From the NCBI GenBank assembly GCA_004292515.1, contig RDXB01000044.1, forward strand, positions 1 to 51,702: a stretch of 51,702 bases of DNA, written 5' to 3'. The position numbers and the translations under genes were made by a program. Shown here one piece after another: positions 1 to 51,702 of the stretch (positions are counted from its first letter, which is position 1; each line of letters starts with the position of its first letter). The notes beneath the pieces were generated by a model. The model was not told the origin of the DNA, did not search any database, and saw only the letters and a list, made by a program, of their open reading frames with translations. Source of the DNA: Oscillatoriales cyanobacterium (GTDB taxonomy: Bacteria > Cyanobacteriota > Cyanobacteriia > CACIAM-69d).

Positions 1-246
1 CAACACACCCGGCCGCTGCGGTTTGTCGCTCGATCGCCACACCAAATCCGCAAAACCCGTGTGGCCGCTGGCACTGCCCTTGGCCACCCGTGTTTCAAAC
101 ACCGCCCCCGCCGCGATCGCATCCGCATAACCAAAGGCCGCAAAAAAGCGATTTAAAAACGTCTGGGCCTCGCCTTTCTCATCACCTTTAAAAACGCTGG
201 CTGCTTCCGAAAAGGCCAACAACGGAGCCGGATCAATCAAACTCAT
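1..246 (-). CDS. MmeI-like DNA methyltransferase/restriction enzyme, N-terminal part (cut by window edge)
   Basis: The first 82 codons are visible and the rest lies beyond the left edge. The start MSLIDPAPLL leads into FFAAFGYADA and then GHTGFADLVW. The same order appears at the N-terminus of the large R-M protein at 8951-11857 (FFQAFGYAG, then GQTGYADLYW). In that protein the segment belongs to the D...E-x-K nuclease domain of type IIG/IIL enzymes, which join cleavage and adenine methylation in one chain. The part shown ends just before the expected E-x-K residues, so the catalytic site cannot be confirmed. A small ORF lies 83 bp upstream on the same strand, so the two are probably co-transcribed from the promoter region shared with the divergent HTH pair. 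The family call rests on similarity to the second copy in this window; whether the gene is intact is unknown. Confidence 0.7.
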   Translation of the reverse strand, partial: MSLIDPAPLLAFSEAASVFKGDEKGEAQTFLNRFFAAFGYADAIAAGAVFETRVAKGSASGHTGFADLVWRSSDKPQRPGVL

Positions 247-329
247 GGCGCAGGAGATTGGGAAACCAAGGGGCGATCGAACTGCTCTCTATTGTCTGGC
301 CAAATGATCCGACTTGGCAGCCGGGCCAG

Positions 330-599
330 TCACCCCAGCACCACCCACCACCGCATCAGACTCATCACCTCCCCCGGATTTTGGGTTGGCTGCATCGGCG
401 ACCACTCGTACAACTCTGCAAACCCGCGCAAATACAACACCCGGATCGTGTTTTCCACCGCACGCGGCGACCCGATCGCCATCCGCTTCACCACCTCGCG
501 CCCATCGGCCGGCACTGGCATAGGCTCCCGATGCGATCGCCCCTCAGTGCCAGAATCCGGGGCGATCGGCGTTTCCACAAAATCAGTCATGGTCGTCAT
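330..599 (-). CDS. Small conserved cyanobacterial hypothetical protein
   Basis: This is an 89-residue protein with no enzyme motif that I recognise. The C-terminal half contains RVLYLRGFAELYEWSPMQPT followed by QNPGEVMSLM. I remember closely similar short proteins annotated as hypothetical in many cyanobacteria, but no function is known to me. Two ATG codons lie six bases apart. I chose the downstream one because an AGGAG Shine-Dalgarno sequence sits eight bases before it; the upstream ATG would leave only two. There is no signal peptide or membrane segment. It lies directly upstream of the partial MmeI-like gene on the same strand and divergent from the HTH pair. The half-site TAGCCATTT overlaps its start codon, so it may be regulated together with the HTH genes. 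Confidence 0.55.
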   Translation of the reverse strand: MTTMTDFVETPIAPDSGTEGRSHREPMPVPADGREVVKRMAIGSPRAVENTIRVLYLRGFAELYEWSPMQPTQNPGEVMSLMRWWVVLG

Positions 600-616
600 A
601 GCCATTTCTCCTGAAA

Positions 617-646
617 TTGACTACTTTCTTGTAGCCACTTCAGAAT
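617..646 (+). promoter_or_regulatory. Candidate promoter of the HTH pair
   Basis: TTGACT (617-622) resembles a -35 box. CAGAAT (641-646) is a four-of-six match to a -10 box after an 18-bp spacer. Transcription would begin near 653, before the first HTH gene. A CTAC-N6-GTAG dyad lies between the two boxes, where a bound repressor would exclude RNA polymerase. This is inferred from sequence only. Confidence 0.4.
621..634. promoter_or_regulatory. Candidate operator dyad 1 (CTAC-N6-GTAG)
   Basis: CTAC and GTAG are separated by six bases, exactly as in the longer dyad 47 bp downstream (centre to centre). The right arm continues as GTAGCCACTT, one mismatch from GTAGCCATTT of dyad 2. It sits between the putative -35 and -10 boxes. 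Confidence 0.45.
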
Positions 647-660
647 AACGCAAGATCAAG

Positions 661-688
661 TAAATGGCTACGAATGAGTAGCCATTTA
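661..688. promoter_or_regulatory. Perfect 11-bp inverted repeat, candidate operator dyad 2
   Basis: TAAATGGCTAC and GTAGCCATTTA are perfect complements around a six-base spacer, GAATGA. The dyad lies in the divergent spacer, just downstream of the proposed start point and 32 bp before the first HTH gene. A symmetric site of this size suits a dimeric HTH protein. It could also fold as an RNA hairpin, but it lacks a T-run. Confidence 0.55.
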
Positions 689-720
689 CCCCTAATCCTC
701 TCTCTGACAGCATTGGGGGC

Positions 721-951
721 ATGGGACGCGCCGGACAAGCACTGAAAGAGGTTCTCGCAGCCCACCACATCAGCCAAAATCGTTTGGCCGTTGAGATGGG
801 ATTGCGGCGATCGGTTACTTACCGTTGGGTTCACGAGCTGAGTGATCCAACGGGTGAAACGATCGTGGATATTGTCGAAGCCTTGGCGAAACTGAACCCC
901 GCCGCCGCTCGCGACTTCGTGCAACGCTACCTAGGCGAGTTGATTGACTAG
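721..951 (+). CDS. Small HTH (XRE-like) DNA-binding protein, copy 1
   Basis: This 76-residue protein is almost entirely one helix-turn-helix domain. It begins GRAGQALKEVL, and the turn region ISQNRLAVEMG is followed by TYRWVHE, the expected recognition helix. The C-terminus ends in AARDFVQRYLGEL. About 48 of 76 residues are identical to the next gene, so the two arose by tandem duplication. Its size is close to that of the controller (C) proteins of restriction-modification systems. It is transcribed away from the partial R-M gene, and two dyads of equal geometry lie in between. Autoregulation and control of the R-M gene are therefore reasonable inferences, not demonstrated. Homologous small HTH proteins also occur away from R-M genes in cyanobacteria, as far as I recall. 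Confidence 0.8.
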   Translation: MGRAGQALKEVLAAHHISQNRLAVEMGLRRSVTYRWVHELSDPTGETIVDIVEALAKLNPAAARDFVQRYLGELID

Positions 952-971
952 CCCTCCACGCGATCGCCTCT

Positions 972-1202
972 ATGGGACGAGCAGGCACAGCACTCAAGCG
1001 CACATTGGAACAGCACGGCATCAGCCAAGGACGGCTGGCCGCTGCATTGCAAATTGGTTCGTCCAATGTCTATCGCTGGTGCAATGAAGTCCGCGATCCC
1101 AATGGCGAAACGATCGTGGAAATCGTTGAAGCTTTAAAGAAATTGCAGCCAGAAGCGGCCCGAGACTTTGTGCAATGCTACCTAGGCGAGCTGGTCGAAT
1201 AA
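972..1202 (+). CDS. Small HTH (XRE-like) DNA-binding protein, copy 2
   Basis: This tandem paralogue starts 20 bp after copy 1 and has the same length of 76 residues. The frame GRAGTALKRTL, ISQGRLAAALQ, VYRWCNEVRDP and AARDFVQCYLGEL matches copy 1 block by block. Most differences fall between residues 20 and 40, around the HTH turn and recognition helix, so the two may bind different half-sites. There is no good Shine-Dalgarno sequence before the ATG, which suggests translation coupled to copy 1. No other domain is present. Confidence 0.8.
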   Translation: MGRAGTALKRTLEQHGISQGRLAAALQIGSSNVYRWCNEVRDPNGETIVEIVEALKKLQPEAARDFVQCYLGELVE

Positions 1203-1230
1203 TTCGAGGCGGTTGGATTGAACGCTACTC

Positions 1231-1358
1231 AGAGGATGTCTGACAAGACTGATACTCTGTATGCCCCATTGATCGACGGAAACAAGGGGCTTAAGCCCCT
1301 TGCTGCCACGACTATTGGTGCTTAGTTCGGGCCGAAAGATACTGTTCAGACATCCTCT
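1231..1358. mobile_element. MITE-like element, family A, 128 bp
   Basis: AGAGGATGTCTGA at the left and TCAGACATCCTCT at the right form a perfect 13-bp terminal inverted repeat. The core is the palindrome CAAGGGGCTTAAGCCCCTTG (1283-1302). The interior matches, in opposite orientation, the element at 4986-5169. It has no coding capacity, and no clear target-site duplication was found. It fills most of the spacer between the HTH pair and the glycosyltransferase and could terminate both convergent transcripts. Confidence 0.7.
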
Positions 1359-1391
1359 TCGCCCAGCGCGATCGATGTTCCGTCAATTAAC

Positions 1392-2402
1392 CTACGCAAA
1401 CAGGCGCTTCACCTTGCGGCGCAACCATTGCCACAGGGTCGGCGCTGGATTGAGCGATCGCGGGCGGCCCGTCAGCGATGGTCGTTGGTGGGAACAGTGC
1501 AAGTAGCGGTAGTGCAAAAACGTGTCGCGATAGGGAATATCCAGGTTTTCGCCCCCACAGAGCCGATCGAACAGAGCCGACGACAACCCGATGTAGTGCA
1601 AATAGATTAAGGGGCGATCGCGATCGAACACTTGCCCCGATCGCTCCACAAAGTGCGGCGATGTGACACTGTTGCCCGTCACCTGCTCTTTGGGCCAGCT
1701 CAGGGCTAGATTGGTGATCCGCAGGTTCGATCGCATCACCATGTAATTCAGCAGGGATTGGTCAGGGGCGCTGGGATAGAGCAAACCCGCCTCGCCCGAT
1801 CGCAACTGCGCCAACAGTTCCGCCAACCGCGCCTCGGGAAACAGCCCCCGCCGCCCGCCATACATCCCCGAACAGAAGATTTCTTGGGCCACACGATCGG
1901 CCCCAAAGACCTGGGCCAGCTCCGGCGCATCGACCGTGTAAATATGGGTGGGATCTTTGTGCTGAAAGTCATAGACCACCCAATCGGCCGTATCCAGCGC
2001 CGCAAACAGGGGAGCCAAGGGCTGCAACACCAACGTATCGGCATCGAGATAAATGAAGCGATCGAACGGCCCATCCAGGGACACAAACCGGCGGTGGGTT
2101 CCCATCCGGTGATGTTGCCCCGGTGCGAGCTTCAGCCGTTCTCGATAGTTGGGGGTGTTGTCCCAAACCGTGGCGGCAAAGCGATCCCAATGGGCGATCG
2201 AGTCGGGGTCGTCCCAAAGTTGCACATGGGGGCGATCGGCAATGGTAGCCCGCAGGCGATCGAGCCGATCATCGTAGGGACAAATGATCACCGGGTAAGG
2301 ACTGCCATCAGCCCGCCGACCAGCATTGGCCTCGATGCTGTTGAGCAGCGCCAACACTTGCTCCAACACCACATCGTTGGCCAAGGTGTAGAGACCATCC
2401 AT
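1392..2402 (-). CDS. Glycosyltransferase-like protein with DxD motif
   Basis: This is a 336-residue soluble protein. It opens with MDGLYTLANDVVLEQVLALL, continues with VIICPYDDRLDRL and contains FDRFIYLDADTLVLQPL near residue 120. The D-A-D is the expected metal- and nucleotide-sugar-binding DxD of GT-A fold transferases such as GT8. A basic C-terminus (LWQWLRRKVKRLFA) could associate with membrane. The frame extends ten codons further upstream, but I chose the inner ATG because GGGGAG lies eight bases before it. The donor and acceptor are unknown. Related cyanobacterial proteins carry only uninformative names. It stands alone, with a broken sensor kinase upstream on the same strand. Confidence 0.65.
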   Translation of the reverse strand: MDGLYTLANDVVLEQVLALLNSIEANAGRRADGSPYPVIICPYDDRLDRLRATIADRPHVQLWDDPDSIAHWDRFAATVWDNTPNYRERLKLAPGQHHRMGTHRRFVSLDGPFDRFIYLDADTLVLQPLAPLFAALDTADWVVYDFQHKDPTHIYTVDAPELAQVFGADRVAQEIFCSGMYGGRRGLFPEARLAELLAQLRSGEAGLLYPSAPDQSLLNYMVMRSNLRITNLALSWPKEQVTGNSVTSPHFVERSGQVFDRDRPLIYLHYIGLSSALFDRLCGGENLDIPYRDTFLHYRYLHCSHQRPSLTGRPRSLNPAPTLWQWLRRKVKRLFA

Positions 2403-2473
2403 CAAGAAATCTCCCCGCTTCGTACTAATCATCTTGTCTACCGGGGATGGGACAGCATATCAGTGCTGACATT

Positions 2474-3556
2474 TCAGACATCTTCGGAAATGGCTGGCGG
2501 TGCTTGTATTCCCAAACCTTGACGCAGCGGAATTTTAACCGCAAAGCAAGTTTCGCGGCCAGGCTCAGAATCATAGCTGAGTTGTCCGCCATGTTTTTCA
2601 GTAATGATTTGGTAACTGATTGCTAAACCCATGCCATTACCTTTGCCAACTTTTTTGGTGGTAAAGAAAGGATCAAGGATGTGATCTTTAACCGCTGGCG
2701 AAATTCCAACTCCATTATCAACAATTGAAATTTGAATCCAGTGCGTATCAATTTTGGCGATCGCAATTCTAATTTGATACGGCTCCACTGATTCACTTGG
2801 ATTAATCGTATCAAGGCTGCTTTCATAATTACTGTTGTCATTCTTTTCATCTAATGCATCGATCGCATTGACCAAAAGATTCATAAAAACCTGATTCAGC
2901 AGCCCTGCATAGCACTCCACCAAACCCACATCCTCATAGGCTTTAATGACCTGAATTTCAGATCGATTCGGATTAGCCTTCAGACGATGGTCTAAAATCA
3001 AAAGGGTGCTTTCAATCCCTTCTGTTAAATCAACCAGCTTGAGTTCAGACTCATCCAGCCGAGAAAATGTTCGCAGCGACAGGACAATTTCGCGAATGCG
3101 ATCGGCTCCAATCTTCATCGATACCAGCACCTTGGGCAAATCATTCTGAATAAAGTCCAATTCAATGTCTTCGGCGGCGGCCTGAATCTCGGGACTTGGT
3201 TGGGGGTAGATCGCTTGGTAAAGATCAATGAACGCTAACAAATCCCGAGTATAGTCTTGGACGTATTGTAGATTCCCGTAGATAAATGCAACGGGATTAT
3301 TGATTTCATGGGCAATACCTGCCACGAGTTGACCCAGGCTAGACATTTTTTCACTTTGGAGCATCTGAACCTGGGTTTGTTTTAGCTCTCTGAGGGTTGT
3401 TTGGAGTTCTAAGGTGCGAGCATCAACTCGCTGTTCCAGTTCTTCATTGACTTTTTCTAGAGTCATAAAAGATTCGCGCAGTTGTTGGGCCATGTGATTA
3501 AATGATGATGCGAGGACGGCAATTTCTTGAATTCTAGAATCTTTAATATTAGTCAA
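2474..3556 (-). CDS. Sensor histidine kinase, C-terminal half (separated by frameshift)
   Basis: This reading frame holds the last part of a HAMP domain (RIQEIAVLASSFNHMAQQL), a coiled coil, a HisKA domain with the phospho-acceptor histidine in GIAHEINNPVAF, and a HATPase domain. The ATPase domain shows the N box (MNLLVNAIDAL), the G1 box (VDNGVGI) and FFTTKKVGKGNGMGLAIS. The first possible start is a TTG without a convincing ribosome site, and the frame is open for some codons further upstream. The missing sensor half is the next reading frame upstream on the same strand. Together they make one typical membrane sensor kinase of about 800 residues, so this is most likely the 3' part of a frameshifted gene. 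If it is translated alone, the kinase would be soluble and unregulated. Confidence 0.7.
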   Translation of the reverse strand: MTNIKDSRIQEIAVLASSFNHMAQQLRESFMTLEKVNEELEQRVDARTLELQTTLRELKQTQVQMLQSEKMSSLGQLVAGIAHEINNPVAFIYGNLQYVQDYTRDLLAFIDLYQAIYPQPSPEIQAAAEDIELDFIQNDLPKVLVSMKIGADRIREIVLSLRTFSRLDESELKLVDLTEGIESTLLILDHRLKANPNRSEIQVIKAYEDVGLVECYAGLLNQVFMNLLVNAIDALDEKNDNSNYESSLDTINPSESVEPYQIRIAIAKIDTHWIQISIVDNGVGISPAVKDHILDPFFTTKKVGKGNGMGLAISYQIITEKHGGQLSYDSEPGRETCFAVKIPLRQGLGIQAPPAISEDV

Positions 3557-3593
3557 ATCAACAATCGAATCAATAGGACGGTCAGTGATTGGG

Positions 3594-4907
3594 TCAGTGA
3601 TGAGATATTAGCGGCTGTTCCGAAGGGGATTTATTTTGAATATTGGTTTCAATCGTGGTTTTAATCGTGGTTTCAGGATGATACTCAAGATAGTTAATCG
3701 CCGTCATGGCTTGACTCGCAATGGTCAAAGCCTTGAGCGGTTTGTTAATCCAGCGAGTGGTGAAAATGCCAATCGCAATGGCTCCCCCTAAAGCCACAAA
3801 ACAGAGCAAGATGGTCACTCGTGTGTTGGTGTGAATTTGGGCCATGAACTGTCTCTCGGGGATGCTCAGGATCACAAGCCAACTCAAGCCATGGCGATCG
3901 CGCCAGGGTGTGACATAGGTATAGTAAGTATGATCTGAGAGTTGAATATTCAATTTTTGGGGGGCATGAATTCCTTGAAATTCGTGAAAGCGATCGGCTA
4001 GTTCTAGGGCAATTCCTCTGATGATTGGATTGGTGCTATGGGTTGCTTTTAAACGATTAATGGTTTGATTTTCCACAACAAAAGGCTGATCAATTGCTGA
4101 ATTAGCAATCAATGAGCCATCACGTTCAATAATAAAAATGCTGCCGCCTTCACCAATATCAATATTGCGTAAATAGTCACTGAGCTTAGAGAGATGGATC
4201 TCAGCGCCAATTGTGCCGATCATCTTTTGCTTGGCATCATAAACGGGTTGACCGGCTGAGGCTGCAATATAGGGTGGATATTCGGGGGCGTAGTAGGGGC
4301 TAATGGGAATCCAAATCGGTTTTCCTGCTTTGATGGGAGCCGTATAGTTTGGCTGGCTAAAGGTATCCCAGGGGCCAGTGGCAATCACCTTGGTTCGGTT
4401 GCCTTGTGCATCTGTTGAGTAGGTGGTTGTGTTGTTGGGGCGATCGGGACTTGGGGGAACCACATCATCAATCACAACGGTTTTGCCATCGTAGCGACCT
4501 GCCCCCACTTGCTCGCCAGTGCTGAGATTTAAGCTGATGTAGCTGAGGTCATAGGTCTGCATTTGATGCCAAAAATATTTGGCGATCGTGTAACGGTCTT
4601 TTGTGTTCAGTAGACCTAATCGAATTGCGTCGGCATTAATTTGGCTGATTCTATGCGGAATGGAAAGATAAGCATCAAGATAACGACTCACTTCGGCATT
4701 GGTACGCACAATGACGCGATCGGCGAGGACTCCAACGACTTTCTCGCCATTTTTGAAGGATAAATAGCCAACCAGTCCGACGGCGGCAAAGAGTTGAATA
4801 ACGAACGGAATAATCAAAAATGACTGTAGTGGTAGCCTCGGGAAATAGACTGATTTGAATAATCTGGGGGGTGATTGAAGCTTGAGTTTTGGTTTATAAT
4901 TAGGCAT
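3594..4907 (-). CDS. Sensor histidine kinase, N-terminal sensor half (separated by frameshift)
   Basis: The protein has 437 residues. A membrane segment near residues 28-50 (SFLIIPFVIQLFAAVGLVGY) is followed by a large extracytoplasmic region of dCache type, with TIGAEIHLSKLSDYL and GGSIFIIERDGSLIANS. A second membrane segment (VTILLCFVALGGAIAIGIF) and the start of a HAMP domain (WINKPLKALTIASQAM) come next. The frame then stops at SEQPLISHH, in the middle of the HAMP domain. The adjacent +1 frame is open across the stop and continues the HAMP domain into the kinase at 2474-3556. ATCACTGACCCA is imperfectly duplicated at the break. A family-A MITE lies just upstream. Ligand and partner regulator are unknown. 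Confidence 0.7.
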   Translation of the reverse strand: MPNYKPKLKLQSPPRLFKSVYFPRLPLQSFLIIPFVIQLFAAVGLVGYLSFKNGEKVVGVLADRVIVRTNAEVSRYLDAYLSIPHRISQINADAIRLGLLNTKDRYTIAKYFWHQMQTYDLSYISLNLSTGEQVGAGRYDGKTVVIDDVVPPSPDRPNNTTTYSTDAQGNRTKVIATGPWDTFSQPNYTAPIKAGKPIWIPISPYYAPEYPPYIAASAGQPVYDAKQKMIGTIGAEIHLSKLSDYLRNIDIGEGGSIFIIERDGSLIANSAIDQPFVVENQTINRLKATHSTNPIIRGIALELADRFHEFQGIHAPQKLNIQLSDHTYYTYVTPWRDRHGLSWLVILSIPERQFMAQIHTNTRVTILLCFVALGGAIAIGIFTTRWINKPLKALTIASQAMTAINYLEYHPETTIKTTIETNIQNKSPSEQPLISHH

Positions 4908-4985
4908 TGTGATAAGAGCTTAATTATTAGTGAATGCTAGGGTCTATCACCGATTAGCCTGCAACCCTAATTAGTCTGAAATCCC

Positions 4986-5169
4986 AAGAGGCTGTCTGAA
5001 AAGTATCTTTCGGCATCAACCAAGTACCAATAGTCACAAACCAAGCACCAATAGTCGCAGCAGCAAGGGGCTTAAGCCCCTTGTTTTGGTCGATCGATGG
5101 GGCATCCAAAGTATTAACTTTGGCTTTTCAGCTTTGGCTTTTCAGTTTTGGCTTTTCAGACAGCCTCTT
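4986..5169. mobile_element. MITE-like element, family A, 184 bp
   Basis: AAGAGGCTGTCTGAAAAG and CTTTTCAGACAGCCTCTT form a perfect 18-bp terminal inverted repeat. The palindrome CAAGGGGCTTAAGCCCCTTG is at 5064-5083. The interior is the reverse complement of the 1231-1358 element but longer, with a duplicated CCAATAGTC segment and three TTTGGCTTTTCAG-like repeats near the right end. No ORF is present. It fills the spacer between the sensor half-gene and the lipoate-ligase fusion. Confidence 0.75.
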
Positions 5170-5187
5170 AGGAAATGCCAATACTCC

Positions 5188-6666
5188 TTACTCCGGTAAG
5201 TCGATCGCCCCGATCGCTTCTAGGGTTTTCCAGACCATGGCCACGCCCACCTGTTCTGACAGGGCCTTGGGGTCAAACTTGCCATCGGCGGTGTATTTGC
5301 CCGATCGATGGTGATTGCTGCCACTCCAGAGGTAGGGCGTGAGCACTGTGGGATGGTAGAGCCGGTAGCCAAAGCCGTTGAACCGTTCCGCTCGCCATAG
5401 CCAAGCGGCCAGCGATCGATCCTTGACCCGGGGTGCGTCAAATTCCTTGAGGGTGAGGGCATCGATCGCGCTCTCTTCCCAGGTTTTGAAGGGGCCGCGA
5501 TTTTTCGGTTCGATCGTGGTGCGTTGGCTGAGGGGCTGGCCGTTGTGTAGGTTGCAAGTGAAATCGCTGCTGGCTTCCAAGTTATGCAGGGCGGCCACAA
5601 ACCACCAGGGTACGCCGATCGCTTTTTGAATCACTTCATAGCGCGATCGCTGCTTCACTAGTCGATCGGTCGTTTGTTTGACCCGCGCTTGCCAGTCCGG
5701 CCGAATCACGCAGGTTTTCCAGAGGCGATCGTAGTCGGGTTTCAGGTCGGGCAGGCGGGTGGAAGGCGGTGAAGTGGTCATCGCAGGATCAACCCCTAAT
5801 GGTTGTGGTGCAAATGGTGATGGCGCAGATGGTGATGGCGCAGATGGTGATGGCGCAAACTTGATTCCACCATAGCCTAGGGATAATCGGCAGATTGACG
5901 ACGAATTGACGATGAAGTGACGACAAATTGATGACGAACTGACGGCGAATTGACGGCGAATTGACGGCGCGGCCCACTCCCGATCGCTGAGGGGTTCCAC
6001 CTGCCAGTCTGCCCCCAACTGGGCCGATGCGGCGGCAGTCAGGGCAGTGATAATTTCGGCTTGGGTCACGGGCGGCAGGGCGATCGCCGGGGGCGCTGTG
6101 CCAAAAACTGTTTGATGGAGGGATCGATCGGGATTCAAGACGATCGACCCATGTTGCAACACTGTTTGTTGTTGCCAAACCTGGGCGCTACCAATCAGCT
6201 TTTCGCCCGTGGCTGCCAACACCAAATCCGCATCGGTGGCCAAAGCAAAGCAATTAGCCTGGTCATGGATGCCGCGCGATCGCCCCTGACCAAACCGCAG
6301 ATCCAATCCCAAAGATCGCCAACCCGCGATCAGAAATTGGCAAATGTGGCAGTAGGTTCCTCGGCGATCGCCCCTGTGATCCATCACCACGGCATAGCTG
6401 AGGTCGCCCCCATGCAGCACCGCCCGGCCACCCGTGGGCCGTCGCACCAAGGGCACTGGGCGATCGCCCCATTGCAACTGATCCCAGGCGGCCGGGTAGC
6501 GGCGCTGGTGAAACCCCAGGGACAGGGTCGGTTCTGCCCAGGTATAAAACCGCAACACCGGCCGCGATTGGCCTTGGGCCTGTTGGGTCAGCAGCCAGCG
6601 ATCGATCGCCATTTGCACCCGGCCAGGCCCATCCAACACCGGGATCAATCGCCAGCGATCGCCCAT
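5188..6666 (-). CDS. Lipoate-protein ligase A-like domain fused to a lysozyme-like domain
   Basis: Residues 1 to about 238 form a BPL/LplA-type acyltransferase. They show RFYTWAEPTLSLGFHQ, RRPTGGRAVLHGGDLSYAVV (the lipoate-binding RRxxGG) and the lysine of GEKLIGSAQ. Such enzymes attach lipoate or octanoate to carrier domains. Residues 296 to the end look like a separate protein: GVPWWFVAALHNLEASSDF, NLHNGQPL and TWEESAIDALTL match a lysozyme-like family whose glutamate (in HNLE) is expected to be catalytic. The two are joined by a low-complexity linker of about 55 residues encoded by 12- and 15-bp tandem DNA repeats, including APSPS units. An ATG at 5781 could start the second domain alone. 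There is no signal peptide. It starts 11 bp after the YbjN-domain gene, so they are probably co-transcribed. Confidence 0.75.
   Translation of the reverse strand: MGDRWRLIPVLDGPGRVQMAIDRWLLTQQAQGQSRPVLRFYTWAEPTLSLGFHQRRYPAAWDQLQWGDRPVPLVRRPTGGRAVLHGGDLSYAVVMDHRGDRRGTYCHICQFLIAGWRSLGLDLRFGQGRSRGIHDQANCFALATDADLVLAATGEKLIGSAQVWQQQTVLQHGSIVLNPDRSLHQTVFGTAPPAIALPPVTQAEIITALTAAASAQLGADWQVEPLSDREWAAPSIRRQFAVSSSSICRHFIVNSSSICRLSLGYGGIKFAPSPSAPSPSAPSPFAPQPLGVDPAMTTSPPSTRLPDLKPDYDRLWKTCVIRPDWQARVKQTTDRLVKQRSRYEVIQKAIGVPWWFVAALHNLEASSDFTCNLHNGQPLSQRTTIEPKNRGPFKTWEESAIDALTLKEFDAPRVKDRSLAAWLWRAERFNGFGYRLYHPTVLTPYLWSGSNHHRSGKYTADGKFDPKALSEQVGVAMVWKTLEAIGAIDLPE
5813..5968. repeat. Intragenic tandem repeats encoding the domain linker
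   Basis: Three 15-bp units of GATGGTGATGGCGCA type (5813-5857) lie beside several degenerate 12-bp GACGGCGAATT-type units (about 5896-5968). Both unit lengths are multiples of three, so copy-number change keeps the frame. They encode the linker between the ligase and lysozyme-like domains. Confidence 0.7.
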
Positions 6667-6677
6667 TGCGTCACGTC

Positions 6678-7127
6678 CTAGCTAAATTCCGCTTGCAAGG
6701 CTTCATCATTGTCATCGGCGATCGAAGCCACCAGCGTAATCGCCCGCGAAATTTCCCCCGGCGACAGTTCCGCCACCGTGCGCGTGGTCGTCACCACCAC
6801 TGACTGATCCGCCAAGGCGTAGCGAGCCTCAAAGGTGCTCAACCAGTTGGCCGCCATCAGCTGTTTAAACAAACCCGCCTCATCTTTGACCGGCAAAGTC
6901 AACACCGACGACCACACCGTGAGGGTGTCTTCATCGGTTTCGCCCGTCAGTTGCACATAGACTTCCACTGAGCCGTACTGAAACCGCCACAGGGACGATC
7001 CGCCGCTGCGATTGACCATGGCGCTGTCTTCCGTCGCCAGGCTGGAAATCACCGTCTCGATCGTTTCGATCGCACTGGACGGCCCTTCCACCACATCCAA
7101 CAAAGCTTCTTCCGCCGCCGTTGTCAT
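6678..7127 (-). CDS. YbjN domain-containing protein
   Basis: This is a soluble acidic protein of 149 residues. The pattern AIETIETVISSL, WRFQYGSVEVYVQLTG, LTVWSSVLTLPV and LFKQLMAANWLSTFEARYAL is typical of the YbjN/DUF1821 fold, which resembles type III secretion chaperones and is common in cyanobacteria. The C-terminal part (VVVTTTRTVAELSPGEISRA) fits the same family. The open frame extends upstream to 7313, but that extension runs into a repeat element and is poor in family features, so I use the ATG before TTAAEEAL. The biochemical role is unknown; a protein-binding role is inferred from the fold. The lipoate-ligase fusion starts 11 bp downstream. Confidence 0.7.
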   Translation of the reverse strand: MTTAAEEALLDVVEGPSSAIETIETVISSLATEDSAMVNRSGGSSLWRFQYGSVEVYVQLTGETDEDTLTVWSSVLTLPVKDEAGLFKQLMAANWLSTFEARYALADQSVVVTTTRTVAELSPGEISRAITLVASIADDNDEALQAEFS

Positions 7128-7310
7128 AGGTCTGTTCGGTTTGGTAGGTCTGCGGGCGGCCACCGGGGCGATCGCCCGCCAATCCAGTTTGGCCGCAACG
7201 TTTGCTCGACGCAACCCCGACCCGCCGCCCCCGATCGCCCCAAACGTATCCCCAGCTCTCCCCTGGAGGATCTCTAATAAGCCCAGATAGCCCCCAACGA
7301 TCAACGGAGA

Positions 7311-7492
7311 CAAGGGGCTTAGGGGCTGTCGTCATTGCCAGTAGGGATGCTGAAACGGTTGATTTTCTGTACCCCAATGGTCGTAACAAGGGGCTTAAGC
7401 CCCTTGACGCTCTAAGCCCCTTGCTGCCCCACGAGTTGCTAACGGTGGAATCAGAGTTTTAGGCGAAACAACGACACCCCCTAAGCCCCTTG
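7311..7492. mobile_element. MITE-like element, family B, 182 bp
   Basis: The ends form a 22-bp inverted repeat with one mismatch: CAAGGGGCTTAGGGG continuing to CTGTCGT at the left, and ACGACACCCCC continuing to TAAGCCCCTTG at the right. The palindrome CAAGGGGCTTAAGCCCCTTG lies inside at 7387-7406. The interior (GCTGAAACGGTTGATTT, CTGCCCCACGA, ACGGTGGAATCAG) recurs at 14175-14320. No ORF is present. It occupies the spacer upstream of the YbjN gene; the rest of that spacer (7128-7310 and 7493-7616) shows nothing identifiable. Confidence 0.7.
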
Positions 7493-7616
7493 CCCCCACG
7501 ACGATTGGGGCTTGACCCGCACCGAACAACCCCTAGGATGGATTCGCGTTTTTCAGAGAATGTGAGGAAATGACAGGAAATCAATCACTGTTGATTAACC
7601 CTTTTCCCAGATTCGC

Positions 7617-8714
7617 CTAATGCGGCTTGCGGGCCACCCAATATTTGCTCAGGAAATGGGTTGAGGTTTCCACCGCCTCAAAGCCCGCCTGCTCCAGATA
7701 GGTCACCAAGTCATCGGTCAGGTAGTGGCGATAGTAAGGCTCGTGGAACATAGCCGGGAAGCCCAGCAACATCGGCTCCAACTCCGGCACATCGGCCGTT
7801 TGAATCGAATCGCAAATCACCACCGTGCCCCCCGGTTGCGTCACCCGGAACAGCTCCCGAATCACCGCCGATCGCGCCGCCGCCGGCAACTCATGGAACA
7901 AAAAGGTGCTGGTCGTGACGTGGAAATGGTCATCCACAAAGGGCAACTGCTCGGCATTGGCTTGAATCAATTGCGGCAAGGTTCCCGGCTGTTGCGATAG
8001 GTTTTGGTTGGCCTTGCGCAAATAGGCCGGCGACAGATCCACCCCCACCAGCGAGGCCTTGGGCAGAATCGATCGAATAAACCGCAACGTGCGACCCGTG
8101 CCACAGGCTGCATCCAGCACCCGCAGCGCCTGACCCGTCACCTCAGGAAACTCGCGCACCCCTTGGGCGATCGGGGCCAACACCCGCCGCCGCATCGCAT
8201 CGGCCGAGCCGTTAAACAGCAGCTCCACCTGCACGTCGTACAAATTCGCCGACCAATCGCTCAGATAGCCATCGGTTTGGTGGTGGAAATTTTGCAGGTA
8301 ATAGTCGGGATAGCCCGTGGTGTCAATGGTGTCGGAAAATTCCTGGTAGCGCTTTTCCACCGCCCGATCCCACAGTTGCCAGCCATCGAGGCAAACCAAC
8401 GGATAGAACTTCACGAAGTCTTCCCAGGGGCTGTCAAAAGCCACCTCGGGCCCATAAACCCCGCGCTCCACATCCTGCCAGTCGGTAGCCAGCAGCTCAT
8501 CTCGCAAAGCTTGCAACCGCGTCATCAAGTCCGGCGGAATCGGCTGGCTGGGCCGCTCAACGGGCTTGAGGGCGCTCAGCAGGCGCGTGTTCAGTTGTTT
8601 GTGGGCGAGGCCAAAGGCGCTTTTGCCTTGCTGGACGGTTTGATAGGCCAGCTTCAGCAGGTCGTTGGGGTTGGGCAGTTGGGGCAGCAGGTTGGTCGGG
8701 GTCGAAGCAGTCAT
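7617..8714 (-). CDS. Class I SAM-dependent methyltransferase
   Basis: This is a 365-residue cytoplasmic protein. The C-terminal two thirds are a Rossmann-type methyltransferase. Motif I is LRVLDAACGTGRTLRFI (about residues 200-215), the acidic residue after beta-2 is in LVGVDLSPAYL, and motif III/IV is VTTSTFLFHELP, followed by VTQPGGTVVICDSIQ. About 190 N-terminal residues (DLLKLAYQTVQQGKSAFGLAH, then YPDYYLQNFHHQTDGYLSDW) are specific to a cyanobacterial subgroup. The substrate is unknown; the closest general resemblance is to UbiE/COQ5-type quinone or lipid methyltransferases, a weak inference. It stands alone, between a MITE and a short tandem repeat array. Confidence 0.75.
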   Translation of the reverse strand: MTASTPTNLLPQLPNPNDLLKLAYQTVQQGKSAFGLAHKQLNTRLLSALKPVERPSQPIPPDLMTRLQALRDELLATDWQDVERGVYGPEVAFDSPWEDFVKFYPLVCLDGWQLWDRAVEKRYQEFSDTIDTTGYPDYYLQNFHHQTDGYLSDWSANLYDVQVELLFNGSADAMRRRVLAPIAQGVREFPEVTGQALRVLDAACGTGRTLRFIRSILPKASLVGVDLSPAYLRKANQNLSQQPGTLPQLIQANAEQLPFVDDHFHVTTSTFLFHELPAAARSAVIRELFRVTQPGGTVVICDSIQTADVPELEPMLLGFPAMFHEPYYRHYLTDDLVTYLEQAGFEAVETSTHFLSKYWVARKPH

Positions 8715-8841
8715 GGCTATGGAGCGTTTCTAAAAAATGCCGAGTAAGAAGGATTGTAACGAAAACTTTACGATCTATTGGGGCGATCGCCTTGCCCAAA
8801 CCCAGGAGCCAACTCAGGATTGGACGGGTTCATCAATAATT

Positions 8842-8919
8842 CAAAGCCTGATGAATGCAAAGCCTGATGAATGCAAAGCCTAATGAATGCAAAGCCTGAT
8901 GAATGCAAAGCCTAATGAC
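8842..8919. repeat. Tandem repeat, 16-bp unit x about 5
   Basis: CAAAGCCTGATGAATG repeats almost exactly five times, with G/A variation in CTGATG/CTAATG. It lies between the methyltransferase and the MmeI-like gene. Nothing else is seen in that spacer. Confidence 0.85.
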
Positions 8920-8950
8920 TTGAGGCATTGGGGTTATGAATTTGGGGTTG

Positions 8951-11857
8951 TTAATGGTGCTTGATGCAATCGGCACTGACTAAGAACTGCCGATCGCCCA
9001 CCCAAGGCGGCAAACCGGGCCCCACCACCAGCTCACCCGATCGCTCGGCCGCCGCCACCGCTTGGTTGAGCTGAAACAGGAAGGCGAGTGGATCGGTGCG
9101 ATCGTCCCAACCGTAGGCCGCCGCTACCGCCCGATCGAGCGCGGCATGGGCCCGGTGCAGCGGCGTATCCCCCGGCTGATCCAAGGTTTTGTATAGATCC
9201 CGCAGGCTCCATTGGGCTTCGGCCATCAGGGTTTCGCGCAATTGGCGTAGGGATCGGGCGGCTTCTGCCACAGCGGTGATTTGGGCGATCGTTGCCGTTT
9301 GTGGCCAAGGGAAGGTGTCAAAAACAGTGTTGGAAGTGTAGCGAAAAGTGCCTGCTAAGGTTGAACATTGGTGAGTGAACCATTGCCAATGCCATGAAGA
9401 TTGCAAAATGCCAAAAGAATAGTCATCATCGAGGGCAAAAACCTGCAAGATATCGCTGGGTCGGATAGCGGAACTCACAAGGGCAAAAACGGGGCGTTTG
9501 GTCACGCGCCCACAGACAATGTAGCGATCGCCCTGGCTGATTTTGGCAATCATTTCAGGTCGCGGATAAGACAACAGCCACCAGCGATTTAGAAAATTTT
9601 GATGGTGATGATTAACTTTCGCTTTTGGATTTTTGTTCAGCACTGTTTGATTGCGATCGGCTTCTGCTTGGGCAGCCTGTTGACGGGTCGGTAAGACTTC
9701 ACTTTTAATCTGTTTAAAAATCGCTGGATAGGTTTTTGCAGTCTCTAGGGATTGGGGATGAAAATCAATCACGTAGCGCTGCGGCTGTGGCGGCACACTT
9801 GATAACAATTCATTGGCTGTGAGGTAGGGAAAAAGCACCTCAGCGTTTTTGGGGGATTTTTTTAGAAGTGCGTGGGCTGCTTCGATCGATAACAAAAATC
9901 CCTCATGGCCGTGGGTTTGACCCTGATAGCAAGCTTGCGATCGCACGTTGGCTTGAATCACAGCCGCCTGAGTCACATCAAACGCAGAACTGAGGGCCGC
10001 ATGAATTTGGGCGGGATGTTCCGTGCGCCAGGGACTATCGAGGCGATCGCCCAACTGGGTGATTAGGGTTTTCTGGCCCGTCCACTCCCCCTTAATCCAG
10101 TTAACAATCGACACATGAACCGCCGCCGCCCCTGACCAAACTTGGCTGGAAACCGCGTGGGTAATCGTGCCGCCATTTTGCACAATGTAATCCAGACCGC
10201 CTTCTCGGGAATAGTTTTGGCGAATGGTGTTGGTTCCCACTAATCCAGCACGCTGACCGGGTTTGAGCTGATCATGCGATCGCCGCAACCAATAGACGCA
10301 ATAATCTGCCCGGCCCGGAATTTCGGGATAGCGATCGCGCAGGGTTTTCACATAGGCGGCTCCCAGCTCCTGTTGCATTTTATTTTTGGACTGGAAGGGT
10401 GGATTGCCCACAATTACCTCCGCCGCCGGCCAGGTTTCCAGCATCAAGGCATCCTGTTTACGAATGTTTTGATCCAAAGTATCTAGGGGCAACGCCGGTT
10501 CATTTAGCCCTAGCCGATCGATCGCCACCTTCCGCGCAATCATCAGGGTGACTCGGGCGAGTTCCACCGCAAAGGGATTAATATCCATCCCAAAAAATTG
10601 CAATGGTGTAATTAAACTCAGCCGCCGGAGTCCTGTTTTTTCTAAGGTAGCAATCTTATCTAATAAAACCTGTTCAACTTGCTTGAGTTCCTGATAGGCA
10701 ATATAAAGAAAGTTACCCGAACCGCAAGCCGGATCAAGCACCCGATAGCGCGACAGTTCTAGATGTAATTGATTGAGTTGCTTAAGATTTTGCGCCTGTT
10801 CGATCGCCTGTTCCCAAGGCTGCACGATCGAGGGGCGGATGATCTTCATGATGTCATTTTCGGAGGTGAAGTGCATTCCTCCTGCATGGCGATCGCGATC
10901 GGTCGTGGTTTGCTCAAAAATATTGCCAAAAATGGCGGGCTGTACCTTTGTCCAATTCTGATCAGCCGCCACTTTCAGCAACTTCAACTCATCCCGTTCC
11001 AGATCAATCGCCGGAATTTGGGCAAACAATCCCCCATTAAAATAGTCTGTGTTTTGAAAGCGACCATAGGGCGTTTTGCCCTGTCGGTTCATGTGGCGAA
11101 ATAGCCCTTCACACAAAATGTCATAGGTGCTTTCGCCAGGATCATCGCTATTTTGAGGCAAGCACCGATCCAAGCAGTCAGAAAAACGATTGGGCGGCAA
11201 CAAACCCCGCCCCTGGGCAAACATGCCCAACACGCACTGCAACACAAACCGCTGGGCATCGGCTTCGGTGTAGGGTGGATTTTTGAGGCGACCGCGCCGG
11301 TCACAGAGCGATCGATACAGCAGCCCCATCCGTTGGGCCGCCGTTGCCGTCACCTCGACAATTTGCCCATCGCGAAACTTGGGTTTTGCCGTGCCCCGCT
11401 CCATAAACCGAAAGGCTTCGGGATGAAACGGCAACTCATCGAGGGCCAACCGTTCAACGGGAATGCTGACCGACTGGGTGAGGTCGTAGATCCAAAACTG
11501 CTCGAAGTTGCAAAGGATGATGTATTGCGGTTGGGGGTTAAGGCGCTGGGCATAGCCCCAGGCTTGGTTGTAGTGGCGATCGAGCTGTCGTTCCGATCGC
11601 CGCTTCAGCTCAATCAACAGCGATCCATCGGGCCAATACAAATCGGCGTAACCCGTTTGGCCCTTGCGACTGCCCTGATCCACCACTTGCTCGATCGTTG
11701 CCCCCGCTTGCTTGGTTCCGGCATACCCAAACGCCTGAAAGAACGCCTCTAGAAACGGCCCGCTATTGCTGCGTTCTGTGGCTGCGGGTTGCGACAGGAT
11801 ATAGGTTTGGCAAAAGGTGACAAACTCCTGAAGTCGATCGCGGTTGACTAGCGGCAT
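8951..11857 (-). CDS. MmeI-like (type IIG/IIL) restriction-modification enzyme
   Basis: This single chain of about 968 residues carries nuclease, methyltransferase and specificity parts. The N-terminus has GQTGYADLYW and LLIELKRRSE, giving the D...E-x-K of the nuclease domain. The helical connector is followed by methyltransferase motif I (RVLDPACGSGNFLYIAY) and motif IV (VIVGNPPFQSK); the NPPF form indicates adenine-N6 methylation. The C-terminal third (FRYTSNTVFDTFPWPQ, then AARSLRQLRE) is the usual target-recognition part. No separate specificity or methylase gene is needed in this family. The frame extends to 11980, but its extra residues lack family features, so I use the ATG before PLVNRDRLQEF; neither start has a good ribosome site. 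The gene appears intact. The recognition sequence cannot be read from this data. A second member begins at the left edge of the window. Confidence 0.85.
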   Translation of the reverse strand: MPLVNRDRLQEFVTFCQTYILSQPAATERSNSGPFLEAFFQAFGYAGTKQAGATIEQVVDQGSRKGQTGYADLYWPDGSLLIELKRRSERQLDRHYNQAWGYAQRLNPQPQYIILCNFEQFWIYDLTQSVSIPVERLALDELPFHPEAFRFMERGTAKPKFRDGQIVEVTATAAQRMGLLYRSLCDRRGRLKNPPYTEADAQRFVLQCVLGMFAQGRGLLPPNRFSDCLDRCLPQNSDDPGESTYDILCEGLFRHMNRQGKTPYGRFQNTDYFNGGLFAQIPAIDLERDELKLLKVAADQNWTKVQPAIFGNIFEQTTTDRDRHAGGMHFTSENDIMKIIRPSIVQPWEQAIEQAQNLKQLNQLHLELSRYRVLDPACGSGNFLYIAYQELKQVEQVLLDKIATLEKTGLRRLSLITPLQFFGMDINPFAVELARVTLMIARKVAIDRLGLNEPALPLDTLDQNIRKQDALMLETWPAAEVIVGNPPFQSKNKMQQELGAAYVKTLRDRYPEIPGRADYCVYWLRRSHDQLKPGQRAGLVGTNTIRQNYSREGGLDYIVQNGGTITHAVSSQVWSGAAAVHVSIVNWIKGEWTGQKTLITQLGDRLDSPWRTEHPAQIHAALSSAFDVTQAAVIQANVRSQACYQGQTHGHEGFLLSIEAAHALLKKSPKNAEVLFPYLTANELLSSVPPQPQRYVIDFHPQSLETAKTYPAIFKQIKSEVLPTRQQAAQAEADRNQTVLNKNPKAKVNHHHQNFLNRWWLLSYPRPEMIAKISQGDRYIVCGRVTKRPVFALVSSAIRPSDILQVFALDDDYSFGILQSSWHWQWFTHQCSTLAGTFRYTSNTVFDTFPWPQTATIAQITAVAEAARSLRQLRETLMAEAQWSLRDLYKTLDQPGDTPLHRAHAALDRAVAAAYGWDDRTDPLAFLFQLNQAVAAAERSGELVVGPGLPPWVGDRQFLVSADCIKHH

Positions 11858-12079
11858 GAGGGATAGCAGATCAGCAGATAGGCAAAAGGCTGGGCCAAAG
11901 GTAGCGATCGCAGCCATCCCTATTAAAGCGTTGATTCTCGGTGGGGAAATTGGTTGGAACTCAACCCACCCATCAACCAAAAGCGATCGAGCCAGGGTTG
12001 CCAGTACAGCAAACGGCTCGATCGCTTTTCAGATCACATATTCAGATCGCCCGGAGCGATCGCCCTCAAATCAAACGAC

Positions 12080-13873
12080 TTAGCGTTTAGCGAGCTTTTT
12101 TGCCGGGAGCTTCCGCAGGCGAATCGACTCGGGAGTCACTTCCACCATTTCATCGGAGCCGATGTATTCCAACGCCCGCTCCAGCGTCATTTGTAGCGGC
12201 GCTTGCAACTGCACCAGTTCGTCGCCACCCGCCGCGCGGTGGTTGGTGAGCTGCTTGGTTTTGCACACGTTCAGGTCAATGTCTTGGGGACGGTTGTGCT
12301 CACCCAAAATCATCCCCTTGTACACCTTCGTGCCCGGTTCGATGAAGAACACGCCGCGATCTTCAGCGTTCTTCATGGCGTAGAACGTGGCCACCCCTTC
12401 CTCAAAGGAAATCATCACCCCGTTGCGGCGGGTATCGATCGTGCCCACGATCGGGCGGTAATCCAAGAAGCTGTGGTTCATGATCCCTTCGCCCCGGGTC
12501 ATCCGCATGAACTCACCCCGGAAGCCGATCAAGCCCCGAGCCGGAATCACGAATTCCAGTTGGGTGCGGCCGTTGTCGCCCACGCGCATGTCTTGCATTT
12601 CGGCGCGGCGAGTGCCCAGCTTTTCGATGCAGCTACCCGACGAATCATCGGGCACATCCAACACCAGCAATTCATAAGGCTCGCAAGGTTGGCCGTTCAC
12701 TTCGCGGAAAATCACCTGCGGCTGGGACACTTGGAACTCATAGCCTTCGCGGCGCATGGTTTCGATCAAGATGCCCAGATGCAACTCACCCCGACCGGAC
12801 ACAGCCCAGCGATCGGGCGAGTCAGTATCTTCTACGCGCAGGGCCACGTTGGTTTCCAGCTCGCGAACCAGGCGATCGCGCACTTGCCGTGAGGTCACCA
12901 ACTTGCCTTCGCGACCGGCAAAGGGCGAGTCGTTGACCACAAAGGTCATTTGCAAGGTCGGCTCGTCCACCTTGATCAGGGGCAGCGCTTCGGGGTTCTC
13001 GGCGCTGGCCAGGGTTTCACCGATGTTGGCATCCGCAAAACCAGCGATCGCCACCAGGTTGCCCGCCGAGGCTTGGGGAATTTCCACCCGTTGCAAGCCT
13101 TCAAAGCCCAGCAGCTTGGAAATCCGACCCTTGACGATCGCTCCATCTTCTTTAATCAGCGCCACTTGCTGACCGGCGTTGACCGTGCCGTTGTGGATCC
13201 GACCGATCACAATTCGACCGAGATAGTCGGAATAGTCGAGGGTCGTCACCTGCATTTGGAACGGCTTTTCAGGATCGCCAACCGGTGCGGGCACGTGTTC
13301 GAGGATCGCCTCAAACAGCGGTTGCATATCTTTGTCTTCGTCCGCCAAGTCCACCTTGGCGAAGCCGGCCATGCCCGAGGCAAACAGGTAGGGGAAATCG
13401 CACTGATCGTCATCGGCACCCAGCTCGATGAACAGATCCAGCACCTTATCGACGGCGGTCATCGGTTCCACGCGCGGGCGATCGATCTTGTTCACCACCA
13501 CGATCGGGCGCAGACCCTTTTCTAGGGCCTTTTTCAGCACGAAACGGGTTTGGGGCATCGGCCCTTCGTTGGCATCCACGATCAGCACACAGCCATCGAC
13601 CATGCCCAGCACCCGCTCAACTTCGCCGCCGAAGTCCGCGTGGCCCGGCGTATCGACGATGTTGATCAGGGTCTCTTGGTAACGAACGGCGGTGTTCTTC
13701 GACAGGATCGTGATGCCGCGCTCCCGTTCGAGATCGTTGGAGTCCATCACGCAGGTGGGCACATCTTCGCCCTCGCGGAAAATGCCAGATTGCTTCAGGA
13801 GCGCATCAACCAGGGTCGTCTTGCCGTGGTCAACGTGGGCAATGATGGCAACGTTACGAATCGGGAGGCTCAT
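12080..13873 (-). CDS. typA: GTP-binding protein TypA/BipA
   Basis: This 597-residue translational GTPase binds the ribosome and acts in assembly and stress adaptation. The G motifs are clear: [15 protein letters not shown] (G1), [14 protein letters not shown] (G2), [14 protein letters not shown] (G3) and VVNKIDRPR (G4). The elongation-factor-like beta barrel, domains III and V, and the BipA-specific C-terminal region ([17 protein letters not shown], then [15 protein letters not shown]) follow. The length is normal for the family. It is monocistronic, with a 477-bp leader spacer that contains a near-perfect AT-rich hairpin and a decayed family-B element. The call is secure. Confidence 0.97.
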
Positions 13874-13994
13874 AGGGTAGTTAGATAGTTTCGGGCGGGG
13901 CCTGCTGACAGCAAGCTTCGCAGCAGGCGGGGGTTAACGCGCCGGTAAGCACGCGGGTTGAGTGCGTGGTTGGCGCAGCGCAGATTGCAAAGCG

Positions 13995-14014
13995 CAGATT
14001 TTTGTAAAAATCTG
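13995..14014. other. AT-rich hairpin upstream of typA
   Basis: CAGATTTTT and AAAAATCTG pair perfectly around a two-base loop. It lies about 120 bp before the typA start, in the leader or promoter region. Its role is unknown; it could be a protein-binding dyad or an RNA hairpin. Confidence 0.4.
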
Positions 14015-14086
14015 TAATGATTCTATCGTAGGATTGCCAATCCGCACTGGCAGTGCTAAAAGCTCCTGATGAACTGAACCTGCGAC

Positions 14087-14122
14087 GTGATCTGGGACAC
14101 AACAGTGATCTGGGACACAACA
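14087..14122. repeat. Tandem 18-bp repeat x2
   Basis: GTGATCTGGGACACAACA occurs twice head to tail in the typA-cimA spacer. Confidence 0.85.
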
Positions 14123-14174
14123 ACGATCGCCAGGTGGGCCGCATCAGGGCAGCGATCGCCGAGGCCACCCCAGT

Positions 14175-14320
14175 CCTAGGGGGATCGTCATTGCCTCAAA
14201 TGAAGCTGAAACGATTGATTCCCCGTGCCCCAACCGTTGTAACAAGGGGCTGAAGCTCCCTGCTGCCCCACGATTCGCCAGCGGTGGAATCAGGGTTTTG
14301 GGCGATTTGCCGATCGGGTC
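14175..14320. mobile_element. Decayed family-B element
   Basis: The left end CCTAGGGGGATCGTCATTGCC-like sequence, the interior GCTGAAACGATTGATT and GTAACAAGGGGCTGAAG, and CTGCCCCACGA with GCGGTGGAATCAGGGTTTT all match the 7311-7492 element. The right terminal repeat is degraded and the central palindrome has mutations, so this looks like an older copy. The rest of the 13874-14350 spacer has no gene that I can support. Confidence 0.55.
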
Positions 14321-14350
14321 GATCGAGCAGCAACCTATAGAGCAAACCTC

Positions 14351-16003
14351 CTACCGTTCCACGGGATTCGATACCAGGGGGGTCGATCGCGGCTGCAAGC
14401 TGACCACATCGCGCACCATCAACCCATACTCGATCGCCTCCACCACCGCTTGGTAGGACGCTTCGAGGATGTTGCCCGACACGCCCACGGTTGTCCAGCG
14501 CTGGTGACCGTCGCTAGATTCCACCAGCACGCGGGTTTTGGCCGAAGTGCCGGAGCCGCTGTCGAGAATCCGCACTTTGTAATCGGTCAGGTGAAAGTCC
14601 GTTACTACTGGATAGATTTGCCCCAAGGCTCGCCGCAACGCCGCATCCATGGCCGCCACGGGGCCGTTGCCCTCCGCCGCTTCCAAAAAGGTGCGATCGC
14701 CCACTTTCACCTTCACCGTCGCCAGGGATTCACGCGGGTTGGTTTCGCCAAAGTCGTAATGCACCCGGCAATCCTTGAGTTCAAAGAAGCTCGATCGCTG
14801 GCCCAAGGCCTCGCGCATTAGCAAGTCAAAGCTGGCTTCAGCGGCCTCGAATTGATAGCCCTGGCTTTCGAGATCCTTGAGGGTTTGCAAGATGTGCCGA
14901 CAGGTGGGGTCTTGTTTATCCAGGTCGATGCCAAACGATCGCGCCTTCGACAGCACATTGCTGAGACCCGATTGATCGGAAATCACGATCCGCCGTTGGT
15001 TGCCTACCCGATCGGGCTGGATATGTTCGTAGGTGTGGGGATTGCGCTCCACGGCGCTCACATGGATGCCACCCTTGTGGGCAAAGGCCGACAGACCCAC
15101 GTAGGGCGCGCGATCGTCCGGGGCCAGGTTCGCCACCTCGCTGACAAACCGGCTGGTGGCCGTCAGTTCGGCTAACTGGGCCTCCGGTACGCAATCCAAC
15201 CCCAACTTCAATTGCAAATTCGGAATCAGGGTACAGAGGTTGGCATTGCCGCAGCGTTCGCCATAGCCATTGATCGTGCCCTGCACCATCCGTGCGCCGC
15301 TTTGCACCGCCGCCAGCGCGTTGGCCACCGCCGTGCCCGAGTCGTTGTGGGTGTGAATCCCCAGGGCCGCAGCGGGCAGGCGATCGCGCACTTCCGCCAC
15401 AATCCGAGCAATCTCGTGGGGCAACGTGCCGCCGTTGGTGTCGCACAGGGCCAGCCAGGCCGCGCCGGCCTCGTGGGCCGCTTGCAGGGTGGCGATCGCA
15501 TAGTCTGGGTTGGCCAAGTAGCCATCAAACCAATGTTCCGCGTCGTAGACCACCTGCCGACCTTGGGCGATCAAGAATTCGATCGAGTCGCGGATCATGG
15601 CCACGTTTTCGTCGAGGCTAGTTTTCAGCCCCTCGGTCACGTGCAAATCCCAGGACTTGCCAAAAATCGCCACCCAGCGCGTCCCAGCCGCCAAAATTGG
15701 CTTCAGCAACGGATCATCCGCTGCCCGCATTCCTGGTCGCCGCGTGGAGCAAAAGGCCACCACCTCCGAAAATTCCAGCGGTTCCTCTTTGAGTTGCCAA
15801 AAAAACTGCACATCCTTGGGATTCGCGCCGGGCCAGCCGCCTTCAATGAAGGGAATTCGCAGCCGATCGAGTTTGCGAGCAATCCGCAATTTGTCTTCCG
15901 TGGAAAAGGACAATCCTTCGGACTGGGCTCCATCGCGCAGGGTGGTGTCGTAGAGCCACAGGGCGGGGCGATCGGCAGCGGATTCAGCGGATTCGACAGA
16001 CAT
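14351..16003 (-). CDS. cimA: (R)-citramalate synthase
   Basis: This enzyme condenses pyruvate with acetyl-CoA to citramalate, the first step of the threonine-independent isoleucine route used by many cyanobacteria. The 550 residues contain the HMGL-like barrel with WLYDTTLRDGAQSEGLSF, IPFIEGGWPGANPKD, ALGIHTHNDSGTAVANAL and GTINGYGERCGNANL. These hold the catalytic arginine-aspartate and the HxH metal site. The C-terminal LeuA-type allosteric domain follows (LTDYKVRILDSGSGTSAKTR). The longer form of family members, with DFEL-like variants of 2-isopropylmalate synthase, is distinguished by the GWPGANPKD segment. An in-frame TTG at 16045 is possible, but the ATG at 16003 is more likely, although neither has a clear ribosome site. 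It appears monocistronic. Confidence 0.93.
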   Translation of the reverse strand: MSVESAESAADRPALWLYDTTLRDGAQSEGLSFSTEDKLRIARKLDRLRIPFIEGGWPGANPKDVQFFWQLKEEPLEFSEVVAFCSTRRPGMRAADDPLLKPILAAGTRWVAIFGKSWDLHVTEGLKTSLDENVAMIRDSIEFLIAQGRQVVYDAEHWFDGYLANPDYAIATLQAAHEAGAAWLALCDTNGGTLPHEIARIVAEVRDRLPAAALGIHTHNDSGTAVANALAAVQSGARMVQGTINGYGERCGNANLCTLIPNLQLKLGLDCVPEAQLAELTATSRFVSEVANLAPDDRAPYVGLSAFAHKGGIHVSAVERNPHTYEHIQPDRVGNQRRIVISDQSGLSNVLSKARSFGIDLDKQDPTCRHILQTLKDLESQGYQFEAAEASFDLLMREALGQRSSFFELKDCRVHYDFGETNPRESLATVKVKVGDRTFLEAAEGNGPVAAMDAALRRALGQIYPVVTDFHLTDYKVRILDSGSGTSAKTRVLVESSDGHQRWTTVGVSGNILEASYQAVVEAIEYGLMVRDVVSLQPRSTPLVSNPVER

Positions 16004-16122
16004 AGGACAACAGGAGGCGATCGCAATCGGGCGATCGACCAGCAAAGATAGACTCTATTATTGTCGCTCCAAAGCTATCCTGACCGATTTACGGCGATCG
16101 CCCATGGGACCCGCGCGCTGGA

Positions 16123-16482
16123 TTAGTGCGAACGACGCGCGATCGCCCGACGGCGTCGTTGTTCGAGGGCGTAGAGTCCCACAGACATCCAGTCATCGAT
16201 CGCCCCGGTGCCAAACCAAATCAGCCAGCCCCACCATTGGTAGGTGAAATCGCCCGTGTTGGCCCATTGGAAGCCAGCCCAAGGAATCGCCAGCGCAATT
16301 AATTCGGCAATTCCCAACCACCGATTGCGCTGCAGTTGGCTCTGAATCACCGAGTCGCTGACTTCGCGAAATTCCGGGGACTTGGCGCGAAATTGTCGGA
16401 GATTGGTGCCCGCCTGGATTAGGGACAACAAGCCCTTAGCACTGGCACAAATGAAGAATAAAAGTGACAAAAAGCCTTGCAT
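16123..16482 (-). CDS. Small membrane protein of unknown function
   Basis: The protein has 119 residues. An N-terminal hydrophobic stretch (GFLSLLFFICASAKGLLSLI) and a second one (WLGIAELIALAIPWAGFQW) are followed by a third, aromatic one (YQWWGWLIWFGTGAIDDWM). It ends in a basic tail (ALEQRRRRAIARRSH). A GGAG sequence eight bases before the ATG supports the start. I do not recognise the family. It lies 43 bp after ureD on the same strand and could be co-transcribed with it, but nothing in the sequence ties it to urease. Confidence 0.6.
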   Translation of the reverse strand: MQGFLSLLFFICASAKGLLSLIQAGTNLRQFRAKSPEFREVSDSVIQSQLQRNRWLGIAELIALAIPWAGFQWANTGDFTYQWWGWLIWFGTGAIDDWMSVGLYALEQRRRRAIARRSH

Positions 16483-16525
16483 GACTGCACTCCAAATTGC
16501 ATGCCAGTGAGATCGGGCGATCGCA

Positions 16526-17407
16526 CTATAGCGGCCAAAACCGGGAGACGATCGCGGGGCGATCGCGCTGGCTGCGTCGCACCAAATCCCACACCTGCCA
16601 GAACCAGCGCCGGGCCTCGCTGACCGAATAGCCCCGATAGCGACAAAGCAGCCCCGTTTGCAGTCGTGTGATGCCGCAGTCCACCCGATCGCCTGTGGGA
16701 AGGTGCGATCGCGCTTCCGTGATCAACTCCTTGGGCAATTCCTCACCAATCCAAGCTAGCGTCCCGACGATCGGGCAGCCCGCCAACCCGTGGGAACCGT
16801 CGCGGGTGGCCGGGTCAGTCGCGTCAATCCGTTGCGGATCCAGCCAGACCAGCCGATCGCCCTGCCACACTTCCAGGCGTGATCGCCACTCGCCGCAGCC
16901 GTAGCGCTCCCCACCAGCCGTGCGCCCCAGCCGGACAATTTCGCTGCCCAGCCAACTGGCCCCCGCTGCCAGGTCAATGCGCGATCGCTGCTCATACAAC
17001 GCGCCATCAAAAATAATCGTCTCTTGGGGCAACCATTCCAGGTGCGCCCCTGCGCCCACCCGCACCCGCACCGACTGCTGGGCAAACCGCCCGGCCGGAT
17101 CGATCAGCGATCGCCCCCGACTGCCATAGATCTTGGCCGCCGAAACCGTCGTCACCAGGGCCGCCGTTTCGGGAGCCAAATCCAACGAAATCGACAGCCG
17201 ATCGCCCCCCACCATCCCCCCCGCCACATGCAATATGGCCGCGTGGCAAACCGCCGGCCCCTCAGGGTAAAAGGGCCGCTGAAATTGCAAGGGTGATCGG
17301 GTTTTGGCCTGCACCTGGGTGCGATCGCCCGATCGCGCAAACTGCAAATCGATCGAGCCATGCCAGGTGCGATCGGTCTCGGACGTTGGATCGATCGCGA
17401 CGGTCAC
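16526..17407 (-). CDS. ureD: Urease accessory protein UreD
   Basis: UreD (UreH) is the scaffold that, with UreF and UreG, inserts nickel into urease. The 293-residue protein shows the family pattern: LQFQRPFYPEGPAVCHAAIL, HVAGGMVGGDRLSISLDL, ALVTTVSAAKIYGSRG, HLEWLPQETIIFDGALYEQR and GWLGSEIVRLGR-type sequence. The length is normal. The start codon overlaps the stop of the preceding Uma2 remnant (ATGA), so translation is coupled. Unusually, no ureA, ureB, ureC, ureE, ureF or ureG gene is adjacent; the downstream gene is a small unknown membrane protein. The other urease genes would have to be elsewhere in the genome. Confidence 0.92.
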   Translation of the reverse strand: MTVAIDPTSETDRTWHGSIDLQFARSGDRTQVQAKTRSPLQFQRPFYPEGPAVCHAAILHVAGGMVGGDRLSISLDLAPETAALVTTVSAAKIYGSRGRSLIDPAGRFAQQSVRVRVGAGAHLEWLPQETIIFDGALYEQRSRIDLAAGASWLGSEIVRLGRTAGGERYGCGEWRSRLEVWQGDRLVWLDPQRIDATDPATRDGSHGLAGCPIVGTLAWIGEELPKELITEARSHLPTGDRVDCGITRLQTGLLCRYRGYSVSEARRWFWQVWDLVRRSQRDRPAIVSRFWPL

Positions 17408-17673
17408 GCGGTTTCCTCCCCGGGTGAATCTTCAACCTCAACCATCATCGAGCGATCGCCCAAGGTGCAACGTAATTTCAGCATAGCCGTGTAGCGATCG
17501 CCCACCGCGTCGATCGCCCGAATCAGTCGTTTTTGCAGCAAGGCATGGCGAAACTTGGGCATGGGCTTTTGGACTGCCCGGCCGTCGAAATATTCCCAAG
17601 CGGGCGAATCGTCGAGATCGGGGCGATCGAGAAATTCCGCCAGGGTGGCGATCGGGGCGATCGAAACCGTCAT
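17404..17673 (-). CDS. Truncated Uma2 (DUF820)-type protein, coupled to ureD
   Basis: The 89 residues begin like a Uma2-family putative nuclease: LAEFLDRPDLDDSPAWEYFDG, AVQKPMPKFRHALLQKRLI and YTAMLKLRCTL. Full members are around 190 residues, such as the one at 50931-51521. Here the protein changes after about residue 72 and ends before the PD-(D/E)xK catalytic residues, so it should be inactive. The stop overlaps the ureD start by four bases. It is best seen as a decayed gene whose reading frame survives as a leader of ureD, although a small regulatory role cannot be excluded. Confidence 0.6.
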   Translation of the reverse strand: MTVSIAPIATLAEFLDRPDLDDSPAWEYFDGRAVQKPMPKFRHALLQKRLIRAIDAVGDRYTAMLKLRCTLGDRSMMVEVEDSPGEETA

Positions 17674-17755
17674 AGGCCAGCAGCCCGCGAACAGCGCCGC
17701 GAGAGGACTTCCTTTAGCCTAAGCGAAAATAATCGGCACGGAAATGGTCAATTCC

Positions 17756-17883
17756 GTAGGGGCGCAACGCTTTGCGCCCTCTGTTCTGATATGTTGACGT
17801 GCCCGTGATCGGAGGGCGTACGGCGGTACGCCCCTACGAATTCTGATTGATTGGGGTAGGGGCGCAACGCTTTGCGCCCTCTG
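17756..17883. repeat. Duplicated 28-bp GC-rich repeat with inverted companion
   Basis: A 28-bp sequence starting GTAGGGGCGCAACGC occurs twice, exactly 100 bp apart (17756-17783 and 17856-17883). It contains the dyad GGGCGCAA...TTGCGCCC. Between the copies lies GAGGGCGTACGGCGGTACGC continuing to CCCTAC, itself a hairpin. Similar dispersed repeats are common in cyanobacterial spacers. No gene is evident in the 17674-17940 spacer. Confidence 0.8.
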
Positions 17884-17940
17884 ACGATGTGATTTTGAAA
17901 CCGATCGCTGGGTGTGCAGCGGTACAAGCAACAATCGCCC

Positions 17941-19986
17941 CTATTTCAAATCGGCGATCGCCCCTCGGGCCATTTCGGCGATCGCCCGATCGGTCGCTTT
18001 CGGCAGGTGGTAATATTTGCCGCCCGCCGTTTCCGCCAGTTCCTTGGCAAAACCCGTCGAAACAAATTTGCCTTGGGTGTCGATCACCAGCAGCTTGATA
18101 TTCAGGGCGCGAATTTTGCCCGCAATGTCCAGCAGCTCTTGCTTCACGTCGGGTTTTTCGTCCGGCTCCATCGGCTGACCGAGCGATCGGGCCAGGGGCA
18201 CATTCCCCCGACCGTCCGTAATCGCCACAATCACCACCTGGCCCACATCCCCCGACTGGCGGGCATTGGTGCCCACGCGCACCGCCTGAGTCAAGCCGTG
18301 GGCCAAGGGGGAGCCACCGCCGCAGGGCATGGTTTCCAGCCGTCGCTTGGCCGCCGAGATCGATCGCGTGGGCGGCAACAGCACCTCCGCTTGCTCACCC
18401 CGGAAGGGAATCAGTGACACCTGATCGCGGTTTTGGTAAGCCTCCGTCAGCAACCGCAACACCGCGCCCTTGGCCGACTGCATCCGGTTCAGGGCCATCG
18501 ATCCCGACGCATCCACCACAAACACGACCAAGGCTCCGGCCTTGCGGGCCAGGCGCTTGGCCCGCACGTCGCTTTCTTCGACGAACACGCGGCGGCCCGT
18601 TTCGCCCGCAGCGGCGGCCCGGGCGCGGCGGGCTTTTTGGTAGGGCGCGGCCGATCGCAGGGTGGCATCGACGGCAATCCGGCGCACGGGCCCCCGGGGC
18701 AACACGGGTTTGATGTAGCGCCCTCGATCGTCCGAGAAGATGATCGATCGACTACCGGAACTACCGCCCGATCGCTGGGCCGTGGTTTGGGCAAACAGCA
18801 GCACCGACGGATCCATCACCACCCCTTCCGGGTCGAACACGAATTCCTCGGGGATTGCGGGCGGCTCGTCCGGTTGGTCGTCGTCTTCGTTTTCGTCTTG
18901 GTCTTCGTCTTCGTTCTCGGTTTCGTCGTCCTGTTCCTGTTCCGCTTCCGGCTGTTGTTGCGGCGGCGGGGGCGGCGGCGGCTGTTGCTCGTCCGGCGGC
19001 GTTTCAATCACTGTGGCCCGGGGCACAATCACCAACTCCACCGCCACCCGCAAGTCGTCGGCATTCACCGCCGTCCGTCCATCGAGGGCCGCATGGGCCT
19101 TGGCTACGCGCACCGCAAACAGTTCCGCCCGGTGGCCCTGCACCCGGCCGCGCACCGCTTCTTGCACCAAATATTCCAACTGCTCGCGGCTGATGGTCAC
19201 GTCCTTCAGCCATTCGCGCGCCAACAGGATTTGGGTTTTCAGGCCGTCCAGCTCTTCGGCATATTGCCCAAGGAAGTCCTGGGGCGATCGGGCATAGCCC
19301 ACGGCGCGATCGACCACTTCCACCCGCTGATCCAACCCCAAAGCTCCATCGGCGGACAGGGCGATCGCAATTCGATCGAGCAGGTGTTCCCGCAGCGGCC
19401 CCTCTTCTGGGTTGTAGGTGGCAATCAGCAGTCCTTGGCAGGGGTGCGAAAAGCTGATCCCTTCCCGCTCAATTTGGTTGCGCCCTTCGCTCAACGAACC
19501 CAGCAATAGGTTGGCGATTTGGTCATCGAGCAAATTGATTTCATCGACATACATCACACCCCGATTCGATTCCGCCAGCAAACCGGGCTGAAACACCGTT
19601 TCGCCGCGCTTCACGGACTGGCCCACATCCACGGAGCCAAGCAGCCGATCTTCGGTCACCCCCAGCGGAATTTGCGAAAAGGGCGCGGGGATCACTTTGC
19701 GGGGAATTTCGCCGGTAATTTGCAAGCCGTCTTCCCAGGTTTCCGGGCGATCGGGGTCGCAGTTGCTCATCGATCCATCAACAATTTCGATCGGGGGCAG
19801 CAGGGCATGGATCGCCCGCGCCATCACCGATTTGGCCGTGCCACGCCGACCGGCGATCGCCACGCCCCCCAGGCCCGGATCGATCGCCGCCAACAGCAAA
19901 GCCATCTTGATCGACTCTTGGCCGATCACCGCCGTCAGCGGAAAGGTTACGGGATCGTTGCTTCGAGGCGGCGCGGTAACGGACAT
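17941..19986 (-). CDS. chlD: Magnesium chelatase subunit D
   Basis: ChlD works with ChlI and ChlH to insert magnesium into protoporphyrin IX, the first committed step of chlorophyll synthesis. The 681 residues contain an AAA+ domain with a divergent Walker A ([19 protein letters not shown]) and [20 protein letters not shown] polyproline run and a strongly acidic linker lie near residues 330-385. The C-terminal von Willebrand A domain has the MIDAS motif in [15 protein letters not shown]. The degenerate nucleotide site, linker and VWA domain distinguish D from I subunits. The length is normal. It is probably transcribed alone; era lies 300 bp upstream in the same direction. Confidence 0.97.
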
Positions 19987-20136
19987 GGCGGGCGAAAGAC
20001 TGGGATTTTATGGTGAGTATTGATGCTCTTCAGGATATCAGCGCAACGGGACGGGCGGGCCGATTTGGGCGGCTGGAGGCGGCAACCAGGGGTTAATCAA
20101 CGGCATCTCTTGCCCACAGAACTCACGCAGCGTTTC

Positions 20137-20240
20137 CTGAAACCCTCACCCCAGCCCCTCTCCCAAGTCGGGCGGGGGAAACCCGACTCAGGAGGATGTC
20201 ACGTTTCATCATCTTCGCCGCTGGGGTAGAGGCTGGGGTA
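20137..20240. repeat. C-rich intergenic repeat (CCTCACCCCAGCCCCTCTCC type)
   Basis: AACCCTCACCCCAGCCCCTC is followed by a short GTCGGGCGGGGGAAACCCGAC hairpin-like segment and a GGGGTAGAGGCTGGGGTAG inverted companion. The motif resembles a dispersed spacer repeat common in many bacterial genomes. The rest of the chlD-era spacer is empty. Confidence 0.5.
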
Positions 20241-20285
20241 GTTGATAAGCCGATGATCAACCGACCGCTGGCGAGGGGTTAACGG

Positions 20286-21260
20286 CTAATCCTGTTCGAC
20301 GCGGTAGCCCAAATCGGCCAACAGTGCGGGCGATCGCCGCCATTTGGGTTGTAGCTTCACGTACAGCTCCAAATAGACCTTGCCGTCGATCAGTTTTTGG
20401 ATTTGCTCGCGGGCGGCTGAACCGATCGCCTTTAGCATCGAGCCGCCTTTGCCAATCAAAATCGCCTTTTGGCTGGGGCGTTCGATATGGATCGTGGCCA
20501 AAACGCGGGTAATTTTGGGGGTTTCTTCGACCCGATCGATTTCGATCGCCACGGAATGGGGAATCTCGTCGCGGGCATGGAGCAAAATTTGTTCGCGGAT
20601 CAGCTCGCCCATAATGAAGCGTTCGGGGCGATCGGTGACCAGATCCGGCGGGTAATAGTAGGGGCCTGGGGGCAGGCGATCGATCAGGGTTTGCAGCAGC
20701 TCGGGCAAGCCATCGCCGTTGAGGGCCGAAAAGCGCCCGATCGTCCAGCCATGCTGCTCGGCCAGGGCGATGTAGTCCGCTTCCACGGTGCGATCGGTTT
20801 GGCAGTCAATTTTGTTGAGGCCCAGCACCACCGGCACGTTGGCCAGCTCCAGCCACTCGGCAATGAAGCGATCGCCCCCACCCATCGGCGTTGAGCCATC
20901 CACCACAAACAGCACCAAATCGGCGGAGGTAATCGCCACGCGGGCATTGGCCACCAACACCTTACCCAGTTCATGGTGGGGCTTGTGGATGCCCGGTGTG
21001 TCTACAAACACGATTTGCGCGTCATCCCGCGTCAAAATCCCCCGCAGTCGGTTGCGGGTGGTTTGGGCCGTGGGCGAAACGATCGCCACCTTTTGCCCCA
21101 CCAAGTCATTCATCAGGGTGGATTTGCCCACATTGGGCCGGCCGACAATGCCCACAAAGCCTGATCGAAAATCCGCCGGAGCCAGGGGAATGCCACCCAG
21201 GTTCAGCCCCTCCAGCATGGCATCCAGGGGATTAGCAACGGGTTCGGTGATATCTTCCAT
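20286..21260 (-). CDS. era: GTPase Era
   Basis: Era is an essential GTPase that binds 16S rRNA and helps 30S subunit maturation. GFVGIVGRPNVGKSTLMNDL (G1), FVDTPGIHKPHHELG (G3) and LGLNKID (G4) are present, and the C-terminal KH domain shows KAILIGKGGSMLKAIGSAAR. The length is about 324 residues. The frame extends six codons upstream, but GGGGAG lies seven bases before the ATG of MEDITEP, so I prefer that start. About 30 N-terminal residues precede the G domain, as in other cyanobacteria. It is not in the rnc-era operon familiar from enterobacteria. Confidence 0.95.
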   Translation of the reverse strand: MEDITEPVANPLDAMLEGLNLGGIPLAPADFRSGFVGIVGRPNVGKSTLMNDLVGQKVAIVSPTAQTTRNRLRGILTRDDAQIVFVDTPGIHKPHHELGKVLVANARVAITSADLVLFVVDGSTPMGGGDRFIAEWLELANVPVVLGLNKIDCQTDRTVEADYIALAEQHGWTIGRFSALNGDGLPELLQTLIDRLPPGPYYYPPDLVTDRPERFIMGELIREQILLHARDEIPHSVAIEIDRVEETPKITRVLATIHIERPSQKAILIGKGGSMLKAIGSAAREQIQKLIDGKVYLELYVKLQPKWRRSPALLADLGYRVEQD

Positions 21261-21365
21261 GCGATCGCTCCCCATCATGCTCCCTGACTAGGCGATTTCC
21301 GTTCGATCTCGTTGACCGTCCCTCGGGGCTAATTGACCGCCCCAAGTTCAACAACCAATCACCCT

Positions 21366-21445
21366 GTAGGTTGGGTTGAGGCACGAAACCCAACACCAGC
21401 CAGCTTTGCATCAACCGTGTTGGGTTTCGCCAGCTCAACCCAATC
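21366..21445. repeat. GTTGGGTTTCG-type inverted repeat, copy 1
   Basis: GTAGGTTGGGTTGAGGCACG plus AAACCCAAC is followed, after a variable loop, by GTTGGGTTTCGCCAGCTCAA plus CCCAA. It forms a long imperfect hairpin. The same repeat occurs at 51568-51649 with a different loop. Confidence 0.8.
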
Positions 21446-21505
21446 GACTAGCGCGGCACGCTGATGTTGATAGGTCAAATCAAGTGACTGTTGCCGTCAC
21501 CAGAT

Positions 21506-21692
21506 CGTTAGGCAGCAAGGGGCTTAAGCCCCTTGTCTGTCACGACTGATTTCGCAACTTTGACCCAGTAAATTAAGGCAGCCGCGTTACTACTCGTACT
21601 AGCCTATTTGGATTGGTTTCGTTACTCGAGCGTTAGGCAGCAAGGGGCTTAAGCCCCTTGTCTGTCACGACTGATTTCGCAACTTTGACCCA
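21506..21692. repeat. Exact 62-bp direct repeat, two copies 125 bp apart
   Basis: The copies 21506-21567 and 21631-21692 are identical. Each starts CGTTAGGCAG and contains the palindrome CAAGGGGCTTAAGCCCCTTG followed by TCTGTCACGACTGATTTCGC. The intervening 63 bp contain two TCGTTACT-like segments. They lie downstream of pnp, where the palindromes could act as transcription terminators. No gene is seen in the 21261-21801 spacer. Confidence 0.85.
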
Positions 21693-21801
21693 ATGCTTTT
21701 GCCGTGCCAGAGCGAGCTGGGACAACGGAAGCAGGTGTCAGCAGCATGGATCGATCGCCCCCGGTCGTTCACAACCCAGGGGCGATCGCTCGGTTTCGGG
21801 A

Positions 21802-23964
21802 CTAGCCCGCCGCCGCCGCCGCTTCGGCCGCATCCCGGGCCGCCGCCGCTTCGTCGGGATGGATGCCCAGGCGGGTCAGGTTGATCCGGCCGCGATTGTC
21901 AATTTCGCGCACCTTGATGATCACCTCATCGCCCACGGCCACTACGTCTTCGACTTTGCCCACGCGCCGATCGGCCAGTTGGGAAATGTGGATCATGCCT
22001 TCTTTACCGGGCAGGAATTCCACAAACGCCCCGATCGGGATCGTGCGGGTGACTTTGCCCACAAACACGCTGCCCACTTCGATCTTGCGGGTCATGTTTT
22101 GGACAATTTGAGCCGCGCGCTTGGCCTTTTCGCCATCGTTTGAGGACACGGTGACGAGGCCGCTGTCTTCAATGTCGATTTTCGCGCCGGTTTCTTCGAC
22201 GATGCCCTTGATCGTTTTGCCGCCGGGCCCGATCACCATGCCGATGTCGCTCGGGTCGATGCGGAAGGTCAGTAGACGGGGGGCAAACTTCGACAAGTCG
22301 CTGCGTGGTTGATTGATCGCCGCCGTCATCTTTTCCAGGATGTGCAGGCGAGCCGGGCGGGCCTGTTCGATCGCCTTGGCGATCGTGCCCATGTCCAACC
22401 CGGTGATCTTCATGTCCATCTGCAAGGCGGTGATGCCGCTGTCGGTGCCGGCCACCTTGAAGTCCATATCACCCAAGAAGTCTTCCAGTCCTTGGATGTC
22501 AGTGAGGACGCGAATTTCGTCGTCTTCCTTAATCAGACCCATCGCCGCACCGCTGACGGGCTTGGCGATCGGCACACCGGCATCCATTAGGGACAACGTG
22601 GAGCCACAGACCGACCCCATCGAGGTGGAACCATCGGAGGACAACACTTCCGACACCACGCGCAACACGTAGGGGAAGGCTTCTTTGGTAGGCAGCACGG
22701 GAATCAAAGCCCGCTCGGCCAAGGCTCCGTGACCAATTTCCCGGCGACCGGGCGATCGCATCGGGCGGGTTTCCCCAACCGAGTAGGGCGGGAAGTTGTA
22801 GTGATGCAAATAGCGCTTCTGTTCGTCCGGGTGCAGATCGTCCAGTTCCTGGGCATCGCCGGGAGTCCCCAACGTCACCACAGACATCACCTGGGTCAAG
22901 CCCCGTTGGAACAGGCCGCTACCGTGAACACGAGAGGGCAACACCCCAGCCCGGCAGGAGACCACGCGCACTTCGTCCAGTTTGCGACCATCGACGCGCA
23001 CGCCATCTTCCACAATTTGGCGACGCATCAAGGACTTGGTAACCGCCTTAAAGACCTTGGGTAGGGCCTTGGGGTCAGCGGTGGCGGCCACTTTGATCGC
23101 GTCGTCATCAGCCCGATCGCTCAGTTCCTGGGCCACGGTGGCTTGCAGCACATCCAAGGCCGCATCGCGCCGGGTTTTGCCCAGTTCAAATTGCGACAAG
23201 ATGCCTTTGATTTCGGCCGTGGTGCGCGATCGGATGAAGTCTTCGAGGGTGGTGTCAATCACCGGCGCTTCCGCCGTCACCAACTCCAGACCCAACTCGG
23301 AAATGATGTCCCGTTGCGCTTGGATCAGATCGCGCACGGCTTCATAACCAAAGTCGATCGCCTCAATGATGTCGGCTTCGGGCAACTGATTGGCCCCGGC
23401 TTCCACCATCACCACGCCATCGGGCGACCCCGCCACCACCAAGTCCAACTCGCCCTTTTCAATTTCGGCGTAGGTGGGGTTGATGATGAACTCGTCGCCG
23501 ACTAGGCCCACGCGCACAGCGGCCATCGGCCCTTGGAAGGGAATTTGGGCCAGCAAGGTGGCGATCGAAGCGCCCGTCACGGCCAGCACATCCGGCGGCA
23601 CGTCGGGATCGAGGGACACGGTGGTGGCCACCACTTGGATATCGTCGCGCAACCAATTCGGAAACAGCGGGCGCATGGGGCGATCGATCAAACGACCGGT
23701 CAAGATCGCCTTTTCGGGGGGGCGGCCTTCGCGGCGTTGGAAGCTACCCGGAATGCGGCCGGCGGCATACAGCCGTTCTTCGTAATCGACAGTGAGGGGA
23801 AGAAAATCAATGCCCTCGCGCGCTGAGGAACGGGTGGCGGTTACTAGCACTGCGGTATCGCCCGACCCAATCAGTACCGATCCACCAGCTTGGGGTGCGA
23901 GCAAACCGATCTTCAGCCGAATATCCCTTCCATCAAAGGATATTGACTTATCAATTTCTTGCAT
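21802..23964 (-). CDS. pnp: Polynucleotide phosphorylase
   Basis: PNPase degrades RNA 3'-5' by phosphorolysis and can add tails; in cyanobacteria it is the main tailing enzyme. The 720 residues contain two RNase PH domains ([20 protein letters not shown], and the second with [20 protein letters not shown] and [17 protein letters not shown]). A KH domain ([15 protein letters not shown]) and an S1 domain ([20 protein letters not shown]) follow. The tail is short and alanine-rich ([16 protein letters not shown]). The length is normal. No rpsO gene is adjacent. Confidence 0.97.
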
Positions 23965-24417
23965 GAATGATGACGATCCTTCGATATTCTTTCTATTCCT
24001 GTGGCAATCGTAGCACCGTTTGTTAGATACTAAACGGTTTGTTGATTTGTGCTACGCCGCATCCCAATTATTCCACAAAAGCCCACCCCACAAGGGTTTA
24101 AGGTCAATTGCCCAAAGGGGTAAATCCTCCCCGGAAGCTGCCTGAGGCGATCGCCCCGCTCGGGATTTTGGCTCATCCTCCTGAAGCGCGATCGCCGATC
24201 GTGTTAGGGCAGGTTGGGGAGGCGGTCTGACCCTGGCGATCGCGCAAGATCTGTGGGCGACCTATGGGCGACCTATGGGCAACCTATGGACGACTCATGG
24301 CAGATCCCTAGGCGATCGATGCATCCCCCCAAGAACCCACTAAAAACCCGCCCGAACCTTGCGACTCGGGCGGGTTTTGGTTGTGGCATCTACGCGATCG
24401 CAGGCGGTGCGATCGGG
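23965..24417. other. Spacer upstream of pnp
   Basis: These 453 bp hold an intrinsic hairpin near the right end (listed separately), HIP1 sites and three GGGC(G/A)ACCTATG direct repeats near 24255-24292. I see no convincing ORF or RNA gene. The pnp promoter should lie in the left part. Confidence 0.5.
24343..24378. terminator. Intrinsic terminator, 13-bp stem
   Basis: AAAACCCGCCCGA and TCGGGCGGGTTTT pair perfectly around a ten-base loop. The stem is GC-rich and ends in A and T runs on both sides, so it can work in either direction. It lies 40 bp beyond the stop of the response regulator gene and would end that transcript before pnp. Confidence 0.85.
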
Positions 24418-24816
24418 CTATTCCGCCGGGAGCAAGCTGACAATCTTATCGACAAAGGCTTGGTGATCCACCACGGGCTTAGAGATATAGTCATCGGCCC
24501 CGCTTTCGGATAGGAAAGATTCCCGATCGCCCTCCATGGCGTGGGCTGTGACCAAAATGATCGGAAGCTTGGCCGTTGCCGCGTCCTGTTTCAGCATCTG
24601 GGTAATTTTGATGCCATCCACCGATTTGCCCTCATAGGTACTGTGGGCGAGAGACACATCCATCAAAATGATGTCGGCTTCCCCGGCCCGGGCAATCTTG
24701 ACCACCTCTTCCACATCTTCGGTGTGCTTCACGGCCAGGCCGCCCCGCTTGGTCAAAATTTTGGAGAAGACGCGCGCATTAATCGGGTCGTCTTCAACGA
24801 TCAAAACCGTTTTCAT
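24418..24816 (-). CDS. Single-domain response regulator (CheY/DivK type)
   Basis: The 132 residues are one receiver domain without an output domain. VLIVEDDPINARVF provides the acidic pair, DIILMDVSL the phospho-acceptor aspartate, LPIILVTAHAM the conserved threonine region and DDYISKPV the lysine. An insertion after the phosphorylated aspartate (AHSTYEGKSVDGIKI) lengthens the loop compared with CheY. The partner kinase is not adjacent; the nearest genes are a divergent topoisomerase subunit and pnp. A strong intrinsic terminator follows. Confidence 0.88.
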   Translation of the reverse strand: MKTVLIVEDDPINARVFSKILTKRGGLAVKHTEDVEEVVKIARAGEADIILMDVSLAHSTYEGKSVDGIKITQMLKQDAATAKLPIILVTAHAMEGDRESFLSESGADDYISKPVVDHQAFVDKIVSLLPAE

Positions 24817-24958
24817 TGAGCAAGTTACGCCAAACGCGAGGCTGTCTAGTTGTTATGCTATGCCTCATTGCTCTTTCCGTGCAAGCGCCATGGCCCGTTT
24901 TGCACCCGTTTTGCAACTGTCTACTTCCACTGGCTGCTCTTAGACTGGATCTCGCCTG

Positions 24959-27493
24959 ATGACCGCGCAACTCAACTTTCTTGGCTCGGGGCAAACCATT
25001 CCGACATCACTGCATGGTGAAATGCAGCGATCGTATTTGGAATATGCCATGAGTACGATCGTCGGCCGGGCCTTACCTGACGCGCGGGATGGTCTCAAGC
25101 CAGTGCATCGCCGGATTTTGTATGCCATGCACGAGTTGGGCCTCACGCCCGATCGCCCCTTTCGCAAATGCGCCCGCGTGGTGGGGGATGTGTTGGGGAA
25201 ATATCATCCCCACGGTGACAAGGCGGTCTATGACGCGCTGGTGCGGATGGTGCAGAGTTTTTCGATGCGCTATCCGCTGTTGCAGGGCCATGGGAATTTT
25301 GGCTCGATCGATGATGATCCGCCGGCCGCCATGCGCTACACGGAAACCCGGCTAGCGGCGATCGCCCAGTCTTCGGCCTTGGCCAACCTGAGCGAAGCAA
25401 CCGTGGACTTTGCGGCCAACTTTGACAGCTCCCAACAGGAACCGGTGGTGCTGCCGGTGCAGTTGCCCTTGCTGTTGCTGAATGGCTGCTCGGGGATTGC
25501 GGTGGGCATGGCCACAAATATTCCGCCCCACCATTTGGGTGAGTTGGTCGATGGGTTGGTGACCCTGATCGATCGCCCCGAACTGACCGATGAACAGCTT
25601 TGGCAACTGATTCCGGGGCCGGACTTTCCGACGGGCGGCGAAATTGTCGGCACGAAGGGGATTGAGGATGCCTACCGCACGGGCAAGGGCAGCATTACCC
25701 TGCGCGGGATTGCCCATGTGGAGGAAATTCCCGGCAGCCGGGGCCGCCAAAAGCGCACGGCGATCGTGGTGACGGAGTTGCCCTACCAGACCAATAAATC
25801 CAGTTGGCTGGAAAAAATGGCCGAGCTGGTGAATCTGGGCAAGCTGACGGGTATCAGCGATTTGCGCGACGAGAGCGATCGCGACGGGATTCGGGTGGTG
25901 ATTGAGCTGAAGCGGGAGGCCGACCCGGCCGACGTGCTGAAGCATCTCTATCGCCAAACGGATTTGCAATCGACCTTTGGGGTGATTTTGCTGGCGATCG
26001 TCGATCGCCAACCGCGCCAACTGAGCCTGAAACAAGCGCTGCAAGTCTTTTTGGACTTTCGGGAAGAAACCCTAACTCGGCAGTTGGCCGCCGATCGCAC
26101 GGAGGTGGCCGATCGCCTGGAGCTGGTGGAAGGGTTGGTGCTGGCCCTAGATAACTTGGACGCGACGATCGAGATCCTGCGGTTTGCCCCCGATGGCAGC
26201 ACGGCCCAAGCCCAATTGGCCGTGCGATTGGGCATGACCGACAACCAGGCCCATGCTGTGTTGGGGATGCCGATGCGCCGGTTGACGGGCATGGAGCGCC
26301 AAAAACTGCTGGATGAACGGGAGGAGCTGCGATCGCGCCTGGCAGCCCTGTCGAACCTGCTGGCCGATCGCACAGAACGGCTGAAGTTTTTGAAAAAAGA
26401 CCTGCGATCGCTCAAAAAACACTTTGGTGATCAGCGCCGCACGCGCATTTTGCCAGAGAGCGACTGGCAGGCAGAACAGGCCGCAACCCCGTTGGCCGCC
26501 CGCGTCAAGGCTTCGGAACCGGCGATCATCGAGTTGAGCGATCGCGGCTATGTGCGGCGGGTGGCTCCCAAACGCCGACGCAGCGAACCGGCCCTGGGGG
26601 AACTGGCCGAACGGGAAGAGGCCTCGGTGCAAACCTTTACGACCCAGACCGATCGAGAGTTGCTGGTGCTGACCCGATCGGGCAAGGCCTATAGCCTGCG
26701 CGTGGGCGACATTCCCCAAGTCAGCAAAAAAAATCCCAGGGGTGTGCCGTTGGTGACGCTGTTGCCCGAGTCGGCCCGATCGACCGCCTTGCAAAGTGCC
26801 GATGATGGCACGGATTCGGTCTCGGCCTTGGCGCGGGAAATTGTGGCGGTGTTGTCCCTGGACTTTGGCGATCGGCCGAACCCGCCCACGGATCTGATCT
26901 TGCTGACCCAACAGGGCCGACTGAAGCGGCTATCCCTCAGTGAATTTGAGCGGATTACGGGTCGGGGCTTGGTCACGCTCAAATTGAAGGAGGGCGATGA
27001 GTTAGGGGCGGTGGCCCTGGGGCGCGAGGGCGATCGACTGGTGATTGCGGCCTCCAGCGGGCGGGCGGTGGTTTTGAGTCTGACTGAACCCACGCTCCCG
27101 ATCAGCACCCGCAGCAGTCCGGGGCTGGTGGCGACCAAATTGGGGCGATCGGAACAGTTGGTGGGCTGCTGTGCTGTGGAGGCGGGCCAACCCCTGGCCC
27201 TGATTAGCGAACGGGCCTATGGCAAAAGTCTTTCGCTCGGTCGCCTGCGCCTGAGCAAACCGGGCGAGTCGGGGGCCAATCTGGTCACCTTGGCCCGGGG
27301 CGATCGACTAGCGGCGATCGCCCCTGTGCCCGATCGTGGCTGCTGGTGGATCGTCACCAACCAAGGGCGATCGGGCGGACTGAGCTGGGATCAGTTCCCG
27401 TTGTTGGGGCGCGAAGATCAGGGCGATCGGCTGGTCAAGCTGGCCAGCACCGAGGCGATCGTTACGGCCACGGCGTTGGGGAGTGGCGGCTAG
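24959..27493 (+). CDS. Type IIA DNA topoisomerase, A subunit (GyrA/ParC family)
   Basis: This 844-residue protein is the DNA-cleaving subunit of gyrase or topoisomerase IV. The winged-helix domain shows [39 protein letters not shown] and the active-site tyrosine in [10 protein letters not shown]. The tower and coiled coil ([20 protein letters not shown]) lead to a C-terminal beta-pinwheel. The canonical GyrA box, QRRGGKG in family members, is not visible; the corresponding segment reads [15 protein letters not shown]. That suggests a ParC-like or non-wrapping A subunit. Cyanobacteria usually have two A-type genes, so I do not assign gyrA or parC. It is divergent from the response regulator, and a short repeat element follows. 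Confidence 0.9.
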
Positions 27494-27508
27494 GGAGATC
27501 GGAAAGCG

Positions 27509-27657
27509 TTAGGGGCTGTCATCAAATCCCTGAAATCCTGATTCTTGCGTTGCTTGATCGTGAGGGGCAAGGGGCTTGAGCCAATTGTTTAGGGCGGTTG
27601 GGCTAGGAAAATGGGTCGTTCCAGCCCCAATTAAGCTCATTTGATGACATGCCCTAA
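27509..27657. mobile_element. MITE-like element, family C, 149 bp
   Basis: TTAGGGGCTGTCATCAAAT and ATTTGATGACATGCCCTAA form a 19-bp inverted repeat with two mismatches. A degenerate palindrome core (CAAGGGGCTTGAGCCAATTG) lies at 27568-27587. It fills most of the spacer between the topoisomerase gene and cobQ, so it may carry the terminator of one and the promoter of the other. A lone end of the same type (CCTAGGGATTGTCATCAAAT) is at 33825-33844. Confidence 0.65.
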
Positions 27658-27759
27658 GCATTATTGGTTGATGATCATCAATCGCCACCAACACGCGATC
27701 GCCCTCCCGCTCGGCAATGCGAGGATAATAGCCCCATCGCTCTACTTTCCGTTTCGCCC

Positions 27760-29244
27760 GTGAAGTCTATTTCGGTCTTGGGTACGTCATCAAACGCCGG
27801 CAAAAGCTGGGTGGCGACGGCCCTCTGTGCTTGGTTGCGGCGACAGGGCATCCGCGTTGCTCCCTTCAAAGCCCAAAATATGTCCAACAATTCCTACGTC
27901 ACCCTAGAAGGCGGCGAAATGGGTCGGGCCCAAGCGGTGCAAGCCGAAGCCTGTGGATTACGGCCGATCGCGGAGATGAACCCGATTTTGCTGAAACCAT
28001 CGGGCAACAGCACCTCGCAACTGGTGTTGTTAGGGCAAGCACGGGAGCACATCGCCGCCGCTGACTATTACAAACATATCGAAACCCTTTGGGAAACCGT
28101 GGCCGACGTGCTGGCCGGTTGGCGCGATCGCTGCGATGTCTTGGTGCTCGAAGGGGCGGGCAGTCCTGTGGAACTGAACCTCATGCACCGAGATTTAGTC
28201 AACCTGCGCCCGATCGTCCATCTAGAAGGGCGCTGGCTGTTGGTGGGCGACATCGAGCGGGGCGGCATTTTTGCCCAGGCGGTCGGCACCTATCAACTGA
28301 TGCCGCCTGCGGCCCAGGCCTTGGGCTTGGGCTTGGTGGTGAATAAGTTTCGTGGCGATCTAAAGCTGTTTGCCGAAGCCGATCGCTACTTCCAAGCCCA
28401 TCTACCCACCCTGCCCTACTTGGGGACACTTCCCTACAACTCCACCCTGCAACCGGAAAGCGAAGACAGCCTGTGCCAGGAAGCCGAAGAAAATTGGACT
28501 CAGTGGGATGCGGCGGTGATGGCTTGGATTCGATTGCCATTTTTGTCGAATTCTCAAGACAGTCAACCTTGGCTCATTGATCAAGGGGTGGCTGTGCGGT
28601 GGGTTTCCCGCCCAGAACAGTTGGAAGCCGCGCGCATGATTGTGATCCCAGGGAGCAAAAACGCGATCCGCGATCTGGAATGGCTCCACGAAACGGGCAT
28701 GGCCGCCGCGATCGGGCGCGCATCTGCCCAAGGCATTCCCGTGGTGGGGATCTGCGGCGGCTATCAAATGTTGGGTCGGATGCTGATCGATCGCGACGGT
28801 GTGGCAGGCACAGCGGGCGTGGTGGCGGGGCTAGACCTGCTGCCCGTGGTGACGGAATATGAAGCCCTGAAGCAAGTGCAACGGGTGGAGGCCTGTTGGT
28901 CGTTGGATCAGGCCACAGAACGCTGGTACACCTACGAAATTCACATGGGTCAAACTAGGGTGGTGGAACCTTGCGAGAGCCTGTTGTGGACGATCGGCCC
29001 CGATGGTCAACCCCAACCCGAAGGGGCCCGATCGCCCAATGGACTCGTTTGGGGAACCTATTTACATGGCCTGTTTGAATCTCCCCAGGTGCGATCGACC
29101 CTAGCCCAACTGGCTAGCATTCATAGCCACGATCTCAGCCGCTTGTCCTGGCAAAACCATCGCCAGCAACTGTACGATCGCATGGCCGACCTGCTCGAAA
29201 CATCCCTCACGCTCGATGGTTTGTGGCGCTACTTGGAGGACTAA
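27760..29244 (+). CDS. cobQ: Cobyric acid synthase
   Basis: CobQ amidates four side-chain carboxylates of the corrin ring during cobalamin (or pseudocobalamin) synthesis, using ATP and glutamine. The N-terminal P-loop domain has LGTSSNAGKSWVATALCAWL and PFKAQNMSNNSYVTLEGGEM. The C-terminal glutaminase domain has the nucleophile cysteine in GICGGYQMLGRM and the histidine in WGTYLHGLFE. With GTG as start the protein has 494 residues and begins at the usual point (VKSISVLGTSSN). The frame also allows a TTG at 27664, adding 32 residues without family similarity. No B12 riboswitch is visible, and the upstream spacer is a repeat element. A secreted protein gene follows after only four bases, suggesting co-transcription. 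Confidence 0.93.
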   Translation: MKSISVLGTSSNAGKSWVATALCAWLRRQGIRVAPFKAQNMSNNSYVTLEGGEMGRAQAVQAEACGLRPIAEMNPILLKPSGNSTSQLVLLGQAREHIAAADYYKHIETLWETVADVLAGWRDRCDVLVLEGAGSPVELNLMHRDLVNLRPIVHLEGRWLLVGDIERGGIFAQAVGTYQLMPPAAQALGLGLVVNKFRGDLKLFAEADRYFQAHLPTLPYLGTLPYNSTLQPESEDSLCQEAEENWTQWDAAVMAWIRLPFLSNSQDSQPWLIDQGVAVRWVSRPEQLEAARMIVIPGSKNAIRDLEWLHETGMAAAIGRASAQGIPVVGICGGYQMLGRMLIDRDGVAGTAGVVAGLDLLPVVTEYEALKQVQRVEACWSLDQATERWYTYEIHMGQTRVVEPCESLLWTIGPDGQPQPEGARSPNGLVWGTYLHGLFESPQVRSTLAQLASIHSHDLSRLSWQNHRQQLYDRMADLLETSLTLDGLWRYLED

Positions 29245-29248
29245 GCCA

Positions 29249-29896
29249 ATGGTTGTCTGGATCAATTGGTGGATCAGGTGGATCAGTTTGAATCGGGGCG
29301 ATCGCTCCCCCCAATCAGCCATTCGATCAGCGATCGGGCATGGGCTAATGGGCATGGCCGCCACGGCGATCGCCACGGCCCTGGCCGCCCCGATCGCCCA
29401 AGCCCAAAATTTGACGATGCTGCGCTGTTTGCAAGCGGCCGGCGATGATCCCTACAAAGTCGCCCAATGCAGCAATCCCAACGCCCGGCCGCCCAACCTG
29501 GAGGAACAGCCGGCCAACGCTCCCAGTGGTAATGCTCCCAATCGGCCAGCCAACCGGGGCGATCGCAACCGTGGCAGTAACAGCGATCGACCAGCGGTCC
29601 AGCCCGCCACCATCCAGCGGACCAACACCACCAACCGTCCAGGGGTTCCCGCCAGCAGCTATAACTCCGCCAATCGCGTTCGGGCCACCCTCGACTGTCT
29701 AAGCAACTACGGCACCAGCACCAACCAAGTGTTGTCGGAATGTGGGGCTTGGAGTCCTCGGCCCAACTCCGGCCGGCCCGCCACCGCCACGCCCAATGCT
29801 GCACCGGGTGGTAATGGGCCATCGACGATGCCACCGCCGCCCGGAACCAATGGTTCTGGCCCCGGCGGTCAGCCGACGATTCTCTGGCAACGTTAG
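29249..29896 (+). CDS. Secreted low-complexity (Asn/Pro/Gly-rich) protein
   Basis: The 215-residue protein has an N-terminal export region ending in TAIATALAAPIAQAQ, which looks like a signal peptide cleavage site, preceded by a rather long basic leader. The mature part starts LTMLRCLQAAGDDPYKVAQC and has a related second segment, RATLDCLSNYGTSTNQVLSE. It thus holds two CL-x(9-13)-V-x(2,3)-C-like units joined by a stretch rich in N, P, R and G. The tail is proline- and glycine-rich. GGAGGA seven bases upstream of the ATG, overlapping the end of cobQ, supports the start. Function is unknown, and the link to cobalamin synthesis may be only positional. Confidence 0.65.
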   Translation: MVVWINWWIRWISLNRGDRSPQSAIRSAIGHGLMGMAATAIATALAAPIAQAQNLTMLRCLQAAGDDPYKVAQCSNPNARPPNLEEQPANAPSGNAPNRPANRGDRNRGSNSDRPAVQPATIQRTNTTNRPGVPASSYNSANRVRATLDCLSNYGTSTNQVLSECGAWSPRPNSGRPATATPNAAPGGNGPSTMPPPPGTNGSGPGGQPTILWQR

Positions 29897-29911
29897 AAAC
29901 TAGTTAACTAG

Positions 29912-32900
29912 TTAGGAGTTGGCAATCGCCACATCTGACTGATCAGATGACCGATCTAAATTGGCCGCGTCCTCGGCGCGATCGCGCGCGGCCTGTTCCG
30001 CCATTTCAATCAGAAACTGGAAGGCCTTCACCATATAGGTGGCGCAGTTGTAGGGCGAAGCTTCATAGAACTGTTGCCAAGCCTGACCTTTCCGCTCGTT
30101 GTAGAAGGCTGCATCACTCGGGTGGCGATCGAGCCAAGCCAACCTCACCGAATGACCCACCAACACATCCAACACTAGATAGTCGTCGATTTGGAGTTCG
30201 GGGTTGCGATCGGTCAAGGCCGCTAGTTCTGCCAGCGCTTCCATACAAACCTGGCGATAGAGCGGCGCGCCGATTTTGTTGAGCAAATGTTCCACCTGAA
30301 TCGCGAAGTTCTTTTCGCCGGGGGTCATTTCCGCCAACATCAGGGCACTATCCAAGCGGTTGCGGCGCTCCAGCTTGTCCCCAATCACGATTCCCTTGCA
30401 GTGGCCCAACAGGTTCCACACTTGGGGGTAAAAGTCCTTGGGCACGCGGTTGACTGCGCCATCTAGCTCCCGTTGACGCGCCCAACTGCCCGCAGGTGGC
30501 AAGCTTTCGTCCCGTTGGGGGGCGATCGCCCATTCGATCGCCCGGCCCGGCGATCGCACATGCAGCGATTCCTGTTGTTGCAGGGCCAAGGTTGCGCCCT
30601 GGTAGCCTTCCAGCACATGGCGCAATCGCAACTGCACCTCGTAGGGACTTAGTTCCATCAGTTGCTCATAGGCTTCGTCAGGGGTCACCAACATTTCCCG
30701 GCCCAGCTCACTCACCAGCAGCAACAGGAAATAGCTGGTACGCAGGGTCAAGAAGCCCTTAAACAGGGCCGGGTTGGACTTGATCAGCACCCCCACGGCC
30801 ACCAAAATTTCTTGGCTCATCACCCGATCGCGGATGTCTTCGCCGCAGAACTCGTCAATTTTGGCCACGATTTCGTCATGGGACATGGGGCGATCGATCA
30901 CGGAGCCTTCGCTGTAGGCGCGGCCCACGGCGATGAACTTTTGACGCACGAGCAAGTCGGTGACGGCATCAGACAGGCTGATATCGGCCTTGTTCAACAA
31001 ACCCGCCGATCGCCGGACAATTGCCCAGTAGGGTCGCCGCCGCGCAATCCCATCGGACTCAACCACGCTGTAGCCCAGCAAGGCCCGGCTATAGATTTCT
31101 TCCACGAGCAACCGCAGGGGCACAGGGCGATCGACCCCGCCGATCCCCGTTTCAAACTCCGGCCCCGTCAGTCGCCAAAGATCTTGCAGCAGCTCAATTT
31201 GCTCGTAGAGGTTGGCCGTGCCCCGCAGCCGAGTGAGCAGGGTTTTCGGGTCGGTTTCCGACTCCAGTTGAAATTCCTGGCGGCTGCTGAGGGGCTTGGT
31301 TTCCTCGGGGGAGAAGGCGAGATGCACCGGTAGCTCCACGCGATCGCCCACCGTTACCTGGCGATCGAACTCATAGCCATGGAGAAAACCAATCCGCTCG
31401 CTGCCGGCCGTCAGCACAAAAGATTGCAGCCGACCCAACCGCACCGGCACACCATTGCACTTACCGGATTTGAAATCAGCAATCAGCGACAACAGGGGCG
31501 ATCGAGTATCCAGATCCGTTTCAGTCGATCCGAGCATTTCCCGCGTCAACAACAGGGTCATGGTGGGGCGGCCGAGCTGTCGCCACTGGCGGGCCACATA
31601 GGCCAACTCGCTACGAACTTGGGAAGTCAAAAACTCCGGATCGGCACTGGAATAAAACTGCTCCGCATCCAGAAAAGAAGGCAAAAACACCATCGGCTGA
31701 TCGCAAATGGTGAAGATGCGCGAAGTGGTCAAGCTACGCAACCGGCGCATGGGGCGGCCCGTTAAGCCCAGGGCATGGTTGCGACCAATTTGGGCATAGG
31801 CCGCCGACAGGTCGCGGGCGGGCCGCACTTCGATCGGGGCCACTTGGGCGGGGGTTTGGGTTTCGATGCCGTAGACGGCCAGTTGGTGTTGCAGGCCTTC
31901 GTCTTCGGCGATTAGGGCAATTTGCACCAAGGGTTCACGCACGGCTCCGGGGCGCGATCGCCGACCCAGCGGATCAATGTCGGCCACATCGAGCAAATCT
32001 TCGAGCACCAATTGCCCCAACAACCACAGGGACTGGGCCCACACCAGCGGCACGTTGTCATTGGGTAAGCGGGGCTGAGAACCGGGATCGGCCTGCTCGG
32101 CTTCGATCGCCTCTTCGGGCACGTAGTAGACCTCCGGCAGCAGGGCCAAGCCGTCTTGTTCCACGGCTACCCGCTTGAGGCGATCGTGATATTCCAAAGC
32201 TGTGTCGCGATCACCCCGGAACAGCGCATCCAGCAGTAAATAGGTCCAAAACAGCGGCCATTCACACTCGATATGCTCGAACTTCTTCAGCTCGTAGGGT
32301 TCGTAGTGCAGGCGGCTGGTATCTTCGATCGCCGTTTGGTGGCCATCGCGCAGAAACCGCTTGCAGCCATAGTGGCCGCCCAGTTTCTCGACAATTTGCC
32401 GCCGGGTGCGATCGACCAAGCTGGCATCATCCACCGCAAAGGCCGGGAAGCCAATAATGCTCAACAGGGCCGCATCCACTTCCTTCGAGGCCGATTCGCG
32501 GGGCAACAAAGATTCCAACGTGGCGCGCGATCGGGCAATTTCATCTTCCAAAACGTGCAGCACCGAAGTCTGAGACCCGCGCGCCCCAAACAGATCAAAC
32601 CCATTCAGGGCTTCCAGCGCCGCCTTGGCCATCCCGATCGAGCTAGCGTTCAGCTCCGGGTTGCCGTGGTTAATCTTGTTGCCCCGTTCCCAAATTCCAT
32701 AATCCGCCGTCCGGTAGGCCCGCCCGATGTAATAGATCAGGTTTTGGACAAAGTTCACCTCATCGGTGGTGTAGATAATCTCCAGGCCCGCCGCCGTCAT
32801 CTGAGCCAACATCAGCAAAAACACCGAAGTCGCATCGATTTGCAAATGGCCCCAGCCATCGTCGGCCACCACCGTGTTGCCCGTGGTGGTGTCGTACTTG

Positions 32901-33250
32901 GCATGGAGCGCATCCAGCGGATCTTGGGTGTGTTTAAACCGCTCCACCTTCTCCGCTTGGCGCATCATCGACGACAGCAAGCCGCGCATCAGCTTGACCA
33001 CACTCTGCTGAATTTCGTAGCCGCGCCCCGCCTCCAAACCGGCCTTGCGATAGGCCAAGGCCAGCCCCCAGGCCGCCAAAATGCTGTATACGTTGTCGCG
33101 CACCCAGGCATCGGTGTAGTCGCCGTGAATGTTGACGGCGGTACTGGCGGGCATCAGGCCAGAAATCGGATTTTGCCGATCGAGAATCACACGGCAAATC
33201 AGGCGGTCAAAATATTCCAGGCGATCGCGACGAAGCTGGGGAGCGGTCAT
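29912..33250 (-). CDS. Glycoside hydrolase family 15 / phosphorylase kinase alpha-beta-like protein
   Basis: The protein is about 1,112 residues. The N-terminal half is a GH15-type (alpha/alpha)6 barrel with ASTAVNIHGDYTDAWVRDNV, TTGNTVVADDGWGHLQIDAT and IECEWPLFWTYLLLDALFRG. The C-terminal half resembles the regulatory region of eukaryotic phosphorylase kinase alpha/beta subunits, with EEIYSRALLGYSVVESDGIA, MSHDEIVAKIDEFCGEDIRD and LSPYEVQLRLRHVLEGYQG. Such proteins are widespread in cyanobacteria, and their substrate is not established to my knowledge; a role in glycogen or glucan metabolism is inferred. No signal peptide is present. The frame extends 16 codons beyond the chosen ATG (MTAPQLRRDRLEYF) but without family similarity. 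It is monocistronic. Confidence 0.85.
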   Translation of the reverse strand: MTAPQLRRDRLEYFDRLICRVILDRQNPISGLMPASTAVNIHGDYTDAWVRDNVYSILAAWGLALAYRKAGLEAGRGYEIQQSVVKLMRGLLSSMMRQAEKVERFKHTQDPLDALHAKYDTTTGNTVVADDGWGHLQIDATSVFLLMLAQMTAAGLEIIYTTDEVNFVQNLIYYIGRAYRTADYGIWERGNKINHGNPELNASSIGMAKAALEALNGFDLFGARGSQTSVLHVLEDEIARSRATLESLLPRESASKEVDAALLSIIGFPAFAVDDASLVDRTRRQIVEKLGGHYGCKRFLRDGHQTAIEDTSRLHYEPYELKKFEHIECEWPLFWTYLLLDALFRGDRDTALEYHDRLKRVAVEQDGLALLPEVYYVPEEAIEAEQADPGSQPRLPNDNVPLVWAQSLWLLGQLVLEDLLDVADIDPLGRRSRPGAVREPLVQIALIAEDEGLQHQLAVYGIETQTPAQVAPIEVRPARDLSAAYAQIGRNHALGLTGRPMRRLRSLTTSRIFTICDQPMVFLPSFLDAEQFYSSADPEFLTSQVRSELAYVARQWRQLGRPTMTLLLTREMLGSTETDLDTRSPLLSLIADFKSGKCNGVPVRLGRLQSFVLTAGSERIGFLHGYEFDRQVTVGDRVELPVHLAFSPEETKPLSSRQEFQLESETDPKTLLTRLRGTANLYEQIELLQDLWRLTGPEFETGIGGVDRPVPLRLLVEEIYSRALLGYSVVESDGIARRRPYWAIVRRSAGLLNKADISLSDAVTDLLVRQKFIAVGRAYSEGSVIDRPMSHDEIVAKIDEFCGEDIRDRVMSQEILVAVGVLIKSNPALFKGFLTLRTSYFLLLLVSELGREMLVTPDEAYEQLMELSPYEVQLRLRHVLEGYQGATLALQQQESLHVRSPGRAIEWAIAPQRDESLPPAGSWARQRELDGAVNRVPKDFYPQVWNLLGHCKGIVIGDKLERRNRLDSALMLAEMTPGEKNFAIQVEHLLNKIGAPLYRQVCMEALAELAALTDRNPELQIDDYLVLDVLVGHSVRLAWLDRHPSDAAFYNERKGQAWQQFYEASPYNCATYMVKAFQFLIEMAEQAARDRAEDAANLDRSSDQSDVAIANS

Positions 33251-33290
33251 AGGGGCGCGCGTAACGAAAGGGAAGGAAGCTCGATCAATC

Positions 33291-33364
33291 CATGCCAACT
33301 CGGTTCATGCCAACTCGGTTCATGACAACTCGGTTCATGCCAACTCGGTTCATGCCAACTCGGT
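33291..33364. repeat. Tandem repeat, 15-bp unit x5
   Basis: CATGCCAACTCGGTT repeats five times, with one variant unit (CATGACAACTCGGTT). It lies in the leader of the GH15-like gene, about 40 bp upstream of its start. Confidence 0.9.
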
Positions 33365-33995
33365 GAGGCGATCGAACCCCAACAGTGAGTTCAGGAATCC
33401 TGAGTGCAACCAGTTGTTGGCTGGGCTGGGCTGGCTCGACCCTAGGGCAAACCACTCGGTTCGTTAGGTGCTGGGCAGCCCAGTGTATTCATGAGGTTAC
33501 CAACAATGCCAAAAGGGTTGCCAACACTATAGATCTTTTGGTTTAGCTGAGGGTGGCAAAGGTTAAGACTTTGTGAAATCCCTGGAAGAGCGGCCCCATA
33601 GCCCCATGGGTTAATCAACCGCTTCTGGTCATACTCCCGGCATGAAAACGATCAGAACCGGCCCTGGAGCCTAGGGCAGACCAGTGTACTTTTCGACCTA
33701 TTTCTGACCCGATCGCCGAGAGAAGGATCACAATAGGGGGATTCACCCCTCATGGGTGGGCCATGGCGGGTCGAACAGGGTTTGATTCGCTCCCGGCCAA
33801 TCTAGTCAGCAACAGTAAAATGGGCCTAGGGATTGTCATCAAATGTTGGAATCTGGGCGATCGGGAGGGGCTACAGCGTCCGGAGGTGTCTAGGGATGCG
33901 GGCAGGTTAGCGATCGGTCAGAGATAGGCAGTGGCGAAGGGGGGTTGGCAAAGGGGGGCGGTCTCTAGCGAGAAATTGGCTATTGAATCGGTGGG

Positions 33996-34037
33996 TCTGG
34001 GTGAGCAAGTCTGGGTGAGCAAGTCTGGGTGAGCTTG
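33996..34037. repeat. Tandem repeat, 14-bp unit x3
   Basis: TCTGGGTGAGCAAG occurs three times; the last copy reads TCTGGGTGAGCTTG. It lies about 80 bp upstream of the hybrid kinase. Confidence 0.85.
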
Positions 34038-34118
34038 CAAGTCCGCCGATTGAAAGTTCGCAACAGAAATTATTGAGAAAGGCTAATCAACGGTTAGATT
34101 CGGGCAAGTTGGGGTCGG

Positions 34119-37100
34119 GTGCATTTGCCGTCGCTGTTGCAAAATACGCACGCAATCGCCATGGCAAGGTTGGAGTCAGGTTCAGTTGGGTCGGCTAAAG
34201 CTAATTCGTCTGCGGAGTGGGAGCGGAAGTCCCCAGCGTTGATGGATCAGAGACAGCAATGGACTATTCCGCTCACGCAGCGGTTGTCGGAGATTGGTTT
34301 TAGACGGGGGTTGGTGGGGCAGGAGGGCAATCGTGTGAATTTACGCCGCAAAACCTTAGCGATCGTGGGCATGGCCGCAATTGTGTCAATTGTGGTGCTC
34401 TGTATCACTCTATCTGTGCTGGTTTCGCGGGATTTCCAGGCCCTCGAAGTGCAGTATGCTCGCCAAGATGTGCAGCGGGCACTCGATGCGCTGTCGTCGG
34501 ATTTAGAAAATTTGACGATCGCCGCCCAGGAATATGCTGAGTGGGATGATACCTATGAATTTGTGGAGCGTCCTAACCCGGACTATGTGCGCTCCAACTT
34601 GATCGATCGCACCTTCAGCGCCCTTCGCTTAAATGCCCTGGCCATTACTAATGCCAAGGCGGAAGTGCTCTACAGCCAGGGCTATGACGTGGTGCGGGGG
34701 CGGATGCGGCCTGCCGATCGCTCTCTGTTGGATTATTTGGCTGGCCCCGGCCGCCAAACCTTGTTGAAATTTGCCCGCCCGGAACAGGTGCGATCGGGGC
34801 TGATTGCCCTGCCGGAAGGGGTGTTGATGGTGGCTGCTCGGCCGATCGTCACCAGCCAGGGTGCTGGCCCGATTCGAGGCAGCCTAGTGGTTGGTCGCTG
34901 GCTCGATCAACGGGAAATTGAGCGGCTGGCTGAGGGGGTGGAACTACGCCTCTCGATGCGCTCGGTGACGGCGGAGGATCAGGCTTGGAATCGCTTACTG
35001 AGTGGGGATCTCAGCGGCGCGATCGCCCTTCAGTCTCCAGAGTCCCAAGAACCCTTCCGGCGCTCACCGGAGGCGATCACGATTCGCTCGCTCCCGTCCG
35101 ACCAACTCCAAGCAGAAACCCTGCTGCAAAGCTTGGAAGGCCAGTCGATCGCCGTTCTGCAAGTCACCTTGCCGCGCGATATCTACCACCGCAGCCAAAG
35201 TGCTGTGCGCTACCTGGGGGCCGCAGCGGTGCTTTGTGGCTTGCTCTTTGGTGGGATCTCGCTGTTTTCGATCGAGAGTCTCGTTTTGGGTCGCTTGGCC
35301 CGGTTGAGTGTGGCGGTGGAAACCATTGGTCACAGCGGCAATCTATCCCAGCGGCTGGGCATGGGCGGTGGTGACGAACTGGGTCGCTTGTCGGACACGA
35401 TCGACGACATGCTGGGAGCGCTCGATCGCTACCAACAGGAGCGCTCCAGTGCCGAAGAACGCTACCGAATCATGGCGGAGAACTCCACCGACCTGATTTC
35501 GCGCCAAACTCCCGACAGTATTTACCTTTATGCTTCCCCCGCTTGCATGGCCCTGTTGGGCTACCAGTCCGAGCAAATGGTGGGGCGATCGCGCTGGGAC
35601 TTTATCCACCCGGATGATCGCGATCGGCTGATTAGCGAAGACACCGAAGCGCGCGATCGCAAAGCCACCTACACCACCCAATACCGCATCCAACGCCAAG
35701 ACGGTCACTACATTTGGTTTGAAACCACCAGCCGCGCCATCTATGACCCCAACAATGGCGACTTCCAAGGCACCCTAGCGGTTTCCCGCGACATTAGCCC
35801 CCGCAAGCAAGTGGAGCAGGATCTGCGCGACAGCGAAAGCTCCATTCGGCGGCTCTATCAAATCGCTGCCGCCCGCAAACTAACCTTCAACGATCGGCTC
35901 CAGCGTCTCTTGCAAATGGGCTGCGAACAATTCGATCTCGACCTGGCCATGCTGGTGGAAATCGACGATCGCTTTGCCACCCTGCCCGACCCCGACCCCG
36001 CCACCTTCCACGGCGGGGCCCCGGCGATCGGTGAGCTGCAATGTCGTGTGGTGGGCATTTTCCGATCGGGTAACCGGGATGATGCCCCCGCTGCTTGGCA
36101 ATGGCGCGTGGGCGATCGCTTCCCCCTGCGCAACACGATTTTCCAAGTGGCCGTGGCCCGGGAAGATCCCCTCTACTTTGAAGCCAAGTCCCTCTCACAA
36201 ATTCGCCCCGAAGCGATCGATGCTGACTTGGCGATCGAAGCCTATCTCGGAACCCCCGTCACCGTCGGGCGACGGGGCTATGGCACCCTTTGTTTTTGGA
36301 GCGATCGACCCCGTGCCCAGCCCTTCAAGGCCGTGGATATTGGACTGCTGGAACTGATGGGCCAGTGGATTGGGGGTGAAATCGAACGGCAACAGGCCGC
36401 CGATGACCTCGCCCGCGCCCGCGACCAAGCCCTCGAAGCCACCCGCGCCAAGAGTGAATTTTTGGCCACCATGAGCCACGAAATCCGCACCCCAATGAAT
36501 GCAGTGATTGGGATGACGGGGCTGCTGTTGGATACGGAACTCACTAACCAGCAGCGTGATTTTGTAGAAACCGTTCGCAGTAGCGGCGATGCCCTGCTCA
36601 CGATCATCAACGACATCTTGGACTTTTCCAAGATTGAGTCCGGCAAGCTGGATCTGGAATATCAACCCTTTGATCTGCGCAGTTGCATTGAGGAGTCCTT
36701 GGACTTGCTGGCCGCCAAGGCCACCGACAAAACGATCGACCTGGCCTACTGGATGGGTCAAACTGTCCCCAACTTGATCGTGGGCGATATTACGCGCCTG
36801 CGGCAGATTTTTGTGAATTTGGTGGGCAATGCGGTCAAGTTCACCGATCGCGGCGAGGTGGTGATCCATGTGGAAGCCAAGCCCCACACCACCGATGATG
36901 AGTCGAACGCGCTGTTGCAAAGCAGTGGTGATGACAGTCTGACCCACAACCGCCACCACGACCACAACGCCCCGCTCTACGATATCCATTTCGCTGTGCG
37001 GGACACGGGCATTGGCATCCCGAGCGATCGCATGGATCGACTGTTCAAATCCTTTAGCCAAGTGGACTCCTCCACCACGCGCCAATATGGTGGCACGGGT

Positions 37101-38555
37101 CTGGGTTTGGCCATCAGCAAACGCCTCGCCGAAATGATGGGTGGGCGAATGTGGGTCGAAAGCCAAGTGGGTCAAGGCTCCACCTTCCATTTCACGATTG
37201 CCGCTGCCGCTGCTCCCTATGCCTCCCTGGTGGATTTCTATGAAGTCCAACCCCAGTTACATGGCAAGCGGGTGTTGATTGTGGATGACAACCACACGCA
37301 CCGGGATATTTTGGCACGCCAAATGCAGGCTTGGGGAACCTTGGCCCAAACCACGGCCATGGCCAGTGAGGCGATCGCCTGGCTAGAGCGGGGTCAGGTG
37401 TTTGACTTGGCCCTGGTGGACTTGCAAATGCCCGGTGTGGATGGGGTCAACCTGGCCCATCGGTTACAGGATCTGGCGGGATCCCATCGGTTGCAAGCGA
37501 TCGCCCTGGCTCCCATGGGCTACCAAGATCGCGGCCAGTCGCCCATTTTCGCAGCCGTGGTTAACAAGCCCGTTAAGCAATCCCAGCTCTACAATGCGCT
37601 GATGACCGTGCTGGGGGGGCGATCGGCTGCCGCCGCCGTGGCTGCCAGATCAGACGCGATTACCATTGATCCTGACCTCGCCGATCGCCATCCCCTCAAG
37701 ATTCTGCTGGCCGAAGACCATGCCGTTAACCAAAAGGTCGCCCTCCAAATCCTGCAACGAATGGGCTACCGCGCCGACGTGGCCGGCAACGGACTAGAGG
37801 TGCTCGAAGCCCTGCGCCGTCAGCCCTACGATGTGGTGCTGATGGATATGCAAATGCCCGAAATGGACGGCATTGAGGCCACCGAGCGCATTCGCCAAGA
37901 ATGGACGATCGAGCAAGGCCCCTACATCATTGCCATGACCGCCAACGCCATGCAGGGCGATCGCGAAGCCTGTATCAAATCGGGCATGGATGACTACATC
38001 AGCAAGCCCATCCGCATCCAAAAGCTGGCCGAAGCCCTCGGCCGCTGTCCTGCCAAAGTGATTGTGGATATTACCGTGCCGGATAGTCCAGCATCGGTTA
38101 TGGTTCCCAGCCCAGCGGTTCGCGTTGTTCACCCCTCCGGCGATGATCGCGGCCCCAGCCCAACCACAACGCCCCGTGATGGTGACTTGGTGGCTGGCTG
38201 GCTGGTGAACGAGCATCCGGTGCTGGATGAGCAAATTCTCGAAAGCTTGCGGGAGGTGGAAGTCCTAGATGAGGCGATCGAACTATATCTGCGCGACTCG
38301 CCCATGTTGCTGGCCAAGGTGCAAACCGCAATTAGCAGCGGCAACTTAATTCACCTCAAGGACGCGGCCCATTCGCTCAAATCCACGAGCGGCACTATGG
38401 GAGCCATCACCGTCTACGAAACCAGCCAGCATCTTGAAACGGCGGCCAAACAAGGGGATCTCGATCGAGCAGCCCACTGGTTACCTGTTGTGGAGCGCGA
38501 GCACGAGCGGGCGATCGCCGCCCTCAGCGAGATCGAAGCGACCCCATTGATTTGA
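34119..38555 (+). CDS. Hybrid sensor histidine kinase (CHASE4-HAMP-PAS-GAF-HisKA-HATPase-REC-REC-HPt)
   Basis: The chain is 1,478 residues. Membrane segments lie near 80-102 and 365-385 and flank a CHASE4-type extracytoplasmic sensor ([20 protein letters not shown]). HAMP, PAS (about 450-570, with [17 protein letters not shown]) and GAF (about 590-755) follow. The HisKA histidine is in [17 protein letters not shown], and the HATPase shows [20 protein letters not shown] and [10 protein letters not shown]. Two receiver domains have their aspartates in [13 protein letters not shown] and [15 protein letters not shown]-terminal HPt has its histidine in [12 protein letters not shown]. All four phosphorelay sites are thus present in one protein, a complete internal relay. 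The signal and the downstream regulator are unknown. The GTG start is uncertain: ATGs at 34161 and 34242 are alternatives, and none has a clear ribosome site. Confidence 0.92.
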
Positions 38556-38657
38556 CCGATTGGCGTGACAACCGGTTTCAACAGTCTGCACAGGCGATGT
38601 CCACACCGAACCATTCTTCGCTCAACCCACTGGAGCAACCCACTGGAGTGGGGCTTG

Positions 38658-38687
38658 GCCTAGGAGCCTTGACATGGGTTCCTAGGC
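38658..38687. terminator. Possible bidirectional hairpin between convergent genes
   Basis: GCCTAGGA and TCCTAGGC pair perfectly, and the stem can extend by three or four wobble pairs around a TGACAT loop. It lies between the convergent hybrid kinase and ndhO. There is no T-run, so termination is only suggested by position. A CAACCCACTGGAG repeat (x2) lies just to the left. Confidence 0.35.
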
Positions 38688-38744
38688 GGGTAGCACTGAA
38701 ACCAAACCAACGGTCAACAGAGTAACCGAGTCTTCACCCCGGTC

Positions 38745-38963
38745 TTAATTCGTAAACTCTTCGAGCTGGTCAGAATGCAACCAAACGTTGGGAGTCGGCA
38801 CTTTTCCCCATTTCACCAGCATGTAGTCACCGCGAATATCCAACACTTCACCCTTACTTTCAAACAAGTAGGACGGCAAACGCTGATCGCTCGCTTTGGC
38901 TTCGAGGCTATTTTCCAGCTTTTCGCGAATGGCACGAACGAAGGAACCTTTCTTTACCGGCAT
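38745..38963 (-). CDS. ndhO: NAD(P)H-quinone oxidoreductase subunit O
   Basis: NdhO is a small cyanobacterial/plastid-specific subunit of the thylakoid NDH-1 complex, which serves respiration, cyclic electron flow and CO2 uptake. With ATG before PVKKGSF the protein has 72 residues, the usual size. The conserved blocks are [36 protein letters not shown] and [20 protein letters not shown]. The open frame begins nine codons earlier, but those residues are outside the family. It is soluble, without membrane segments, as expected for a peripheral subunit. It stands upstream of no other ndh gene here; mutM and psaE lie upstream in the same direction. Confidence 0.95.
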
Positions 38964-39128
38964 AGGAGAAGGCGCGAATGGCGCGAGCAAGGGTCAATTT
39001 CGTGCCTCCATTGTAAAACCAAGGTTAAATCCCACAGCACTGGGAAGCGATCGACCGGTTTTAAAGGCGTTATAGGCGTTATAGGCCCAGTTGCCCGAAC
39101 GAAACTTGAGTCTCCTGCTGGTCTTCTA

Positions 39129-40079
39129 TTAGGCCCCATTCCCCTGCCTGAGATCTTGGGCAGTCTTGGTGCTGTGAGGGGTGGCGATCGCCCGTCCCGG
39201 TTGGGTTGCGCTTCCAGAACGGGGCTGGCACTGGGGACAAACGTGGCTGGAGCGCCCCGCGATTTTTAAGCGCAAAATCGGCGTACCACATACTCGGCAG
39301 GGCTGTCCCTTGCGGTTATAGACCCATGCTTCGCCGCCGTAGTTGCCATTCACTCCCTGGAGGTTCACAAAGTCGCTGAAGGTTGTTCCACCCGCCGCTA
39401 AACTTGCCTCCAAGACTTGGCGAATGCTGTGATGAAGCCGAGCGATTTGCTCAGGGGTTAGGTCGGCGCTAGGGGTTTCGGGCCAAATGCCCGCTAGAAA
39501 CAAAGACTCGTCGGCATAGATATTACCTAAGCCGGCCACGATGTCTTGATCGAGCAAGGTGGCTTTGATGGTTTTGTGGCGATGACCTAGTCGTTGGGCG
39601 AAGTACTCGATCGAAAAGGCTGCATCAAAGGGTTCGGGGCCCAGCTTGGCTAGCCCGGTGATTACCTGCTCGATCGGCTGACCGGGCGGCACCCACCACA
39701 GGTGTCCAAAGGTGCGCTGATCGACAAACCGCAGCTCTCGCTCAGTGGCTGGGGCTTCAGCCGATCGCAACCGCAATCGCAGGCGCGTGTGGTGATGCAG
39801 CGGCGCGGCCGGGTCGAGCCACAAAAACTGTCCCGTCATCCGCAGATGGGCCCCTAGCCAGCCGGCCGATCGCCCCGATCGCTGAAGCGCACCCATCAGG
39901 TACTTGCCCCGTCGCTGCCAGGTGGCGATCGTACAGCCCGTGATGCCTGCTAAAAATTCTTGGGGTGAGGGGGCCGCCACTGCGCGATCAAGCAGCACTT
40001 CTCCCCCCAAAAACGACCAGCCGGGAGTGGTTGCCGCCAAGCCCCGCCGGACGGTTTCAACCTCTGGCAGTTCTGGCAT
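39129..40079 (-). CDS. mutM: Formamidopyrimidine-DNA glycosylase
   Basis: MutM (Fpg) excises 8-oxoguanine and formamidopyrimidines and cleaves the abasic site. The N-terminus is PELPEVETVRRGL, where the proline after the initiator methionine is the catalytic nucleophile and the following glutamate is essential. The H2TH region is IVAGLGNIYADESLFLAGI. The C-terminal zinc finger has its cysteines in CRVCGTPIL and HVCPQCQ. The protein of 316 residues is slightly longer than typical because of a tail after the zinc finger. It lies 120 bp downstream of psaE, an arrangement I recall from other cyanobacteria. The enzyme suits a phototroph exposed to oxidative damage. Confidence 0.96.
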   Translation of the reverse strand: MPELPEVETVRRGLAATTPGWSFLGGEVLLDRAVAAPSPQEFLAGITGCTIATWQRRGKYLMGALQRSGRSAGWLGAHLRMTGQFLWLDPAAPLHHHTRLRLRLRSAEAPATERELRFVDQRTFGHLWWVPPGQPIEQVITGLAKLGPEPFDAAFSIEYFAQRLGHRHKTIKATLLDQDIVAGLGNIYADESLFLAGIWPETPSADLTPEQIARLHHSIRQVLEASLAAGGTTFSDFVNLQGVNGNYGGEAWVYNRKGQPCRVCGTPILRLKIAGRSSHVCPQCQPRSGSATQPGRAIATPHSTKTAQDLRQGNGA

Positions 40080-40199
40080 AGTCTCTCCCGGCTCTCAAAA
40101 TGCCAACGACGAATCCAGCTACGACCCGATCGAAGGCTCGATCGGCCACAATTCTGAGCTGCTTTGTCCGAGTAATCGGCCATTACAGCCCGCGATCGC

Positions 40200-40415
40200 T
40201 TATTTTTTCGCAGCAGCTTTCGGAGCTTCCACCACTTCCAGCTCTTCGGGTGCGAAGTTGTTGGTATTAATGTTCGAGTAATTGACCTTATCGAAACGGA
40301 CAATCACCGAGTACTTGATGCCGCTTTGGTCGATCGAGGCTACCGTGCCCACGTCACGATACCAGTAAGACTCAGGGCGCAGAACCCGCACTTTAGCACC
40401 GCGTTGAACCGTCAT
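40200..40415 (-). CDS. psaE: Photosystem I reaction centre subunit IV
   Basis: PsaE is the small stromal-side subunit that stabilises ferredoxin docking and supports cyclic electron flow. The 71 residues show the SH3-like fold sequence: [40 protein letters not shown] and [20 protein letters not shown]. The lysine-rich tail (APKAAAKK) is normal. GAGGAAG lies about nine bases before the ATG and should give strong translation. A short palindrome, AGCCATGGGATGGCT, sits in the leader. It is probably transcribed alone or with mutM. Confidence 0.98.
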
Positions 40416-40442
40416 AGGTTTATCTTCCTCTCTTGTAAATCA

Positions 40443-40457
40443 AGCCATGGGATGGCT
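40443..40457. promoter_or_regulatory. Palindrome in the psaE leader
   Basis: AGCCAT-GGG-ATGGCT is a perfect six-base dyad about 30 bp before the psaE start codon. It could be a protein-binding site or a weak RNA hairpin. The role is unknown. Confidence 0.3.
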
Positions 40458-40480
40458 GCTTTCTAGGCTACTATCGCCTA

Positions 40481-40506
40481 CCCCACGGCTAAAGGGGTGG
40501 GGTTTT
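40481..40506 (+). terminator. Hairpin with T-run between psaE and the secreted-protein gene
   Basis: CCCCAC and GTGGGG pair around a ten-base loop and are followed by TTTTAAGTTTTATT on the plus strand. Genes on both sides run on the minus strand, where the T-run would precede the stem, so it may instead be a remnant of an IS end. Similar CCCCAC...GTGGGGTTTT hairpins flank IS200/IS605-type elements, but no transposase is present. Confidence 0.35.
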
Positions 40507-40553
40507 AAGTTTTATTACTCAAGCTCGCTCGATGAGCACTGCTCAACCGATCC

Positions 40554-41105
40554 CTAGGGTTCGTTGCTAGGAGCTGCGGGCCAAGTGCAATCGCCAGCCC
40601 ACTGACGTTTAAAGCCCAAGCGCGATCGATTCGGAACCGTCAAAATGACAGGATTCTTATCATCTTCAGCCAGAAAAAAAGCTTGCAGATGCTGCTGCGT
40701 CGTGATGTTGCAGTAGTAGCGCTGGTTGCCGATCGAATACAACGCCTGCCAAATACCGCTCCAGCGGCTTTCACGATAAATCCCGTCCGGCCAGGGACAA
40801 ATTCCCGTATTGACTCGACCGCGATCGAACGTGGAGCGATCGCCCACAACTCGGACAATCCCATCTCCACCAAATGCCGTCAGTTGGTCACGGTTCATCA
40901 CCGTACACATTCGACCATCGGCAGCAATCCACCGAATAGTGGAGCTGCTGATGTGCCGATAGAATCCCGCCGGCCAAGACTGCTGCGGGCGCTGCTGCTC
41001 TTGGGCATAACTCGGCTCTCCCGTAGTGACTGCCCCCGCCAAACAGGTAGCCGCAAGCAGCGCCCCCAATCGTCCGGCTTGTCGCACCTGTGCCGAACCA
41101 ACCAT
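40554..41105 (-). CDS. Secreted protein of unknown function
   Basis: The 183-residue protein has a signal peptide (LGALLAATCLAGAVTTGEPS followed by YAQ) and a mature part with four cysteines. Visible segments are WPAGFYRHISSSTIRWIAAD, GRMCTVMNRDQLTAFGG, GICPWPDGIYRESRW and NQRYYCNITTQQHLQAF. WPAGFYRH and WPDGIYRE look like two copies of one motif. I do not recognise the family. A GAGG-rich leader and the signal sequence favour the ATG chosen over the start 20 codons upstream. The gene follows the PilP-like lipoprotein gene after 75 bp on the same strand, so both exported proteins may form one unit. Confidence 0.6.
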   Translation of the reverse strand: MVGSAQVRQAGRLGALLAATCLAGAVTTGEPSYAQEQQRPQQSWPAGFYRHISSSTIRWIAADGRMCTVMNRDQLTAFGGDGIVRVVGDRSTFDRGRVNTGICPWPDGIYRESRWSGIWQALYSIGNQRYYCNITTQQHLQAFFLAEDDKNPVILTVPNRSRLGFKRQWAGDCTWPAAPSNEP

Positions 41106-41180
41106 ACCCCTCACTCCTCTTGTATCGACTTCTATCGATCTCAAATCGCCCGATCCGAATGCCAATTATCCCAAGCGCCC

Positions 41181-42074
41181 TCAGCGCATAGCAATTGCAG
41201 GATTGGTATCACCCACATTTTTGGCAACTTCTTGGCCGTATTGCTCAAAAATCACGACCGGATCAAGCACTTTATTCAGTTCAACCCGCTTGACGAGTAC
41301 TTGACCGTTGGCAATGCGATCGCCGACGCTCACGTAGCGCTCAGTGTTTTCCCCAGGAATCTGTACGATCACCTTAAATTCGTTGCCAACCTGCACAACA
41401 CCCGTCACTTTCAAGGCCAACGCATCAGATGGTGCAGGCGGTGCGGCCGGTGCAGCCGGCTGAACAGGGACAGAAGGTGACTGCGGACGTGCAACTGTAG
41501 CCGGCCGTTGCGGACGTGCAACTGTAGCCGGCCGTTGCGGACGTGCTGTTGTGGCAGGTTGCGCAGGGCGTGGATTGGGGGGGTCGCCCAGTGCAGGCGG
41601 CCCATACCCACGAAACGCACGACCTTGCGAGTCACTCTGAGGCTCTGAGACAAATGAACGGGGAATGGCGATCGGTCGTTCTGCCGGGGTCTGTTGCGAT
41701 GCCGGTTTCTTAGGAGTTAGTAAGCTACCGTCTCCCAAGCGCGCTTCTGGCCTGACTTGGAGTGGAATGGCGAATGGGTCGCGGCGATTGTTTTTGGCCT
41801 GCCCTTGAATCTCTGCTTGGGTTTGTTTATTGCGCGCGTCGATGTTGGTGGGCTGGATAAACCGGGCCATTGCAGGCAGGGAAGTGGCCGGCTTGCCAGC
41901 AACCATCGGGGATTTGAAGTCGGCCTTGGGTACAGCCGGGGACTCGCTGGCTGTGGGGGCAGATGAGGCTTCGGGACTTGCTGCATCGGTGCTTGCAGTT
42001 TCTGTGGGGCCACCACAACTGGTGGCTGCCACCAGCAGGGCTACGGCTGCCCCAAACCGTACCAGGCTGGGCAT
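41181..42074 (-). CDS. Putative lipoprotein with PilP/GspC-like C-terminal domain
   Basis: The 297-residue protein begins with a lipoprotein signal (RFGAAVALLVAATSC), with cysteine 20 or so as the lipidation site. A long disordered region rich in A, P, S and T follows. It contains NNRRDPFAIPLQVRPEA, where R-R-D-P-F recalls the DPF-type motif of pilus and secretion proteins. Three tandem PQRPATVAR repeats come next, encoded by near-identical 27-bp DNA units. The C-terminus (LKVTGVVQVGNEFKVIVQIP, then SVGDRIANGQVLVKRVELNK) resembles the small beta domain of PilP/GspC. GGAG eight bases before the ATG supports the start. It lies next to sigF, whose product controls type IV pili in other cyanobacteria. 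A pilus-alignment role is therefore a reasonable inference, not proven. Confidence 0.6.
   Translation of the reverse strand: MPSLVRFGAAVALLVAATSCGGPTETASTDAASPEASSAPTASESPAVPKADFKSPMVAGKPATSLPAMARFIQPTNIDARNKQTQAEIQGQAKNNRRDPFAIPLQVRPEARLGDGSLLTPKKPASQQTPAERPIAIPRSFVSEPQSDSQGRAFRGYGPPALGDPPNPRPAQPATTARPQRPATVARPQRPATVARPQSPSVPVQPAAPAAPPAPSDALALKVTGVVQVGNEFKVIVQIPGENTERYVSVGDRIANGQVLVKRVELNKVLDPVVIFEQYGQEVAKNVGDTNPAIAMR
41475..41555. repeat. Intragenic 27-bp tandem repeat x3
   Basis: GGACGTGCAACTGTAGCCGG plus CCGTTGC-type units repeat about three times inside the lipoprotein gene, the third being degenerate. They encode the PQRPATVAR repeats. The unit is a multiple of three, so copy-number change keeps the frame. 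Confidence 0.75.
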
Positions 42075-42189
42075 AACTGCTTCTCCGCTATTGTTCCGAA
42101 AGACTGAGCTGCCAAGCATTGTAACCAATGCCTTGGCGATCGTCTCGTTTTATAGTCAGGAATCGTAGGTGGGCCGATCGCCTGACAAT

Positions 42190-42250
42190 GATCTGCACTG
42201 ATCTGCGCTGATCTGCACTGAACTAGGTGACATCACTAGGTGACATCAGG
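42190..42250. repeat. Two short tandem arrays (11-bp x3 and 13-bp x2)
   Basis: GATCTGCACT-type units occur three times, followed by CTAGGTGACATCA twice. They lie in the spacer between sigF and the PilP-like lipoprotein gene. Confidence 0.8.
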
Positions 42251-42363
42251 GTTGGTGGGTTGACCGATGATTTCGATTGATTTCGATGAACAGGTTAACC
42301 GATTGACTGTTCTATAGATTCTCATAGACGGCTAAACCCCCACACCGGATGGCCGGGCGATCG

Positions 42364-43152
42364 CTAGTCTTCGGGCATATCCATCAGGTCTTTGAGGGAT
42401 TCCAGACCTTTGCGCACGCGACGCGAGACGGTCACAGCGCTGATGCCCATTCGATCGGCGACTTCTTTTTGGGTTAGGTCATGCAGAAACACAAACTCTA
42501 GAATTTGCCGGGTGCGCTCTTCAAGTTTCACAAGGGCTTGGTTTAGCCGCAGCCGATCTTCCTCGGCGAGTTGGAAACTACGGTACTTGCGATCGGGCAG
42601 GGTTTCCCCCAGGCAGGCAGGCTCGTCATCGTCGCTGCGAATCGGGGCATCCAGACTCAGGAGCGATCGATTTTGGCGAGCTAGTTCCACGTGTTGCCAC
42701 TCCGATAGCTCAATACCTAAGGCGGTGGCCACTTCGGCTTCGGTGGGCTGGCGGCTCAGTTCCACCCGCAGCGTTCGGGTCATGGTGGCGGCCTGCTGCT
42801 GGAGTTCTAGCCAGCGGCGCGGAATCCGAATTGAGCCGCTGCGATCGCGTAGGTAATGTTGGATCTCGCCCCGGATGTAGGGCAGGGCAAAGGAGCTGAA
42901 CGCATTGCCTTTGGTGGCATCAAAGCGCTCGATCGCCCGAATTAGCCCGATGCTGCCAATTTGCAGCAAGTCTTCATAGCTTTCTTGGCACTGGGCAACC
43001 CAATGGGCGGCCTCTTTTTTGACCAGGCCGAAGTTGAGTTCGACCAAGCGGTTTCTGAGATCAGTGGACGGAGATGCCCGATAAGCCGTCAGCAGTTCTA
43101 GGCTGCGGGCACGCAGGTCGTTGGATGCAACACAAGCAGAACGGGCAGCCAT
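42364..43152 (-). CDS. sigF: RNA polymerase sigma factor SigF (group 3)
   Basis: The 262 residues contain sigma regions 2, 3 and 4 of the sigma-28/sigma-B type. Region 2 has LVELNFGLVKKEAAHWV, SYEDLLQIGSIGLIRAIERF and FSSFALPYIRGEIQHYLRD. Region 3 has SIRIPRRWLELQQQ. Region 4 has LTQKEVADRMGISAVTVSRR as its helix-turn-helix. The pattern fits cyanobacterial SigF, which in Synechocystis drives pilA and motility genes. No anti-sigma factor gene is adjacent. A PilP-like lipoprotein gene lies downstream in the same direction, which is consistent with a pilus link. The start has no clear ribosome site. Confidence 0.88.
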   Translation of the reverse strand: MAARSACVASNDLRARSLELLTAYRASPSTDLRNRLVELNFGLVKKEAAHWVAQCQESYEDLLQIGSIGLIRAIERFDATKGNAFSSFALPYIRGEIQHYLRDRSGSIRIPRRWLELQQQAATMTRTLRVELSRQPTEAEVATALGIELSEWQHVELARQNRSLLSLDAPIRSDDDEPACLGETLPDRKYRSFQLAEEDRLRLNQALVKLEERTRQILEFVFLHDLTQKEVADRMGISAVTVSRRVRKGLESLKDLMDMPED

Positions 43153-43765
43153 GGCTCTCGCGGGGTAGTGCGGTGACTAGGGGGTCTTACACCCTGATGG
43201 TTAGTTTATGGGTAGGGTTGACCCAACGCTGTGATTCGCAGCACAGCGTTGCAAATCATCAAAATTCGAGGAGGACTAGACAACATTTACTTAACAATTC
43301 GAGTTAAAACCATCCCTGCTCAATGGCGCAAAATGCTGCGAAATGCAGTGCAACCCTATGCCATCTAGTCACTCGCCCGAAACAGGACAGCAGAGCCTAA
43401 TTAACAACAAACCCATGAATTCTGTGTGAAAAAGCGTCTGAATCGGAAATTCTCAGAATCAGAATCCCCAAAAATTGGAGAGCGATCGCCCTTAAAAATC
43501 CTTCAGGGTCAGGTCGGGTCGGAGATTGACGGCCACCGCATCGCCTTGACAACCCTTCACACCGGTCTAAGGGGATGTCTGAAGAGCCAAAATTGATACT
43601 CTGGATGCCCCAGCGATCGACGCAGACAAGGGGCTTAGGGGCAATGAAGACTGTCCTAAAGTCTCAATGGCCCCATTCCTCAATCCTGGGTGGCTGGGTT
43701 ATTTCCTATTGCCCGGTCAGGCTTCCTGGGTCTGGCCAAGGGCTGCTGACCAGTTTAGTTTGCTG
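43153..43765. other. 613-bp spacer between the Rieske oxidoreductase and sigF
   Basis: The right three quarters of the spacer upstream of sigF is AT-richer in part (43250-43480) and should hold the sigF promoter. The left part contains a truncated family-A element (listed separately). No convincing gene is seen on either strand. Confidence 0.5.
43570..43642. mobile_element. Truncated family-A element
   Basis: GGGGATGTCTGAAGAG matches the left end of the 1231-1358 element, followed by GATACTCTGGATGCCCCA and GATCGACG(C)AGACAAGGGG in the same order. The sequence then diverges at CTTAGGGGCAATG and no right-hand repeat follows. It is the left half of a decayed copy. Confidence 0.55.
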
Positions 43766-45850
43766 CTAAATTTGCAACACGCCCTCGGGACGCACGGTGA
43801 GCAGGGTTCGCCGTTGTAGTCCTTCCTCGTGGCAAATTTCGTTGGCGGCCAAGAGGCCACTACTAATTGCCCGTTCCATCAGACCGCAGGGGAACGGCAT
43901 TTTTACCCAGTCCCCGGCAAACATCAAGTTGCTAGCGCCTGATCGCGTGGCCGGCCGCTGCTGATAGCTGCCCGGTGGAAAGCCCGAGAAGTTCTTTTGG
44001 TTCACCAATTCCCGGTGCAGGATCTGGGCTTCTTTGAGGGCGGGCACGAGTTCGTAGAGTTCTTGCTCGAAGGTGGTGAGCAGGGCTTCTTGGGTGGGAA
44101 ACTCGGCTTCTTTGTAGCAGTAGGCATGGAGTTCCACAACGCTGCCGCCGGTGCGATCGGCCCAGGCTTTGTAGTCCTCTTGGATTTTGTGGTAGCGGGT
44201 GATGCTGTCCGTGAGGCGGTAGCCCGAGAGGGAGGTAAATTCGCTTTGATCCCAGTCAAAGTCGCGATCGAACCAAATCCGGGCCACCGCAAAGGGATCG
44301 GCCACGGTCAGTTGAGCCACCTGCGATCGGGTGGGTTCGGCCACTTCCCCTTCGGCAATATCGAAGAGATGGCGGATTCCTTTCACGTCGGCCGCAAACA
44401 CGAAGTAGTCTGCTTCGACTGTGGCGCTGGGGGTGCGATCGACCGTCGTTGCAGCCAGTTGCACCCGATCGCCCGATCGCTGTTCCACGGCGTAGCGGGC
44501 CAGGGGCTTAGTCGCCGGCCCTTGCAGCACCTGGCCATCGTGATCGAACCGGGCCCCATGACAAGGGCATTGGAACGTGCCATCAGCCTGGGGGGCAACG
44601 GTGCAGCCCTGGTGGGTGCAGGTCAGGGATAGGGCGGTTTTGCCCGCCACGGCATAGACATCATCGCCGCCGCCAAAGTATTCTGCCGCCGGTTGGGTCG
44701 CCGAGGCGATCGGCTGGGATGGGGTGGGATCTGGGGTTTGTGGAGCGGTTGTGGCAGGAGTGGTGCTGGCTTCGTTGAGGGAACTGTGGCGATCGACCCA
44801 AAAGGGCACGGGAGTTGCCGAACCCGTTTGGCGATAGCTGAGACCCGAGATCCGTTGACCTTGCCACTGGACGCGATCGACCTGGGCATTGGCAATCACC
44901 TGTCCCCCATTGGCCTCGATCGCCCGGATCATCGGCTCCACCAGCGTGCGGCCCATATCCTGCTTGGTGCCGTTGAACGCTAGCCCCTCGGGATTACCAA
45001 AAAAGTAGAAGTGGAAAAACTGCATCAGCTCGCCCGCACTCAGCACATCCGGCGAGTTGAGGGTAGATTTCCCAAAAGGTAAGAAGTAGAGATCGTACAA
45101 GCCCTTGGGGAAATCATTCGCCGCCCAGTCAGTCACGGCGATCGAATCTAGTTCCTCATAGGTCTTGCTGGGTTCAAAACCCGTAATCGCCCGGAAGACG
45201 GCCCAGTGGGCCGGGCTGGTCAAATTCAAGCCCCAGCGCAGGCGATTGGGCGACGAAATCGCCAAATCAACAATGTTCCAGGGAAACGCCGAATGGGTGG
45301 GCCGAAACACTTCGGGTTCGTAGATATCGCTCTTGTAGAGCACGGAATATCGCTCCAGGGACACAAAATCCTGGCGAATATTCATCTCTTCGGTTAGGGC
45401 CCACAGGTTGTAATACTGCGGAAAGAAGCCGTGGAACCCATGCTCCATCATCAGGGGTTCACCGTTGACATTGATCGGCCAGCTCGCAATTTTGCCACCC
45501 AGGTGAGGGGCGCGCTCCAGTAGGGTGACCGTAAAGCCCCGGCGACTCAGTTCATAGGCCGCCGCCAAACCCGCTAGCCCCCCACCGACCACAGCCACCT
45601 GTTTGGGGCGATCGCTCGGGAGTTGCATCGGCAGCGCCAGCCGATCGGGCTGGTATTCACTGGGAGCAGGCTTGGCAAACCGGGAGTAGCCGAGGGCGCT
45701 GCCCACTGCACCAACTCCGAGTAGCTGCAAAGCCGTGCGGCGCGAAAACGTGGATGAAGCGTCCGTTGATATCGAGTCTGATGATGTCGATTCTGATGTC
45801 GAGTCCGTCGATGCAGACACCGCAGAGTTCGGCTCGGGAGAAAGGGTCAT
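43766..45850 (-). CDS. FAD-dependent, Rieske-containing carotenoid desaturase-like oxidoreductase
   Basis: The protein is about 694 residues. A twin-arginine-like leader (FSRRTALQLLGVGAVGSALG) is followed by the FAD-binding motif VAVVGGGLAGLAAAYELSRRG and LERAPHLGGKIASW of phytoene-desaturase-like amine oxidases. Near the middle a Rieske domain is inserted, with CTHQGC and CPCHGARFDHDG supplying the 2Fe-2S ligands. The desaturase C-terminus has LMFAGDWVKMPFPCGLMERA. This architecture matches the CrtU/CruE group (carotenoid desaturase/methyltransferase in isorenieratene and synechoxanthin synthesis) and its uncharacterised cyanobacterial relatives. I cannot tell which, so I give no symbol. The Tat-like leader suggests a lumenal or periplasmic location, unusual for the named members. 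An upstream in-frame start exists but adds residues without similarity. Confidence 0.75.
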   Translation of the reverse strand: MTLSPEPNSAVSASTDSTSESTSSDSISTDASSTFSRRTALQLLGVGAVGSALGYSRFAKPAPSEYQPDRLALPMQLPSDRPKQVAVVGGGLAGLAAAYELSRRGFTVTLLERAPHLGGKIASWPINVNGEPLMMEHGFHGFFPQYYNLWALTEEMNIRQDFVSLERYSVLYKSDIYEPEVFRPTHSAFPWNIVDLAISSPNRLRWGLNLTSPAHWAVFRAITGFEPSKTYEELDSIAVTDWAANDFPKGLYDLYFLPFGKSTLNSPDVLSAGELMQFFHFYFFGNPEGLAFNGTKQDMGRTLVEPMIRAIEANGGQVIANAQVDRVQWQGQRISGLSYRQTGSATPVPFWVDRHSSLNEASTTPATTAPQTPDPTPSQPIASATQPAAEYFGGGDDVYAVAGKTALSLTCTHQGCTVAPQADGTFQCPCHGARFDHDGQVLQGPATKPLARYAVEQRSGDRVQLAATTVDRTPSATVEADYFVFAADVKGIRHLFDIAEGEVAEPTRSQVAQLTVADPFAVARIWFDRDFDWDQSEFTSLSGYRLTDSITRYHKIQEDYKAWADRTGGSVVELHAYCYKEAEFPTQEALLTTFEQELYELVPALKEAQILHRELVNQKNFSGFPPGSYQQRPATRSGASNLMFAGDWVKMPFPCGLMERAISSGLLAANEICHEEGLQRRTLLTVRPEGVLQI

Positions 45851-46226
45851 GGGGAAATGGAGACGATAAACGGCGCAAGTCCGAGGGACGATCGATCCCC
45901 CGATCGGTTGCTGGCAGTGCGGGTGGTCGTTTGGGTGCGCGGTGCTCCCAACCACTCGCGGATCCTAGCCTACGATTGTGCCGGATTCATTGAGGTTCTG
46001 CCACCCTGCCTGGGGCTGGGATCGCCCGGCCAGCGCGATCGCCCCTGGGCCATCTCTGCCCAAACGCACCTAGCCCACTCTGGATTGAACCCGAGCGAGC
46101 TAATGGGGCGGCTGGGCCACTTGGGGCAATCGTGCCAAGCGAAAATTAGCCCGTTGCAGAGGCGATCGCCCCTAGCGGTTGCCGATCGCGCTGATCCTCG
46201 GGGATCCCCAGGGGAGTCTCAAGCCA
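45851..46226. other. 376-bp spacer upstream of the Rieske oxidoreductase
   Basis: No repeat, RNA or convincing ORF is seen. One plus-strand ORF of 126 codons is open across it but has no recognisable features. The oxidoreductase promoter should lie here. Confidence 0.4.
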
Positions 46227-47648
46227 TCAGCCCTTAGCAAGGGTGGCCCATTCCGTGTGGAAAGTGCCGGGCTTGTCGATGCGCTGGTAGGTATGGGCCC
46301 CAAAGAAGTCCCGCTGGGCTTGGGTCAAGTTTTGGGGCAGCCGATCGCGCCGGTAGCTGTCGAAATAGTCCAGCGACGCACTGAAGGCCGGCACCGCGAT
46401 CCCCGTTTGGGCCGCCGTGGCCACCACCGTCCGCCAAGCGGCCTGGCGATCAAGAATCGTTTGCTTGAACTCAGGAGCCAGCAACAGGTTAGGCAGTTGG
46501 GGATTGTCCGTAAAGGCGCGCTCAATCTTGCTGAGGAAGCCCGCTCGGATGATGCAACCACCCTTCCAGATGCGAGCCATTTCGGCCAGCTTCAAATCAT
46601 AGTTAAACTCCGCTGAAGCCTTGGCTAGCAGAGCCATCCCCTGGGCATAGGAGCAGATTTTGGAGCAGTAGAGCGCGTCTCGCACCTGATCGATAAACAC
46701 GGCGCGATCAACCGGCCCGATCTCACCGGGGCCGCTCAGTTCCTGGGATGCCGCCACCCGTTCGGGCTTAATGGACGACACAATCCGAGCATTCACTGCC
46801 GCAATAATCGTCGGGATCGACACACCCAACTCCAGGGCGCTCATCACCGTCCAGCGGCCCGTGCCCTTTTGGCCGGCAGCATCTTCGATCAGCTCCACCA
46901 GGGGTTGGTGGGTGTCGGGATCGCTGACCTTAAAGATTTCTGCCGTAATTTCAATCAAAAACGAGTTCAGCTCGTCCGCTTGATTCCAGGCAGCAAAGGT
47001 TTCCTGCAACTCGCTTTGGCTGAGGCCACCGACGGTCTTTAGCAGGTCGTAGGCTTCGGCGATTAGTTGCATATCGCCATACTCGATCCCGTTGTGCACC
47101 ATCTTCACGTAGTGACCGGAGCCACCGGGGCCGATGTAGGTGACACAGGGGCCGTTATCGACTTGGGCGGCAATTTTGGTGACGATCGGCTCAATTTTTT
47201 CGTAGGCCGATCGCGTGCCACCGGGCATCAAGCTGGGGCCATTGAGCGCGCCTTCTTCACCGCCACTCACACCCATGCCGATGTAGGTCAGGCCAAGGGC
47301 TTCGAGTTTGCGGGTGCGGCGCTCCGTATCGTCGTAGAGCGAGTTGCCGCCGTCGATCAAAATGTCACCGGGGGCCAGCAGGGGTTGCAGTTGGTCAATC
47401 ACGGCATCAACCGGCCCGCCGGCTTTGACCATGATCAAAATTTTGCGGGGTGGTTCAAGGGCGGCTACGAATTCTTCCAGGCTGTAGGTGGGTTGCACCT
47501 GTTTGCCTTGGGCGCGGGTGGCCATGAATGCGTCGGTTTTGTCGCGGCTACGGTTATAAACGGCGATCGGAAAACCATTCCGCTCAATGTTCAAGGCAAG
47601 GTTCTCGCCCATCACAGCAAGACCGATGAGTCCAAAGCTTTGAGCCAT
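46227..47648 (-). CDS. gnd: 6-phosphogluconate dehydrogenase, decarboxylating
   Basis: Gnd oxidises 6-phosphogluconate to ribulose 5-phosphate with NADP, the second oxidative step of the pentose phosphate pathway and the main route of dark sugar breakdown in cyanobacteria. The 473 residues show the nucleotide-binding N-terminus FGLIGLAVMGENLALNIERN, the NADP-contacting YNRSRDKTD, and the active-site GPGGSGHYVKMVHNGIEYGD with its lysine and asparagine. IEDAAGQKGTGRW and FFGAHTYQRIDKPGTFHTEW complete the family signature. The length is normal and no residue appears to be missing. It seems monocistronic, with a long upstream spacer. Confidence 0.97.
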   Translation of the reverse strand: MAQSFGLIGLAVMGENLALNIERNGFPIAVYNRSRDKTDAFMATRAQGKQVQPTYSLEEFVAALEPPRKILIMVKAGGPVDAVIDQLQPLLAPGDILIDGGNSLYDDTERRTRKLEALGLTYIGMGVSGGEEGALNGPSLMPGGTRSAYEKIEPIVTKIAAQVDNGPCVTYIGPGGSGHYVKMVHNGIEYGDMQLIAEAYDLLKTVGGLSQSELQETFAAWNQADELNSFLIEITAEIFKVSDPDTHQPLVELIEDAAGQKGTGRWTVMSALELGVSIPTIIAAVNARIVSSIKPERVAASQELSGPGEIGPVDRAVFIDQVRDALYCSKICSYAQGMALLAKASAEFNYDLKLAEMARIWKGGCIIRAGFLSKIERAFTDNPQLPNLLLAPEFKQTILDRQAAWRTVVATAAQTGIAVPAFSASLDYFDSYRRDRLPQNLTQAQRDFFGAHTYQRIDKPGTFHTEWATLAKG

Positions 47649-48002
47649 AGGAAAGATTAGATTGGCTAGGTATCACTCGGGTCCAATGAAGCGTGCCTGT
47701 GACTGAGGACAGCCAGCAGCCGACCGTTCGGTGTACAGGAGTCCTGGTCAACAGGTTCCGTCAGCGTGCTCAGAACGCTAACCAAATGACCATTGCTGAT
47801 GGTCTTGCCTGACAAGAAATTGACAACGCATCGGTCAGAAATTGCCCTCAGACTAGCCCGATCCCCTAGGGATGGATCGGAAGATTAGGTTAAGAGTGGC
47901 GATCGCGCGTTCTGGCAAGGGCGATCACTTCCTGATTACAAGTAAATTTCGTTACTCGAAAGGAGCGCTAGAATACGGTTATATCGGCTATGGCGGCTAT
48001 AT

Positions 48003-48058
48003 CGGCGCTAAGTCTTCGGCGCTAAGTCTTCGGCGCTAAGTCTTTGGCGCTAAGTCTT
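48003..48058. repeat. Tandem repeat, 14-bp unit x4
   Basis: CGGCGCTAAGTCTT repeats four times with one T/C change. A related second array follows immediately. Confidence 0.9.
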
Positions 48059-48062
48059 CGGT

Positions 48063-48104
48063 GCTAGGGAGTTCGCGCTGGGGAGTTCGCGCTGGGGAGT
48101 TCGT
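48063..48104. repeat. Tandem repeat, 14-bp unit x3
   Basis: GCTGGGGAGTTCGC repeats about three times; the first copy reads GCTAGGGAGTTCGC and the last ends in T. Confidence 0.9.
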
Positions 48105-48213
48105 GGGCTGATCAGCCGATCACAGGTGTGATTGAGCCGGTGATCTCTGGGGTGTCGTTAGATGGGGCATTTAGACATCATTAGCAGGCGACAGGCTGGC
48201 TGATAGGAGAGTT

Positions 48214-48546
48214 ATGCAAGCCAAATCCCTGCCCACCCAAGCCCTGAACCCAAGGCAGTTGAGGGGCGATCGCCAAAGCCCAAGGCCAAGGGGGTTGCTC
48301 ACTGGCCCACGCAAGTTGGTTGGACAACGTAAGTCAGGGGTTTGCAATCAAAGTTACTCTGTAGGGTATAAAGCCCATAGGGGGTCTCACCCCTCGTCCA
48401 AATTGATACATACTCGTGCATCAGCTCGTGTTTGGTCTCGATTCCCGATACCTCTGATCCCGATACCTCTGATCCCGATACCTCTGATCGTGATCGCCCT
48501 CAACGGCTCGATCCCGTTGACCAAACCAATCCAACCACTTGACTAA
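48214..48546 (+). CDS. Doubtful small ORF with repeat-encoded PIPLI units
   Basis: The 110-codon ORF starts after a good Shine-Dalgarno sequence (AGGAG five bases before ATG) in an otherwise gene-free region. The product is basic. Near its end it contains three FPIPLI/IPIPLI units, which are encoded by a 15-bp tandem DNA repeat. I see no domain, signal peptide or relative. The composition is more like translated spacer than a protein, so this is kept only because of the ribosome site. Confidence 0.25.
   Translation: MQAKSLPTQALNPRQLRGDRQSPRPRGLLTGPRKLVGQRKSGVCNQSYSVGYKAHRGSHPSSKLIHTRASARVWSRFPIPLIPIPLIPIPLIVIALNGSIPLTKPIQPLD
48446..48490. repeat. Tandem repeat, 15-bp unit x3
   Basis: CCCGATACCTCTGAT repeats exactly three times, at the 3' end of the doubtful ORF. 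Between this array and the cyclase gene (48491-48820) nothing is recognisable except HIP1 sites. Confidence 0.9.
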
Positions 48547-48820
48547 CTGGATCTCGATTCAGTGTCAGACCCTAGGGAGTTTGATCGCATCTTGTTTTCC
48601 CAAATGATGGGAGCTATTGGAGTTCAAAAGCTGGCCGAGACTGGAATTAGCCAGCGATCGCCAGTGCTGCTAGACCGCAAACCGCCGGAACGATCGCAAC
48701 CGGTATGACTGTGGCAGTTCAACGGTTGGGTACTACAGGGGCAAAGGGAATTGCGATCGCGCGTTAGATGAAATGGATTGAGTGATATTGGTTGCGTTGC
48801 TGTGAAGCAGAGTGGATGGC

Positions 48821-50614
48821 ATGGCTGAACTTCAATTACGCCTTCAAGTTCCGGGGAATCCCGATCGATTGATTTCAGTTGAAGCCGATCAATACACGAT
48901 CGGCCGTGCCAGCGACTGTGATTTGATCCTGTCGCCCTATGGCGTGTCGCGCTACCACACGCGCATCAGCCGCACCGAGGCCGATAGCGGCTGGATCGTC
49001 GAAGATCTCAAAAGCAAAAACGGCACTCGCCTGAATCGATCGCCCATCCAGCGACCGACCTCCCTCCAACACGGCGATCGCATTTACATCGAAAACGTTT
49101 GCATCACCATCTCCCTCGCCGGCGTTGGTGCTGTGACCCCGTTGATCAACCCCACCATCACGCGATCGCCCACCCACACCAGCAGCACCACCTACACCAG
49201 CAGCAACCCCACCTACACCAGCACCCCCACCTTGTCCGCCCAGCGGCCCAGCATGGTGCAACTGCCGGAAATTGACTCCCTGGCCGACGGCAAAATGCGG
49301 ATTTCCCGCAACGCCCGCGCTCTCCAAGAGCAATGGCTCAGTGCCGATCAAAGTGGTAGTGACAGCCTGTATGAGCGCGATCGCACCATTGCTCGCCTGC
49401 GCGACCTCGTGGAAATTGCCAAAGGCCTCACCTCCGCCGCCAGCAGCAACGCCATCTTCCAGCAAGTCCAAGAAGTCGTGTTTCGCTACCTGACCAGCAT
49501 TGAACGCCTGGCCCTGTTGGTGGACGTTGAAGACGACGGCAACTTGCAACTGCTCAACGCCGCCGCCCGCGAAACCGAACGGGCCCGCGATCTCACCCTC
49601 AACAGCGGCTGGATTAGCCAAAGCATTTGCCAAAAAGTCTTTAAAGAAAAAATTGCCCTGCAAACCGCCGATGCCCAATCCGATGAACGCTTTGGCTCCG
49701 AGCAAAGCATTCTCTATAAAGGCATCCGCAGCGCCATGGCCGTGCCCCTATGGAATGAAGATAAGGTCGTCGGTGTGCTTTATGCCGATGCCAACCTCTC
49801 CTCCGATAGTTGGGTGCAAGAGGGAGAAGAAGATCTCAGCTTCTTTTCGGCCCTGGCGAATTTGGTCGCCGCCAGTGTTCAACGGTGGCTGCTGACCCGC
49901 AAACTCCAGGAAGAAGAACGCCTCTGCCAAAAGCTAGAGCGCTATCACTCGCCCGCCGTGGTGCAACAAATGATCGCCGCCGGGGCCCACGAGGATGGCC
50001 GGATTCCCACCACCGATGGCGAAATCAGCATTCTCTTCGCCGATATTGTGGGCTTCACGGCCCTGTCCGAGCGGCTGACTCCCTCGCAGGTGGCTGACCT
50101 GCTGAATCGGTTCTTTGAGGAAATGCTGCAAGAAATTTTTGCGCTGGGCGGCACGCTCGATAAGTTCATCGGCGATTGCATCATGGCGTTCTTTGGCGCG
50201 CCTGAACCCCAGCCGGATCATGCCGATCGCGCCGTGGTGGCAGCTCGGCGGATGTTGGAGCGCCTCGATGATCTCAACAAGCGCAAAGTCCTGGGTGAAG
50301 AGCTGCAACTGCGGATCGCCATCAACAGCGGCCGAGCCGTGGTGGGTGATGTGGGCAGTTCCCAGCGAATGGACTACACGGTGCTGGGCGGCACGGTCAA
50401 CCTGGCAGCTCGCATGGAAAGTATTTGCCCGGTGGGTCAATGCATTATCAGCGCCAATACCCATGAGTTGGTTTCGCGCAAGATGCAGTGGATGCAAATG
50501 GGTGAATTTCGGTTTAAGGGCATCGAGCGGCCTGTGCCGATTTTTCAAGATCGAGCGCGTGCCCAAGAATTAGAAATGGTGCAAATGCTGATGGAGCAAC
50601 GCCCCAGCCATTAA
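48821..50614 (+). CDS. FHA-GAF adenylate cyclase (class III)
   Basis: The 597-residue soluble protein has three domains. The N-terminal FHA domain (about 15-105) shows YTIGRASDCDLIL, SRYHTRISR and KSKNGTRLN, a phosphothreonine-binding site. The GAF domain (about 205-365) includes GIRSAMAVPLWNEDKVVGVLY. The C-terminal class III cyclase has metal-binding aspartates in ILFADIVGFTALSERL and KFIGDCIMAFFG. The substrate lysine is in LDKFIGD, threonine replaces the usual adenine-specifying aspartate in MDYTVLGG, and the transition-state residues are in TVNLAARME. Lysine plus threonine is typical of class IIIb adenylate cyclases, many of which respond to bicarbonate. A GTG three codons upstream is an alternative start. 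The cognate kinase for the FHA domain is not in this window. Confidence 0.9.
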   Translation: MAELQLRLQVPGNPDRLISVEADQYTIGRASDCDLILSPYGVSRYHTRISRTEADSGWIVEDLKSKNGTRLNRSPIQRPTSLQHGDRIYIENVCITISLAGVGAVTPLINPTITRSPTHTSSTTYTSSNPTYTSTPTLSAQRPSMVQLPEIDSLADGKMRISRNARALQEQWLSADQSGSDSLYERDRTIARLRDLVEIAKGLTSAASSNAIFQQVQEVVFRYLTSIERLALLVDVEDDGNLQLLNAAARETERARDLTLNSGWISQSICQKVFKEKIALQTADAQSDERFGSEQSILYKGIRSAMAVPLWNEDKVVGVLYADANLSSDSWVQEGEEDLSFFSALANLVAASVQRWLLTRKLQEEERLCQKLERYHSPAVVQQMIAAGAHEDGRIPTTDGEISILFADIVGFTALSERLTPSQVADLLNRFFEEMLQEIFALGGTLDKFIGDCIMAFFGAPEPQPDHADRAVVAARRMLERLDDLNKRKVLGEELQLRIAINSGRAVVGDVGSSQRMDYTVLGGTVNLAARMESICPVGQCIISANTHELVSRKMQWMQMGEFRFKGIERPVPIFQDRARAQELEMVQMLMEQRPSH

Positions 50615-50625
50615 GCCCTTAGTAC

Positions 50626-50675
50626 GCATCTGAATGCATCTGAATGCATCTGAATGCATCTGAATGCATCTGAAT
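50626..50675. repeat. Tandem repeat, 10-bp unit x5
   Basis: GCATCTGAAT repeats exactly five times, 11 bp after the cyclase stop codon. Confidence 0.95.
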
Positions 50676-50706
50676 GGAGTGGTAGATATTGCTTGCTGAC
50701 AAGGGT

Positions 50707-50886
50707 TTACAGCGTTGATCGGCTGGCTAAACCGGCTTCGGCGATCGCCTGCACATCTTCAGCATGGGTGATGCTGGGATCAGCCAAATAGCGGCGATGG
50801 AAGTCTGGCTGAGTCAGCCGATCGCCATTCACCAGTCGAGGAATCATGGTTGGATCTTGCGATCGCGTTGATAACTGCAATGGCAT
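50707..50886 (-). CDS. Short Uma2 N-terminal-like ORF, probably a remnant
   Basis: The 59-residue product contains MIPRLVNGDRLTQPDFHRRY, which matches the N-terminal motif of one branch of Uma2-family proteins, normally followed by a stretch of the KAELIEGVVYM type. Here it continues ADPSITHAEDVQAIAEAGLA and stops, without any catalytic residue. AGGAG eight bases before the chosen ATG shows that it can be translated. It lies 44 bp downstream of a complete Uma2 gene on the same strand. It may be a deletion derivative, or a small protein that uses only this motif; I cannot decide. Confidence 0.5.
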   Translation of the reverse strand: MPLQLSTRSQDPTMIPRLVNGDRLTQPDFHRRYLADPSITHAEDVQAIAEAGLASRSTL

Positions 50887-50930
50887 AATCATTACTCCTG
50901 ATTTCAGCGCAATTTGATTATTCTGAAAAT

Positions 50931-51521
50931 TTATTCTGAAAATTCCACTTTGTCGTACAAATCAGCCAGGGAAATCTCCAGGGCGATCGACTCCAATTGC
51001 AAGCTAGCTTCTAACCCGATCGCATCATTTAATAACCAGCCTCGATCGCGTTTTATGTAATGGGCAACCTGTGGCCGAGTTTGCGAAATCGCTAAATATT
51101 CCCCAAAGCCAGAAATCGTGCGATAGGACATAAACTTATCGCCAATGTCGTAGTCTTCAGTTGATTTTGACAGCACCTCCGCCAACAGAATTGGATTCAT
51201 CACGGTATCCTTGCGCCCCGGCTTCAATTCCAAGGGATCGCGTGTCACCATCACATCGGGATAGGTATAGCGATCGACTTCAGGAATCCACAACCGTTGA
51301 TCTGCTACAAAAGCTCGGTAAGGCTGACGACGCAGCGCAAATGTCAAAATGGCGATTAAATTAGCTGAAATTTGGTTATGAGTTGGTGTGCCGCCGGCCA
51401 TGGGAGTGATGATTCCTTGATCGTAATCGTGACGTTGTTCGGAGCGAGTGTCTAGTGCAAAATAGTCATCCTCCGTTTGCTTGGGCAGACTAGAAATAGG
51501 CTGAACGGGTGTAGCAACCAT
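50931..51521 (-). CDS. Uma2 family protein (DUF820, putative PD-(D/E)xK nuclease fold)
   Basis: The 196-residue protein is full length for the family. The family pattern is complete: EDDYFALDTRSEQRHDYDQG, GGTPTHNQISANLIAIL, YTYPDVMVTRDP with the putative metal-binding aspartate, and ILLAEVLSKSTEDYDIGDKF with the glutamate. The C-terminal YRTISGFGEYLAISQTRPQV is also typical. Uma2 proteins are strongly expanded in cyanobacteria and their biological role is unknown; the nuclease fold is inferred from structure of relatives. GGAG nine bases before the ATG supports the start. A short Uma2-like ORF follows. Confidence 0.85.
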   Translation of the reverse strand: MVATPVQPISSLPKQTEDDYFALDTRSEQRHDYDQGIITPMAGGTPTHNQISANLIAILTFALRRQPYRAFVADQRLWIPEVDRYTYPDVMVTRDPLELKPGRKDTVMNPILLAEVLSKSTEDYDIGDKFMSYRTISGFGEYLAISQTRPQVAHYIKRDRGWLLNDAIGLEASLQLESIALEISLADLYDKVEFSE

Positions 51522-51567
51522 CGTGAATTACTCCAAAAAAATGGTAATTAACTACTGCATCTTGGGT

Positions 51568-51649
51568 CGGTTGGGTTGAGGCACGAAACCCAACAGAATA
51601 TCTATGTGGCATTGATCGAGTTGGGTTTCGCAAGCTCTACCCAACCTAC
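51568..51649. repeat. GTTGGGTTTCG-type inverted repeat, copy 2
   Basis: CGGTTGGGTTGAGGCACGAA plus ACCCAAC and GTTGGGTTTCGCAAGCTCTA plus CCCAACC form the arms around a loop unlike that of the copy at 21366-21445. The remaining bases to the right edge show nothing identifiable. Confidence 0.8.
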
Positions 51650-51702
51650 TGAAAAGTCTTTAAGTTGAGTCAATAATTCAGAATAGACATGACGATCGCC
51701 CC

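Follow-up and report, generated by a model that had tools for sequence, protein, structure and literature searches.

A putative XRE repressor module with paired, locus-specific operators, divergent from a conserved small protein, in an Oscillatoriales cyanobacterium

The window, the whole 51,702-nucleotide stretch of Oscillatoriales cyanobacterium contig RDXB01000044.1, carries at its left end an MmeI-like N-terminus and the small gene S91 on the minus strand, a 115-bp spacer, and the tandem genes HTH1 and HTH2 on the plus strand. The features of this region are as follows.

246-1, minus strand: MmeI-like ORF, N-terminus only, running off the contig edge
330-605, minus strand: S91, small protein of 89-91 aa, divergent from HTH1
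598-607, no strand: half-site, ATAGCCATTT, covering the S91 start and ribosome-binding region; a full site is not formed
615-640, no strand: O2, AATTGACTAC-TTTCTT-GTAGCCACTT, degenerate copy of O1, centre 47 bp from that of O1
642-647, minus strand: probable S91 -10, TATTCT, between O1 and O2, assigned from the family consensus and the sequence
660-689, no strand: O1, GTAAATGGCTAC-GAATGA-GTAGCCATTTAC, perfect 12-bp dyad, position kept in 96 relatives
665-670, minus strand: probable S91 -35, TAGCCA, inside O1, assigned from the family consensus TTnACA-N17-TATAAT, to which it is a weaker match
685-690, plus strand: -35 of the HTH promoter, TTTACC, conserved family-wide
705-713, plus strand: extended -10 of the HTH promoter, TGA-CAGCAT (CAGCAT at 708-713), 7 nt before the ATG, with a start predicted to be leaderless
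721-951, plus strand: HTH1, 76-aa XRE (Cro/CI-type) protein, recognition helix RRSVTYRW, PF01381 E 7.5e-5
972-1202, plus strand: HTH2, 76-aa tandem paralogue, 63% identical to HTH1, helix GSSNVYRW, PF01381 E 1.5e-8

Both HTH frames encode 76 residues, as the preliminary description had given, and the HTH_3 domain exceeds its curated cut-off of 23 bits in each (23.1 bits in HTH1 and 35 bits in HTH2). HTH2 has no promoter of its own and is probably co-transcribed with HTH1. Translation of S91 probably starts at 599, preceded by the Shine-Dalgarno sequence AGGAG. Comparison of the window DNA with plasmid records gave no match. Downstream of HTH2, positions 1229-1360 hold a short interspersed, MITE-like element bounded by perfect inverted repeats of 13 bp (AGAGGATGTCTGA / TCAGACATCCTCT), and about 40 related copies are found elsewhere in the genome.

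The spacer dyads from which this analysis departs are present in the sequence. A perfect 11-bp dyad with N6 spacing had been described at 661-688; the dyad and its spacing stand, with arms that are longer, reaching 12 bp at 660-689 (O1). Dinucleotide shuffling of the spacer, repeated 5000 times, produced no arm longer than 10 bp, so O1 is not a product of chance. CTAC-N6-GTAG at 621-634 likewise reads as described (CTAC-TTTCTT-GTAG) and is not significant alone, with 4-N6-4 dyads occurring about 4.8 times per kb across the window; when the 28-bp stretch 614-641 is set against O1, however, 17 of 22 arm positions agree, against 15 in the best of 3000 shuffles, which marks O2 as a genuine copy of O1. 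The half-site over the start of the small minus-strand ORF was also recovered, at 598-607, where it can be read as TAGCCATTT at 599-607, overlapping the 5′ end of the ORF at 605-330. With up to 3 mismatches allowed, ATGGCTAC-N6-GTAGCCAT matches the whole window only at 617-638 and 664-685 (0.09 expected), and a scan of the 4-Mb genome for O1 returned no second site with fewer than 3 mismatches, 3-mismatch matches being near the control frequency. The right end of O1 overlaps the -35 of the HTH promoter, ending on its first base. O1 and O2 are very probably private binding sites of the neighbouring HTH1.

HTH1 belongs to a cyanobacterial XRE family found in 64 of 145 genomes, with up to 13 matches per genome, often in tandem arrays. 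The conserved module consists of one to three small XRE genes in tandem, divergent from S91 (~90 aa), an arrangement that recurs in congeners in differing gene contexts. No fixed neighbour gene accompanies the module, 98 of 147 adjacent ORFs being singletons. The HTH1 protein had no match in 50,697 phage records, and module neighbours are heterogeneous and cellular. Several individual loci merit mention. A paralogous S91-HTH module of the window genome (L039 4212-5564, contig C92) adjoins a HepT-like/nucleotidyltransferase pair. The closest HTH1 relative (L010/L040 1408-1635) is the third gene of a three-gene array, interrupted by a stop codon in G001 and intact in G002. The HTH domain of the family can also be fused to an HNH_4 nuclease domain, or followed by one after a break (L213 4001-5377, on pSYSM, and L028 1501-2744), and the pSYSM gene sits between SspB/SspC-like and DndA/SspA-like genes.

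Promoter conservation was assessed upstream of 120 distinct first-in-array HTH starts drawn from 213 loci. The pattern TTTACn-N17-TGnnAnnAT precedes 96 of these genes, compared with 0/120 in each of 20 rounds of shuffling and 0/29 before downstream array genes; the invariant promoter letters are partly fixed by the search pattern, and the evidence is the count against these controls. The -10 lies 6-8 nt from the ATG in 90 of the 96 loci, mostly 6-7, a layout that fits a sigma-70-type promoter with an extended -10 and a start at or beside the AUG, predicting a leaderless mRNA. A different promoter, TTGACT/CAGAAT, had been put forward in the preliminary description; its letters are present at 617-622 and 641-646 but are not conserved in relatives, whereas TTTACC/CAGCAT is. 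This bears on another reading of the region, in which the CTCTGA...TGGGGG before the ATG would be an RNA hairpin or other element, with transcription coming from farther upstream, for example from TTGACT/CAGAAT. The consensus CCTCTGA / TnRGGGG is indeed partly self-complementary, counting G-U pairs, yet it shows no covariation beyond column composition (p 0.16 for Watson-Crick pairs, 0.08 with wobble), on which ground a hairpin over the -10 was set aside, and the conserved TG, A, A and T together with the 17-nt distance to TTTAC suit an extended -10. Transcription from upstream through such an element is accordingly considered improbable, and the promoter with the extended -10 is preferred.

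The operators occupy a fixed place on this promoter. A 20-22-bp dyad in relatives terminates on the first T of TTTAC, with 4.7 of 8 outer pairs complementary at the -35 compared with 2.2 at other positions. A second copy of the dyad lies upstream with at least 12/16 agreement in 66 of 96 loci (null ~1) and with at least 13 in 51 loci (null 0). The median start-to-start distance between the two copies is 36 bp, and the 47-bp spacing of O1 and O2 in the window is an outlier relative to the usual 30-40, roughly one helical turn more. Upstream of homologous HTH genes, the dyads are kept in position but differ in sequence.

S91 is divergent from the HTH genes in 79 loci, and the HTH promoter is present in 72 of these compared with 20 of 37 loci without S91 (p 1.2e-5). 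An opposite-strand column profile gives the S91 promoter consensus TTnACA-N17-TATAAT; the -35 of this promoter falls in the right half of O1, and the -10 in the gap that separates O1 from O2. Scanning for this promoter gave a modest gain in score (8.34, compared with 7.90 in shuffles) and a strongly clustered best offset, 25 of 59 falling at one position; the candidates in the window are weaker than the consensus and are shifted along with O2. The protein is mostly 80-110 aa in length with a variable N-terminus and the core [IV]GSxxxVxxxIxxLHxxGFAExxxWSP...PGEVMSVL, predicted to form a beta-alpha-beta core with pLDDT above 90. It matched no family in Pfam, and fold searches gave at best a VIA Z of 4.0 and a Foldseek E of 0.18; only ACT/PII-like and other beta-alpha-beta chains came up, none significant, and no reliable fold relative was accepted. 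Many genomes also carry S91 without an HTH partner, and a single genome can have as many as 18 matches. At four loci (L138, L154, L163 and L204) S91 is replaced by a second family of small partners (MTYGDRLKRWAVVRLL...), encoded divergently from the HTH gene, and the promoter and operators are the same. A relative of S91 is also encoded by a Scytonema plasmid of 18.9 kb, where it lies divergent from a gene for an HTH protein belonging to another XRE type (L219 1855-2725).

The sequence of the operator varies by locus. Proteins with the helix IDRSAVFKW are associated with TGTTGTC...GACAACA, those with INRSTV[YH]QW with TGTTTGTA...TACAAACA, and those with IERTVVYRW with TGTGAAC...GTTCACA. Operator-half similarity tracks residues 27-39 after correction for the remainder of the protein (partial Mantel 0.295; maximum of 999 permutations 0.082), and residues 24, 29, 20 and 32 are the most informative. 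At scaffold identities below 65%, prediction from the nearest helix recovers 4.2 of 8 operator bases, compared with 3.0 at random. Among the helices closest to that of the window, GMRPSVVYRWVSE is paired with the operator ATGACTAC-ATTTAT-ATAGTGAT, DVRRSVVYRWFHE with GTGTCTAC-ATAAAT-ATAGTTAT, and GVRRSVVYHWFHE with ATGGCTAT-ACAAAT-ATAGTCAT, each with the core and N6 spacing found in the window. Other R-x-S-V-x-Y-[RH]-W proteins (L012, L016, L127 and L138) have CTA[CT]-N6-[AG]TAG cores, which lends independent support to HTH1 reading O1 and O2. Counter-examples exist, however: the VRRSVVFRWF group (GVRRSVVFRWFHE) has a helix close to that of the window and a different operator, AGTGTCCAT, and the nearest HTH1 relative, gene 3 of the G002 array (helix RRSVPYRW), lacks CTAC-N6-GTAG directly upstream. 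The half GTAGCCA is present at the first promoter of that three-gene array. Statistical covariation suggests that operator specificity is set by the recognition helix. HTH2 may read a site other than O1 or O2, as a relative sharing its helix type GSSNVYRW (L180) has AGTCC...GGACT.

The neighbour of S91 was correctly described as the beginning of an MmeI-like restriction-modification (R-M) enzyme: the ORF at 246-1 carries an MmeI_N domain of 61 residues, cut by the contig end, that scores 27.3 bits against a cut-off of 27. Over their first 293 bp, the window and contig C91 of this genome share 92.5% identity, and since the MmeI-like 5′ end at this contig edge (1-293) also starts C91, a duplicated gene probably caused the break in the assembly. 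A second, long MmeI-like gene lies on the minus strand at 9002-11998, with an open frame of ~1000 aa. The preliminary description had tied the dyads and HTH genes to the R-M gene, and HTH1 and HTH2 could be pictured as controller (C) proteins of the MmeI-like type IIL enzyme, the dyads timing restriction. The resemblance to C proteins (PMC4824078) extends to their size, the paired dyads, the predicted leaderless promoter and the -35 overlap, and the MmeI-like gene, whose start follows the end of S91 by 84 bp in the same orientation, could be reached by transcripts running on from the S91 promoter. The genomic context, however, does not bear this out. Tblastn with seven MmeI-like proteins gave matches only in the window among the HTH/S91 loci examined. 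The MmeI 5′ end recurs on C91, where neither HTH nor S91 was found, the HTH and S91 matches of this genome being on C74 and C92, with a weak HTH fragment on C28. The closest MmeI-like relative is on G004:C11 (79% identical over 84 aa), and the HTH and S91 genes of G004 are on C6, C7, C9 and C13. Nor did the window scan place any O1-like site before the start of the MmeI-like gene. A search of the PDB with the HTH profile returned P22 C2 and other XRE proteins, with no C protein among the sequence-detectable solved relatives at E <= 0.01, although a sequence search can miss remote ones. Control of the R-M gene was rejected on the lack of MmeI linkage elsewhere and of an O1-like site before MmeI, and it is regarded as very improbable. 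HTH pairs lacking both the dyads and R-M neighbours had been named as evidence against the proposal; R-M neighbours are indeed lacking at the other loci examined, but the dyads keep their position. What survives of the suggested C-protein-like autoregulation is the operator pair, the -35 overlap and the predicted leaderless start, without the R-M linkage.

In the preferred reading, which is quite probable, HTH1 has O1 and O2 as its private operators within a self-contained module, binding both, repressing S91 and regulating its own promoter. Paired dyads at a set position on a conserved promoter, the covariation with the helix and the association with S91 are observed; binding, repression of S91, leaderless transcription and the direction of autoregulation are inferred from sequence. 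With HTH1 dimers on both operators, the one at O1 would mask the S91 -35 and the one at O2 the S91 start region, the likely result being repression of S91. HTH1 would also act on its own promoter from O1, which reaches the first base of the weak HTH1 -35, and the transcript made there is predicted to begin at the AUG or beside it. The O1 dyad is centred ~45 bp upstream of the predicted HTH1 start, touching the -35, and by analogy both activation (as at lambda PRM or the C-protein OL) and repression (as at the C.Csp231I OR, PMC4824078) of the HTH gene are possible; we lean towards repression of S91 with HTH1 autoregulation of either sign. Modules of one to three small XRE genes and S91 occur in many copies at unrelated places in cyanobacteria, and each would have an operator matched to its own recognition helix, such that paralogues in one cell need not cross-talk.

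The role of S91 allows other readings. It is possible, though unlikely, that S91 is a partner of the HTH protein, an anti-repressor or ligand-sensing co-regulator, and not the target effector. Its predicted beta-alpha-beta core weakly resembles ACT/PII-like folds and its sequence tracks that of the HTH protein (Mantel 0.27), but no fold match reaches significance (Foldseek E <= 0.001), and the correlation, which can arise by joint inheritance, is 0.27 for the DNA-binding half as against 0.20 for the C-terminal part. Somewhat less likely still is an addiction or toxin-antitoxin-like unit in which a harmful or growth-modulating S91 is kept silent by the HTH protein. The compact, multi-copy two-gene unit without fixed neighbours would suit such a role, as would the HepT/MNT and RelE/HigA pairs that adjoin family HTH proteins in some loci; against it, the genes are divergent and not operonic, many S91 copies lack an HTH gene, and S91 has no similarity to toxins in Pfam or PADLOC. 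As in type II toxin-antitoxin systems with XRE antitoxins (HigA, HI1420 group), the module is compact and has a small, probably autoregulating XRE protein, with weak HMM similarity to that group at scores far under the family cut-offs; unlike them, it has a divergent layout and S91 is unrelated to known toxins.

HTH1, as the putative private repressor of its own module, also has parallels among C-protein and phage-repressor switches. C.Csp231I recognizes CTAAG-n5-CTTAG twice, with an 18-nt gap and ~33 bp between centres; the -35 overlaps the proximal site and the C transcript is leaderless (PMC4824078). The module shares with this and other C proteins a small XRE protein, two inverted-repeat operators and a -35 over the proximal site, but it lacks R-M genes, has the divergent S91 instead, and uses locus-specific sites of 20-22 bp. 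With P22 C2 and lambda CI it shares the HTH family, operators paired between divergent promoters and private specificity through the recognition helix, whereas HTH1 has no CI-type C-terminal dimerisation/cleavage domain, no phage genes surround the module, and S91 is not a Cro-like HTH protein. The N-terminal domain of a pSYSM protein of Synechocystis PCC 6803 (WP_011153553.1) is 55% identical to HTH1, but it is fused to an HNH nuclease domain and lacks the conserved promoter and S91. Judged from its sequence features, the module appears to work like C-protein and phage-repressor switches, yet it fails the tests of R-M and phage linkage.

No description of such a module was found in the open-access literature searched. 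The broader reading, about evenly balanced between holding and failing, is that these loci form a large family of two-gene switches in cyanobacteria that seems not to have been described, each a small XRE repressor with a divergent S91, in which the promoter layout is frozen while operator and helix co-diversify, giving dozens of orthogonal repressor-operator pairs, several per genome, that control a possibly selfish or defensive protein. The account of type IIL enzyme control is replaced by a testable one of a widespread, unnamed module whose promoter chassis is fixed and whose operators vary by locus. Attention is drawn to S91 as a conserved small protein outside Pfam, the covariation of helix and operator provides a data set for XRE recognition rules, and the module family may supply cyanobacterial engineering with orthogonal repressor-operator pairs.
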